The notes below the pieces were generated by a model, which was not told where the DNA came from, did no database searches, and saw only the letters and a list, made by a program, of their open reading frames with translations. 64,000 bases of DNA from Psilocybe azurescens (lineage: Eukaryota; Basidiomycota; Agaricomycetes; Agaricales; Agrocybaceae). The DNA is taken from assembly GCA_023853785.1 (NCBI GenBank), contig JAJIRX010000590.1, positions 372,001 through 436,000 of the forward strand, written 5' to 3'. The position numbers and the translations under genes were made by a program. Shown here one piece after another: positions 1 through 64,000 of the stretch. How positions within the stretch are numbered: the stretch's first letter is position 1; each line of letters starts with the position of its first letter.

Positions 1-700
1 AAGCTCATTCCCCCCCAAAGACATTATGATTATGATTGGTATTATTTATTTTTCAATGAGGAGGCGCAGGGCGCCCGACAGCGGGTCTGGGGGCGCAGCC
101 CCAGCGAAGCTGTTGACCCTGCCGTGAAGCACAGGGGGTGAGCGAAAGCGAATCCCCCCGACGCTGTAGCGGCGGGTCATAAAGCTCGTAATGTTACATG
201 GGCCCAATATGTTGCCGAGATATGGCATAAATTGTTATTGTTACGTACTCCGCATCCCGATGACGGAACTAGGCCAACGCGGGGATAAGTCGAAGCGGTA
301 AGCATGAGGTGCGAATTGACGACCAGATTGCGCCTATTACTACTAGTACTAATACAGTGACAACAATAAATTGCAGTTGAATGGAGGACAATGGTCAAAC
401 CGTGAGAATTTATCAACACCACCACGTGCATATGAGCGAACAGTTCGAACGCGTCGCGAGTGTCACTGCCAAGCTCTTCTGACAAACTATTTAAGATGTC
501 TTGATATCCCAGGATATCCTTCAACTTTCCCTTCAATGGCAGACAACAATACATCTAGGTGAATACCCTTAATCTTCTTAATCTTATCTGTTTGACGTAC
601 TTCAATCAGCGATCTCAACACCCAAAGTCGAAATCCCCGCATGTAAGTCCATGTCTTCAAAGTTTTGAGACGCCACTGAGAGCGTAATCAGAATCGAACA
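1..700. other. No supported gene; GC-rich island
   Basis: I see no convincing protein in this stretch; open frames are short and unlike any family I know. Positions 61-178 form a GC-rich island in AT-rich flanks. It contains two short self-complementary elements: a GGGGC/GCCCC hairpin near 93-105 and a run of G (about 133) facing a run of C (about 154). This looks like a short dispersed repeat fragment rather than coding sequence. Confidence 0.4.
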
Positions 701-773
701 GACTCCTCGAGAGCCTAGAAGTGATGGGAAAGACCATAGGCTTCCATCTCTTCGACCTCAGATTGCCCATGAA

Positions 774-3343
774 ATGGATAAAGAAATCGTCGTTTGCTCT
801 GTCGAGAACTTTATGAAGACATATATGCCATTCATTCCTGAAGACAAACACATCAAAGGAGTGATGGATATCCTAATTCGACAAAAGATTATTAAGGACG
901 AACCGCCTCGGTTTACTTCGTATCAAGAGCGGCCCACCAGGACAAATTGGAACGGGCCCAATGGCGAAACCAGGGCTTACACCCCCTGAAGGCCATCGCA
1001 GAGGCCATCGGGAGCTACGAATTTAAGGACAAAACTCGCAGGCGCAACATTTTCCATTATCGAAACTGTCAAAATAGTGGCATTGATTCAGCCGTTTCCG
1101 GTTCCAACCACAGAATCGACGCCTGTTTTACGTCTGACTCCCCAGGTCTCCCTGACCACGTGGGGAATTGCAGTCTCTATGGAGCATAAACTTGACCAGA
1201 ATGAGCGGATTAAGGTGAAGGTCATGACTTTTCCTAGTCAAATGCGTACTAACTGTTCTCCAGAATAACCTACAAGTCGTCTCTTCAAACGTTCAAATTA
1301 TGAATGATGATGTCCGCCGTATGTTTACTTTCGGAGTGGGTACAATCTCCTGTTTATATGTGGAAGTCGAGCTTATGCGGCATGAAAACGTTCACAGATG
1401 ACAATCGAAAGCGACATGGTAACCCTATGGTACCATTCTCGCTCGCATTCAGCGGCTTCCAAACAGTTTAGTTTTCTCAAGGTGCGTATTGCTCTTGTGT
1501 CATATAAATGCATGCTCGTCAAGTTTTGACCGAATATCTACAGAATCCCAAGCTGTTGACCCAAATATTTATGTGCTTCCTCTTTGCAACCAAAGCCGAG
1601 CTCGGATACGACACTAACATCACGCGAGCTCCTGATGGCCACTATATCTACAAAATTCCTCAAAAGGATAAGAAAACGTGCCGTTTCTATCGGACCGTAA
1701 GGCCGATTTCTCAATATCGATCGAACAACATCACTGGGCGTATGGCTCGAATCTTTGTCGTCCAAGAGGTTGACTCCACATCCTCCGCACAATACGTTTT
1801 AAAGGACGTTTGGCTCGATGATGAGGCGCAAACCGAGAGAGAAATACAAGATGCCATTTTCAGTGATATCGAGAAGTTTCGGTGCGCAGAATCAACAGAT
1901 CCGATGCTGAAGAAAACCAAGTCGCTCCTTTCCGGCACTCTGTCGAACAAAGCGTACAAGAAGCATTTCCTTGAAATTATCGACGACTTCGTGGGAGAGA
2001 AATCGAAACGAGTGGCCCCTAATTCTGCCAGAACCCCAGGTCTTTTGAAACTGCCTGGTTTGACGGCCACTCTGCAATCCTTTAGCAAAGCCCTCTCGAA
2101 GACGTCGGCCCCGACATCTACGATAGGTCTAGACCGCAGCTCGGTTGGGACAACCTTCTCCGCTGATTTGAACGCAAACGCGGTTGAATCCATTCCTCAC
2201 CGTAGCTTTCTACCCAAAAACGTTACCGGGTCGTTTTCAAAGAGGTTTGCACCACTGTGGGTGACCTTGGAACCCTCGGAGAGGTTGTTGACGTCCTTAA
2301 TCAAGTTCTCACTCGTATGTTCAAACATTCACTTCGTCATAAAAGCTACCAATTATTATTATCTTAGCTCTTCAATTACTCTTTTGCGCTGGTTGGGTTC
2401 ACCGAGACATCAGCTCGGGCAATGTTATGGCCCACCGCGTCGATAACAAGTGGAACGTGAAGCTCGCTGACCTGGAATATGCTAAAAGTACCCTCCCTCA
2501 CCTGGCTACGAGCCTTCCGACGATCCGAAAACGGTGTGTTCAATTACAATCATCCAAGCTGCCTAAGTTCTAATATACGCTTAGGGTACTCCATTTTTTA
2601 TGGCACACGAAATACTAGATCTGCATCAGTTGCATAGTAATGCAACCAAAGTGGCCCCCTCCTCTCGATCCTGACGATATTTTTGCCTTTCCGGCAGAGG
2701 TGAATCGGCCAGTTCCTATCCATAACTTCCAGCATGACCTTGAATCCGTCTGGTGGATCCTTCTTTACACCATCACGCTTCGAGTTAAGAACAGTCCGTC
2801 CAAAGCCTTGGGATATGCTCGTACGGTCTTCCAGAATAGTAATGGACTTTCGAAGGCAAGACGTGACTGCTTTGTGGATTCAATTAGGGCGAAGTTGAAC
2901 GAGGTTTTACTGGAGGACGTTAGGGCCTTTGATATCCCTATGGAGTGGATGCGAAGCAGACTTCATAAAGGCTACGTAGATCGCGAGAAGGATGGATTAC
3001 TCAGAGAGATTGGATCGTATGTTGAGATCCATAGCCAATTTGCCAATTTCCTTGGGCGCCTCACGGGCTTGGACGCCAACGGGAGGCCCCGACATGGCTT
3101 CAAGTTCCTCTCACAACACATAGCCCTTACCAGTTGATCATCGCCTCGGAAAGTCCTGCCTCACAATCCGCATCTTCGATCAACCCCGGTGACATACCGG
3201 CGCGCGTCAACAAGAGGCCGTTACCAGGTCAGGACGAAGACGACGATTCCAAAGACCACAAGGGATCAGCCAATAAGAACGGTCTCGCAGCGCGGATGAG
3301 GCCTGCGTCGAAACGCTCAAAGCGTGACGAAGGCAACAATTAG
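774..3343 (+). pseudogene. FunK1-type fungal protein kinase, frame-disrupted
   Basis: The reading frames in order give a complete FunK1 kinase, a family of Ser/Thr-kinase-like proteins expanded in agaricomycetes. Visible parts: N-terminal region (774-1260, SVENFMKTYMPF then GSNHRIDACFTSDS and MEHKLDQ), middle region NPKLLTQIFMCFLFATK and RSNNITGRMARIFVV (1550-1790), a Lys in YVLKDVW, catalytic loop HRDISSGN (2400-2423), the DFG-equivalent KLADLEYAK, GTPFFMAHEI, and the C-terminal HNFQHDLESVWW block (about 2730). Introns are readable near 1219-1263, 1335-1396, 1476-1537, 2315-2367 and about 2538-2584. Four reading-frame changes fall in homopolymers (C982-986, C1140-1143, A2216-2220, C2655-2659) with no room for introns. 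A further frame change near 3130 separates the KRSKRDEGNN tail. Either a young pseudogene or an assembly with homopolymer errors. Start uncertain; the frame may open upstream of 774. Confidence 0.85.
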
Positions 3344-3715
3344 ATGATTTCAATTTCTTCTTTTTGCAGACACTACAACCTCGAATATCAGTCTTCAGAT
3401 ACTTACGGCCTTTTCAGACCTACTCCTGCATGTGTGTACATGTCATATTTGCAAACCATATTATTCCACGGCCCATGGTTACGAATTTTTTAAAAGCTTG
3501 TTTGGTATACGTATCGAAACCATATGAACCGTATTTTTCTCTTGTTGAATGCCCACTTTGTAACCTACTACCAAGTTCAATAACCGTTTGGGTTGCGTTG
3601 GCGGGTTTTGAATTTGTCAACACTTGCATAACACAGCCACACCTTCAAGTTCTTCCACCTTTCAAACGCCTCCCAAGGGTCCGATTGCAAATCATTTGGA
3701 CTTTCTGCGAATTCA

Positions 3716-4654
3716 ATGAAACCCGACCTCGGACGAGATTCAATAAACCGCCAACTTGAAGAACTGCAACTCATACAATGCTCTTTGCTCCCTGATGAAC
3801 AACTGAGATTTATTGATAGCTCTGCTGGATGGGGTGAAGCGTTAGAGACGTACACCACAGATCTAGACGCCATTCCACAGATAGATTGCGCTGCATCCTT
3901 CAGTATTCGACTGGATGGCTCCAAGACCTGGTTTGAAATCACACTCTCGGACACCGAGGGAAACACGGTTGATGAAGGAATGCGACCACAGGCCTCTATT
4001 GCTGTCAAGGGGGAGGATATGTCGCGTTCTCAGCAAGATAAATGGAACTTGCTCATAGCTGAAAAGATGGAAGAAATATCCGACTCAGAGTATGTCTTTC
4101 GTACTTTTCCTATAATATTCTTGTTGATCAATTACAGTTTCCCAATGTATCAACTCATCTCATTGTACCTACTTCCATTACTGCGCGAAGAACACGAACG
4201 TCGTTCAAGTTCTGGTGGCCTGGGCACTTCTTTGCCGAGTACCGCTCGCGGAGGCTCTGAAGTTGGACCATATCACGTCCTATTCACATCCCATCACCTC
4301 ATATCCCCAAACAAACGACGTTCTCTACAACAATGGTCGTCGTCCCTGTCGCTCATAGGCTTTGCCAAAGTTGGCTACCCAGGTGTTATTTACGCTCAAG
4401 GTGATCGACCGAATATCGAGGAATTCGTGGATAATGTCAAGGCGATGCAATGGCTCGCGCTTAAAGTGCGCTTCGTCGAGCCTCTCCAGCAGCGAGAAGG
4501 CGAATCGACTGCTGTGACTCTTGGAGACGGAACAGACGGACAACCTCGTTGGAAGGAGTTTCAGAAGGTCGGTAAGGTCGTTGAGGAGATGAGGAGAATT
4601 GGGAGGGAAGAGTACGTTGTTGAGATGGGAATAGGGAGCGCCGGGACGAAGTGA
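3716..4654 (+). CDS. RWD domain protein, RWDD2-like (RWD + DUF1115)
   Basis: Exons 3716-4089 and 4138-4654 join to 297 codons (296 aa). The N-terminus (LEELQLIQCSLLPDEQLRF) is a typical RWD-domain start, a fold related to ubiquitin-conjugating enzymes that usually serves protein interaction. The end of the RWD part reads FPMYQLISLYLLPLL. The C-terminal half (HHLISPNKRRSLQQW, GYPGVIYAQG, FVDNVKAMQWLALKVR) matches the C-terminal domain of eukaryotic RWDD2 proteins. The 48 nt intron (4090-4137, GTATGT...CAATTACAG) is a multiple of three and has no stop, so retention would add 16 hydrophobic residues in frame; the spliced form fits the family better. The first ATG in frame was chosen because the RWD pattern begins directly after it. 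Molecular function in fungi is not established. Confidence 0.85.
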   Translation: MKPDLGRDSINRQLEELQLIQCSLLPDEQLRFIDSSAGWGEALETYTTDLDAIPQIDCAASFSIRLDGSKTWFEITLSDTEGNTVDEGMRPQASIAVKGEDMSRSQQDKWNLLIAEKMEEISDSEYVFRTFPIIFLLINYSFPMYQLISLYLLPLLREEHERRSSSGGLGTSLPSTARGGSEVGPYHVLFTSHHLISPNKRRSLQQWSSSLSLIGFAKVGYPGVIYAQGDRPNIEEFVDNVKAMQWLALKVRFVEPLQQREGESTAVTLGDGTDGQPRWKEFQKVGKVVEEMRRIGREEYVVEMGIGSAGTK

Positions 4655-4856
4655 TATTATTCTTTGTGCGACTTCATGCAAGACCTTTTGTATGTTGGTT
4701 TTTCTCTCTTGTGTTTTGATTGGTCCGGCTTACCGGTCCGTGCAAGTTCGATAACGCCATCACGATTGCTCTCACCGTTGCAAACACTCTCCACGCATTC
4801 TTGTTCTTGAACCACACAGACCCCGGCGCGCACAAACTATTTTACGGGCTCGCAGG

Positions 4857-6324
4857 ATGTCTACCTCCCTAGGATTTCGAGTTTCACGGGGTGTATTGAC
4901 AACAATTGCCCCTCCGTAAGCCTGCAATCTATTACCAATACTGCAAGTCGCCATATCGTCTAATCTTTCCTTCAGCATACCCCGTGCATACGAATGGGGA
5001 AGTCGATACAAACCCACCGAGAAGCTCCCTTTGCTCGACATGTCTCAAGGAGTCCCCGGTATCCCTCCTCCTGAATCCGTCCAATCTGCATTGGGCAAGG
5101 CTGCTTCGTCTCCTGTCAGTTTCGGATATACGAGATGGGACGGAGAGATTGGTCTGCGGAAGGCACTCGTAGGCGAGATGAAGGTCGTTTACGGTGCTGA
5201 ATCGGATATCAATGTCGACGATGTGGCTTTGACGTCTGGGTGTAATCTGGCGTTTGTGGCAGCTGCAATGAGTGTAGCGGACGCTGGAGACGAGATCATT
5301 CTTCCCGTGCCTTGGTATATGCAATTCCTTTTTCTACTCCTTCATTTATCTTATAGTTGTTTTCCGAAGGTATTTCAACCATCAGTGAGACGCTCTCGAT
5401 GAGTCGACGTAATGTATTTTAATGACCATTAGGATGACTTTGACTCTTCTTGGGATCAAGACTGTCGCTCTCAAAACGCGCCCAGAAGACGGATTCACCC
5501 CCTCCTTAGAACGATGCCGAGATCTCATCACTCCGAAAACAAAAGCTATTGTGCTGGTGACTCCAAATAACCCCACAGGTGCTACGTACTCCCCGGCTCT
5601 CATATCAGATTTCGCTGCTCTAGCAGCAGAGAGACGTGTAGCTCTCATAGTTGACGAGACCTACCGCGATTTCATAGTCACAGGATCTCCACCACACAAT
5701 ATCTTCTTAAAAACAGCCAGCCATCCATGGCGAAGCACATTCGTGCACCTCTTTTCATTCTCGAAGGCGTATTGTCTGCCTGGCCACCGTCTTGGCGCTA
5801 TAGCAGCATCTCCTGTTCTTCTGGGATCTATTAAATCCATCCTCGACACTCTACAGATATGCGCGCCCCGGCCTATTCAACTCGCGCTCGCTCCTCTACT
5901 GCCTGAGCTACGATCTTTCATCACGGATACCGCTCAACAGCTACACGTACGGCACAAGTTGTTTAAATCGCATCTACCGCCGAAATGGCGCGTCGGAGCA
6001 CAGGGTGGGTATTATGCGTATGTCCGGCACCCTTTTGTATATGTCAAGGCGGGTGATGTGAGCCGGAGGCTCGCTGAGCAGATCGGGGTTGTCACGCTGC
6101 CTTCTACGTTCTTTTCTCGGGAGAGGCGAGACGATGAAGAGCAGGACCAAGAGAGAGAAAGAACAGACGAGGACTGGAAGAATGTAGAAGCGAAAACAAA
6201 GGTTGAGGAGGAGGAGAGATGGATACGCTTTTCCGTTGCGAATGTTGATGATGAGAAGGTGCAGAAAGTCTGTGAGCGGCTTGGGCAGTGTGGAGATGTG
6301 TTTGGGTGGATGCAGGACATTTAG
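4857..6324 (+). CDS. PLP-dependent aminotransferase, class I/II (fold type I)
   Basis: Exons 4857-4915, 4976-5314 and 5433-6324 join to 430 codons. The protein shows the hallmarks of fold-type-I aminotransferases: an N-terminal LLDMSQGVPGIPPP block, GYTRWDGEIGLRKAL, VALTSGCNLAF (cofactor phosphate loop), VTPNNPTGATYS, VDETYRDF with the Asp that contacts the pyridine nitrogen, SFSKAYCLPGHRLG with the Schiff-base Lys and the phosphate-binding Arg, and a late RFSVANVD containing the substrate-carboxylate Arg. All catalytic residues are present. It likely transfers an amino group between an amino acid and a 2-oxo acid; the substrate cannot be told. Oddities: a roughly 30-residue acidic/charged insertion (about 6120-6220) near the C-terminus, and a second intron of 118 nt that may hide lost coding sequence: the family usually has a YFNH-type motif where exons 2 and 3 join, and similar codons remain at the intron's 3' end. 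Confidence 0.88.
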
Positions 6325-7123
6325 CATTTAGCAAGAGTTCATTCTCTCTCCAGCATGGTATAAAACGAGGTGTTATCAAGTGCTAGGCTGGCTTCCAATA
6401 TTTCAACGTCTCGAAAACGAATAATTTCTTACCCCAGAACATCCGGTCTACGAGAAATGTAAAGCGCGGAATATCCACTTAACTCTCTGCCGGACTTCGG
6501 CCACAGGACATTGGTTCATGGCACGCCCGTCACCGACCTCCCAATGGTCGACCATTCCCCGTGCTTTCACGGAGCTCGCCAAGAGCTTTCAGTCCTGAGA
6601 TAAAGTTCGGAGTCACTCCTTATGATTGGAGTCCTAGTAGACACGATAGCACAGTGGTGTACCTCTACACCTGTCACCCGTTCGTCTTAGCACTTCGACC
6701 GCTTGTTGGCACGATGATAATTAAATAAACGGGTTCAAGAAAATGATATTTCAGTTCTTGATTGTTACGGTATGCAGTAACTACCTACCGGATAGTTAGC
6801 ACCTCCTCCCAGTAAACCAGGTGTCCTCGATCGATCAAATGATTTCCCACCTCGACAACTTATGCAGACTAAATCCTACATACAGAATGCGCTCGCGGCT
6901 CGTGGCTCTTTACACTCAGCACTAATCTCCGCTGGGTAGAACCGACGAGCATTGAACGAACTCGGACCTTGCCATTATAAAGTTAAACGCTGGTATCACC
7001 TACAGCATTGGCTCAAAGTATGAAAAATAAAGAACAGAATCCCAAGGACTCATCTCTATCCTTCGACCCAGTCGACATGATGATGTACACAACAACTGGG
7101 AAAGCCTACCTCCAAAACCTCGC
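6325..7123. other. Intergenic, nothing recognised
   Basis: About 800 bases after the aminotransferase stop. I see no coding pattern, tRNA-like fold or repeat. It probably includes the aminotransferase 3' UTR and upstream sequence of the small frame at 7124. Confidence 0.4.
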
Positions 7124-7426
7124 TTGAAAACTGCAGCCAATATATGGCGGGACGCGCAACGCGAAGCCATTGAGAACAATGCTCATGTAATCACCTATAA
7201 CGAAGGCACAAGTAAAAAACACATGGCAGCTCTTCGAGACAAGGTCGCGAGGCAGTTGTTTACCAAGCTGGACAAGGATGTGCGGGAGCATTGGCGTCAG
7301 ATAGCGATAAAGGAATACGGGGAGGCTTTTACGACATGGACTCAGATGGTTGAGTCCAGAGTGTACCCAGCTAAAAGAGGAAGAGGTGGCACGATGAGCG
7401 ACCGACGACGATGGGGTGGGGAGTAA
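7124..7426 (+). CDS. Small hypothetical protein, charged helical
   Basis: A 100-codon frame with a Lys/Arg/Glu-rich, predicted helical composition (IWRDAQREAIE, LFTKLDKDVREHWRQIA) and a basic Gly/Arg tail. The frame is open upstream through LKTAANIW and its composition looks protein-like. It resembles short basic segments (HMG-like or N-terminal parts of multi-exon hypothetical proteins) that are common in agaricomycetes, but I cannot assign a family. It may be an exon or a remnant. Confidence 0.3.
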   Translation: MKTAANIWRDAQREAIENNAHVITYNEGTSKKHMAALRDKVARQLFTKLDKDVREHWRQIAIKEYGEAFTTWTQMVESRVYPAKRGRGGTMSDRRRWGGE

Positions 7427-7739
7427 AGTACGATGCATGGTTGCCTGGTCAATGCGTTCCTCCGCTTTCCTCCCACAAACCCCATCTTAATCCCACGTGA
7501 CGCCAGAGGACTTATAATTTGAAAACACCTTTGCTAGGTCCCCGGCAACTATCCTAACTCTCGTCCCCATCACGCGCTCAAATTTCGATTCAATATTGAA
7601 TGGTTGTAGGAATTTGTGGACTGATGATGGGTAGGATTCAAGCTAATGACATTCTTAATACAAATTTTAGACAATACTTATACACACAGTAACTCACTGT
7701 GCGATGCAGTAGAAGATTATGAAGCTGTAAGATTATAGG
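7427..7739. other. Intergenic between convergent genes
   Basis: About 300 bases with no coding pattern, lying between the small plus-strand frame and the 3' end of the minus-strand F-box gene. Probably 3' UTR sequence of the latter. Confidence 0.35.
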
Positions 7740-9846
7740 TCATCGTTGTTGGATATCCAGCCTTCCTAAGATAGACATTAGATCTTCCCTCCTCATTTCG
7801 ACAGGAAGCTGCAAAGAAAATCCAGCGTCAACGACATCAATAAGTCGCCGCACCACGTCCTCGTCGATTTCTTCTGCATCTTCAAGGAATATTTGGGTGT
7901 CGTCATCAAGACGCCACTCGTTGTCCACTTTTAGACTCTTCAGTGGCCTTCTGTTGTTTCCAGAGAGCGGCCCAAAAACGTTAGGCAGAAGGTGCCACGG
8001 GGTTTCTTTCTGCAGCTGTGCAATGGATAGCGAGTAAGAGAAGTGTTGAAGTTTGGGGAGGAATGATGGGCGTTCTTCCTCTTCATTATCATTATCCGAG
8101 ACCGTGTCGGAGCTGGCGGTGTCGGAGTTTACGGTGACAGCGGTGATGGCAAGGAGGCGAAGCAGATCTTCGGGGTGGAAGTCCATTCGCCTCAGGACCA
8201 GATATTCAGTGGACGGCAGACAACATAACAGATAAATCAGCGAATCCATATGCTCTTTGCCAAATCCATGGCTTGAGAGCTCGAAGTCGGTGAGAATACA
8301 GGACGAGCGTTGTATAAAATCCACCAGGACACGGCAGTCAGATAACTGGAGTGGGCCTAGTCGTAGTGACAGGTGCGTCAGGCCGGGCAGTGTGATTTCT
8401 TCCAAGAAATTGAGACCTTGCAGTGCCGAGTCGTGGATATATAGGTGCTTTAGTGATAGATGGGCTGTAGGCTCGGGCGTAACGAGCCTTGGGGAGCAGA
8501 AGAAATGGTTGATCCGGCATTCGACGACTTGTGGTGCGAAGGAGAGTGTTTTGATGCATGCCCGCATCCTGACATTCTTAGCGGATATGTGTGTGACTCC
8601 GCTATTCCAATTTATATTGACATGCTTGAACTTGTAGTTCTCGATGCAGAAATAGAAAGGTCGTGGGGTGCCTGTTGTAAGGGAGAATCTGTCCGCGCTG
8701 TCATCTGCCACATATTCCTCCGGGTCTGAGCCCTGTCGACCGTCCAACGACGATAGCATCAAGGTACGCAGGCGAGGTGCGTCTTCGTATGATCTTCCGA
8801 GACTCAATAGAACCGCGTCTACCGACCGCACGCTAAGATTCTGCCATCGATGTGCGTGTGAGTTGATTACTTCGATGAAGGGTCCGAATTCCCTGTCGAT
8901 CTCCTCCCGTCTAATCTGACGCACGAAATCTCCGGCATTCAGCTTTTCAGTATACTTCGGCAGCATGGTGATATGCAGTGAGAGTGGATGAATGCCTGCT
9001 CTGGAAAGCCACTGCCTGAAGATCTCCAATTTCACTTGATTGAGCTCCGACATGAGACTCTCTGAGGAATAATGTATCTTATATACCAGAGAGACGTTGA
9101 GGTGGACATCCGTCCACAATTTGGGAGTGTCCTGCGAGATGGCACGCCATCGCTGGGACACGGCGCCCAGAGTCAACGGCGCACTGCGCTGGGAAGAAGA
9201 GACCCATTGGTCTCGCTGCTGTGTCTCCCAGAGGTCCGGCACCGTGTATTTGAAGATCATCGAAGATATTTCGGGAGGGAATTTGTGGGTGAAGGGGTCA
9301 TGGTAAGCGTTAATTTGTTTTGGCATTAGTAGAGATTCGCGGAGTGATGCTTTGAGGAACTCCAGTATCTGTTGCATCTTGTTTTCCAGAATACAGGCAG
9401 AGCAGGCGCGACAGGGTTCCCCAGTGCTGAGGCAGAGACTGTATAATTGGCTGTACCCCAGAGCCTCGTGTGTTTGACATAGAGCACAGTCTCTGCCGCC
9501 GCGGGGGTGTTAGAAACCACGACTATGAAACAAAGTAAATCAGTGGGATGAAATCGAGCATAGATTTCTGTCACTCACTCAGTCCCAGGGAGGGAGGATT
9601 CTCGGAGTTAGACATGCGTCGCATCTGATCATGTTCTGAAAGCAGAACTTGGAGCGCATTTACGGACGCTGAGATGATGACCTCCAATTGGCGATGCCTC
9701 AGACAGGCGACACATGGACTGCCATCTTGTAAATTGCAAGGCCTAGGAGCTTGTATGTCAACCGTCTTGCAGAGTATGCATTCTGATTCGTCGAGGTGTT
9801 GAATGAACGGAGTGTTGGATAAAGATGGAGATGGAAATTGTGACAT
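7740..9846 (-). CDS. F-box protein with two tandem Cys-rich N-terminal modules
   Basis: Exon 1 is 9846-9575 and exon 2 is 9492-7740, giving 675 codons. The start at 9846 (MSQFPSPSLS) precedes a Cys module ECILCK...CVAC followed by a helical segment. Splicing 9574-9493 (GTGACAG donor, GGCGGCAG acceptor) leads in frame into a second, similar module (DCALCQ...CRACSAC) followed by another helix and then the F-box (HKFPPEISSMIFKYTVPDLW, LTLGAVSQRWRAISQDTPKLW). The remainder is a long leucine-rich region with degenerate repeats (LTHLSLRLGPLQL, FIQRSSCILTDFELSSHGF). F-box proteins link substrates to SCF ubiquitin ligases through Skp1; the substrate is unknown. Related genes downstream carry only one Cys module. 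The first module could alternatively belong to a separate start, but the spliced frame is clean. Confidence 0.8.
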
Positions 9847-11408
9847 GATTCTGAAGGCAACACCGCTGAAGTTAGTGAAAAGGATAGGTGAATGTTCGAT
9901 TCTTGACTTACTCTGAAGAGTTGACTTGATATGCTGAGGGAAGTAGAGGAGAAGTCTGACGAGCTTGAATCGCGAAGCGGATGAGATGTAAGAGGGGGAT
10001 ATAATTGGGGAGAAAGGATGGGCTATGGAGGGTGCGATGGGTTTATGCCACAGGCTTCTGTGGCCTTGCAAACCGTGGCATACTGCTTGTAACTCCGCAT
10101 CGCGTCGCGTCGCGCTACTTTGTTTGGATGGAGAAACAAATTCCCAAATTGGCACTCGTGTCGCGTCCATTGTTTGACGTTGGACGGTGACATGTGCCCA
10201 ATGAAACCTGGGGCCGGTATGTGTCATTGAAAAACTATGAGAAGGTCCATAACCTGCAGAGAGTCGATATTACGAATGGAGAGTATGGAGTCCGTATTGA
10301 TATGTGCCTAGAACGCAAGTATGCACTGTGTGGCGCATAAGCAAAAAATATGCATACCTCGATTTGTGAATATAGCGACTGAGGTACAGTCTACAAGTTG
10401 GAGAGGCATATATATGCTGCAATAGCGAGCTACTGGATCCCGAACGGTCATATTTCGGAGAATGCCAACCTACCACGGCATCGATTTTTGGTCAATAAAC
10501 TACTATTGATCGGAAATGAGCGATGTTTTTCTCTAAAATGGTCTAGTTGACTGTACATTACCAATATATAGTAATCTAGTCTTCCTCACCGTTGTTCGAT
10601 AGAACCTTTTTCCCGACCATCCAATGCCTTCATCAGAGCAGACATACGATGGTCACCAGCTACCTTTTATAAGGCCTTTCAAAGCTTGAAGACCATCATG
10701 GGCCACCTAATGGCCTCAATTGCATTGCACAGGCATGTCTGAAGAGACGAAATAGTCTAGTCATGTCAAAAAAGCTCCTAGCCAAAATCGTTCAAGATCC
10801 TGCCAGTGGGTGATTATCTTCTCAGGGAGACAATAGTATGTTCAGCGGTTCCTGTGAGCTCAAGCTAACGCATAACGCTAAATCACCTTCAAAACTCTGG
10901 CGAACATTTTTAAGCGCGCACATACAGACGATCATCCGTGGCTGTACAGCCTGGGCCTGAACGTGAACCCCGGAAGGGAGACATTCCGTAAACCAAATCG
11001 GGCGGCGACAGATTGAATCACGTGCTATCAGGCACCTATTTTTTTTTGATCAGAAACGTTCGTGGTTGGTTCGTGCTCTATATCCACTCGCCGTCATCGA
11101 CGTGGCTCGCTCCTGCTCCTGCTCCTAGGACGCTCCTCAGCTTTTCTTCCGGCATCGCTCTGGTTGCTGTCTCTCCCTCTGTCGACGCTGACCGTCTGAC
11201 GGCGTAACGGTATAGACCAGACCGGTGATCTTTGTATAATCTAGTGCGTGCTCTTTTCGTAGTATTCTTGTCCTACGCGCGGACGTGTAATCGTCGCTCG
11301 TTAATGAGACTGGCTGGGGTGTTATCTATCATCTTTGGTTGGATATATAACGATGGAAAGCAATTTTATTGATCGTATCTCTTTGATTTTGTAGAAATAG
11401 AACATATA
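9847..11408. other. Divergent intergenic region, no gene recognised
   Basis: About 1.6 kb between the divergent F-box and phosphotransferase genes. Open frames here are short and unconvincing. It should hold both promoters and 5' UTRs. A palindromic CACGTG lies near 11021, a common basic helix-loop-helix site, but one copy proves little. Confidence 0.4.
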
Positions 11409-13351
11409 ATGGGTCGTTACATCCCGCAACAGAATCTCGAGAATCTTAAGAAATACGCGTATAAGGGCGTCGACAAGTGAGTTCTTCTTCCGAATCGTCC
11501 CGTTCTCTTTGGTCCACTCGCAGTCGGATTGACCTGAACTGAGTCGCGGCTTGCGTCGCTTTACTGCAGGTCTCTACTTTCGCGTTATGTACTCAATCCG
11601 TTCTGGACGTGGTTCGTCACCCTCTGGCCGTTGAACGTTGCTCCCAACACGGTTCGTCTTTTCCCCCTTTTTTAATATGTCTCATCGGCTAACTTTCCCC
11701 CTTCCTCCTCCACTTCCTCTTATTCCCGCACGAACTTCCGCAAATTACGTAGATAACACTCACGGGACTGTCCATCGTCTTCTTCAACTTCTTCACCCTG
11801 CTATACTACGACCCGTCGTACCTCACAGAAAAAGACGGCTCACCCGACCAGGGCCCCCCACAATGGGTGTATTTCACGTGGGGGATCAGTTTGTTTGCAT
11901 ATCAAACTTTAGATGCTATCGATGGGTGCGTGCATTGCTTCTTTTTATGAGCATAGAATGAACTAGCTCTCGCGACAGCAAGCAAGCTAGGAGGACAGGC
12001 ATGGCTGGACCGCTCGGCGAGCTGTTCGATCATGGTGCGTTTTGGTGTCCTTGCGTCATAACCTTATAATGGCAATTATTCGATCGGCGTTCTTACCTTT
12101 TCCTCTTTTTTTCCCTTTCCGTCTTTGACAGGATGTGACGCGCTCAATACAACTGTAAGCCGATCCTTTACCCATAACGTTTATTACCATTCTTATCTCA
12201 ATCTTAATCCCGCTCCTCTAAAAGCTCGAAGTCATCCTCGCGTCCCGCGCGCTAGGACTCGGCCGCAGCTGGTGGACCGTCGCGTCCCAGATCGCGACCC
12301 TAGCCAACTTCTATCTTACAACATGGGAGGAGTATCATACCGGTCAACTTTTCCTTGGGTATTTCTCTGGACCCGTTGAGGGTATCTTAATGATTGTCGC
12401 TATTTATTTCATCACTGGATTTTACGGTGCGTCTTCTCTCCATTTTTTCGAGAATACTTGGTGAACTCATGTACTTTTCCCCATCAAACATTCTGTATTC
12501 TTCACACAAACAGGCCCGGCTTTCTGGGACCAGGGCATCTGGACATTCACGCACCTGAATCACCTCCCGCTCATCAATCGCCTCCCGGACCTCCCTCTTA
12601 ACGAATCGTTCATGGTCTTCGGTGCATTCGGACTCGCGTTCAACATCATCACCTCATACACGAATGTCCGCACCGCCCTCTCTCTACAGTCAAAATCCAC
12701 AACGTCGAAGCCCCAGCACTCCGCCACCCCGCCGCTCCTCCTCCTCCTCCCCTTCCTATTCACATCCGTCCTCCAGATCCTCTGGCTCTCGCACCCGAAG
12801 TTCAACAACTCGTATATCATCGACTCGCCTGCGTTCGTGCCGTTCTTGTGTGCGTGGGGATTGCAGTTCGCGCATATGGTGGGCAGGATGATTCTGGCGC
12901 ATGTCACCAAGGACAAGTTCCCCGTGTGGGATTGGGTCTGGGTGTGGAGCTTCATCGGTGGCGTGGATGCGAATTTGCCGGTGTTTGGGATGTAAGTTGG
13001 TCGCTTTTTTTTATGATTTTCCACTTTTTGGAGGTTGGATGTGAATGTGTGAAACTGACTCGACGGGTTTTTTCTTCTCTTCTTCGCCCGTTCTATAGTG
13101 CACCGATCATCCAGCGCTCGCAAATGCACACGACGGTGTTCGTCTGGCTCACGCTGCTCGTCTCCCTGGGCGCGTACGCGCGCTTCGTGACGCTGGTCAT
13201 TGGGGATATCACGGAGTTTATGGGCGTCGCGTGCTTTACGGTGAGGAGGCGGGATGCGAGTGGGGTGTGGAGAGACGCGAAGGACGCGCAGGCCGAGGCG
13301 GAGGGGAATGGGGTGGTTGGAGGAGAGGGCAAGGGAGAGAAGAAGGCGTGA
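11409..13351 (+). CDS. CPT1: Ethanolamine/choline phosphotransferase (EPT1/CPT1 family)
   Basis: Eight exons (11409-11476, 11570-11651, 11753-11925, 11979-12034, 12132-12154, 12225-12426, 12514-12991, 13099-13351) join to exactly 445 codons. The CDP-alcohol phosphotransferase signature DGx2ARx8Gx3Dx3D is complete across the exon 3/4/5 joins (DGKQARR, then GELFDHGCD). The rest is a multi-pass membrane protein with hydrophobic segments such as LLLLLPFLFTSVLQILW and VFVWLTLLVSLGAYARF. It should transfer phosphoethanolamine or phosphocholine from the CDP-alcohol to diacylglycerol in the ER or Golgi, the last step of the Kennedy pathway. The sequence does not decide between the yeast CPT1-like and EPT1-like activity. 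Exon 5 is only 23 nt. The C-terminus ends in a Gly/Lys-rich tail. Confidence 0.92.
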
Positions 13352-14700
13352 GTGAACGAGAGCGGGATCGAGGAATGTGGAGGTGGGCGTGTGGATGGTG
13401 TACAGGGCCTGAATTGAGACGAGGCAAGGAAGGAGAGAAGTAGGATGGTCGATTTTTTTTTCGATTTGATCCAATGAGGATGGGAAAGACGCGCCGAGAC
13501 GGAGGAGGGGGATAAATGATGCTGGCGCTGAGAATGACTGTGATGGTGGACGATGTACTTGCGGACGAATAGACGAAGGGGACGGTGGGCGGGCGTACAA
13601 TGTTACTGATCCAGACTGACTGGCCACGATCGCGATGAGTACTATAATTTTAAATTTAGTAGTACGAGCCGCTTTTTTCATTCATGTTGCTTTTTTACTC
13701 TGTTTTTTTTTTACGAATTATGAATTTCACGTATACTAGATGTCAGATACTAATCAAATCATTAGTATGATACTGAATGAGAGAACGAGTCGAGGGTTGA
13801 ACGTTTTGAATGCATCTTCTGCATTTTCGGTGTGCAATGTAAGGCAGCTTGCAGCTTGTAGCAAATTATACCTCGAAATTCATTGCAAAATTCGAATAAT
13901 GCATTCACTGTAAAGCGAATCTGAAAGCCGAGGTCCGGGTCGTCACGATTCACCGTGCGTGGAGTCTCGAGCCTAATGTATGCTATGACTTGATCTCAAA
14001 GAGTAGGCGCTCCTATGGTAAGGGGGAAAGGGACGATCGATGATCATTGGGAAAGGGACGACGAATTAGTTGCAGTGGTTATCAATGATATCAAATTCAT
14101 ACGCCGTAGCATGATTGAACTTCAGAACCTACTGGATGATTTTTGTTCAATTACGTTTAGAGCAATTTTTACGCTATTATTCGCCTGACAGTGTAAACTT
14201 TTGTGTCGGAGGCCCCAATCGGAGTCGGAGTCGGAGTCGGAGTTGGAGTTTTATACGGGTGCCCCGATGAGTTGACCTTGGGTTCATTTTTGGTTTCCAT
14301 TCTTTCCTTCATCGTTAGTGCTATTTATTAAGCGTAACGCACAAAACTCTCGAAATATTGATACCAGTCCCTCAACTCTGTACTCTTTATCATTTTCTCT
14401 TTCTTTAACCCTAGCCCCAGCCTCATCCTAGAGTTCGGTTGAACTTCAGAGGTACCGTGGATTCAGAATGGTGTCCACTTTGAAATAAGTAATAGAATAA
14501 CCTCATTTCCTTTCACAGAGACTTACATCTGCACGCAATATTTAGGGGCTCCATCTCCCGTCTTCCTAGATAATATACCACGCCAAGCAGATCCCTCAGC
14601 GAAATCTCTCCACGTGTTCTATATATTCTGTCAGAAATTGGAACACGCTCAGGACATCGCACTAGAATAGGCGGACAGGCTTATATTTCCTGTATTAAAT
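13352..14700. other. Intergenic, no gene recognised
   Basis: About 1.3 kb after the phosphotransferase gene without a convincing frame. The first 300 bases are probably its 3' UTR. The only structure I see is the short GGAGTC repeat at 14221-14250. Confidence 0.4.
14221..14250. repeat. GGAGTC hexanucleotide microsatellite
   Basis: About four to five direct copies of GGAGTC, the last ones with a T substitution (GGAGTT). Seen directly; no coding context. Confidence 0.8.
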
Positions 14701-15034
14701 ATCCCAGGGCAGAGGAGAACTTGCAAAAAGCGAAGGAGCTACTAAGGACGGCTGCGGTCTTAGGCGAGCATGAGACCCTTATTCGAAGGGCAGTCAATGA
14801 CGAAAACTGTCGAACTCGTTACCGATATATAATATCACATTCTTCAAACAGTAAGCCACTATATATTGCTCAAGTTGAGTCAATTACTTACTTTGATTAT
14901 CACAGTTGATTCCAACGGTAATACCACGTCCATGTTGGCTGTGATGCTGTTTACAGAAGGCGTAAGGAGATTGTGGGCTCTAAATCACACACACACCGTG
15001 TGGTAGAAAGTTATGCTTTGCATGTACTAGCTAC

Positions 15035-15870
15035 ATGATACTGGAAACCGAAATCTCAGAGTTTGACACGCTTCTCATAGAAGCGTTTGCCGATCACATC
15101 AGCGCGCGAACTGCAATCAACAATATCCACGACCCCTCAGCTCCACCGTGCCACTGGCATCAAAATGTTACCCGCCCCTTTGATGCTGGGTGCGGCATGC
15201 AAGGCATGGTGCAGTCTCCCAGACCACGCCCCGTCTCTGGAAGGATGTGGAACTCAATATGCAATATTTGACCTCTCTATACCGCACGGCTACTATCAAA
15301 TCTGCCGTAGCCAAACAGACCACTCTCTGAACCACAGAAAAGTGGACCTCTTTCAGCAATGGTTATCCAGAACCGGCACGCTGGCCCTTTTGATCTCAAT
15401 CTCCATAACCACCAAACCCAGTACTCTTAGTAGAATGAGGGAGCGGGTAGAGGCTCGACGGCCTATTACCCCTTCGAATGAGCTTCGCGGAGCCTTTGGG
15501 CCCCTCTTTGACACCTTGAACAACTACTGAAGACAATGGAGAATTCTAGACGCTAAGCCACCAAGGGAGCTCTTATCGGACCTCAAAGCATACTCCAAAA
15601 ATGCACCGCTTCTGCAAGAGCTGCACATTGAGCCATCGGATAAGGGTCTAGGCTATGACTATGAGGTAGAACAATTCAGTTGAAGCGTTGAAGCGCAAAA
15701 CTCACTTCATGTCTCTGTAATACACTGTCCCCTCACATCCGTCAAGATTTAGCCGGCACAATCTCACTCAGCTGTCATTGAAAGTATCATTCGAGATCCG
15801 CAGTGAAGATCTCCAAACACTTTTGCGGGAGAAGGAAGATAGAGCAGAATTCCGACCTTGAGGGTGACGA
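15035..15870 (+). pseudogene. Decayed F-box protein gene
   Basis: Frames on the plus strand match the F-box paralogues elsewhere in the window: LETEISEFDTLLIEAFADHI...INNIHDP corresponds to the coiled helix before the F-box, APLMLGAACKAW to the end of the F-box, then LFQQWLSRTG, FGPLFDTLNNY and NAPLLQELHIEPSD to later blocks. The F-box core itself is missing between INNIHDP and APLMLGAA, the frame changes there, and an in-frame stop follows FDTLNNY. The segment ends near 15770-15870 with a C-terminal block (SFEIRSEDLQTLLREKE) that recurs near 25010 and 37070. It lies convergent to the minus-strand F-box gene that follows. Confidence 0.75.
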
Positions 15871-16344
15871 GGGACTAATATACGAAGAAAGTGTGCATTG
15901 TGTGTCAATTATCTATGTCGCAATACTGTGTATACATTCTATTCATGATTCCAGGAATGTGGAAGACTAAATGCTAGATTTTACCTCGAATCCATTACAG
16001 ATAAGATACGTAGATTATCCTCCGATGAACCATATATTCTGCTAAATCACGATGATTCTAGTGTAGAAAGTGTATTCTAAGTTTTCGGAACACCGACTTA
16101 GTCGGATCGATGACCATGCGTACCTTGCGCACTGTGTATAAGTTGGTGATGCTAGGCTGAAAAACAAAAGTTGAAAGCAACTACGACGGTATGATTGCTC
16201 GATCTCTTCGATTTATCAATGCTTAGTGCTCAATTCAATATCATTCACCAAGTATTGCAACATGTCACCAGAAATTTAAATTGAATAACGTAGGGAAAGA
16301 AGATAAACTTCTTTACTCTCTCTGGAGTCAAACTCTGTGCTATC

Positions 16345-18035
16345 CTAAATCCAGCATGGCTGTTTGTGCAACGGGTTAATTAAATCTTCTCTGCCGATAT
16401 CTTTCCACGGTAATAGTAAAGTGACCCCTGCAGCTTGAATGTCCATCAGACGCTTGATCACTGTTTCGTCGATTGACGTCGTGGGTTTGGGATCCCTGCC
16501 TGTAAGAATTCTGAAAATAGAGAGCGGCCGAATTTGTCCTGGAAGAGGCCCAAAGATATCGGGTATGAGGTCCCAGGGAATCTCGTGATCCCTTGGTATG
16601 AAATATGACAAGGATCGCATATTTGTGAGGAATTGCTGCTGCTGGGAACATACACCTTGATCACCCAAGATGGGTGAAGTGTGGACGAGTTGGTTGAAAA
16701 AATTCGATGATCTGGACCCACATTCATTGTATGTAGAACCAATTCCTCAACAGAAGGCAGCGATCGTAGCAGCGTGACCAATGTCGCTATGTCATACCTG
16801 CCGTGGTGGACGCAAAAGGATTTTAGTATACATGATGATCGCTCCAGAAAAGAAACTAGGCCATCAGATGGAAGCGTGGTCCAATGGTTGTCCAGTGTAA
16901 TCGCGAGGCTACTTAATGCGGGCAGGGTAAGCAGATCAAAGATCAAGACAATGCAATTGCCGTCTGTGACTCCAACGCTGAGAAATTCCATAGTTGTGTG
17001 TTGCACAGGAGAATACGGTGTGTGGTTGGTAGGGCCCCGGGTGACATCGCGTAAATCGCAATGTTTCAATCTGGGGGCTTGTTTTAGAACCTCGAGGCAC
17101 TCCAGCACACTGAATGATTTCGCCAACAAATCAGTGAGGTTACTCCAGTCGATATCCACATAAATCAAGCTGAGATGAGCTATGGAAATGACTTGTGGCT
17201 GGGGCTGCCTCGCCGCAATCCTGAATAGTACCTCATAAGGGGGATCGTAGTCGAAGTCCGACGGCATTAGGAACAAGCAGCGTAACAATGGGGTGCCTCT
17301 CGAGTCTCCGGTAAAACGCTGTAGGAGACTGATTGGGCCGACAAGTGCCAAATCTCGCAAGCGACCCGAATGGTTATTGAGAACATCGATGAAAGGCCCA
17401 ATATTGTTTTCAAGCCTTTTCTGATAGAGGATCTTCTCATCTTCGTCACTTTCCATCCCATCATCGGATTCATAAAAGAACGGAGTGACGCCACGCAGCT
17501 GTACGGAGAGGGGTAGTTGTCCTGTTCTTGACATCCATTGCCGAAAGGTGTCCAGCTTGGATTCATTGATCTTGGATAGTCCAATAAACTTATCTCGGAT
17601 TTCCACATTTGCGTAGACTGATGTCCAGAGATGTGGAGTAGCCCATGCAAGCTCTCGCCAAGCTTTACATGTGGCACCCAAATACAACGGGGCCATGATT
17701 TCGCGCCTGTTCGGCTGGCTATTTTGTTCCGTGGCCCATATATTCGGGATGATGGCGAAATTGAAAATGTGTGACGCGATCTCTCGTGGCAGTCGACGAA
17801 GGATTGGGTCGTGCGTTTGGTTGATTTCTGTTTGGATTTGACGGCGCTCTGCCAGCATTTTCTCCAGACTGGCTATCGTCTCGGCTATTTTAGCTTCCAG
17901 CTGCGTGAATTGTGTGCATGGAAGACAGGGCATTCCTTGAACCATATCACATCTACTATAGGCTTTGTCCTGGAGATCGACTTGATTTCGACACACTGCA
18001 CATCCTGCATTTTCGCTATTATTGTTGAACTTCAT
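16345..18035 (-). pseudogene. F-box protein, one-base frameshift near its C-terminus
   Basis: Starts at 18035 (MKFNNNSENAGC), the ATG shared with its paralogue at 39392. Domains in order: a Cys module (CAVC...C...CLPC), a helix (LEAKIAETIASLEKMLAERRQIQ), F-box (HDPILRRLPREIASHIFNFAIIPNIW, LYLGATCKAWRELAWATPHLW), and a long leucine-rich region. The frame breaks near 16696-16704: where the paralogues have A6 followed by TTTCG, this copy has A6 then TTCG, a one-base loss. The 3' remainder continues in another frame as SQQQQFLTNMRSLSY...EIPWDLIPDIFGPLPGQ and stops early (HKQPCWI). Read straight through, the gene would give a protein with an unrelated tail to 16458. Presumed role would be an SCF substrate adaptor. 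Confidence 0.8.
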
Positions 18036-18117
18036 TAATATATGGTTGATCGTGGGTATTATGAGATGCAAGAGGTCAAAGGCCGACTGGTAAAGTTGGA
18101 AGGAAGTTGAAAGAACT

Positions 18118-18720
18118 TGAACGATAAGTCGATAACCGTTTCAAACGAGGGTGCCATCACAACGACTCAGATGTTAACGGTCCTACGGTTCCACGTGACC
18201 TCACCTCTTCCGGGCTCCGAGTCAACGGCCCTCAACATTCAACAGCGAACGGCCCACGTCTGGGAATTTGGTACCGGCCCCTTCATCCACACTCTTTAAT
18301 GCTCTCGACCGTCAGCAAACCTTCTTCGTCGCCGAATCGTGTGGCATTGTGCATCACTTTTAGTCTCAATAACACTGCCCACCACTCATCGACCCTCAAG
18401 GGCCGTCAATGTGGAGGTTTTCGTATCTATTTTGCACTTCAGGACCAGCTAAGCACCTGTAATTACAACAGCATCAATACCGCCAAAGAAATCAACCACT
18501 GGATTGGGAAATTGAGACATACTGAAGTGAGGGGGGTATAGAAGACGGTGATGATCGCGTTGTTTGACGCGGGAACGACGCCCAAGAGGGAGAATCAACG
18601 AAGGTACGAATGACACGCAACATTTAGACTTAGGGCCGGTATTCATTGGTTGTGGACGTGGTGATTATGATTATGCAGATCAACAATTACTGGCGTACCC
18701 AAGATGTTGATTTATCTTAT
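18118..18720. repeat. Upstream segment shared by the F-box copies
   Basis: This upstream region of the F-box gene recurs with moderate divergence at 27476-28000 (shared AACGATAAGTCGATAACCG, AAGGGCCGTCAATGTGGAGG, TCAGGACCAGCTAAGCACC). A more diverged part is present at 35280-35500. It marks the extent of the segmental duplication and probably contains the promoter. Confidence 0.7.
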
Positions 18721-20147
18721 TGTAACGAGTTACGAACTAGAGTGAATTGCCGTCGCTGGCGGCTCACGCCTTGCTTGCCAAAAATAGGTGCAGGATTATC
18801 TTTCGATCACATGCTGTAAAGATGTTAAAATGTTGTGATGACCATGACTTATAAAAGAATTTTGACCATCCCAAAACCCTTGCAAGCAAGGAAATTCTAC
18901 TTAGATCCATACTATTTATAGAGCTCGAGCCTATTCTGCATTTTTTGGCAGCTCACCACTGCCGAACAGCTTGGTACTAGTAGGCATGGAAACGTATAAA
19001 GAGATTGGCAGGAACAAGGAGAAGATAGTTTGTACGGCAACTTGTCAATTAACCATTGACCGCCTCTGTTAACCTATTGTGCACCTACGTTAATCCAGCC
19101 CGCTCCTCTCACGACTCCATCGCGCGTATACCGATGATAAACTCGTTAATTCAAGTTCAAATTCAATGCAGACCGCTCTTTTGACTTCGCAAATGCTTCG
19201 AAACACCAGGCAGTATGTTTGTCTGAAACTTTTTTGGGCTTGTTCTCTGATCGCAGACTGGATCTCGCACTTTGCAGTGGGTGTGTAGTTCACTGAATGT
19301 GATTTGACTGACAGTGCTCATACGTCGCTTACTATTGTTTTTCATTTTGGTGTATATTCCTACGAGTGGCTTCCATTTAATACTTGGACCTGTCCCGGAT
19401 TGAACACATGCGGTACAAGGCGCATGCTGCGGAAGCCCGTCGATGTGAATAATCCACAAGTACATCCACTATTCTTTCTAGCAACGTTGAAGTAGTCGAG
19501 GAAATTGCAGACTGGGGTGTCCTTTTCTACTATATGCTGCTGTAGGCTGATGTTTTATATTACATGGAATAGTTCCCTGGGCATTCATTGAGCTTCATAA
19601 CGAATCACCAGCACCTCTTGTTTACCAGATGGATTGGGATCCCGTATTCTCGTAATTTAAAGCTGTACCGTGAAATGCACCAAGTAAGAGTGCCCCGAAT
19701 ACTACCCGAATCGAACCCTTAAAATAAGTTTGACTTGACAGCCCCTACTCACGATCTGCCACATGGAATTCGTGAGTATGGGAGTATTTGAATGTGGGCA
19801 GAGGCTAACGGCAAGCAATTTCCTTTTCCTTTTCTCCTCCAGCCTGCAACATTTCTCCATCGTCATGAGCAATACTGCGAATTTCTTTGCTGGTGCACGG
19901 GAATTCGTCATTAAGGATAGTGTAGCGAATACGTGATCTTTTCGTAACTCGTTGATCTTATCTTTCCGCATTATTATCTTATCTCTCATCTTTAATCCTC
20001 CCTTTGTATCTTGTACCATACTTCGTCATTATTCTTCATTCTTCATTCTCCTCCTTTACTCCTTGACTCCTTTACTCTATGTCATACAATTGTAATTACT
20101 CCTCCTCCGCAGTAGCTACCCCTCTAGCTCCATAGTCCACCTCGATG
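18721..20147. other. Intergenic, no gene recognised
   Basis: No frame here persuades me. A stretch near 19492-19560 (TAGTCGAGGAAATTGCAGAC) is similar to 22613-22690, which begins duplicated block A. The last 150 bases are the promoter region of the ULD gene. Confidence 0.35.
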
Positions 20148-20155
20148 TATATAAG
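20148..20155 (+). promoter_or_regulatory. TATA box of the ULD-protein gene
   Basis: TATATAAG lies about 190 bases before the proposed ATG at 20336. The earlier in-frame ATG at 20165 sits only 10 bases after this box, too close to follow a normal transcription start, which favours 20336 or a later start. Confidence 0.5.
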
Positions 20156-20335
20156 GACTCTAATTTGTACACTGTAAAGACAAGAAATACAAACCCCACT
20201 TTTCAAGCTGTCTTATCATCCCATCAATCAACCTCCCTCTCAACCTCTCATAAATCTAATCTCGTGTGGCAATACCATCACCCATCGCAACAATCTCGTC
20301 ACAATAGGTGCGCTATCGTCACAGATAGCCAGTTT

Positions 20336-22518
20336 ATGACCAATCCCACTGTGAGCTTTAACCCAATTGATACAGTTTCTTGCTTAGAGTCATTCCTGCA
20401 GATTATCCACAACACCTACATCTACCAAGTTGGGAGTAGCGAACACGAAAGGATCGGCCCAATTGCAGCCACCCGGAGGATAGTCTCTACATCTTCCCCA
20501 GTTACCTCTGTTGTACCAAGATCATTTGGTGATATTGTCACTACCATTAATATCGTCCAGTCAATCTACAATGCCCTCAGTGACAGCGCGGGATCATCCT
20601 CCCTCTATATGTCCCTAATTGAGGAGCTTCGTTCGTTCGAAAAAGTCTTATTCAAAGTTGACCAGCTCCTTACGACCACTCCTGTGGATGATTCTGTCCA
20701 CCAAGCTGTTGAGATATAAACCGCCGACTGTCTCAAGATGCTCAGAACATTCTGGGAGCGAATTGAGCGGTATCAGGGTGTTCTTGGTTTAAGGTGGAGC
20801 CTCATTTGGCCCAAAGTCACCTGGGCTATATACAAGGCGTCGGAGATTAAGAAGTTCAGACGGATTCTTTGCCAACATCAACAACGTATTGGGATGTTCT
20901 TGAGTGGATTACAAGCGTAAGTCTCATTTGAATTGATATGGCTGATATACTGATGGGTTCGTGATTATAGCGCCATTGTTAGTTCGGGTGTAGGTGTGAT
21001 GAGGCAGGATTTAACGTCAATCAAGCAGCAAGTGGCTGAGATTCGTACCAATCAGCAGCGACCGTTCATAGGCGTAGGATATGGTCTCGAAAATGCGTTG
21101 GTTCTTATAAATGCATTCGGAGAGCGCATAACATTGTCTATGGAGTTTTGCTGGTCACAGACGGTGCGTACATCAATTCTATTTGTGGCCGCTGACCACA
21201 AACTTATTTGACCGCTAGAAACTTCATGAAACGCTGATTGGCCTCTATAATGGGAAGATTGGCCAAGACTATGTTGCGCGGCTAGATTACAGCATTTCAA
21301 CAGAGGACGGCCTGCAGGTGGCTACGTCCAGTAACTGGGGAACTGTTGTAGAACAAGGGAAAGTGATCATCATGAGCATGATTGTGAAGAGGATAGCACT
21401 CAAGCGGATTGGTCATCAGAAGGAAACATGCCCTCGTTGCTATAGAACAAAGGTTGGTGTTATGCGAGACAACGGATGGCTGAAGTGGTACGTAATTACA
21501 ATGTTACCATCTTTTCATATGATTACTCATGCGTTCCAGTCGACGCTGCGAACGGCGCTTTGGCTGGAATGAAAAAACCTATTCGCTTGTTCCACCTTCG
21601 CTGGACCCGTCTATTACTGATTTTCGAAATATTCGTGTTGTGCCAGTGAAACGGGTAAAGAGAAGCGTCCTTGATTTATGGATATGGAGAACTCTGATTA
21701 TTCCATATTGCTTCTGCATTTACAGGGCGTACGTGGCTTTGTTCATTTAGCACTTCAATTTCTCTGACAAATCTATCTCTCATCTACAGTTTGTACGTTA
21801 ACTTGTTAATTTAGCACTTACAGCTCCTCTGACAATAGCGTCACACATTCCCAGCATGTGCGTAAATCGGCTGACCCAATACTGAAGTACTGACCGCCCA
21901 CTCTGACAAACGTCATCGCACATAACCAGAATGTGCGTGGACTTGTTGACTCAGCAGTGAAGTACTGACAGCCTGCTCTAATCATTCTATTGCGTATTTA
22001 CAGCCTGTATGTGGACTTCAATGCTAATTCAATGGCAGCCCCAGCTGACTCTCCAACAATTTCATTGCACATTTACAGATGGTGCGTGAAATTCGCCACT
22101 AACTATACTCTCTGACAAGTAGTTGTGCATTTACAGCCAGTACGTGAATTCATTTACTCCGTACTTACCGCTCCTCTGACAGTCACATCGCGTATTTACA
22201 GGCTGTACGTGAGCTCGCTAATTTTGCACTAACCACATAGCCCTCTGACAGTTCCGTTGTGCATTTACAGCCAGTAAGTAAGGCTGTTGATTCAACGCAG
22301 ATTACTTGTTGACTACTCAAACGCTCTCATTTTATTGAACTCCAGAGAGTGCGTTTTTCTCAAATGTTTCTAGACATATACTCTAATCACTGATTGGATC
22401 ACAGTGGGTATGTAATCCATCAAATACGATTCTTCGCCTTTTACTCTCTCTTTCTGTATGTTCTCTTTAGGCTGCGAATAAATTTTCTGCTCACTCTTCG
22501 ACACCTACTCTAGAATAA
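20336..22518 (+). CDS. Ubiquitin-like (ULD) domain protein with microexon tail; in-frame stop
   Basis: A fungal N-terminal helical domain (FGDIVTTINIVQSIYNALSD, LIEELRSFEKVLFKVDQLL, LRTFWERIERYQ, FRRILCQHQQRIGMFLSGLQ) is followed by a ubiquitin-like ULD domain (VLINAFGERITLSMEFCWS, LDYSISTEDGLQV) and a zinc-ribbon-like pair CPRC...CRRC. This architecture is common in agaricomycetes, sometimes on STAND-like proteins; function unknown. Main exons: 20336-20916, 20971-21163, 21219-21487, 21540-21654. They are followed by eleven 3 nt exons and a terminal exon 22471-22518 ending in TAA. If intron 21655-21725 is not spliced, the frame instead runs to 21750. An in-frame TAA at 20717-20719 interrupts the conserved N-terminal domain. 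A 54 nt intron removing it can be drawn, but it would also delete conserved residues, so a nonsense mutation or sequence error is likelier. The gene may be a pseudogene. Confidence 0.75.
21655..22470 (+). other. Array of 12 mini-introns separated by 11 single-codon exons
   Basis: Acceptor (mostly TTACAG), three bases, then a donor (GTACGTG, GTGCGTG, GTATGT or GTAAGT) recur eleven times. Exons: 21726-21728 GGC, 21790-21792 TTT, 21855-21857 CAT, 21930-21932 AAT, 22004-22006 CCT, 22079-22081 ATG, 22137-22139 CCA, 22202-22204 GCT, 22271-22273 CCA, 22346-22348 AGA, 22405-22407 TGG. Intron lengths are 71, 61, 62, 72, 71, 72, 55, 62, 66, 72, 56 and 63 nt, in the range of the other introns in this window. 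Most carry CTGAC or CTAAT at branch-point distance. All introns are phase 0. Read as exons they add eleven residues between VPVKR and AANKFSAHSSTPTLE. Whether they are spliced in or skipped cannot be told from DNA. Confidence 0.7.
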
Positions 22519-22689
22519 ACCCACACAGACACGGGCAGAAGCCGAAGAAGTCAGTCGGTGTGAGTTGTCTATATTCTTATCCTCTTTGTTTGGCTAACAA
22601 TTTTGAATGTCAATAGTCGAGGAAATTACTGACTGAGGTGCCCTTTTTCATGCTGTATGCTGCCGTGGATTGATGTGTTATATTACCTA

Positions 22690-23830
22690 GCACCGTTCTC
22701 GGACACTTTTCAGGTTCGGCAAATGGAACTGACCTTACGACTGGCGTTGTTTATTCAACTTCAAGTAATAGATTATACGATTCACGACCTATTTAAAACA
22801 CTGCCATCCTTTACTGTCCATCCCAAACGACGAACGAAGTCATTGTCAATCTCTGTCATATGGAAACCAGGACAGTTATGCTCCCAGGACTCAGAACAAA
22901 TACGGGCCGGATCACATGCCGGCTGATGATATGCAGTATTTCCACAATCTAATTCTAGGACAAATAAAATCTGGTATCTCGCAATTTTGAATTGTAATAC
23001 TATTCCGCCATTGGCTCTGTCGAACTTCTATACTTGGTGATCACCGATACTTATGTATTCCTACACAACACGATATGTGGTCAAGGTAGCCGCTTTATGC
23101 ACGCTGGCAAGTTTGATACTAGGCGACAAGCATTGAACCAAATTAGCATGTGTAGAGAACTGGCTGGAATCTATTTTGTATCTTCCACGCTAGCCCAGGA
23201 CGTAGATCACCCATGTAACGCGGTCCAAGAGCAGCTAGCTTAATTTGAATGGGTCTGAAGACTGAGACACATAGCCTAAGTGAGACGAACATAAGTAAAC
23301 TAGGCCCATCCCTGAGTGTAGCGGTCGTTGAAGCCGACTCCAGTTCGAATACAAGCACATCAACCAGAGCATTCTGCCATTCTTTCGCGCTTTTTTCTTG
23401 CTGAAAAAGTGAAACCATCTGGTATCCTTATACTTATATGATATATATGTATGCTAGAAGCTATCTTACGCAGTTATTGTTATAAAATGCGTCATACACT
23501 GGCCGGTTCAAGCATCTTGTGCAAGCCGTAGTACCATGAACGGTGTCGGCGTGAATTGATTTAATGCGGAACATCACTGCTCCGGCACTTCTTGAATCCC
23601 GGGTCACTTTTGCTGATGTGGTTTATTACAGGATGTAGTATTAGAAGTAAAAACGGTTCAAAATAACGCTGCGTAAAGAAAACATAGACCATAGATACTC
23701 TTCTCGGTTCTATAATCAAAATATCCCGGTTCAAAACCATTGTTAACTCCTCGTACGCAAAATAGATGTCTAGAATCAAGAATTAAACCCTGGAGGACAA
23801 CTAAAACTATTTGTCCTCCATCGGTCTGTC
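22690..23830. repeat. Segmental duplication A, 5' part (conserved unknown frames)
   Basis: Aligned by eye with 32430-33575. Both copies keep frames reading RLALFIQ.QVIDYTIHDL..KTLPSFTVHPKRR and, after a frame change, a frame containing RFMHAGKFD and FVSSTLAQ. These look like remnants of a real protein that I cannot place; frame breaks in both copies suggest a pseudogene. Sequence around 22613-22690 also resembles 19492-19560. Confidence 0.65.
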
Positions 23831-24060
23831 TATATAATGCATATGATACTTCAACTTGCTCAACAGTGATCTACTCAAAGTTTCGCTTTACAATCAGGTG
23901 AGCAATCTCTCCTCCAGTCGATCACAATACTTACCGCCGCTCGAGTATCATCAGCTTACACGCATCCTATCCGAGTCCAAACAACGGGAACAGCAATGGG
24001 CGCTTGTACGGTTATTATTAATATTGCCGGGAGCAGAACTGAATCTGATATGAGGGCGGG
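23831..24060 (+). pseudogene. Deleted copy of the Gly/Asn-rich secreted repeat gene
   Basis: The promoter (TATATAA at 23831-23837) and the 5' UTR donor (CAGGTGAGC near 23897) are almost identical to those of the intact gene at 33576-34608. Directly after the shared CGCATCCTATCC the sequence jumps to the end of a repeat unit (NNGNSNGRLYGYY) and a TAA, then rejoins the copy B downstream sequence. The intron acceptor, start codon, signal peptide and about five of six repeats are missing, so no product is expected. Confidence 0.8.
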
Positions 24061-24567
24061 CACGAAATGTCTGTATTGGGACCCGAAATGTGAAGATGAG
24101 AGAATAAAAACATAACCGTATTCGATGTTCTCGAATAAAATTCTTTTATGACAATTTGATTTAACGCAATCGGAACACTCAAACTCCTTGCGTAACGACT
24201 CCCATTTTCGAAAGGCGGCTTTAAAAGTGTACAGACATGGAATCAACACCGATTCTCCAGTACTGCTACAACCAGGGTTGACATGATTAATGCTCCACTT
24301 ATGTCCTTCATAGCTACTTGCACTGTGTTGGGTTCTGGCGAATAGAATGTAGTATTACCATGCTACTGGAACTGCTCGTGCGTCTGCTAACATTCTGTCT
24401 TGGGTGTGAAGGATGTTTTCTCGACCTCTGTCAATCGAGAGTTCTTTTCGATGATTAAGAATGTCTCTATTGCCGTCTTTTATGATACAGCTCGAATGTC
24501 CTGGGATTAAGAAAAGATTCCTAGGGTTTGGGGGTGGTGAACTTGGTTAATTGTTGTTCGCATTTGA
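24061..24567. repeat. Segmental duplication A, 3' of the repeat gene
   Basis: Near-copy of 34609-35150 (shared GGCGGGCACGAAATGTCTGT, TGCTAACATTCTGTCTTGGG). At 24567 copy A jumps to sequence that in copy B begins only near 36621, so the 35151-36620 stretch is absent from copy A. No gene seen. Confidence 0.7.
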
Positions 24568-24599
24568 TGGCAGAACCCGAGACCCCACTTTACAAATCT

Positions 24600-25480
24600 C
24601 GCAACCTCGACATCCAAATAGCATGATCGACAACGAGGAGCTGCTCGCGCTTCTATGGGAGCCTCAGGCTTTCGAGTCATTGTCAATATAACATTTGTTT
24701 GCTCACCCTGAAGTCTTGTTTATCACCTTCGCGCACATGGCCGCCATCCCAGGATGGACCAGCTTCGCAGCCACAGTTTCTACCAAACCCCGGAATTCTC
24801 ATTTATTCGGTATACCAAAGATGCTGCAATGATATCACTCCGTGGAAGATTCTACCCGATATTATTGGCCCACTCTCTGAATGCAGATGACCATTCAAGG
24901 ACCTATGGATCGAGCCAAGCAAAAGGGAACTCGCTTGTGGAATAAAAATCTTGAAACATAGGATGTTGTTCAAAAACTTAAAGACGTTATCGACACCGGT
25001 TATTAATTGAGAGTATCATTCGAGATCTTTAGTGAAAATCTCCAAACATTCCTGCGGCAGAAGGAACATAGCACGGAATTGCGACCTTGAGGATAATGGG
25101 GGCTAGTATACGAAGAAAACGTGCACTACGTGTCAATTATCACTATCTATATCGCAATACTGTGTATACCTTATCTTCAGGATTGCAGGAATGTACAAGA
25201 CTAAAGTATAAGAAATATTAGATTTTACTTCGAATCCATTACAGATATTATCTTCCGATAAACTGTGTTTTCTGCCAAAAATCACAATAACTCTAGTGTA
25301 GAAAGTGTGTTCGAAATTTTCGAAACACCTATTTAGTCGGATCGATAACCATGCGTACCTTGCGCACTGCGCATAAGTTGGTGATGCAATGCTGATAAAC
25401 AGAGTTGAAAGCAACGACGACGGTATGATAGCTCGATCTCTTCGATTTATCAATGCTTAGTGCTCATTTCAATATCATTC
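24600..25480 (+). pseudogene. Decayed F-box 3' end, copy A
   Basis: Plus-strand frames keep traces of the F-box C-terminal region, for example TPWKILPDIIGPLSECR, which corresponds to EIPWDLIPDIFGPLPGQ of the intact paralogue. They are interrupted by stops and frame changes. The 3' part (25005-25480) is shared with 15765-16260 and 37065-37590. It lies convergent to the intact minus-strand F-box gene. Confidence 0.65.
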
Positions 25481-25546
25481 ACAAAGTATTGCAGCATGTC
25501 ACCAGGAATTTAAATTGAATAACGTAGGGAAAGAAGGCGAACTCCA

Positions 25547-27298
25547 TTACCACTCTCCGGAGTCAAACTTTGAGCTACCCCATATCGATGATAGCAACTT
25601 TTTGTGCAATGGGTTAATTAAATCTTCTCTGCCGATATCTTTCCATGGTAACAGTAAAGTGACCCCTGCAGCCCGAATGTCCATCAGACGCTTGATCACT
25701 GCTTCGTCGATTGACGCCGTACGTTTGCGACGCCAGTCTGTAAGAATTCTGAAAACAGAGAGCGGCCGGCTTTGTCCTGGAAGAGGCCCAAAGATATCGG
25801 GTATGAGGTCCCAGGGAATCTCGTGATCCTCTGATATGATATATGAAAAGGATCGCATATTTGTGAGGAATTGCTGCTGCTGGGAACCTACATCTTCGTC
25901 ATCCAAGATGGGTGAAGTGTGGACGAGTTGGCTGAAAAAGCTACGATGATCCTGACCCTCATTCAGCAGCGAATGTAGAACCAATTCTTCAACAGAAGGC
26001 AGCGATCGTAGCAGCGTGACCAATGTCGATGTGTCATACCTGCCGTGGTGGATGTGAAAGGATTTTAATATGCATGATGATCGTTCCAGAAATGAAGCTA
26101 GGTCGTCACAGGGGATCGCGGTCCATTGGCTATCTAGTGTAATCGCGAAGCTGCTTAACGCGGGTAGGGTAAGCTTGGCCAAGATCAAGACAATGCAATT
26201 GTGGACGTCGGCTCCAAAGCTGAGAAATTCCATAGTTGTGTGTTGCACAAGAGGATATGGTGTGTAATCGGTAGGGTCTCGGTCGACATAGCGTAAATCG
26301 CAATGTTTCAATCTGGGGGCTTGTTTTAGAACCTCGAGGCACTCCAGCACACTGAACGATTCCGCCAACAAATCAGTGAGGTTACTCCAGTCGACCTCCA
26401 CACAAATCAACCTGAGATAAGACATGGAAACGACTTGTGGCTGAGGCTGCCTCGCAGCAATACTGAATAGTACCTTATCGGGGGAATAGTAGTTAAACTC
26501 CGATGGCGTTAGGAACAAGCAGCGTAACAATGGGGTGCCTCTCGAGTCTCCGTTAACACGCTGTAGGAAACTGACAGGGCATAAAAGTGCCAAATCTTGC
26601 AAGCGGCCCGAATGATTGTTGAGAACATCGATGAAAGGCCCAATATTGTTTTCAAGCCTTTTCTGATAGAAGATCTTCATCTCATCTTCGTCATTTTCTG
26701 TCTCATCATCGGATTCGTCATACCCGTAGACTGTGATGCCACGCAGCTGTATGGAGAGGGGTAGTTGTCTTGTTCTTGATATCCATTGCAGAAAGGTGTC
26801 CAGCTTGGATTCATTAATTGTGGACAGTCCAACAAAATCCGCTCGGACGGCCACATTTGCATAGACCGATGTCCAGAGACGTGGAGTAGCCCATGCAAGC
26901 TCTCGCCAAGCTTTACATACAGCACCCAAATACAACGGGGCCATGATTTCGCGCTTGCTTGGCCGTCTATGTTCTCTCGCGGCCCATATATTCGGGATGA
27001 TGGCGAAATTGAAAATGAGTGACACGATCTCTCGTGGCAGTCGACGAAGGATTGGGTCATGCGTTTGGTTGATTTCTGTTTGGATTTGACGGCGCTCTGC
27101 TAGCATCTTCTCCAGACTGGATATCGTCTCGGCTATTTTAGCTTCCAGCTGCATGAATTGTGTACATGGAGGACAGGGCCTTCCTTCAATCATATCACAT
27201 CGACTATAAGCTTTGTCCTGGTGATAGACTTGATTCTGGCACAATATACATCCTAATGGGAGAATAACTGCATTTTCGGCATTGTTGTTGAACTCCAT
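25547..27298 (-). CDS. F-box protein with Cys-rich N-terminus (intact copy)
   Basis: A single open frame of 583 codons from the ATG at 27298. In order: a Cys module (residues about 17-50; CILC...C...CPPC), a helix (LEAKIAETISSLEKMLAERR), F-box (HDPILRRLPREIVSLIFNFAIIPNIW, LYLGAVCKAWRELAWATPRLW), an acidic stretch (ESDDETENDEDE), then a leucine-rich region with SNLTDLLAESFSVLECLEVLKQ, RSLPSVEELVLHSLL and EIPWDLIPDIFGPLPGQSRP. This is the only one of the three close paralogues without a frameshift, and it serves as the reference for lesions in the others. Likely an SCF ubiquitin-ligase adaptor; substrate unknown. The Cys module probably binds zinc (inference). Confidence 0.85.
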   Translation of the reverse strand: MEFNNNAENAVILPLGCILCQNQVYHQDKAYSRCDMIEGRPCPPCTQFMQLEAKIAETISSLEKMLAERRQIQTEINQTHDPILRRLPREIVSLIFNFAIIPNIWAAREHRRPSKREIMAPLYLGAVCKAWRELAWATPRLWTSVYANVAVRADFVGLSTINESKLDTFLQWISRTRQLPLSIQLRGITVYGYDESDDETENDEDEMKIFYQKRLENNIGPFIDVLNNHSGRLQDLALLCPVSFLQRVNGDSRGTPLLRCLFLTPSEFNYYSPDKVLFSIAARQPQPQVVSMSYLRLICVEVDWSNLTDLLAESFSVLECLEVLKQAPRLKHCDLRYVDRDPTDYTPYPLVQHTTMEFLSFGADVHNCIVLILAKLTLPALSSFAITLDSQWTAIPCDDLASFLERSSCILKSFHIHHGRYDTSTLVTLLRSLPSVEELVLHSLLNEGQDHRSFFSQLVHTSPILDDEDVGSQQQQFLTNMRSFSYIISEDHEIPWDLIPDIFGPLPGQSRPLSVFRILTDWRRKRTASIDEAVIKRLMDIRAAGVTLLLPWKDIGREDLINPLHKKLLSSIWGSSKFDSGEW

Positions 27299-28010
27299 TT
27301 ATCTATGTAGGACAAGATGTGTTCAATCTCGTGCGGATGGATCGTGGATCGGTTTGTATACATACCTACATGCAGCGTAGAAGCTTCTGTACTGATCTCG
27401 GAGCGAAATTGAGATACAGGTTGATCGTGGGTATTAGGAGACACAAGAGGTCAAAGGCTGACTGGAAAGAAGTTGAACGATAAGTCGATAACCGTTTCAA
27501 ACGCTCAAACGAGGGTGCAATGACTCAGTTGACGATCCCACAATTTCACGTGACACGCCGAACGGCCTCTGGGAATTTGGCACCGGCCCCTTTATCCACC
27601 CTCTTTAACGCTCTCGACCGTCAGTAAACATTCTTCGTCACCGAATCGTGTGGCAATGTGCATTGCTTTCGGTCTCCAACAACACCGCCCACCACCCATC
27701 GACTATAAAGGGCCGTCAATGTGGAGGTTTTCGTATCTATCTTGCACTTCAGGACCAGCTAAGCACCTGGACTCACAGCAGCACCAATATCACGAAGAAA
27801 TTAACCACTAGATTGGAATCTGAGATGTCCAGAACAGAAGGGGTATAGAGGATGATGGTGGTCTCATTGTTTGATGCGGGAACGATGCCCAAGAGGGAGA
27901 ATCAACGAAGGCACGAATGACACGCGACATGACGGAGGGCGGGTATTCATCGGTTGTGGACGTGATAATTATGAATATGCAGATCGACAATTACTGGCTT
28001 ACTCGAGATC
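27299..28010. repeat. Upstream segment of F-box copy A
   Basis: The part 27476-28000 matches 18118-18700. A stretch of about 110 bases next to the ATG (27305-27418) has no counterpart before the copies at 18035 and 39392, so it is an insertion here or a loss in both others. Confidence 0.6.
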
Positions 28011-28289
28011 CTTAATTCAGGTCCTGTCGTGTTTCTGTACGATGTAAGCTGCACTATGTAAGATTGAACGTGGCTTAAGATAGGCACATGCAAGGTGGTA
28101 TATTAACAAGAGTCTAACATATTATATGAGGCGCCAAAACAACTGGAAAACAGGAAGTAAAAGATTAAAAGACGACGGTGAATGATGCAGAGTAGAACGG
28201 CACTAATATCAAGTGCCTTCCAGGCACCAAGAAAATAACATAGGTATGTAAACGCTGATCAGTCAAAGAGTCGCACCCACTGGAACCCT

Positions 28290-30480
28290 CACCTGAGGAT
28301 CATCTACTCGACATCGCGCCACGGTCTATCCACATTAGCGTCCAAATCCTCGTCAACTTCAGCCACCGCGAGGCCTTCTATACACCTCGCAAACTCGTTC
28401 ATATCCAGTGTCGCAGTCTGACGAATGACCTTGTCGTACCCACAGCCACATCTACAGGGCTATTAGGATCCCATGTAATATCCGGGCCGGTTCATCCGCC
28501 TTGCAAGTATATGTAATCGAGGAACGACCTCCAGAGCGAGTCGAGAGACAGGACCTGAGGGTCGCCGAGAGCATGGGCCCATGTCACCGCAACTAGATGA
28601 GGGTTTTCAGTGAGAACACGACGGAAGAGAGAAAGCGTGGACGTACCATTGAAGCGCCTGGGATTGGTCACAAAGCCGAGGGTATGTTTCAAGTCGTACT
28701 CCACGAACTCCTTGCTGCTTCTAACAGTGGAAATCTAGATGATTTTGCGTTCCTGTGTACATACAGTGAATGGATAAGCCTCTCATAATGGATGAAATTA
28801 ACGCCTGACGTACCTGTCCTTGGAACTCATCAACCGAGCCTATCTTGACACCGTCTGCGACATTTCGTAAAGCCGCCCTTAATTTGACGTATTGCGCGTG
28901 GTAAGGAGCGGTGATCCCAATGCATTTATCAGCTGAATGGTTAGAAAGAAACCAAATGAGATTTGAAAAACACGAAAATGAAAGGAATACACAATACTTG
29001 TGCGGAAAGCCCGGTCAGACTTCAGCCTCTGCACATAACTTTTGATTTGTGTAATTTCATCAATGTTGAAAAGGACGGAGACGATGCCTCCCGGTCATCT
29101 TTCCCGGCAACGGCGTGGAAAACAACCGGGAATTTCTTTGAAGGCAGGTACGAAGAGTCCAAATACGCGTTGATAACGGACAACTGTGCACACTGCTGCA
29201 GTTCGTTTTCACAAAAGGTTTGATTGGGGAACTTCAGTATGGCGTCATGCGACCTGAAATTTTTGACAAGCTTGACAACACTTGGAGAAAAAGTCTAATA
29301 AGTCAATATGATAGGTATTTGGAAGACGACGGCACTCCTGCCACATACCTTTTACCGTATGATTTTTTCAGGTCATAAGGCTCACTGTCCATCAGTCGTT
29401 CGAGATAGCTCTTCTCTAGGCCGAATTTTCTGGCAATAGAGGAGGGAACGATCGGCCCGAGTTGATTCGGGTCGCCTGAAAGGATGATATTTGTGTTACT
29501 GTTTGCCATGGTCTTGATAGAGGCAAAAACCTCGGGCTCGGTCGCCTGGCCAGCTTCATCAATAAATATATGCGTGAAATGGCCACGAGCCATTCCAATA
29601 CCAGCCAAAAAGGATGCAGAGACGCGTGTCGACACTACTACCCTGTATTTTTGCAACTTGTGCATAGGCGGAGCCGTAAAATGCCTATCGGGTAGAGTTG
29701 CCGTACATGGCCGTAAACCGTCAGGGACTTGATTTTTGAAGCGCGACGCAGCGCAAAAACGGAATAGTTGGTCAAAATTGAGCTTTCGTTCTCCTCGATC
29801 CACACGATCCACACGAAGGCGAGAAGCAATAAGGTCGGCTGCAGAGTTTCTGGGAACACAGGCAAGGATTCTAGCTTGAGGATCGGCCACCAGAACCTGC
29901 AGAATAGCCTCTACAATAGTGATTGTCTTTCCCATCCTAGGTCTGAAAAAATGATATAGGTAAAGGTGTTGGACTTCAGGTTGTAAGTGATCAAAAAATT
30001 CAGTACCCGAAAACGGAGGGGAACCAGGACATAATGTCGCAATTGACACGACCGCTTGAAGTTGTGGCGCGTTCGCCGATAATAATGGATTAATCAGCTT
30101 CATACCAACGCTTGCAGGTTGGCGAGCGGTTCCAGGAGCAATGTGGGAAACACGAGGGAAAAGAACGCGATCTTCGATGAATGCACTGTCCATTGCCTGG
30201 ATCTGGCGACGAGCAGGAATGCGATTTAATTTGAAGCGGACATGGAATCGTCTTCCTTCGGGATGCTGCGTAAAGGAACCATGGAATCGAGGGCCAACTT
30301 CGGATTGACGAACGGCGTGTACCTTTGAACCACCGTCCGTCTCTGACACCCCTCTCCTGAACAAGTATAAGGTCGAATTGTGGGACAAGGTGTTAAGGTA
30401 AATAATGGACGTTACATTCGACTATATGCACTCACCGACTAAAACACTCGGGCGTTTCTCCGCTAACCATGGAACTTCCA
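28290..30480 (-). pseudogene. MOV10/SDE3-like SF1 RNA helicase, inactivated
   Basis: Minus-strand exons follow the MOV10/SDE3 subgroup of UPF1-like helicases: LEVPWLAEKRPSVLVG (near 30470), RRFHVRFKLNRIP, the Walker A region, FIDEAGQATEPEVF (DEAG Walker B), LSGDPNQLGPI (motif III), VVKLVKNFRSHDAIL, PSFFNIDE, VDEFQGQ and EYDLKHTLGFVTNPRRFN. In active members this helicase works in RNA silencing. Lesions: Walker A reads RPRMGKT after the splice site, lacking the first Gly and out of frame with the preceding exon; a TAG at 28737-28735 interrupts ERKIIxISTVRSS; motif VI reads VAVTWAHA instead of the family's VAVTRAKA, losing the Arg; and the Trp after YIYLQGG is TGA at 28494-28492. An upstream exon near 30540-30700 is possible but not recognised. 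Confidence 0.85.
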
Positions 30481-30811
30481 AGCTCATAGTCAATACATAA
30501 TTAATACAAGTACACTTTGGACTGTTCTTGGTTGACTCACGGTTGTGCGGGCAAGGGAGAGTAGACCTCCTAGTAGGTACATAACTCTAGACAATGTCCG
30601 GGGAGCCGTATTGACAAGTCGAAACGTTTGTCCGACATGCAATGGTGAGAGTAGGTTGGGAGATGTGGACAACACTCGTTATCTATTCTTTTCTCTAATC
30701 TTATCTTTCTTTGCAAAAGATGCAACTGTTTGGTTAAGACGTGAATAACAAGCATAGCCAAGCTTCATCCACATCTGAGATTTCTTCTTTTGCTTTTGCT
30801 ACGAACCAACC

Positions 30812-32307
30812 ATGACGTATCCAATGTCTAACAATAGAAGTGACTCCTTACAGTCTAATGCTTCAACATTGTCTACTCTTACGTCTTGTTCTTCGGAAAG
30901 TTCGGTCCAACTTTACGAGGAAAAACTCAAGCCAAGTATTGACGCGGTCAAACTTGAAGAGAGCGATGCCCCACTTCAGGAACTCGCCGATAAAGCAGAG
31001 ACGATAATCAAGGAAAAGTTCGCGTCTCACCCAAGCAGTATCTACAAATACAAGAAGGACTCCAAAGAAATATCCGTGGGGCTCGATAAAGTCATGCTCG
31101 CTATGCTTGCTTGCGCTGACGAAGGCAGAGGCGAGAGTGGAAAGCGATATGTGGCATGCGCCATTTTGGCTTGTTCCAAAGAAAAGGACGAGATAGAGGC
31201 ACTTCAAGCTCTTGGTACCACATGGCTTACTCATTTTCTATTCATTTGTCAGTCCTACTGGCATTTCCTGATCACTGGAATGGAATCTGACATTTCTTTT
31301 TAGTTAAAACAACCAGGGGTCGCGGAAACCAACTAAATGAAACTCCTTCTGACATTAAGACCCCGACCATCGACGAAACAACAACCCATCTTCGGAAAGG
31401 AGTGGGTAATAGGGCAAAATCATTCCGTAACGATGTACGTGGTTGTCCTCTGACCCAAATATTGCTTTGTTTGACCGCCCCTCAAGGTACTGCTGCGAGA
31501 CGGATATACATGTGTCTTAACAGGGTTTGAAGACAGGTCACACCCTCAGCCATCAGATGATACACCTAGTCTTCAATTGAACGGCGCTCACATACTTCGT
31601 AGGTCGATCTGTCAATTTGATCACTCCAAATCCGTGAGTCAACCCACCATTCGAATCAAGGTATTTGTTGGCCAAACGTTGTTTATCAATTACATGCAGT
31701 GCAAGTCCGCTGTGACAACATTTGACATATTAGTCAATTTTACTCGTATTCCAGTCAAGAAGCTCAAGGAATTGCATGAAAGGATAGATGACGCCGACAA
31801 CGGCATTACCCTGGAACGCAATACACAACACGCGTTTGATAATTTTCACTGGTGCTTGAAGCAAACAGAGGTGAGGAATATGAAACTTGATTGATTCCAT
31901 TGAGTTGACAACACATCTAGACGGAGCATGTATACGACCTGAAGGTCTTTAATGGCAAAACAATACTGAAAAAACCTGAAAACAATCGTATCACATTCAG
32001 AGACCGCAGCAATGATTTCCCCTCCAGCTCTACTCGCAAGATGAACCGTTCCATTGATTTGCCTAACCCTCTATATATTCACATTCATGCCACCATAGCC
32101 GAAGTTATGAATATGAGTGGTGCAGGGAAATTTTTCGACGAGCTCTTATACGTGTATAAAGATAACGAGGGCAATGTTCCCCCTGTGCGATGCTGGCCAG
32201 AGCTAGAGGATGTGATGGAAAAACAATTACTGAAGGAATCTGTTACCAAGCTATTTGAGTTGATCTACTCTTCATTACCTCGTAACGATCGTTTGCATCT
32301 GACGTAG
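30812..32307 (+). CDS. HNH nuclease domain protein (HNH_2 type)
   Basis: Five exons (30812-31247, 31304-31434, 31487-31633, 31700-31870, 31921-32307) join to exactly 424 codons with clean GT-AG introns. The central region matches the fungal HNH_2 pattern: YTCVLTGFEDRSHPQPSD, LNGAHILRRSICQFDHSKS with the first His, then DDADNGITLERNTQHAFDNF with Asn and the second His. The N-terminal 140 residues are Ser-rich then helical (LQELADKAETIIKEKF); the C-terminal region (RSIDLPNPLYIHIHATIAEV, FFDELLYVYKDNEG) is family-specific. HNH proteins cut nucleic acids, but many fungal family members have no known role. The gene lies just upstream of, and divergent from, the helicase pseudogene. It appears intact. 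Confidence 0.87.
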
Positions 32308-32429
32308 TAGACCTGTACAAAACGAGCAAGGGCCTGTTCGGCAACCGAACATCTGGTGTTCATCGCATCATCATCATATGATATTCCCCAGCGTGTTCGA
32401 CGTGCCAATGGCACTGAGGGTCTCCATGT

Positions 32430-33575
32430 TCTCAGACAATTTTCAGGTTCGACAAATGCAACTGAATTTACGGTTGGCGTTGTTTATTCAATTTCAAGTA
32501 ATAGATCATACGATTCACGACCTATTTAAAACACTGCCATCCTTTACTGTCCATCCCAAACGACGAATGAAGTCTTTGTCAATCTCTGTCAAGGAGAGTT
32601 ATGCTCCCAGGACTCAGAACAAATACGGGCCGGATCACATGCCGGCTGATGATGTAGTATTTCCACAATCTAATTCTAGGACAAATGAAATCTGGTATCT
32701 CGCAATTTTGAATTGTAAAACTATTCTGCCATTGGCTCCGTCGAAGTTCTATACTTGGTGATCACCGATACTTATCTATTCCTAGACAACACGATATGTG
32801 ATCAAGGTAGTCGCTTTATGCACGCTGGCAAGTTTGATACTAGTCGACAAGCATGGAACCAAATTAGCCTGTGTAGAGGACTGGCTGGAATCCATTTCGT
32901 ATCTTCCACGTTAGCCCAGTACGTAGATCACTCAACATAGCACTTACAACTTTTTCATATACATGTAACGCGGTCTAAGAGCAGCTAGCTTAATTTAAAT
33001 AGCTCTGAAGACTGAGACACATAGCCTAAGTAAGATGTTCCGTGTTTAGAACGAACATAAGTAAACTAGGCCGGCCCATCCCTGAGTGTAGCGGTCGTCG
33101 AAGCCGACGCTAGCTCGAATACAAGCACATCAACCAGAGCATTCTCCCATTCCTTCGCGCTTTTTCAAAGTGAAATCATCTGGTATGCTAGAAGCTATCT
33201 TACGCAGTTATTGTTGTCAAAGGCGTCATACATCCGGTTCAAGCATCTTGTGGAAACCGTAGTACCATGAACGGTGTCGACTATGCGTTTAGGCGTGAAT
33301 TGATTCAATGTGGAACACCACTGCTCCGGCACTTCTTGAGTCCCGGGTCACTTTTGCTGATGTGGTTTACTACAGGATGTAGTATTAGAAGTAAAAATGG
33401 TTCAAAATAATGCTGCGTAAAGAAAACATAGACCATAGATACTCTTCTCGTTTCTATAATCAAAATATCCCGGTTTAGAACCATTATTAACTCCTCGTAC
33501 GCAAAATGGATCTCTAGAATCAAGAATTAAACCCTAGAGGACAACTAAAAACTATTTGTCCTCCATGGGTCTGTC
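32430..33575. repeat. Segmental duplication B, 5' part
   Basis: Counterpart of 22700-23830, beginning at CAGGTTCG near 32445. Frames at 32378-32761 (RLALFIQFQVIDHTIHDLFK) and 32755-32940 are the same unidentified remnants as in copy A, with small indels between copies. No intact gene. Confidence 0.65.
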
Positions 33576-33582
33576 TATATAA
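33576..33582 (+). promoter_or_regulatory. TATA box of the Gly/Asn-rich repeat gene
   Basis: TATATAA is followed after about 60 bases by a 5' UTR intron: donor CAG/GTGAGC at 33643 and a T-rich acceptor ending at 33783, seven bases before the ATG at 33790. The same box and donor survive in the broken copy A. Confidence 0.6.
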
Positions 33583-33789
33583 TGCATATGATACTTCAAC
33601 TTGCTCAACAGTGATCTACTCAAAGTTTCGCTTTACAATCAGGTGAGCAATCTCTCCTCCAGTCGATCACAATACTTACCGCCGCTCGAGTATCATCAGC
33701 TTACACGCATCCTATCCAATCAGTATGCGCATTAAGACTTGCATAAACACAGTGTAATCCTATCTGAAACTTTTTTTTACCAGTCAAAA

Positions 33790-34608
33790 ATGTTTCCTTC
33801 TTCATCTCTAACTGCCTTCCTCGTCTCTGTGCTCATCGCGCAGGCGGTTGCATTACCCCAATTTGGAAGCGGCAACAACGGCAACACCAACTCTGGCAAT
33901 GGAGGAAGTAACAGCGGCAACGGCGTCGGGGGAACCAACAACGGCAACAACAACGGGCGGTTGTATGGTTATTACCGTCGCGAGCCACAATTTGGAAACG
34001 ACAATAACGGGAACACCAACTCTGGCAATGGAGGAAGCAACAGCGGCAACGGCGTCGGGGGAACCAACAACGGTAACAGCAACGGGCGGTTGTATGGTTA
34101 TTACCGTCGCGAGCCACAATTTGGAAGCGGCAATAACGGGAACACTAACTCTGGAAACGGAGGAAGCTACAGTGGCAACGGCAGCGGCGGCTCCTACAAC
34201 GGCAACAACAACGGTGGTTTGTATTATCGCGAGCCGGAGCCGCAGTTCGGGTATGGCAATAACGGGAACACTAACTCTGGAAACGGAGGAAGCTACAGTG
34301 GCAATGGCAGCGGTGGCTCCTACAACGGCAACAACAACGGCGGTTTCTACTACCGCGAGCCCGAGCCGCAGTTCGGGAGTGGCAATAACGGGAACACTAA
34401 CTCAGGAAACGGCGGCAGCGGCAGCGGCAATGGCTATGGGGGCTCGTACAATGGCAACAACAACGGAGGCCTGTACTACCGCGAACCGGAGCCACAGTTT
34501 GGAGACAACAACAACGGAAACACCAACTCTGGGAACGGAGGCAGCAACAGTGGAAATGGCTCGGGAGGAACCAACAACGGCAACAGCAACGGGGGCTTTT
34601 ACTATTGA
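33790..34608 (+). CDS. Secreted Gly/Asn-rich tandem-repeat protein
   Basis: 272 aa in one exon. A signal peptide (MFPSSSLTAFLVSVLIAQA, cleavage probably near AVA/LPQ) is followed by six units of about 40-45 residues rich in Gly, Asn and Ser (QFG-NNGNTNSGNGGS then a Tyr-rich end). Units 1 and 2 end in YYRREP with a dibasic RR; units 3-5 end in YYREPEP with a single Arg; the last ends FYY at the stop. The repeats contain no Cys. Possible roles: cell-wall or matrix protein, or a Kex2-processed precursor releasing repeated peptides. DNA repeat units have diverged mostly at synonymous sites, suggesting the frame was kept. The ATG at 33739 in the same frame lies inside the 5' UTR intron, so 33790 was chosen. 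Confidence 0.8.
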   Translation: MFPSSSLTAFLVSVLIAQAVALPQFGSGNNGNTNSGNGGSNSGNGVGGTNNGNNNGRLYGYYRREPQFGNDNNGNTNSGNGGSNSGNGVGGTNNGNSNGRLYGYYRREPQFGSGNNGNTNSGNGGSYSGNGSGGSYNGNNNGGLYYREPEPQFGYGNNGNTNSGNGGSYSGNGSGGSYNGNNNGGFYYREPEPQFGSGNNGNTNSGNGGSGSGNGYGGSYNGNNNGGLYYREPEPQFGDNNNGNTNSGNGGSNSGNGSGGTNNGNSNGGFYY

Positions 34609-35150
34609 CATTGTCGGGAGCAGAATTGAATCTGATAGGAGGGCGGGCACGAAATGTCTGTATTGGGACCCGAAAAATGAAGCCGAGAGAATAATAAAAA
34701 CATAGTCGTATTCGATGTTCTCGAATAAAGTTCTTTTCTGACAATTTGATTTAACGCATTCGAAACACTGAAACTCCTTGCGTAACGACTCCCATTTTCG
34801 AAAGGCGCCTTAAAAAGTGATCAGATATCGAATCAACTCCGATTCGGCAGTACTGTTGACATGATTAATGCTCCACTTACGTTCTTCATCGCTACTTGCA
34901 CTGTGTTGGGTTTTGGCGAATAGAATGTAGTACTGCCATGCTCCTGGAATCATTCGTGCGTCTGCTAACATTCTGTCTTGGGTGTGAAGGACGTTTTCAC
35001 GACCTCTGATAATCGAGTTCTTTTCGATGATTACGAATGTCTCTATTTGTCGTCTTTTCATGATACAGCTCGAATGTCCTGGGATTAAGAAAAGATTCCT
35101 AGGGTTTGGGGGTGGTGGACTTGGTTAATTGTTGTTCGCATTTGATGGCG
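34609..35150. repeat. Segmental duplication B, 3' of the repeat gene
   Basis: Counterpart of 24040-24567. It carries no recognisable gene; the right end contains the beginning of a minus-strand F-box remnant. Confidence 0.65.
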
Positions 35151-35294
35151 CTCTCCGAGCAGATGTAGAAGTCGCAGTATTGGATGAAAGGTCTCGGTCA
35201 ATCTTTGAATGTTAAACATTGTTAGTGATGTTAATGAACGTTTAAACATTAAACATTGAACAAGGTTCAAAACTCGAACAATGCTCTGCATCAC
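35085..35294 (-). pseudogene. F-box N-terminal fragment
   Basis: A short minus-strand frame reading LLHLLGERHQMRTTINQVHHP corresponds to the EKMLAERRQIQTEINQTHDP helix just before the F-box in the intact paralogue. The remainder of the F-box is missing to the left, so it is a truncated remnant. In copy A the matching sequence is deleted after about 24567. Confidence 0.55.
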
Positions 35295-36640
35295 TTTTAG
35301 TTTTCAACAACACCACCCACTGCTCAACGACCATCAAAGGTCGTCAACGGCGAAGCTTGTGGCCTATATCTTACACATCAAGACCAGCTATAGCATTTGG
35401 ATTCACGATATCATCGACTTCGTGCCGAACTCTCGAGAATACAACCACTTTAGGACCTATATCATACTATCAACGAACACTATCGATAGCAAACATGGCG
35501 TCTGCATTGGGATAGAAACAACCGGCGTTGAATATCGCTCAATTGGATGTGCAACCCGTCGACGATAGCCCCAATCGATCCCACCTTCTGGTCAGTCGGT
35601 TCTGTCGTGCCTGCTGCTTTTTCTGACCGTTGTATTTCTGTGCAGATGTAAAAGTTAGCTGGATGGATGCGTGATCTTCTGCTGCTCACCGTGTTTTCAG
35701 GGCGTCGACGACGGTCGCCCAAACCGTTCCCGGTGTTCATGCTTTTTTCATCGTGACAAAAGCATGTGCTCGTGCTGAAGGGAGATCTAGGTCTTGGTAC
35801 GAAGCGACTGGATATAGATTGAGTGTACGAGAAGCGGGGGTCTAGGCCGGCCTGAAGATGCGGCAAACGGTGAGCAAAAGGTGCACTATAGTGATGAGAG
35901 TACAACTGACACCATTCACCTGTGTATGTAGTTTCATTTCCCTCCCATTCAGCTTCATCGTCCTCCGTCCTCCAAGTCAATCGTCTGTTCATGGTCGCTG
36001 CCCCTTTGCCGACCGACACGACGCATGATGGAGGAGCTATGGCAGGGCACTTATTGGTGAGTTATACGCGATCCCGACCGTTTGTGGATGTGCCTGACCG
36101 ACATCCACAGGTGTATTGTCTTTCTTGAAGATGCATCCACTCTCTGCGGACTTGGGGACAAATCTTCATTGAAAGATACGACGACTGGCTGGACGCGACG
36201 TGCTATACCTCTTCACAGATGTACATCCTCCCACTTTGCTTCCACCCACCTACGACAATCCCTACCTCAACGAACGCGAAATAAGAGAGTATAGCACAGC
36301 GTAGATGGCCGAAGAACATACCTGACGCCTCATGGCCGTGTTCTCGGTGCTCTCATCTGGTGCCTTGCGTATAAATGAATGCCTTGATGAGATAGAAAGT
36401 TGAGGAGAGAATATTGACCATGATGCCGACTGGAGTGTTTTTAGAGGGCTGAGTAGCGACATTTGAAGGGGAGGAAGGGTACAAGTGGCGACATTTTGAG
36501 AAGATGGTCGCTTCCAAAAAGAGCGCGGTAGTCAGAGCAAATGAGATCGAGCGACTACCACGGTCACACGTGACATCACCTCATCCGAACCAAGAATCCA
36601 GATTCAATTAATATCCGAGTCAGAACCCGAGACCCCGCTT
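35295..36640. other. Insertion-like stretch in block B, no gene recognised
   Basis: About 1.3 kb present in block B but absent at the matching junction in block A (24567). Positions 35280-35500 resemble the F-box upstream segment at 18343-18540. I see no reliable coding pattern in the remainder. Confidence 0.45.
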
Positions 36641-36649
36641 TACGAATCT

Positions 36650-37590
36650 CGCAACCTCGACATCCAAATAGCATGATCGACAACGAGGAGCTGCTCACGC
36701 TTCTATGGGAGCTTCAGGCCCTCGAGTTATTGTCAATAGAACATTTGTTCGCGCACCTTGAAGCCTTATTGATCACCCTCGCACACATGGTCACCATCCC
36801 AGGGTGAACCAGCTTCGCAGCCAGAGTTTCTTCCAAAACTCGGAATTCTCGTTTATTCGGAAGACCAAAGAAACCGCAATGATATCACTCCGTGGAAGAT
36901 TCTACCCGATATTATTGGCCCACTCTCTGAATACAGGTGAGCATTAAAGGGCATATGGATCGAGCCGAGCAAAAGGGAACCTGCTTGTGGAACCAAAATC
37001 TTGAAATATAAAGACATCAGTAAGAATATTTTTCAACGACTTAAAGACGTTATCGACACCGGTTATTAATTGAGAGTACCATTCGAGATCTTTAGTGAAA
37101 ATCTCCAAACACTTTTGCGGGAGAAGGAAAATAGAGCAGAATTCCGATCAAGTGATAGTGATGAGGGGCTAATATACGAAGAAAGTGTGCTTTATGTGTC
37201 AATTATCACCATCTATATCGCAATACTGTGTATACATTCTTTTCAGGATTGCAGGAATGTACAAGACTAAAGTATAAGAAATATTAAATTTTACTTCGAA
37301 TCCATTACAGACAAGATACATAGATTATCCTCAGATGAACTGTGTTCTTTGCCAAAATCACGACGATTCTAGTGTAGAAAGTGTATTCAAAGTTTTTGGA
37401 ACACACATCTAGTCGGATCGATGACTATGCGTACCTTGTGCACCGCGTATATGTTGGTGATGCAAGGCTGAAAACAAAAACTGAAAGTAACGACAACAGT
37501 ATGAATAGCTCGATCTCTTTGATTTATCAATGCTTAATGCTCAATTCAATATCATTCGCGAGGTATTGCGACATGTCACCAGGAATTTAA
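36650..37590 (+). pseudogene. Decayed F-box 3' end, copy B
   Basis: Counterpart of 24600-25480, with the same interrupted plus-strand frames and the same C-terminal block (PFEIFSENLQTLLREKENRAEF at 37079-37144). It lies convergent to the frameshifted F-box gene at 37624-39392. Confidence 0.65.
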
Positions 37591-37623
37591 ATTGAATAAC
37601 GTAGGGAAGGAAGGCGAACTCCA

Positions 37624-39392
37624 TTACCACTCTCCGGAGTCAAACTTTGAGCTACCCCATATCGAAGATAGCAGCTGTCTGTGCAACGGGGTAATTAATT
37701 GTTTTCTGCCGATATCTTCCCACGGCAACAGTAAAGTGACCCCTGCTGCCCGAATGTCCATCAGATGCTTGATCACTGCTTTGTCGATTGCCGTGCGTTT
37801 GGGACCCCCGCCTGTACGAATCCTGAAAACAGAGAGCGGCCGACTTTGTCCTGGAAGAGGCCCAAAGATATCGGGTATGAGGTCCCAGGGAATCTCGTAA
37901 TCCCAGTGAATCTCAGGACGCCAGGGAATCTCGTGATTCCCTTGTATGAAATATGAGAAGGATCGCATATTTGGGAGGAGTTGTTGCTGCTGGGAACCTA
38001 TATCGTCATCATCCAAGATGGGTGAAGTGTGGACAAGTTGGCTGAAAAAATTTCGATGATCCTGACCTTTACGCATCTGTGAATGCAAAACGAATTCTTC
38101 AACAGAAGGCAGAGATCGTAGCAGCGGGATCAATTCCGCTATATCATACCTGCCGTGGTGGATGTAAAAGGATTTTAGTATGCATGATGATCGCTCCAGA
38201 AAAAAAGCTAGGGTATCACATGGGAGCGTGGTCCATTCGCTCTGTAGTGTAATCGCGAGGCTGCTTAATGCGGGCAGAGTAAGTTTGTCAAAGATCAAGG
38301 CAGTGCGATCTTCGTCGACGGATCCAACACTCAGAAATTCGATAGTTGCGTGTTGCACGGGAGGATGCAGTGTGTGGTCGGTAGAGCCTCGGTCGACATA
38401 GCGAAAATCGCAACGTTTCAATCTGGGGGTGTGTTTTAGAACCTCGAGGCACTCCAGCACAGTGAATGATTTCGCCAACAAATCAGTGAGGTTACTCCAG
38501 TCGATATCCACAGAAATCAACGAAAGCGAGATGTTATCGATGGAAATGACTTGTGGCTGAGGCTGCCTTGCAGCAATACTGAATAGTACCTTATCGGGGG
38601 ATAGTAGTTGAGGCCTGTTGGCGCTAGGAACAAGCAGCGTAACAATGGGGTGCCTCTCGAGTCTCCGGTAAAACGCTGCAGGAGACTGATTGGGCAGACA
38701 AGTGCCAAATCTCGCAAGAGATCCGAATGGTTATTGAGAGTGTCGATGAAAGGCCCAAAATTCTTTTCAAAATTTTGCCGAATGAGGATATTCATCTCAT
38801 GTTCTTCATACTCTGTTGCATCATGGCATGCGTAATAGGCCGGGGTGCCACACAGCTGTACGGAGAGAGGTAGTTGTCCTGTTCTTGATATCCATTGCCG
38901 AAAGATGTCCAGCTTGGATTCATTAATCGTGGACAGTCCAGTAGAATTATCTTGGACGGCCACATATGCATAGACTGATGTCCAGAGATGTGGAGTAGCC
39001 CATGCAAGCTCTCGCCAAGCTTTACATACAGCACCCAAATCCAACGGGGCCATGATTTCGCGCTTGCTCAGCTGGCTATGTTTTTCCGTGGCCCATATAT
39101 TCGGGATGATGGCGAAATTGAAAATGAGTGAAGCGATCTCTGGTGGCAGTCGACGTAGGATTGGGTCGTGCGTTTGGTTGATTTCTGTTTGGATTTGACG
39201 GCGCTCCGCTAGCATCCTCTCCAGACTGGCTATCGTCTCGGCTATTTTGGCTTCCAGCTGCATGAATTGGGTACATGGGAGACAAGGCGTTCCTTCAACC
39301 ATATCACATCTACTATAGGCTTTGTCCTGGAGATCGACTTGATTCTGACACACTGCACATCCTGCATTTTCACTATTATTGTTGAACTTCAT
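37624..39392 (-). pseudogene. F-box protein, one-base frameshift in the middle
   Basis: Starts at 39392 (MKFNNNSENAGC). The Cys module, helix and F-box (HDPILRRLPPEIASLIFNF, LDLGAVCKAWRELAWATPHLW) are as in its paralogues. The frame breaks near 38600: copy A has GGGGGAATAG where this copy has GGGGGATAG. The second half reads on in the next frame from VDIDWSNLTDLLAKSF to SSKFDSGEW. Near 37881-37945 the copy also has a 36-base in-frame gain giving three successive EI(P/H)W motifs where the paralogues have one. Either a recent pseudogene or two adjacent frames created by a sequencing error. Confidence 0.8.
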
Positions 39393-39489
39393 TTACATAT
39401 GGTTGATCGTGGATATTAGGAGACGCTAGAGGTCAAACGCTGACTGGTAAAGGTGGAAGGAGGTTGAAAGAAGTTGAACGATAAGCCGT

Positions 39490-41000
39490 AGGCTCGTCCC
39501 CATCCGAGCTTCGCGACACGTGCTGTCACTAAAGTGCACGTGGTTTGTGAGAGTGAACTCGACAACTCGCGTAGCCGGCTGCTGTGGAAGAGATTAATCT
39601 TTCCTGGGGGAGGACTATGGTTGTCGAAGCGGATTAATGATCAGGATATTCGATGGCGCGGAAGGCTCGGTCACGGTGTGGCTCAAAGGGTGCGGGCACA
39701 GTTTTTATCAGAGTAAAGTGGGGGTCAATTCACTAGGGATTCCACTCTACATTTTGTCTGTATATACGAGTCCAAGCGCACACGTTCTCTTACGCTGCCG
39801 GATGCCCTTCCAAGTGCCAATTTGTAAACTAATGTCCGTTTCAAACGTTTTAAAAAGAAAAAAGCTCAGATCGAGCAGATGAAGGATGAAGCGCGGGCGT
39901 GCTGATGGCTTTCAGGAGTGCAGATGCACACATATGGCTCTGCCTTGCTCAAGGGCATTCCCCATTGTAGCCCCTCAACTATGTTGTGGCATTGCTCCTC
40001 CTGCAGGGGATTGACACAGCGGTGTCCGTCCTTGTCCACTCGACTGACAGGTACATAGTAAAAGAAAATAAAGAGGTCAAACTGCAAGAAATGGAAAAGA
40101 TAATGGAAATTGAAATAAAATCGGTAATGAAACTTGCCATGATCCTGTTCTACTGTTCGTGATCGGACTGTGTTATGCAGCTGACGTGCATTGGCAGGGG
40201 TATGTTGGTGGGGCGAACGTTGTTGAGCGTTCATGCGAGTGATTTGAGAAATGTGCAATGCAGCGATAATGACGGGCGTGGATGCCGAGTCATGGGAATT
40301 CCGACTTAGCTCGGTTCTACGAGCACGTTGTCAATCTCCTCCACAGTGCCCCCCTTAAGATGTTGGCCCAACATCCACAAGGATGATATGGAAGATATCT
40401 AAAGGGAGATTGTCGTCATAGCACGCATTGAAATTAAAGAGAAGAAAAAGAAAAAGCACAAGATAAAGGAAAAGGAAAATGATGTGATAAGAAATGAATG
40501 ATTTAAGTACTCAACTGCTGTCGCTTCCAACGAAGCCCAAAGGGAACCACCGCGATGAGTGTGATGCCTGCTCCCCAATGCATGTGTCGTGCACCGCCAT
40601 ATTGAACATCCGCTTGGACCACTCAGCGTAGTCCTCAAATGCAGGGCCGTCACAAATCGGGCCTCCATAGTGCATGTTGTGTACCAAATGGGGGTTCTCA
40701 ATTTTTGCAAGCATTCCGGGCAAATACAGGATAGTCAAGGGTCGACCAGCCATCGGCAAGGGAGCCACACTCAATTTTTCATGGGAAGCGCTGCGGCGCC
40801 ACGTAGTGATAGTGGTTGGGATTGGGATGTCGAGCGCGTTGCATGGTGGATGGTGATCGCAGTGCTTCGATGCACAGATTTTCGTAGTTACATCAGGAAA
40901 GCAAGAGAAATCCTATTTAGCATTATGACGTTCACAAGCCTGTCGCAACATTATAACACACAGACATCAGCTCATAACCATATATATGTGACATGTAATA
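39490..41000. other. Repeat-rich stretch, no gene supported
   Basis: Beyond 39490 the similarity to the other F-box upstream regions ends abruptly. Frames here (for example 40511-40774 minus, with LYLPGMLAKIENPHLVHNMH) look protein-like but match nothing I recognise. GTTGGCCCAAC near 40363 is a perfect short palindrome. It may belong to the 3' side of the neighbouring retroelement. Confidence 0.35.
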
Positions 41001-41004
41001 TTCT

Positions 41005-41162
41005 TTTGTAATGTAAAGTAAATATAATATGATAAGCACATTATAACTAGATTGCAAGGCCATGTAAGAGATTAGATGGTTTACAGATTGGGTACAATGA
41101 TGTTTCTGCAATGTAAAGCAAATATAATATGGCAAGGACAATGTAACTAGATTGTGCAGTGG
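41005..41162. repeat. Imperfect 55 bp direct repeat, AT-rich
   Basis: Two copies (about 41005-41061 and 41103-41160) share GTAATGTAAAGTAAATATAA-like and TAACTAGATTG sequence with scattered differences. No coding content. Confidence 0.65.
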
Positions 41163-41469
41163 CTACCAGGTTCACCAAAAATTATATTATAATATGATTG
41201 ACCCTCTGCAATTATACATAAAATGAATTTTACCAAAAAGTTACCTATTTTGGATGGTGTCACAGAGTGCACATGACATTGGTCAATTATGGAAGTTGTC
41301 AGCTCACGGGGTTGATCATGTGCTCACCCTGTCGACTGAACAAAATGCAATATTCAGTTGATGTCCCTGTAGTGTTCACACTGAGTGTAAATGAAATGGG
41401 CTTGCATGGGTTTTGGCGGTGTGTGCCGTTGCTGTTCATTCCAAAATGGCAGTCTACTTCTGAGGGCAG

Positions 41470-41645
41470 TGGGACCGGGGGACTTATTGAAACTGAGGGT
41501 TCTTGGGGCGCTGGGGACTTATTGAAACTGAGGGTTCTTGGGCTCTGGGGGCTTATTGAGATTGGGGGTTCTTGGGCTCTGGGGGTTTATGGGATTTACG
41601 GGATTTGAGGGAACTGGGGGTTTATGAGATTTAAGGGTTCTTGAG
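41470..41645. repeat. G-rich minisatellite, about 30 bp units
   Basis: Four to five imperfect copies built around GGGGACTTATTGAAACTGAG and GGGTTCTTGGG. Units shorten and diverge towards 41640. The strand read here is strongly G-rich with regularly spaced G runs. Confidence 0.75.
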
Positions 41646-41876
41646 CGTCAGGGGTTGGATTCAAGTCAAGTCAGGTGGGCTCCATGCTCAGCATTGTCCC
41701 TGCATGACTATTATGAACTCGCAATATTGCTTTTGAAATATTCTATTAATAACTCATAATATTATGACAAACTCATAATATCACTTTTCAAATATTTTTT
41801 GGACCTAGCAATGTCTTTCTATAAATTGCATTGTGAGCTGGCCTATAATATGATGATCAGATTATGGCACAGATGA

Positions 41877-43909
41877 TCATCTACAAGGGATTTTGGAGTT
41901 CATAATGTCTGATGTGATTCTCTCTAATTTCCTGATGTATGGATGTTGTAGTATAGGCGGATGTCCGTGACTGTCTTCAAAATCTGATCCTGCGATCTGA
42001 AAAAGAATAATTTCAACTGGTGAGCTGATACATGCCCTCGCATGACCATTCCGTTCAACTCCCGCGAACGTGAACGAGTTGTTCTCTCGCTTCTCGTGAA
42101 TGATATATGGCCCAGACCACCGCCAATGGTCTTTCTTTCCAAATTGATTATCCAACCACGTCTCGTGTCGCAACACCCACATCCCCACGTCGAAGCCATA
42201 AAAGGAAAAGTTACGTCCATACCATTCATTGAAATTATCGATAGTGCACTGCCTCAAGAACTGTACATCCTGATATGCCTCTTCCACGTCTTCGTTGCAC
42301 CTAGCAATCTGACGTGCTCGCATGGCAATGAGATCCACTGTCGTATGTACTGTATTCCAGTCCAACGTCTGCCATGTACTGTCCTCAATGTCAAACGCTA
42401 GCACTGGATGAATGCCATAAACCATGTAGTATGGAGGATATCCCGTAACTCGATTAGTTGTTACACAGATTGCAAACAAGATAGCATCCATGTAAAGTGG
42501 CCATTTGGATTTATCTGTGTGGCAAACTTTCATGAGGCCATGCACCAGTGTTGGGTGTGCGCGCTCCGAAACACTGTTCCCTTGAGGATGGTATGTGCTT
42601 GAAATGATAATCACAATGCCGTATTGGCGATAAACCTCCTCCCGCCATGCCTTTGAACTCGGCCCCGCCATCGATTGTGAAGAATGGGATGCACAAGAAA
42701 CGACACACCAATCGATATACAAATTTGGCAATTGACGCCGCATTTGCCTTGGCGGATAGCTTCAGCTTCATCCCATTTTGACGCAGTACATGTTGCCTGT
42801 ACAATGTAATTCTTCCCACCTGTACCCGGGGGCATATGTATGCAATCCAGATGCCAGTGTCGCAGGATTGTCGACATCCAAGAAGGGTTGTACGGAATGA
42901 TAGGCTTTGCTCTTGACTCTAGCTGACAAGGTAAGCACGAACAAACAAGGTAAGCAGGAACAAACAAAGTACACACAATCGTTGTACATGTTAGGCCAGT
43001 ACACACACTGCACGAGTTTGTGATACGTCAGATTGTGCCCTCGATGCCCGCATTTGTCATGGACCTGTACAAGCAGGGCTTGTCTTCGTTCGACATCTTC
43101 TATGACCAGACGTGGGCGGAATCTGCAATTTAGCAGGGCGGCCGCAGCCAGAGTTTGTCTTCCACGAAAAAGAAATGGTTAGTGTGCCTCATGAACTTTG
43201 CTTGCTCCTTGTAGTCCATCAGACATACATCAGGAAGTGTGCTGTCCTTGTAGAATAGGGCGCTTAACTTGTCCCATATCTCTTCAAAATCCTTGTCAAG
43301 TGTACCAAACTTATGGCCAACACATGCTATGGCTTCGTGTGTCTCTGGCACCACTATGAGCTCATAGTTTCCCGATGGTCCACTTGATCCGCCGCCCCAC
43401 AGTGCATGGCCAAACCCGGAGTCAATTATAGGGGGAGGAGGCGCACCTTCAGTCAATTTTCCCATGAAAGAATAGTGATAGGACATGATGGGCATAGTAA
43501 CCCACTCCCCACCCATCAACACCTCTTCGGACCTCTCTCTGGCGGTGTTGCGATGAAAGAATTCCTGTCCGATGTATGTCATGTTGTCTGTTGTCTTCAA
43601 CAGAGAATAATCCAAGAGGTCATTGCACGTCCAATCGTTGGGGTCAAAATTCTGCGGCTTGATTGGACCAGCTGGATGCTGGGCTCCTTCATTTGCTATG
43701 CTGTCGACCAACACGCCAAATGTAGCTTCTTTGGCAATAGGGGGACGCAGCTTGACTCTCATGTTACCTTGTATGAGCAGATGGAATGGGCCTTTAAGGA
43801 CCCGGTGGTAGGGTGCAGAGGACACCATATGAAACGCCGGATCGCAAGACACAAATATCACGGAGAAGAATTTTAACTTTGGGGGCAGAAAGAATGTACG
43901 ATGCACCAC
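41877..43909 (-). pseudogene. Gypsy integrase region (zinc finger, core, C-terminus)
   Basis: Fragments in three frames. Around 43100-42960 the H2C2 zinc-finger pattern survives (GHRGHNLTYHKLVQCVYWPN). The core is marked by HWHLDCIHMPPG (first Asp), a second-Asp region reading DGGAEFKG and the third-acid region with PQGNSVSERAH. The C-terminal part (VLRHETWLDNQFGKKDHWRW, GPYIIHEKRENNSF) is the usual post-core domain of this group. 43909-43130 is a linker-like frame before the zinc finger. Frame shifts between parts rule out a working enzyme. Confidence 0.75.
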
Positions 43910-44253
43910 TGTCTGTTTTTACCCCATGGCGGTACAACACTGTTCCGACGAACCAATCTAGGTATGTATCGGTATTCTCATCCCTCGTCCGAGTCATTGC
44001 CCAACCGAGGTCGTCTAGACAGCCCATCAGGGGCTTGGTGTTTCTCTGCCGGGACGTGGGCGCATCTCAAAATCAAAAAGTGATAAGTACATTATCCACC
44101 TAGTCATAGGAGAGTTAGGCAGATCGGGCATCACTATCATTTCACAGAGGAACTTAGCATCATGTTCTAAACAAAATCTGACCCCCATATCTGATGCCGG
44201 AGGTTCCTGAATGCTCAAAACACCCCATACAGCTCTGCTTTAGGCTGTGAGTA

Positions 44254-45549
44254 TCACCATTTGTGGTCATTGTAGGTGCAAAATCCATATATGGCGGGCT
44301 TGCACTGATTGTCAAGATGCTGGTATACCACCCAGCTGGCACCATTAAGCACCGCTGCGTCCACCGCCACAGTGATCAACCCTTCATCGGATGATCGAGG
44401 CAGTTGTGACATGGCCTTGGCCTTCTCATAGTCGATGCACACAAGTACTGGTGCAGAAGTGACTGCCGCTTTGAGTAGGTCCATCGCGTCTTGCACTGCC
44501 TGCGTGAACAGAAACTCAGAATCAGATGATTTTAGAAGGATTGTTAGAGGCTTAGCAAGCAACGCGAATCCTTTAATCCATTTCCTGCTGCATCCCGCCA
44601 CTCCCAAGAATCCGCAAACTTGTGAAACATTCTCGCATGGCGGCCACCTTGTAATCTTTGTTATCAATCCTTGTTCGAGATGCCAGCCATCAAGGGATAC
44701 TACAGTCCCCACAATTCGCAGTTTGGGCGTTGCCAATGTAGTCTTGAGCCCCGACGCCATAATTCCCACAGCAACAAACCGTGCCAGTATTCTATCCAAG
44801 TTAGTTGCATATTCATATACAAAACGACACACCTCTGGATTATCTGGCATGGAAGCATTGCCATACGTGGTTGAGGGACCCATAATGCCTGCATTGTCCA
44901 TAAATACTTTGGCTATCACATCTTTGTTGTCTTGGAGAGCATGATTGATGCATCGCTGAAACTCAGCACCAGCATTTGTTGCCCCCATAGGTAATGTTGC
45001 TTGCTGTTTGGGGCCACAGATTGAATGAAAAGCAGTCAAAGGATGCGATGACTTAGCAAGGATGCATGCGTCATAGCCTGCGAATAAATCCACTGATCCG
45101 TAGATTGCTTTCCCTATAAATGCCTCTGCGAATTCTTCGATGGATGGCAGCAGTGCCACATCTCTGATGGTGATGGAATTTAGTTCTTGGAGATCCAAAA
45201 CCAGACGCACTTTATTCATCTTCTTTGCAACGGCAAAGAGGGCTGACCGATAGCTAGATGTTATTGGTTCGAATTGTCCTGCCTTCTCCTGCTCCAGGAT
45301 CTCCTCGCGGATTACATTTTTGAGAGCTTTTGGTGCTCGTATCGGCGGTTGCTGCCACAGTACATGTTCTATGGTCAGGACCTCATAGTCAGGATAAAAT
45401 TTTTGAGAGAAGGTCCCCTTTTCTGCGAAAGTGAATGCAAAGGCAGCTTCGTTTTCCTGTACAATGTATGCCAGCAAATCAATTTCTGTACTAGTCAGAA
45501 ATCCTTCTGGAATCATATCAATTAACAGGTTAAAACGCTCAGCTGTCAT
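44254..45549 (-). pseudogene. Gypsy reverse transcriptase
   Basis: 431 codons covering RT fingers to connection: VLDLQELNSITIRDVALLPS, YGSVDLFAGYDA with the first catalytic Asp, LPMGATNAGAEFQRCINH, the catalytic box as KVFMDNAGI, and FLGVAGCSRKWIKGFALLAKPLT. The second Asp of the usual (Y/F)xDD box is Asn here, which should abolish polymerisation. RNase H begins near AVDAAVLNGASWVVY and is then broken by frameshifts after 44254. Confidence 0.85.
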
Positions 45550-45971
45550 CGCACTCCGTGGGGATAAATGCCAATTGTGATGGGGGAAAGGTTGGAAGCT
45601 GCGGATGTTGAGGTAAAGGAATCAGTTTAAACTCCAGTGCTTCTGGGGATGACATATAGGTTGGAACCGGTCGTACTTTTTGGTTGACAGGCTTATATTT
45701 TCTTTTGTAGTTAAATGTGTTGCCTTGATGGATTGGCGTGAATCTAGTGATAGCACCCGCATTGTCCAAGGCGTAGTCAATGGTTTTATACTATTAGATG
45801 CGAGACTCACCTGTCTCAATAAATTATCATATGTTTCTGGGGGTTCAAAATTAGCAAAAGAAAATGAGAAGTCATGAAACTCTGGATCTCCGAGGAGACC
45901 CATCAAAGATCGACCCACTGTAGCTTAGGACACGTGGAATGTCTCTGGTGGTCGGCATCGCTCACCCTGCG

Positions 45972-46874
45972 CTAATAAAAATTCTGCAAGTCTTCCTCTT
46001 CCTCGTCGCTGATTTCCTGAATCGATGCACGCTGCGAATAGTGATGATGTTGGTGGTGGTGATGATGCCCATCCTCGTGTTCATCATGTCCATGGGCTCT
46101 CAGGACAGCACCTGGCAATGGCCCCGACACGTCCACATTCCTCGGGTCGTTCGGACATGTAAGCTGAACTGATACCGTAGGATTGACTGCACGATCACTG
46201 TCCTTCCACAGCATAATCTTCATATGCCCATACCTTGTATAGTCGATCCGGGCTGCATACCATTGTATCCAAGGCTGTCCGAGGATGCAGTCTTGCGATT
46301 CCATGTTGTCCCAGGTGACAAAGAAATGGTGATCAAAGCGGTGCCCTCCAATTGACACAGCAACATTCTTACATACCCCTCTGAGACCAACTGGGCCGCC
46401 ATTGACTCCTTTGAGTGACCATCGGGTGCCCTTGTAGTCCAGAGGGATGCTTGTTTGCGAGAGAAGACGTTCCGGGAAGATGTTGAGCTCTGAGCCGCAG
46501 TCGACCATAAAACAGATGGGAATCCCAGCGAGATTGGCATTGAATATGCCCGTTGTCATTGCATATTTCTTCGTGGGCTTGAAGGAAACAGTGTTCGAAT
46601 ATCTAAGCATGAAGGAGTCAAGCATTGAAGGATCACTAAGGTCATTGATTTGGATAGAACTTGCCGAATTTACTTCTGCCGCTCCTCCACTTTTATGGAG
46701 TTCTTCCTCTCCTTCCTCCATGTAAAGATCATACTTGCCCATCTTGGTGACATATTCTCGCCAAGTCTTGGTTGCTTCTGCCATGCGTTTCTGCAATCTG
46801 GGAGAAATGCCTAGGATGTCTCTGAGCGTAAGTGTTACTCTTGTGTCTAGGATTGTGTCTTGAATGCCTTCCAT
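45972..46874 (-). pseudogene. Gypsy aspartic protease region
   Basis: 300 codons. The protease block reads ICFMVDCGSELNIFPERLL, then IGGHRFDHHFFV and DCILGQPWIQWYAARIDY, which is the usual flap and ILG end of retroelement pepsins. The catalytic triplet is DCG in place of DSG or DTG. The C-terminal third is His-rich (HGHDEHEDGHHHHH). The part before the protease (LRDILGISPRLQKRMAE) is typical of the gag/protease linker in basidiomycete elements. Confidence 0.75.
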
Positions 46875-47453
46875 AGAAATTTTATCTTGTACATCCGAAG
46901 TATAATGATATTGGGGGACTTAGCTTTCCCTTCATCCTTCATCACTACGTCTTTCTGACTCTTTGGGAGTCCCTCTTTCCAACCTTCCTTCGTGTTAATT
47001 GCCGGCAGTTTCGGTCCTGGCATGGCAATGCTTGGCTGTTGGTTCAGCAGCATTCCTGTGGCTTGGCGGTGTGGCGGCGCAGCTATGGGTCCAGTAGGGG
47101 GGCGTGATAGGTGTTGGCAGCTGCTCAGGTTGTGCTCGCGTTGGGCAATGAGCAGGATCCATATGTGCAGATGTGTCCTTGCCTGTACAAGTCACGGGTG
47201 CTGAGTCATAATAACAACACTCATCTTGATCCACTGCTATGGCATATACGTTGCCGCGCAGTGCGGGATACGCTCCCAACATCAAGGTGGCCGGAGAAGC
47301 ACTGGCCGTCATCAAATGTGGAGCTCCCTCCTTGGCGCCGGAAAGTCTGTCCTGTGATCCCACATGTATTGCGCTACCCCGCCCGGAGTGAAGGCGATTT
47401 GCGGTATGTCCGCTCCATTCATGAGCGTGTATCAATTTAACAGTACTTCTCAC
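46875..47453 (-). pseudogene. Possible gag 3' end with degenerate zinc knuckle
   Basis: Minus-strand frames before the protease include ECCYYDSAP...TCTGKDTSAHMDP, which could be a damaged CCHC knuckle, and a Pro-rich stretch. Support is weak; position upstream of the protease is the main argument. Confidence 0.35.
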
Positions 47454-47479
47454 TCCCCCACATATTCCCTAGGACTGGA

Positions 47480-47600
47480 GGGATTGAGAAAGGGAGTGAA
47501 GGGAATAGAGGGAATAGAGGGAATAGAGGGGATTGAAGAGGGAATGAAGGAATTGGAGAGGGAATGGAGGGGAATGATGGGGAATGATGGGGAATAGAGT
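47480..47600. repeat. Purine-rich GGGAATAGA tandem repeat
   Basis: Four copies of GGGAATAGA in a row, then variants (GGGAATGA, GGAATGATG). Strongly strand-asymmetric purine tract. Confidence 0.8.
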
Positions 47601-47715
47601 TATTTATAGCCAATACAGTAATAAAGTGGAATTCCCACAGCTTGAAGCTGAGTAAAAACAATTTCCCACACCTTTAGGCTGAATATAAAAATAGATTTAC
47701 ACAGTTACCACTACT

Positions 47716-47790
47716 ATCATACATCTACTATACACTGCTTATATAATTCTTATATCATACACCTACTGTACACTGCTTATATAATCTACT
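47716..47790. repeat. Two 30 bp direct repeats, AT-rich
   Basis: Two adjacent copies share CATACATCTACTATACACTG-type sequence followed by CTTATATAAT, differing at few positions. This lies on the upstream side of the gypsy remnant and could be part of an LTR. 47791-48060 is AT-rich with no gene. Confidence 0.65.
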
Positions 47791-48060
47791 CTGTATCATT
47801 TGATTCCAACTAGAATATTTCAATCTATCAATCTTAGTGTAAATTCATGAGTGCAATATAATATATTAATAACTATATACTACATTATTATCTACATGCA
47901 AAGTCCATTGTAACAAAATAAAATAAAAATAAAAAACATAACAGAGTAAAAAGACGGGCAGGAGGGTATATACTTGGGTTAAATGAACAAACAAACACAT
48001 AGATGTAAAAGAAAATGAGAGAACAAAAGAAAAAAGTGAAAATTTTTTTTTTAAAAAAGG

Positions 48061-49100
48061 GTGGCAGATGGGTGGTGGTATCAGTCATACATGCCGTTGT
48101 TGTTGTGGGCATGGTACGCATCTGCTGTACGTGTCGTCGTCCTTGCAGCCGTTGTGTCCGTTGTGGCCGTCATGCGTGGCCGTCGTGCTTGGTGTTGTAC
48201 ATGTCGTCGCCATCGCCTTTGCAGCCGTTGTGGGTGCCGTATGTCGGTGGGCGTACTCGGTGTCATGTGTGTTGTTGTCGTGGCCGCCCGTGGGCGTTTT
48301 GTACGTGTTGTACGTGTCATCGCCGTGGCCGCCGTGCATGTTGTACGTGTCACGGTACGCATCCTGCATGTCGTGGTACGTGTCCTACGTGTTGTATGTG
48401 TCGTCGTCGTGGCTGCCATGTGTGTCGTACATGTCGTCATTGTCATCTTTGTGGCCGTCGTGGGTGCCATACATCGGTGGCATACTCGGTGTCGTTGTCG
48501 TGGCCGCCGTGCATGTTGTACGTGTTGCGACGTGTCCTGCATGTCGTGGTACGTGTCCTGCGTGTTGTTGTTGTTGTCCCTACGTGCCGTGTCCACTTTC
48601 GACGTACTGTTGTCGTACCGTACACATTGCGTGTGTCGCGGTACGTGCGGTACGTGACGCATACGCCATTGGTCTGTATGAGAAAGAGGGGGAGGGTTAG
48701 TGGCGGCAGTGGGTGGGGTTCGTGACTTACCTGGTGTTGCAGCCGCATTCACGTCGCCCTCGTTACCTGCTTGCATCCCTCCCCTTGTTCCACCCTCGTT
48801 CGGTGTCGTTGTCGTCGTATACAGAGCCGTCATCATCGTCGTCGATACTGTGTACGGCGTGTCCGAGTCGTCGTCATCGTACACGGACCCGTCTTTGGTC
48901 GGTGGTGCCGCAATGCATGTCGGGTCGGGTTGGCAAGTGCCTGGCTCCGACCAACAACAGCAAGGTGGTGAGGGCACGCAAGACGGGCGGCAGCGGGGTG
49001 GTGGTGGTTGGAGGAAGAGGTGGAGTGGTTGGAGTAACCAATGGACCAATGTGGCAACCAAAAGTCACACACGTGACATTGTTCACAGTTGCTGAGAATT
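48061..49100. repeat. Low-complexity GTCGTGG/TACGTGT block
   Basis: About 1 kb of imperfect short repeats built from GTCGTCGTGG, TACGTGTC and CATGTTGTACGTG. Because of the repeat, long frames are open on both strands at once (a Cys/Val/Arg-rich one on plus, a Thr/Arg-rich one with 326 codons on minus). Neither looks like a folded protein. I treat it as a repeat, not a gene. Confidence 0.65.
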
Positions 49101-49114
49101 GCTGAGCAATAACA

Positions 49115-50460
49115 TTAAATTTTAAGTCCATTTATGGTTCCGTTTTCGGTTCCGTTCCGGGCTATTCCGTTTTGTAAACAGATTCCATTCAATTCTGCTG
49201 CGGAATCTGCCATTCCGCTCGGAATTGATATTAAATAAAATAGCAGGGCCTTGTGCCATATTTTTGCTCTCATTCCGCGAGTGGAATAGCGGATTCGCGA
49301 GCGGACTCCGGGCGGACTCCAGCCGGAATATGTGGGGACACAAAAGCCCTCCACAGGTGTAGTAATCATAAAGTCTGAACATATGGGGCAGGTTGTACTC
49401 TCAACGACAGTTTTCATGAAGTGTTCCAGAGATTTTACCTGACGTTCCAGTCCACAAGACAACTGAACAAGAGTCAGACAGTTAAGAGCTTACTCTACCT
49501 AACTCACCGAACTCATTTGTTGCCTCTCAGAGTTGAAAGCCTAGTTTAAATGCACATGAGTGGATATAGCTCGAAGAGGGAAAGATCCTACCTCATGTAG
49601 TTCATTTTTCTCGTTAATGAGATCTTGGGCTACAAGTTTTGATTGATCCAGTTCATGTGAAATTGCCTGCATGCCCTGCAGTAGTTACTTAGTCACCAAG
49701 TGCCATGAATATAAGAGATATGAAGTACCGGTTGTAGTCGACCGTTTTTGCCAGTAGCTTCTTGTGCTGCATCTTTCGCTTGATTCAATTTGAAGAAAAT
49801 ACATCCAATATCCTGCTGTACTTGCTCAGCCGCTTAAGATAATGTATAAGTAGAATGACGAACAATTTGAGTTGCTTTTTTGCTACATTAGATTGCTCCA
49901 GTTTTATCCACTCATCATTCAAGGAGGACTTGAGGGTTTCCACTTGGTTCCTGTAGCCTGCTAACCTTCCTTCCAGCTCATCACAGAGCAAATTTTTCTG
50001 AGAGCTTAATTAGCAACAGTATCTGTATCCAGCGATCCCCACAACCCACTGTGTTAAGCACGCCATTGAGTTTGCCGACTCATCCTTCATACTCCTCTAG
50101 CTTTGCTTTGAGCTCTCGATTGCATTCTAAACATTCCTCCAGCTTGTGACTGTTATTGACTAAAGGCTCGCATGTGGAATAGCCTCTCTGTCGCTGACTC
50201 AATTAAAAGGATACTGACATGATGTTTGCAATACCTTACCTCAAGTTTGACAACACTCTCCATGCTTATGTTGTCTGGCTAAATAAGGAAGACAATGAGT
50301 ATTCGGTTTATGATGCATAAGAAATCAGACTTACAGCGGCAGAGGCTTCAAGACGCATTGATTCGATATAGGAAGTGGTGTTCAAGGGGGCCGCAGAGTA
50401 ATGACTAGCATTCATGTTGCGCGCTTTTCTGTTTCCGTGAGGGCATCATGGATTCTGAGC
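49115..50460 (-). pseudogene. Coiled-coil/RING-type protein, truncated
   Basis: Minus-strand exon fragments encode heptad-rich helices (LEGRLAGYRNQVETLKSSLN, LERQVKSLEHFMKTVVES), then the first half of a RING finger, TTCPICSDFMIT. After that the sequence turns into a TTCCG-rich stretch (49120-49360), and the remaining RING cysteines and histidine are not found. This coiled-coil plus RING arrangement is common in multicopy agaricomycete genes of unknown function. Confidence 0.6.
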
Positions 50461-50799
50461 TTGCTGGTTTTGACTGGGTTGCGACTCAACATGGCAAATG
50501 ATGGTGGGGGATCAATGTAGTACTGATATAAAGAGTAGCGTCACTGGTTATTATGGAAAATGTCGTTGCCTTTGTGTGGACTACCAACTTGCATCTTACA
50601 CCGCTTTGATTTCTTTGTCAGCGCCTTTGTAAGTATTTTGCCTTTCTTTCATTGTCAATCTACAGCTTTTGAGACGATGGCACATACAGATATGGATGAC
50701 AGTTAGCATCTGTAACATGAAAGTTATCTATTAGATGTTCTCACTCTTGTCTGCCAAGTACAAGTCCTGAATAAATTGAATGGATCGTACTATTGGTTA

Positions 50800-53445
50800 G
50801 GATGGTGGTGATACATAGCTCGGATTGAGGTCATAACCCTCCAGTTCAACTCTCTCTCTCTCTTTGATTCGGGCACAGTACAAAGGGACTGTGGATCAAG
50901 TTCCAACTGCTCCCCCTGATAAAGAGTCAGGCAAACCCTCAGTCCTATTAACCACTGACAAAATGATGGTCATCATCATTGTCAAACCCGTGCCCGTCAA
51001 TGATGGATGCGGCAGATGTATTTGCTGCAGTGGTCGCCTTTAATGACAGCGAGAAGGCCATTGTCATGAGTAGGATTTGGATATTTTGGGGTGACCCAAC
51101 TAGGCTGCAACAAAATCCACATGTGATACCTTTTGTGATAGAGAACAACCCGGTTATCTTGAAGGTCCACCAACACTACAATTTGTTGCTTGGAAAATCC
51201 TCCACCATCAACTATGGCATTGAATTTGAATCCCACTAACGTTGGGTTTGATAGCACATGTGTAGGAGACAGGGGTTGCAGTAATGTAGGTGTTGTTGGG
51301 GTCCGCCAAATCAGACGGAGTTCTCAAAGAAGGGTCCCAAGCAGGGCTCAATGGTGAAGACGACGAATGCATGGGTGTTGGGAGAGGAGTAGCACTTCCA
51401 GAGGGCTCTCCCACAGGTAAATGAGGAGCATGGACTGGCGCTCTATAACCATGGCTGGCTTGAGAATTGGACAACCAGTTTTTTGGTGTAGGTCGTATAT
51501 AATTGTCACCGGGATCAAGGAATTGAACAAGTTTGTAGCAAGTCCTATTGTGCCATTAGCATCATCTTCTTTGAAATTGGAGATAGGAATGCGGGAGAGT
51601 ACTTACAAATATTCAACAATGTCATTGTATTGAACTGTTATTTTGTGAAATGGAGCACTTGGATCGTATCACATCAATTGTACATTTAACATTATCACCT
51701 TTTCCTTGCGCTTCTCAATAACATCAAAAATCTCTCCAATTTCGCCTTTACAGGGATGGTATTGTTTTGATATCTTCACTTTCACTCCGCACTATGGATG
51801 TTGAGATGTGCTGGGTGGAAGGGGTCCAGATTCAGGCTCGTGTTTGTAGTGAAACACAGCAGGTTCTTCTGTGATCTCCAGGAAATTAATGAGAGCCTCG
51901 AAAGACCATCACAGAGAGTTTGTTAGCAAACTTGCGTTATCACAAAGATTTGGGGTGGTACAATATATGCACTTTGATGGCATCATCATCGTTCTTAAGA
52001 TATTGAGGTATTTCGCCCTCTATCTTCTTGCTCACAATAGACACTTCATCATCTTCAATCTGAACCACCCAACCCTTCTTTCCAGAATGCAGTCCGCCAC
52101 GTATGGAAACATATTGCCTGACCTTGATCTCTTTTCTCAAGTCTTGCCATGATACATGCAATGTTAGGTGGTATTCTTGGCGATGTCCAGCAGGTTCATT
52201 GTGTGCACATATCTGCTCGACTTCCGCATAGAGAGTATTCAGTGCCTTCAAGGTGGCGGGGACAAACATAAAAGTAGTTTCTGGTCCTTGGACACGAATC
52301 AACACCCTATCATCCTCCTTCATACTCCATTCTTGAGGGCGTGGCATGTTCAAAAGGGTGATAGATGGGTGTTTGCTCATCCGAAACATGGTGTAAAACT
52401 TCGTAAGGCATATCCTTCACGTCAACTGTGAATGAATGGTAGTCGAAGTCTTTAGCTAGAAGGCCTTGCTCGAACTCCAACTGTCCAATGGAGTATTGTC
52501 CATGCTCGTGGCCTACGATGTCATATGAAAAAGCTGTCAGAAATAGTCAGCATTGAAGAGCTTTGCTATCGGCCTAATGGTAGATGCTTTTCGCTTGAGT
52601 GGGTTCTGTGATGTTGTATCCAGTCGAGGAACAAGAAGAATACGAGCACCCAAGGAGCTTTTTGCAAAACAATCCCAACATCTCCCTTGTAAAGGCCTTT
52701 CTTGACGAGTACCCAACTTCCAACCTCAGCAATTTCATGTCTATCCCTCCGAAACAGTTCTGCATATTCCGAAGAATCAACCAATCGACTTTTGATGCCC
52801 AACCTGTTGTGCAGTATACCGGGTGTAAGAAGAAGAAGCTTGATGAGGCATTTGTTCATCATGCATTCAATATAGATGCAGCCAGCGTATGGAACCTTGA
52901 GTGAAGGCTGAACGGACTTGATGATGCTCTGTAACAGTGTTTAACAGAGATACCACAGCTAGATCTTCAACCCCGAATTGTAAGGTGTCGGTCAGTAAAT
53001 TCAGAGAGTCCCAAGCGTGAATAAAAATGTGCATACTCAACATTCAATGTGCCACAGAGGATAGTCCCCCTCCCTAGGAATATAGACTAACCCTCTGTCA
53101 AGGGTTGTCTCCGGTACATCATCAGCAGTGTATCTTCTATGACCAGAGGCGTTCCTTCTTGCTTCAATGCGTGATATAAGGTGTTCCAAGGCATCTTCAC
53201 TGTGATGATGGACTGAGACATTGGCCGGTAAAACGGAATGTTTGTTGTCCAAGGCTACCCCGTTGTCAATGAACGCATCTAGGTGTGACTTTCAATACTG
53301 GTGCGAGAGTTACGAGATTCAAGAAAAACTGACCTTCCCTGTTGCATTCTGTTGCTTCATCCTCCTCATTGGAAAACCCTTCTTCATCCACCTGGGCTTC
53401 CATGTCCAGAAACTGACAGACTCTTGGATCTATCTTCAGTCAAGA
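50800..53445 (-). pseudogene. SPT5-like protein with NGN/KOW-type segments
   Basis: Fragments in N-to-C order: an acidic start (CQFLDMEAQVDEEGFSNEED near 53430-53340), AFIDNGVALDNKHSVLP, LIYIP-like PREGDYPLWHIEC (NGN-like), then KOW-like segments EVGSWVLVKKGLYKGDVGIV (near 52700) and VRQYVSIRGGLHSGKKGWVV (near 52130), a Pro/Ser-rich linker (PTPMHSSSSPLSPAWDP) and a C-terminal block (VDGGGFSKQQIVVLVDL near 51200). SPT5 is the transcription elongation factor; agaricomycetes carry many divergent SPT5-like genes near transposons. Several fragments are in different frames and some joins lack obvious splice sites, so I call it a pseudogene, though a heavily spliced gene is possible. Confidence 0.65.
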
Positions 53446-54815
53446 CATAAGTAACAGAAAGTTCATCTTGATATAAGAACACATATGTAACATACATTCT
53501 TCATTTCGTATTCTGAGAAATACTTCGTTCAGACTTTGCTGTATCTACACTTTTGTGTTATGATTGGCACTGGGTCAGGGTAAGCGTATGATACAACAGT
53601 ACAAAACTACACTCTTTGAAAACTCTCATTCTGCTCTCTGTAGGGTTTACCACTCGATTCATTACATTATTTAATTTTTGCATGAACATTTGAAGTATCT
53701 ACTGCTTTTTAAACTTACCTGTTGACACTTTTATAGTGTTGAACCTAAGAGGACAGTACGGTCAGTGTGAAGAAGGAAAGCATGAGAATAAGTTGAGCAG
53801 CCCTCTATGTACCCCAAAAAAATCCAAGCCGCTCAAGCCGAACAATCACGCGATGATTTATCCAGCAATGCGGCATGAAAATCCCAGCATGCTATCACGG
53901 AGCTATTGACACTTTCTCATGCTTTCTCTTTCTTTCCCTTGCTACCACATTGACAAGCGAGGTGCTCAGTACAAAGAGACCAAGCTATATATTAAGTAGA
54001 TTTGATCATAATAAGTGCGCTATAGTAAATCGGTGTACGTGTGCAGTAGTTTACAACAAATTAAAGGGGTGGAACAAAAGTAAATAATCGAGGATGATCA
54101 AGGCTTGAAGAAAATGAGGCTTCTAGGAATGCGGAATCTTCACCTTTGCATGACGATTTCCAGAAATCTAGGTACTTATCAGTATTCATCTATGTCATCA
54201 ACATCAATAACTCACTTTTTACAGCATAATCAACTAGTTTTGCATCTCCTGGAGCTAGGTTGACTAGCTCGTGTCAAAGGCTCCTTTCCGGAAGGCTACT
54301 ACGTCGCCTTTCCACCGCCCGTTTGCCCAGTGTCTTAGCCGATTTGTTGGAGGGCAAACACTTGTGATTCTTGACGAATAAATGGAATTGGCTTATCTTG
54401 CTCTTTCTGTTCACAACCTCAACCATGCCATTATGTATGTAGGGTTGGAGTAGTTTTCCACCCATCAACAGCTCCAACCTTGGACTTCGACCACTTGCAT
54501 TGGCTAGTGTGTGGACTCGTTTAGTGACTGCTCGATTGGATGTACTCCTGTAGTACCGAGCGTAAAGCAACAGTTGGATGTCCTTAGCGGAGGTAAGTAA
54601 CGGCAGATTGTCATAGACTGGCTGGTCTCACCTTTGTTGTAGGTTTAAATGCTTGCAATGCCAATACCATTCTTGATGGCGGAGGGGATGCAAGGTGGAT
54701 GCAAAAAGTTACTCAGAAGGATATGGGTGTTAAGTGTGCTGTTTCTGAGAGTCGTAAAATCTCTTTAAGTGGGTTTTCTTTCTTTGTTTTGTGCCTCTGG
54801 TGTTGACAAAGCTTT
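53446..54815. other. No supported gene
   Basis: Mostly AT-rich sequence. A basic minus-strand frame at 54274-54570 (98 codons; SRSTSNRAV-type composition, FHLFVKNHKCLPSNKSAKT) could be an exon but has no family match that I know. Confidence 0.35.
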
Positions 54816-54899
54816 TTGTTGTGCACAAAGATCCTATCTCAACCAAATGTCCATAAATTACTGAAAGTCTTTTATCGCTCATTCACTCCCAACTATTGC

Positions 54900-57800
54900 A
54901 TGGCAGCCAACTTTACCCAGCAACTCGCTTCATTATTTGCACCTCCAGTCTTACCAATGACAATGGATACTTCTCCAGATTATCCGGCCTCCAATGCGCG
55001 ACACTTGCCAGCTGATGCCGGGTCCCCTTAATCGACACCAGAATCGACACTAGTCAATGAGAATGGACAGTCGTTTACAACTTCTGGAGGTGGTCACACT
55101 GATGCTGGACCTTCTCGACTGACTGTCAATACTGGCTTTCCGCATTTTAATGTTCAATCAGTTCCAGTTCAAACTGGCCATCCTCAGTCTGGTGGAGTTG
55201 AAAATGGCCTGCCTGATCATAATCATCCTGTTAATGTGGATGATATTGCTACTGGTCCTGCCATGCCCAGGGTTCCTCGTACATTCATCAGCCATCAGAA
55301 CCAACCGCCTTCAATATTTGTCGGGCGAACAACCTTCCCAGGAAATGACCTGCTGTCGACGATCATGTAACAAAAGTCAAAGTTGTAGAACCAGATAAAG
55401 CACAGTTGATGAAAGATCAGTTGATTAAAGATCACGTATGTCAAGTCAAAGTCTATACATTCTGACACTAATATTATTCATTTTTGCATTTCCAGGTTAA
55501 GGGCCGACTTGAGGAGCAACACCAAAGGATGATGGTGTTGTTCAATGATGAACGACAAAAAGTCCATCTATTCTTTCCTTTCTTATACAATATATGTACT
55601 TATTGCTCATTTTACAGCTGTCTGATTCTCACCAGAAGCACATAGACGATATCCAGAAACAATTGGAAAAGGCAAAAAATGATTCGGAAGCTCAACGTGT
55701 ACAATGCCAAAAACTCGATGTTGAAATTGCTGATCACAAGAAAACATTGAAGGGCCTAAATCTTACCATTAACAATCAGCAGGCCGACCTCGCTATGGCC
55801 ATCTCCAAACTTTGGGACCAAGAAAAGAAGTCCAGGGAATTGGAACGTACACTTTTAGATGTTCAGAACAAACACAAACAATTCAAGTCGTCCTTCAAAT
55901 CAACCATTCAGCAGCATGGACAGGAGCAATCTTCTACTATTTTGGCATTGCAAACATGGCTAGACAAACTCGAAAAACAAAGTGCTAACACAATCAATAG
56001 TCTGCATTCAGAGATACAGATGGCAAACACCACGATTGAAGGCCTCAACCAGACTCTTAATTCCTATCAGAGCACATCAGCGAGTGCTCCGAACCAGATG
56101 GGCGCAACTCAATGACCAGATTATTGGGGCTGGCAACGAGATCCAAGCACTTTGTCAGTCTTTCAACACTCAAAAGCAAGCATTAGCAGCCAAAGCCGAC
56201 CAACGGATCATCAGCCTACAAAATGAAATGGATGGCTTGCGGGACCAGGCAGCAAACGACAGCGCAAAGCAAGACAAGTTGAGACAGGAGATTAGTAGAT
56301 TGAACAGTCTCAATAACAATACCTCAATGGTGACAAAAAGACTACACGCCCAGCAAGAGAAAGCTTTGGTTTGTTTCTTCATCGATATATTTTGCTTTCT
56401 ACCTCTAATACACTTGTTTTTGATAGAGCGCTGCCAAAAGGAATATGAGTTGCAATACAGCCAATTGAAAACCAACTATGATACATCTCTGGTACATTGT
56501 CAATGCCATTTTAAATACAGCGAACGCAGCTCATGATCCTTCATTAGGCTGATGTGCATGCCCAGCTCGCACAACTGAAAGCACAATTCGACAGCGATCG
56601 AGGTCGTCTGAATGACTTGCAGTCGAGTGAATCTCAACAAGTACAAATTCGCGACATCACTGCGGACTGCTCTTGCTCAAGAACAAGAAAAAAATAAGGT
56701 GAGTCGTTTAACTGACACTTCAGAATTGAGGCTGATGATGTATTTAAGATCTTGTAAGAATGCATTGTGGATGTTATGAGCAAGGGAGTGGCCAACCCAC
56801 GCGATACTGACGCAATTTCAACTCGCGGAAAAAAAGACAAGAGGCCACCAGACTACAACTTGTATGTTTGAAAAATATGATATGAACTTCCAAAGACTGA
56901 CCTTGCTGTTTGTCAGATGGGGCTGAATAAATGCTGTGGCGCCTCATTGCATTCCAGCGTGAGTTGTTAATACTTTCGAGATGTGACTGATGCTAAATGG
57001 ATTCTAGATATGGCAACATCCCAATCCAACTTTATCACCCTCAAATCAACCACCACCAACACAACCCTCTATGGATCAGGATCAGGACAACGAAGACGAA
57101 GGCTGCACTTCAACACAACCTTCAACCTCAGGTCCAGAAATTAGAGAGCACAGGCCTGACTCCGTTTTTCCATCAAATTTTTCTTCCGATTCTGCCTCAA
57201 GCCCAAACATTGCATGAGCACTCCCTTCTGATGATGAAGACATGTATGTCGACGACACAACCATGGAAGAACAGGAGTCCGTTTTGGCGTCCTTGCGATC
57301 TCCAAGTCCAGTCTCAGGAAATGTACAGTATCGAATTCTGGGATCCTTCCCAACCCGCTACTATTCAGGTCTTCCATCAGCCTCCACAATGAGATCTATG
57401 ATCACTATGGCCAGGACCAGGAGGGATGCTGCACCTCGAATTCCCAGTCTTCAGATTCTTCCATGCCATCAAGCTCTGGGGTCAACCCACCAGGTCTATA
57501 TCGCCCAAATCGACTTGCAGCTTACAATGTGCGACATGCCGCTCAATCTACCTCTATAAATGAGCCAACAACTTCCTCAATCGCTCCTCAGCCATCTAAT
57601 ACTCCAATTCCCAATCCAATTCTTGGCTCCTCAGCTTCTCTGCATTCCAGTCAAGATCCACCGCCATCCAGCACATCAGGTGCTTTACCCAGTCATGATC
57701 CCCCTGTACCACCTTTGCTGGATATAACAGAGAGGCTTCTCAATTGCATGGAAAATGTGGCAGATAGTGTCAATGGCTTGCAAGCCGATTTTGCAAACAA

Positions 57801-58857
57801 TCAAACACCATTGAAATCGAAACCAAAGTCTTACGGATCGCCTTTCAAAGATAGAGCTTCAAGCGCATCCTCGTGGCCCTGATTGTATGAATCTGACGGT
57901 ATGGTCATTTTTACTCTCTGATCTGTGACCATATTCTGATCTGGGATATGATAAGTAGGACACAGTTCATATCTTTTGTGCAAATGTTTAAGCCTTGCAT
58001 CAGACCATCAAGACAGACAATTTTTTTTTGATATTGACAATTCTCATCTCACCGATCATTTAGAAGTGGAGCGATTCCAAAATAGTGAATGCCAACCTCC
58101 AGAAATGAAACCTTTCCAACTCTATTTTGAAAGGCCAAGGACTCTTTGGAATCTACACATGGCCAAACTCTTTGCCACTGCACTGGTCAGACGTAAACCA
58201 GGTTTACAAGGACGAGAGGAAGAAATTGCCAATTATTTTATTACTCGTATCACTACCCTAAAAGACCATATGTCTCATTCAATGCAGAGGGCGGACAAGT
58301 CTCCAGATGCCTGCCAATTGCATTTAGCTGACAATTTGGAGCACGAACAAAAATAAAACAGGTTCGTCGTTGTCAAACAAAGGTATTTATTCAACCATTC
58401 ACGCGTTCATTTTCTAATTGTCCTTTTCCAGCTTTTTGAAACGTGTTTCACCAGTTGCCAGTTAGCCAGCAAGAAGCATCATGCAGAGGCAATTGACACA
58501 CTCGGTGAAGACAGGATGAGCTCTGATGAGTCCGATGGTGTGGGCATAAAAATAGTCAAGCTGTTGCCTTGGCATCATCCACGCCCTGTTAAACACAGTA
58601 ACCAATTCAGACCACTGTTTACTGACGCAGAATGCCTATGGGGAAGGCGACCTGGAGCCCAACCCGATGTGCGCCTTCGACCAATGCAGTGTCAGCCTGT
58701 CAGTACCAGGCCAGCACCAACAAAGTGGCCTTCCAATTATTATCACCCAATTTGGTTTGCATCGAAAACAGAGATTGAATTAGAGCTGCTGGAACCAAAG
58801 TCCCCAAAGCCTTTTCCTGGGGAATATAACAAGATTGATCCAAGCATTCATCACTAA
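54900..58857 (+). pseudogene. Long coiled-coil protein with conserved C-terminal domain
   Basis: Starts near 54900 (MAANFTQQLASLFAPP). A Ser/Pro/Gly-rich region is interrupted by an in-frame TAA at 55029-55031. Coiled-coil exons follow from 55370 to about 56700 (KHIDDIQKQLEKAKNDSEAQ, MDGLRDQAANDSAKQDKLRQ), then a Pro/Ser-rich region (57460-57880), a helical block (LYFERPRTLWNLHMAKLFAT near 58120) and a final block (LGEDRMSSDESDGVGI, PENYY-like WPSNYYHPIWFASKTEIEL) ending at 58857. The last two blocks belong to a multicopy agaricomycete family of unknown function. Introns are plausible (for example 55437-55497), but stops and frame changes suggest decay. Confidence 0.6.
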
Positions 58858-59520
58858 ATCTCTCTGATACACGACGTTCTGACACTATCAACTTGTTATG
58901 TGTCATTCTTAGTATAACAGTGACTTGTAAAATATTTTATAATGTTTTAATACATCTCTTTGCGTGTGCTCTTTGCAAACAAATTTCTCTGTGCTTTGTA
59001 AGATCTTGTCTTTTCTTAATATTTCCAGTCATCATTGACATTGCCTGCGGCAAACAGTGGCACTGTGTCATCGACCAATTGCTTTCTGAAAGGTGCTTTG
59101 GACTCACCAATAGCCCATGCTGTCATTTCAGAGTGTGATCAGTCTTCGCGAAACATGTGAGTAAATCGTGTCTGACGCGACTTGGCACACTCATGGCATT
59201 GATCTTGCTGAACGAGATGAACTAAGATAGCATATGCATGTCCTTCATTCAGAGGAGACATTGTCAATCTGTCATTGTTTTTCCACTACAACATCTCCAA
59301 ATGCAAGTAAAGTTAAACGATATATGTAAACCAAGGTACAGATATTTGACTAGGAGCATTCATGCCCCTTCCTCCTTGATAAATCCACTTTCTTTCATCT
59401 TCAAAATTATAAAGGCAAAAAACTAAGAAAAGAAGTAAAGACATCAGAAATGCACCCTTAAGAAAACTAGAGAATATCTCATGGCAAAAGCATATGGTGA
59501 CCAGGTGGGGTATGTTACGA
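58858..59520. other. No supported gene
   Basis: AT-rich spacer between convergent decayed genes. I see no coding pattern or repeat. Confidence 0.35.
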
Positions 59521-59529
59521 GGGCAACGA

Positions 59530-61140
59530 AAAAAACAGAGGGCTATGGGTCCTCACGTAGCTGGAGAGAGTACTTCCAGGATGACCCTCATTGTGATTCC
59601 TGGTTGTCAAAATCACAACCTGCTTCTCCCATAGGTAGATGGACCCATTAGAGGATGCTGCAATGAGGACCTTTCAACTTTCCCCTCAAGTGACTGCAAC
59701 AGCTTGGGTCATATGTGTTTCTGATGTCCAAGATATAAGTTCGAAAAATGTTCAGGGTGATGGAACAAACCAACCTTTATTGCTAGAAGTAAGTGTTTGA
59801 AGAACATAGTTGTTGGCTACATCAAAGATGTAGACTTTATTGGTGTGACTGCTGCAAACTGATAGCCTCGATCCTTCAATAAATTGGCATTGTTTGATGA
59901 AGTAGCAGTGCGTGGTTGCGGAGTCTCCTATGGCAAGAGACTGAACAGGCGACATATTGGGAGGTTGGTAGATATCAAAATTGCCGTTGTTTATCACGGC
60001 TGTTTGATCGCTCGACAAGGCAGCAGATCCGCTATGTAATTTATCAGCCATATGTAATGAGAGTTCGATACGAAATACTTACATCCCGCTAGCAAGTTTC
60101 TTTGTCCATAGTATATTGCCATTGGCGGCATCTCGACAATGACTGAGGCACTCATGAGTATTGTTAAATGATTAAGGGTAAATAACTTACACAATGCCGT
60201 CTTCCAATCCAAAAGAGAAAAGATTATGGTTGCTGGTGCCGAAGAAAATTACAGATGTGGGAACACCTGGTCGATTGCCAGGAGCTTCCCAGATGAGTCT
60301 CACCAAACCTGCTGAGAGCTCTTGGATAAGTATTGTGAATGAATGATACAACACATATATCTCACCGGCAGCTTCAATGTGGTACATCTTCACAGCACCC
60401 GAATAGCTGGAAGCTACCAGTCTGCCATTGACCTTGTCAAACGCCATGTTTTCAACTGTATTGTTTGGGGTGAAAAGTTGTGTCATGGTCCCCCGTTCTG
60501 CGAATGGCTGTGAAAAAATGGTAAGCAGCAGAAAATCATTGGGTTGACTGTTTGACCCACTTTGATGGACCAAGAATCCATGATAAACATACTTAGGCAG
60601 CCAACAACAGATCCTATGCACAGCACCGTTATGGCTTCCCTTGCAGGTGACTCAGCATATGCCCAGGCAAGGCAGGTAACTTGGCTCCAGCCTTTATTTT
60701 CCAAGACTTGTTCTGTTCGGAATGTTTCTGTGTTCCAAACAAATACCTTGTCGCTGTCACCTTAATCCTTGTTTTAGCTAGATTATACCAATTGAAGATA
60801 TGCCAGAACATATACCGGCAGCAAGCAAAAATTTGGCATTGTTGGAAAAGAGTAAATGGTCAACATTGTCGATCCCTGGGTTCTTGAGCTCTTTTGCGAG
60901 GGACAAATGAAGTATTCTAAGTCAAAAGTTAGCACAAATTATGTCCTCCTGGAAGGCATGTACTCGCCAGATTCATATCTTTGAAGTTAAACAGGGAAAT
61001 TGGTCTTGGAGCCGAGGGATCGATGAGTATTAGAGTTCGGTGCAAAAAGTGGAATGAGGGTGCTCTTGATTCAACATCCTGTTTATCTATAGTAAGCCAA
61101 GTATAAATGCGAGTTCACATCATGTCATTTTTGTCAGCTC
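59530..61140 (-). pseudogene. WD40-like repeat protein, multi-exon
   Basis: Minus-strand exons in order: RAPSFHFLHRTLILIDPSAP (near 61060), DNVDHLLFSNNAKFLLAAG, DKVFVWNTETF (near 60740), VTCLAWAYAESPAREAITVL, NTVENMAFDKVNGRLVASSY (near 60450), IFFGTSNHNLFSFGLEDG, and SRLSVCSSHTNKVYIFDVAN (near 59830). Blade-like patterns ending in VW, IF or LFSF support a beta-propeller. This belongs to a multicopy agaricomycete WD40-like family often found among repeats. Some exon joins keep frame with GT-AG introns; the end after 59752 is unclear. It may be intact but heavily spliced. Confidence 0.55.
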
Positions 61141-62060
61141 ACCTTTGGCACTGGATCACCAGTGCACCGTACTCAGCCAGTTCAAATCTTGTCTCCTTTG
61201 TCAAGTCTCCTTTGACACTGGATCCCCGGTGCTCAAAGTATCAATAAATTTCCATCATGTAGCACTAAGTAGCCTTTGTCTCTCTCTTCTATTCAAACAC
61301 AATCATCGTGCATTGCCTGTATATGGGTCCCCTTTGTCGAGTTTTCTTTGACTCTGGATCATCTGTGCACCAAATTTCTCCATCCAACTTCGGCTTCTTT
61401 TCACCCTTATTTTTTTCACAGTGCAAAGGTAATCTATCTTTGTCAATATTATGATATAATGCTATCTTATAGAGTATCTACTTTTGGCTTTGAACCCGTG
61501 ACAGTGTTTTACCATTTCATAGTGTGTTGTCGGAAGAAGAAAACGGAAACTGTGTGAAAATGCCTTGGGTGGTGTTTTGTGGTAGGCGGATTTTCATGCT
61601 GCTGATGCTGTCCAGCCGATCGCGGCATTGAAATCTGCTCTGTATAAAAAGTGTGAGCGCTCCAAATCAGGCCCCTTTCCGACCTTCCTTTTTCCATGTT
61701 ACAAAGGAATGTATGCAACAAATTCCTTCCATTTTGGGGATCTGAAAGGGCATTGTTTGAGGTTCCACACATGAGTGACATCTTGGCACATGAAAGCAGG
61801 ATGAAAGTGAGGGTTTATTCCAGCTGCCGATGAAAGATGGACTTTGAAGGCAAGTTGTGCAAGTTCTTGAAATACTGTACCCAATGTATCGTTGGTAAAC
61901 CCATTCCTTTGGCTTGTTCAGTGTATACATAAGAAAACTTGAATCTCGTTTGCAACCCAAGTTATCCTTCCCCTTTTCTCAATCTTAACTTATAACTGTG
62001 ACATTATACGACTATGGAATCCTTCATTAACGCCCTACTCCTGTATCACATTACCTGTTC
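61141..62060. other. No supported gene; short imperfect repeat
   Basis: Sequence near 61196-61232 and 61329-61370 shares CCTTTGTCAAGT-TTTGACACTGGATC-like words, a weak duplicated segment. Frames here are not convincing. Confidence 0.35.
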
Positions 62061-62064
62061 CTGC

Positions 62065-62952
62065 TGGAGTTGTTTCCCTGGTGGAGCGCTCCACTATATC
62101 AGAAGGACCCAATTCATACTTGGCATATCCCCACCCTTGAGTCACGTCTTCGCATCAATTTCTCACCAACACCTCGCCCTCCTCCACCTGTTCCTAAGGT
62201 AGGAATGCAGATTAACTGGGACTTGCAGAGACCTGCCTCTACCCCATCAACTGCTGTGGATAATTTGTTTAGGGCTGTTGGTACTTCTGTATGGGAGACT
62301 GTTCCGATGGCTGGGCCATCAACAGCCAGCCCTTCCATAGCAAGCACATTAGCCGCCCGATCTGTTGACAGCAAGTCCATCTAGCCCGCCCATGGCAGGA
62401 CCATTGAGTGCACCAGCTGGTCCTTCAAGAGTGGTCATAATCCCCAAGCCCATAGGGGAACCTGGTCGTCTGGGCTCTGGAGGATTTAATTTGGAAGCCA
62501 TCCTTCAGAACACTTACAACTGGACAAAGAAGGATGTGGAAACATTGTTGGTGAGAGTTCACTCTTATGTTACTGGGTATCTGTTCTTAATATCTCGCTC
62601 TATCTTGCAGGCTCATATCCGCGGGAAGCCACTAGGACACTTCAACTTAACGCTAGCTACTGCTCACAGAACCAGACGCTTATAAATAAGATCTGTGAGA
62701 AGGTGTGTTTCGTGTGACCTATTTTATACTTTCATGTGTATTGACTTCACGCAGGCCATGGACACTGACCACTGGCCTATATTGGCCAACTACAACAATT
62801 GTTGGCCTGTAAGGAGTGCCTTGAAACTCATCCTCAAGTACAAATCAGAAGCCTTGCGGTGGGTAGAAGGCAAGAGGGTGGTGGCCCGCATTAGAGATGC
62901 GATCGACAATAGAGAGAGGTCGCATGAGCCTAGCAGCAGTGATGAAGCATAA
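62065..62952 (+). pseudogene. Pro/Ser-rich protein with conserved helical C-terminus
   Basis: A Pro/Ser/Ala-rich N-terminal part (MAGPSTASPSIASTLAA, SSPPMAGPLSAPAGPSR) changes frame near 62370. The sequence GGFNLEAILQNTYNWTKKDV leads, across an intron near 62551-62610, to AHIRGKPLG, and, after another gap, to HWPILANYNNCWPVRSALKL and a basic tail ending at 62952. The CWPVRSALKLILK-type ending recurs in multicopy agaricomycete genes near transposons; its role is unknown. The frame change near 62370 may be a lesion or a missed intron. Confidence 0.5.
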
Positions 62953-64000
62953 GTTGTGGCACACTCATGGTTTTCTCTCCTTTCAACATTGTTTATTGTT
63001 AGCAGTTCGGGTTTGATACCCATTTACTTTCCTTTGTATCAATTATTACTTATTCGGGTACAGTCCTTACTTCATGGTATTCACAAACTCTCATATTTAT
63101 TGTCTCAAACTCACATATAATAAGACACAAAATGACGTCAGTTATTTTCAATGCATCAAAAGGAGGTTCTGTCCAGTGACAAAAGCAGGCCCACCCTCGC
63201 ACACCAACTTTAGTCGCAATCAAATCTTTTTGCATCTCCCGCCTGAAATATACAAGCCAATAATTCGAGGCAATTGCCTAAACTCGCTTTGGTGTGTTGT
63301 TGGGGTTGACATTGGTAGATCTATGCAAGTCTGCTTTTTAAACATAAGATTACATGTGCATTTGATTGGAGTATTTTCAATCATAGATATGTCTATGTAG
63401 GAGTGTAATCTTAATCAACGAAAACAGAGAATTTGTCTAACTTTGATATACAAGTACGATGGGAGGGATGAGAGGGAAAAGCATGTGAATGTAAGTGCAT
63501 GATGATGATATACAAAGCTATATTTCATGCCGATAAAGCCGAGAAAGTGGTTTTCAAACAGTGACGGCATAGAAATTGTCATTGTATGTCAAAGGTGCTG
63601 CTGTGACATTGTGACACTTTTCTCTTTGTTCCAACATTCTAGCAACCCATTTGCGCGCGACTTCAAGCACCTGTGGGATCTATCCATAAGAGCCAGTATC
63701 GCCCACCAAAAGAGTAGTCTAAAGTAATGAATACATCTAATACTTAGTTCAGTATGTAGCAATCTCTGCTATTAGAGTAAAGTAATTTGGATGTGTCAAT
63801 TCTTGATTGCTCGCTGACCAGAGGATCGAAAAATGGACCTTTTTGGCTGGGAAGCTCAAGTTCCGATGGAAAACACATACTTTTTTTGATGTTGCGGCGT
63901 TTGGGTTGGGATAATTCGTTCATGATCCAGAGTGCTTAATCAAGCTCAGCACCCATCGCGAGCATCGAGTTCTTCACTACCCATTCCCTCCCAAAACTAA
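62953..64000. other. No supported gene
   Basis: About 1 kb to the window end with only short, unconvincing frames. Nothing recognised on either strand. Confidence 0.4.

Follow-up and report, generated by a model that had tools for sequence, protein, structure and literature searches.

How a gene could end in a long run of exons that are each a single codon is the question raised by a 64,000-nt stretch of Psilocybe azurescens DNA (here called the window). Between 21655 and 22518 on its plus strand, directly behind the last larger exon of a gene with a ULD_2 domain, twelve intron-like stretches of 55-72 nt alternate with eleven 3-nt "exons", and an in-frame terminal exon closes the array. The preliminary description had proposed eleven consecutive acceptor-NNN-donor units behind the ULD exon, and all eleven lie where it had placed them; all twelve introns fall within the 55-72 nt that it gave (in order 71, 61, 62, 72, 71, 72, 55, 62, 66, 72, 56 and 63 nt), and the terminal exon at 22471-22518 is, as proposed, in frame and ends in TAA. 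Its GTRNGT donor consensus fits eleven donors but not the first (21655, GTAAAG). As it also held, the frame is kept whichever single-codon unit drops out. The features of the gene, its array and its upstream flank are these:

19033..19499, plus strand: decayed duplicate of the end of the array together with its 3' flank, 5' of the gene; aligns to 22166-22620
20336..20916, plus strand: probable first coding exon or exons of the ULD_2 gene, from reading frames; contains an in-frame TAA
20717..20719, plus strand: in-frame TAA in this upstream exon in the present assembly; the records P0001 and P0010 have an amino acid there
20971..21163, plus strand: coding exon 2, start of the ULD_2 domain, from reading frames; the spliced product matches PF22893 (9.4e-13)
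21219..21487, plus strand: coding exon 3, ULD_2 domain; PF22893 at E 5e-7 for 21219-21485 alone
21540..21654, plus strand: coding exon 4, ending ..RVVPVKR; zinc-ribbon-like, with CPRC..CRRC across exons 3 and 4
21655..21725, plus strand: array intron 1, 71 nt, donor GTAAAG
21726..21728, plus strand: single-codon exon 1, GGC
21790..21792, plus strand: single-codon exon 2, TTT
21855..21857, plus strand: single-codon exon 3, CAT
21930..21932, plus strand: single-codon exon 4, AAT
22004..22006, plus strand: single-codon exon 5, CCT
22079..22081, plus strand: single-codon exon 6, ATG
22137..22139, plus strand: single-codon exon 7, CCA
22202..22204, plus strand: single-codon exon 8, GCT
22271..22273, plus strand: single-codon exon 9, CCA
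22346..22348, plus strand: single-codon exon 10, AGA
22405..22407, plus strand: single-codon exon 11, TGG
22408..22470, plus strand: last array intron, 63 nt, acceptor TAG at 22468-22470
22471..22518, plus strand: terminal exon AANKFSAHSSTPTLE-stop, in phase; the DNA reads GCTGCGAATAAA...TAA

The predicted spliced product of the window gene matches ULD_2 (PF22893) in Pfam with 48.6 bits against a cut-off of 24.5 (E 9.4e-13); its zinc ribbon was named by eye, the Pfam profile Zn_ribbon_IS1595 reaching only 13.6 bits against 25.4. A genome-wide search with the ULD_2 profile returned only the window's exon among the matches listed, presumably owing to the introns that interrupt the domain, and when that exon was used as a protein query it matched itself alone; neither search gives the size of the family. 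No relative of the ULD exon was confirmed on viral contigs. Elsewhere in the window, a 126-bp tandem repeat (33862-34592, 5.8 copies, 84% matches) has one frame rich in Asn and Gly codons, and long dispersed repeats about 85% identical (15777-18131, 24571-27307 and 36621-39488; 22695-23972 and 32428-33717) are perhaps mobile elements.

The array is not a chance product, as had been argued from its order. The pattern YAG-NNN-GTRNGT occurs at 17 sites on the plus strand of the window, against 2.6 +/- 1.6 under a Markov model and 2 on the minus strand. When a generic splice-site score was used to link units into chains, only the array formed a chain of at least four units on either strand, scoring 120 (a chain counted as 12 units, of which the twelfth, at 22555, is spurious), while 100 second-order Markov shuffles of the window gave a maximum of 5 units and 18.5 points. 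Exon lengths of 1, 2, 4-6, 8, 9 and 12 gave no chain of more than four units in the window, and length 7 gave a weaker echo (65 points, 10 units), since most donors have a second GT after them. The units are diverged tandem copies with a mutual identity of 60-73%; given this relatedness, the array grew by duplication, and its eleven repeats of the pattern do not count as independent events. The donor GT, donor positions 5-6 and the last three bases of the acceptor are invariant among them while intron columns deviate by 28% on average, an invariance that is partly circular because the units were selected by those same sites.

For the window copy in particular, it may be asked whether the gene and its array are relics, decaying after an inactivation and carrying a pattern inherited from a working ancestor. 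The in-frame TAA at 20717-20719 would fit such a history, as would the decayed upstream copy, whose alignment with 22166-22620 scores 71 where 30 shuffles reached at most 33.5. All eleven window units nevertheless retain consensus sites, whereas only two of the four units in the aligned stretch of the upstream copy have survived (those at 19207 and 19275 still read YAG-NNN-GTRNGT), and the TAA is absent from other records of the gene. It may be a null allele or an assembly error, with intact copies existing elsewhere, and we consider decay of the window copy unlikely. The TAA had gone unmentioned in the preliminary description. The gene is also flanked by two copies of its 3' flank, with 73-bp repeats at 19493-19563 and 22614-22686.

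The deposited relatives bear on how such genes have been annotated. The best database match to the window gene is the Psilocybe cyanescens protein P0001, with a listed identity of 100% across the 257 query residues, the sequence itself showing one difference near the end; the next-best matches are Galerina, Flammula and Pholiota proteins. The tail of P0001 is a read-through of array intron 1 to a TAG at 21748-21750. Exons this short are often missed by annotation, and no spliced array tail was recognisable in the related database proteins. If the array is what it appears to be, annotation misses such tails: among seven deposited P. cyanescens ULD proteins, read-through takes four (P0001 and P0012-P0014) into the array, two (P0015 and P0016) stop short of it and one is untraced. 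The end of P0011 (CVT25_015206) after ..IRQQ had no match in the seven loci examined on contig C19; for the cluster of arrays on that contig, three deposited relatives enter the array by read-through. The tail of a deposited Galerina protein matches what the window gives when array intron 1 is read through into codon 1 and on into the following donor (SDNSILLLHFQ-H-VR against SDYSILLLHLQ-G-VR), with the single codon changed and with a score of 48 that none of 500 shuffles reached (at most 44); the read-through frame could truly be coding in both species. Donor read-through was also considered for the Flammula and Pholiota tails, which end near HVR, but their matches did not rise above shuffles (69 and 141 of the 500 scored as high).

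A strict pattern matched the window gene alone (4 matches, 0 in the control), as if the array were unique to it, but a looser pattern found others. Across the 70.4-Mb genome, two-unit patterns gave 29, 920, 42 and 134 matches with A, T, G and C, respectively, before the first CAG, against 3, 10, 0 and 1 for the reversed control, that is, 1,125 adjacent-unit matches against 14, counting CAG acceptors and GTRNGT donors only. A stricter TTCAG/GTRAG-unit pattern, which overlaps these counts, gave 514 matches against 0 reversed. The window and the fetched loci comprise 645 single codons in 19 array pieces, all of them, 3-nt exon counts included, known here from the DNA pattern alone. Chains were taken on the array strand and kept with at least 8 units and a score of at least 80 in a first set and with at least 6 units in a later one; units with introns outside 45-85 nt were dropped in one comparison and outside 45-90 nt in that of L032-L035, and a locus with a two-unit match only (L028) and those with short matches (L001-L016) were left out. 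Seventeen of the 18 pieces outside the window have at least 20 codons; the other one, with 12, is the second piece of a gene on contig C761.

Eight of the arrays, with 20 to 52 codons each, were found in the fetched loci of contig C19. They belong to a cluster at C19:165000-361000 that lies, among the matches listed, entirely on the minus strand and, where read, behind ULD_2-like genes. Two of these genes match the ULD_2 profile (L018, 1.3e-8, 35.3 bits; L020, 3e-8, 34.2 bits), those before L017 and L022 are ULD_2-like by eye, and the paralogues L018 and L022 have, by eye, a comparable in-phase terminal exon (..MDPTPSL and ..MDPTPIL, then a stop). Other arrays follow other genes. That of contig C715 (L024) matches MMR_HSR1, a GTPase profile, with 22.7 bits, just above the cut-off of 21.9, and NACHT with 14.2 bits, below the cut-off of 26.7. 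Array flanks on C660, C139, C157 and C281 resemble this GTPase-like gene by eye, the arrays of C454 and C438 have the same NNT codon pattern as the GTPase-like set, and C153 has one array in an unnamed gene. The largest number of single codons in one gene is found on C761 (L023, L029 and L030; C761:4001-24000), where 122 + 12 single codons, with Glu, Lys, Arg and Leu abundant among the residues, stretch over 9 kb behind the opening exon MDETLETQIQRLEEK (this first exon and the terminal one were placed by eye); the predicted spliced product had no homologue among 5.8 billion proteins.

Several properties of the triplets distinguish codons from spacers. In L017-L028 and 1.3 kb of the window, 427 junctions on the array strand are 3 nt long, against 1-11 for each other length from 0 to 30, a count to be read knowing that L017-L028 had been picked with a 3-nt pattern; the opposite strand has 10 junctions at length 3 and 0-11 elsewhere. 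Only one of the 645 codons in the 19 arrays is a stop, where 10.8 were expected and none of 2000 position shuffles gave one or fewer, and this single TAA is at a weak unit that the array finder can bypass. The ratio of NAA to NAG is 111:9 in 15 arrays, as opposed to 95:110 in 15 presumed ordinary exon stretches (p 9e-19), with no comparable shift in the other A/G-ending codon pairs (40:36 against 136:105). This avoidance of NAG points to splicing, since NAG would place an AG beside the donor and thereby create a second, false acceptor.

A further property concerns codon position. Seven arrays have T almost without exception as the third base (NNT); in them, positions 1-2 deviate from the consensus in 182 of 376 cases while position 3 does so in 10 of 188 (p 2e-28; units within one array share ancestry, so that here and in the other tests the counts depend on one another and the p-values come out too low). 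Four of these arrays (L032 on C157, L033 on C281, L034 on C454 and L035 on C438) have near-identical introns between NNT codons that differ unit by unit: introns deviate at 229 of 6849 bases (3.3%), position 3 at 4 of 105 (3.8%) and positions 1-2 at 100 of 210 (47.6%), with L034 alone showing 18 of 46 at positions 1-2 against 5 of 1490 in introns. In L024, L025 and L026, introns deviate by 7.5, 12.8 and 7.5% and position 3 by 10, 7 and 4%. Deviations were counted column by column, gapped pairwise alignment inflating the within-array identities of diverged arrays. Variable first and second positions beside a stable third are what one would expect of change that is judged by the amino acid encoded. 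The signal at position 3 is absent from the C19 and C761 arrays, in which all three positions vary. The NNT pattern, taken alone, is reminiscent of diversity-generating retroelements, systems marked by a reverse transcriptase with a template repeat. Helical periodicity of residue order, considered as a possible proof that neighbouring units encode neighbouring residues, was not significant across 15 arrays (best p 0.027; C761 p 0.24). By these measures of base composition and change, the array triplets behave as codons, and such codon-level signatures need the triplets to be translated.

These properties weigh on the suggestion that the array is a non-coding minisatellite derived from one intron, with splice-like ends and spacer triplets, and that the gene simply ends by read-through at 21748-21750. 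Its units are indeed tandem copies, P0001 ends exactly at that TAG, and repeats multiply chance patterns, as seen in the antisense chains of C19 (up to 13 units and a score of up to 44.5, mostly of one residue). However, sense chains of at least 20 units score 225-1271 and the window array 115-120, several distinct intron families share the one layout, and the avoidance of stops and of NAG, the conservation of position 3 relative to positions 1-2 and the single length of 3 nt all argue against a non-coding repeat, which we regard as quite improbable.

Comparison of paralogues shows arrays differing in length by whole units. L018 and L019 have 52 and 27 units, 25 whole units apart, with 26 of 27 aligned codons in agreement and introns 98.3% identical; in a second young pair 18 of 19 codons are kept and introns are 93.9% identical. 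By simple comparison, neither close pair has a clear excess of codon over intron conservation. In older paralogues introns are still 85-88% identical and codons are near-random (5 of 28 kept in L025/L026, 6 of 45 in L018/L022). Identity between adjacent codons was considered as a sign of simple unit duplication; in a test of 17 arrays at 8 lags, with uncorrected p-values, it was enriched at lag 1 in L032 only (p 0.002). In the same uncorrected test, C761 had an excess of identical codons at lags 4 and 6 (p 0.008 and 0.002), a mild one at 3 and 7 and a deficit at 1 and 2, and single lags reached p 0.02-0.05 in a few other arrays.

Four of the seven NNT arrays contain units broken at the codon junction, eight in all: one in L024 (near 3784), four in L026 (near 137 and three more), one in L032 (near 877) and two in L033. 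Six have 0, 1 or 2 nt between acceptor and donor and two have a damaged acceptor, a pattern that hints at a process centred on the junction. Broken units would need to be skipped, and a splice from 21655 to 22470 retains the frame, both of which would suit removal of the array whole as one long intron, or its skipping in blocks, with the units as decoys or regulators, but this is very improbable in view of codon-level signatures that need triplet translation.

We think it quite probable that single-codon exons, arrayed in this part of the window and spliced codon by codon, make up the tail of a ULD_2 gene. In fungi, introns this short are recognised by intron definition, so a 3-nt exon would need no exon definition. 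In the proposed scheme, the short introns would be removed one after another, every splice adding one codon, to give a full window product reading ..VPVKR-GFHNPMPAPRW-AANKFSAHSSTPTLE. Three bases leave hardly any room for neighbouring splices to be assembled simultaneously, which makes stepwise removal likely, and skipping of units is likely too; each skipped unit would cost one residue and leave the frame intact. Near-identical introns would permit unequal exchange, through which arrays would gain and lose codons without a frameshift, and the codons would meanwhile diversify at the amino-acid level. Given this variability and the precedent of NACHT-ANK proteins in truffle, the ULD_2 and GTPase-like proteins likely use the array tail as a rapidly varying recognition or interaction tail.

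The remaining puzzle, and the most interesting part, is the hypervariability of first and second bases lying between almost identical introns. The plain reading is strong diversifying selection on the codons combined with concerted evolution of the introns. A codon-by-codon diversity generator, in which recombination homogenises the introns and a local process beyond mutation and selection renews the two bases after the acceptor, is a speculative alternative that we doubt. If tails are indeed spliced codon by codon, the hypervariable protein tails of a mushroom are put together from dozens of one-codon exons, and recombination and exon skipping would add, drop or swap single residues without a frameshift. 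Such genes would also be a stress test for models of how the spliceosome handles serial 3-nt exons.

Several known systems share parts of this architecture. Schistosome micro-exon genes have many short symmetrical exons and variable products, with exons mostly longer than one codon, and differ from the Psilocybe arrays in proteins and organisms. For fungi, Iotti et al. 2012 is said to be the source on which later papers draw for the splicing of microexons in Tuber melanosporum. In the passages of those papers that concern them, the NACHT-ANK genes, or NLRs, of this truffle undergo alternative splicing of multiple to tens of codon-sized (3-bp) microexons (PMC4986451, PMC3689799, PMC10197012). 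The preliminary description had held the architecture to be undescribed, which does not stand: it has been described at least once before, in truffle. Among fungal NLRs, Podospora HNWD and others are characterised by concerted evolution of repeats, few codons under diversifying selection and length polymorphism (PMC4986451). The Psilocybe arrays have in common with HNWD this concerted evolution with diversification; the repeat of the latter, as it is described there, is protein (WD, ANK, TPR), whereas that of the Psilocybe arrays consists of an intron and a single codon. Families of near-identical introns dispersed among unrelated genes are described in fungi as introner-like elements (PMC4457414). 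They share near-identical introns with the Psilocybe arrays, whose introns instead lie head to tail with one codon between.

The closest likeness is to the Tuber nank family, at least as the cited passages present it: multiple to tens of 3-bp exons (eleven in the window, by DNA pattern) in a filamentous fungus and in an expanded, fast-evolving protein family. The truffle genes described there are NACHT-ANK genes of an ascomycete for which alternative splicing is reported, whereas the present ones, read from DNA alone, are the ULD_2, GTPase-like and other genes of a basidiomycete; Pfam gives ULD_2 for the window gene, L018 and L020, and NACHT stays below its cut-off in L024. Searches of open-licence PMC papers brought up, among the matches listed, no description of arrays like these from a basidiomycete, and as far as those searches reach the phylum, the gene families, the array size and the codon-position pattern are new. 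Set beside Tuber nank, the Psilocybe arrays have up to 122+12 codons per gene, near-identical introns in some arrays and hypervariable positions 1-2; if they are spliced as proposed, the truffle case would be no curiosity but a strategy found in two fungal phyla and several protein families.
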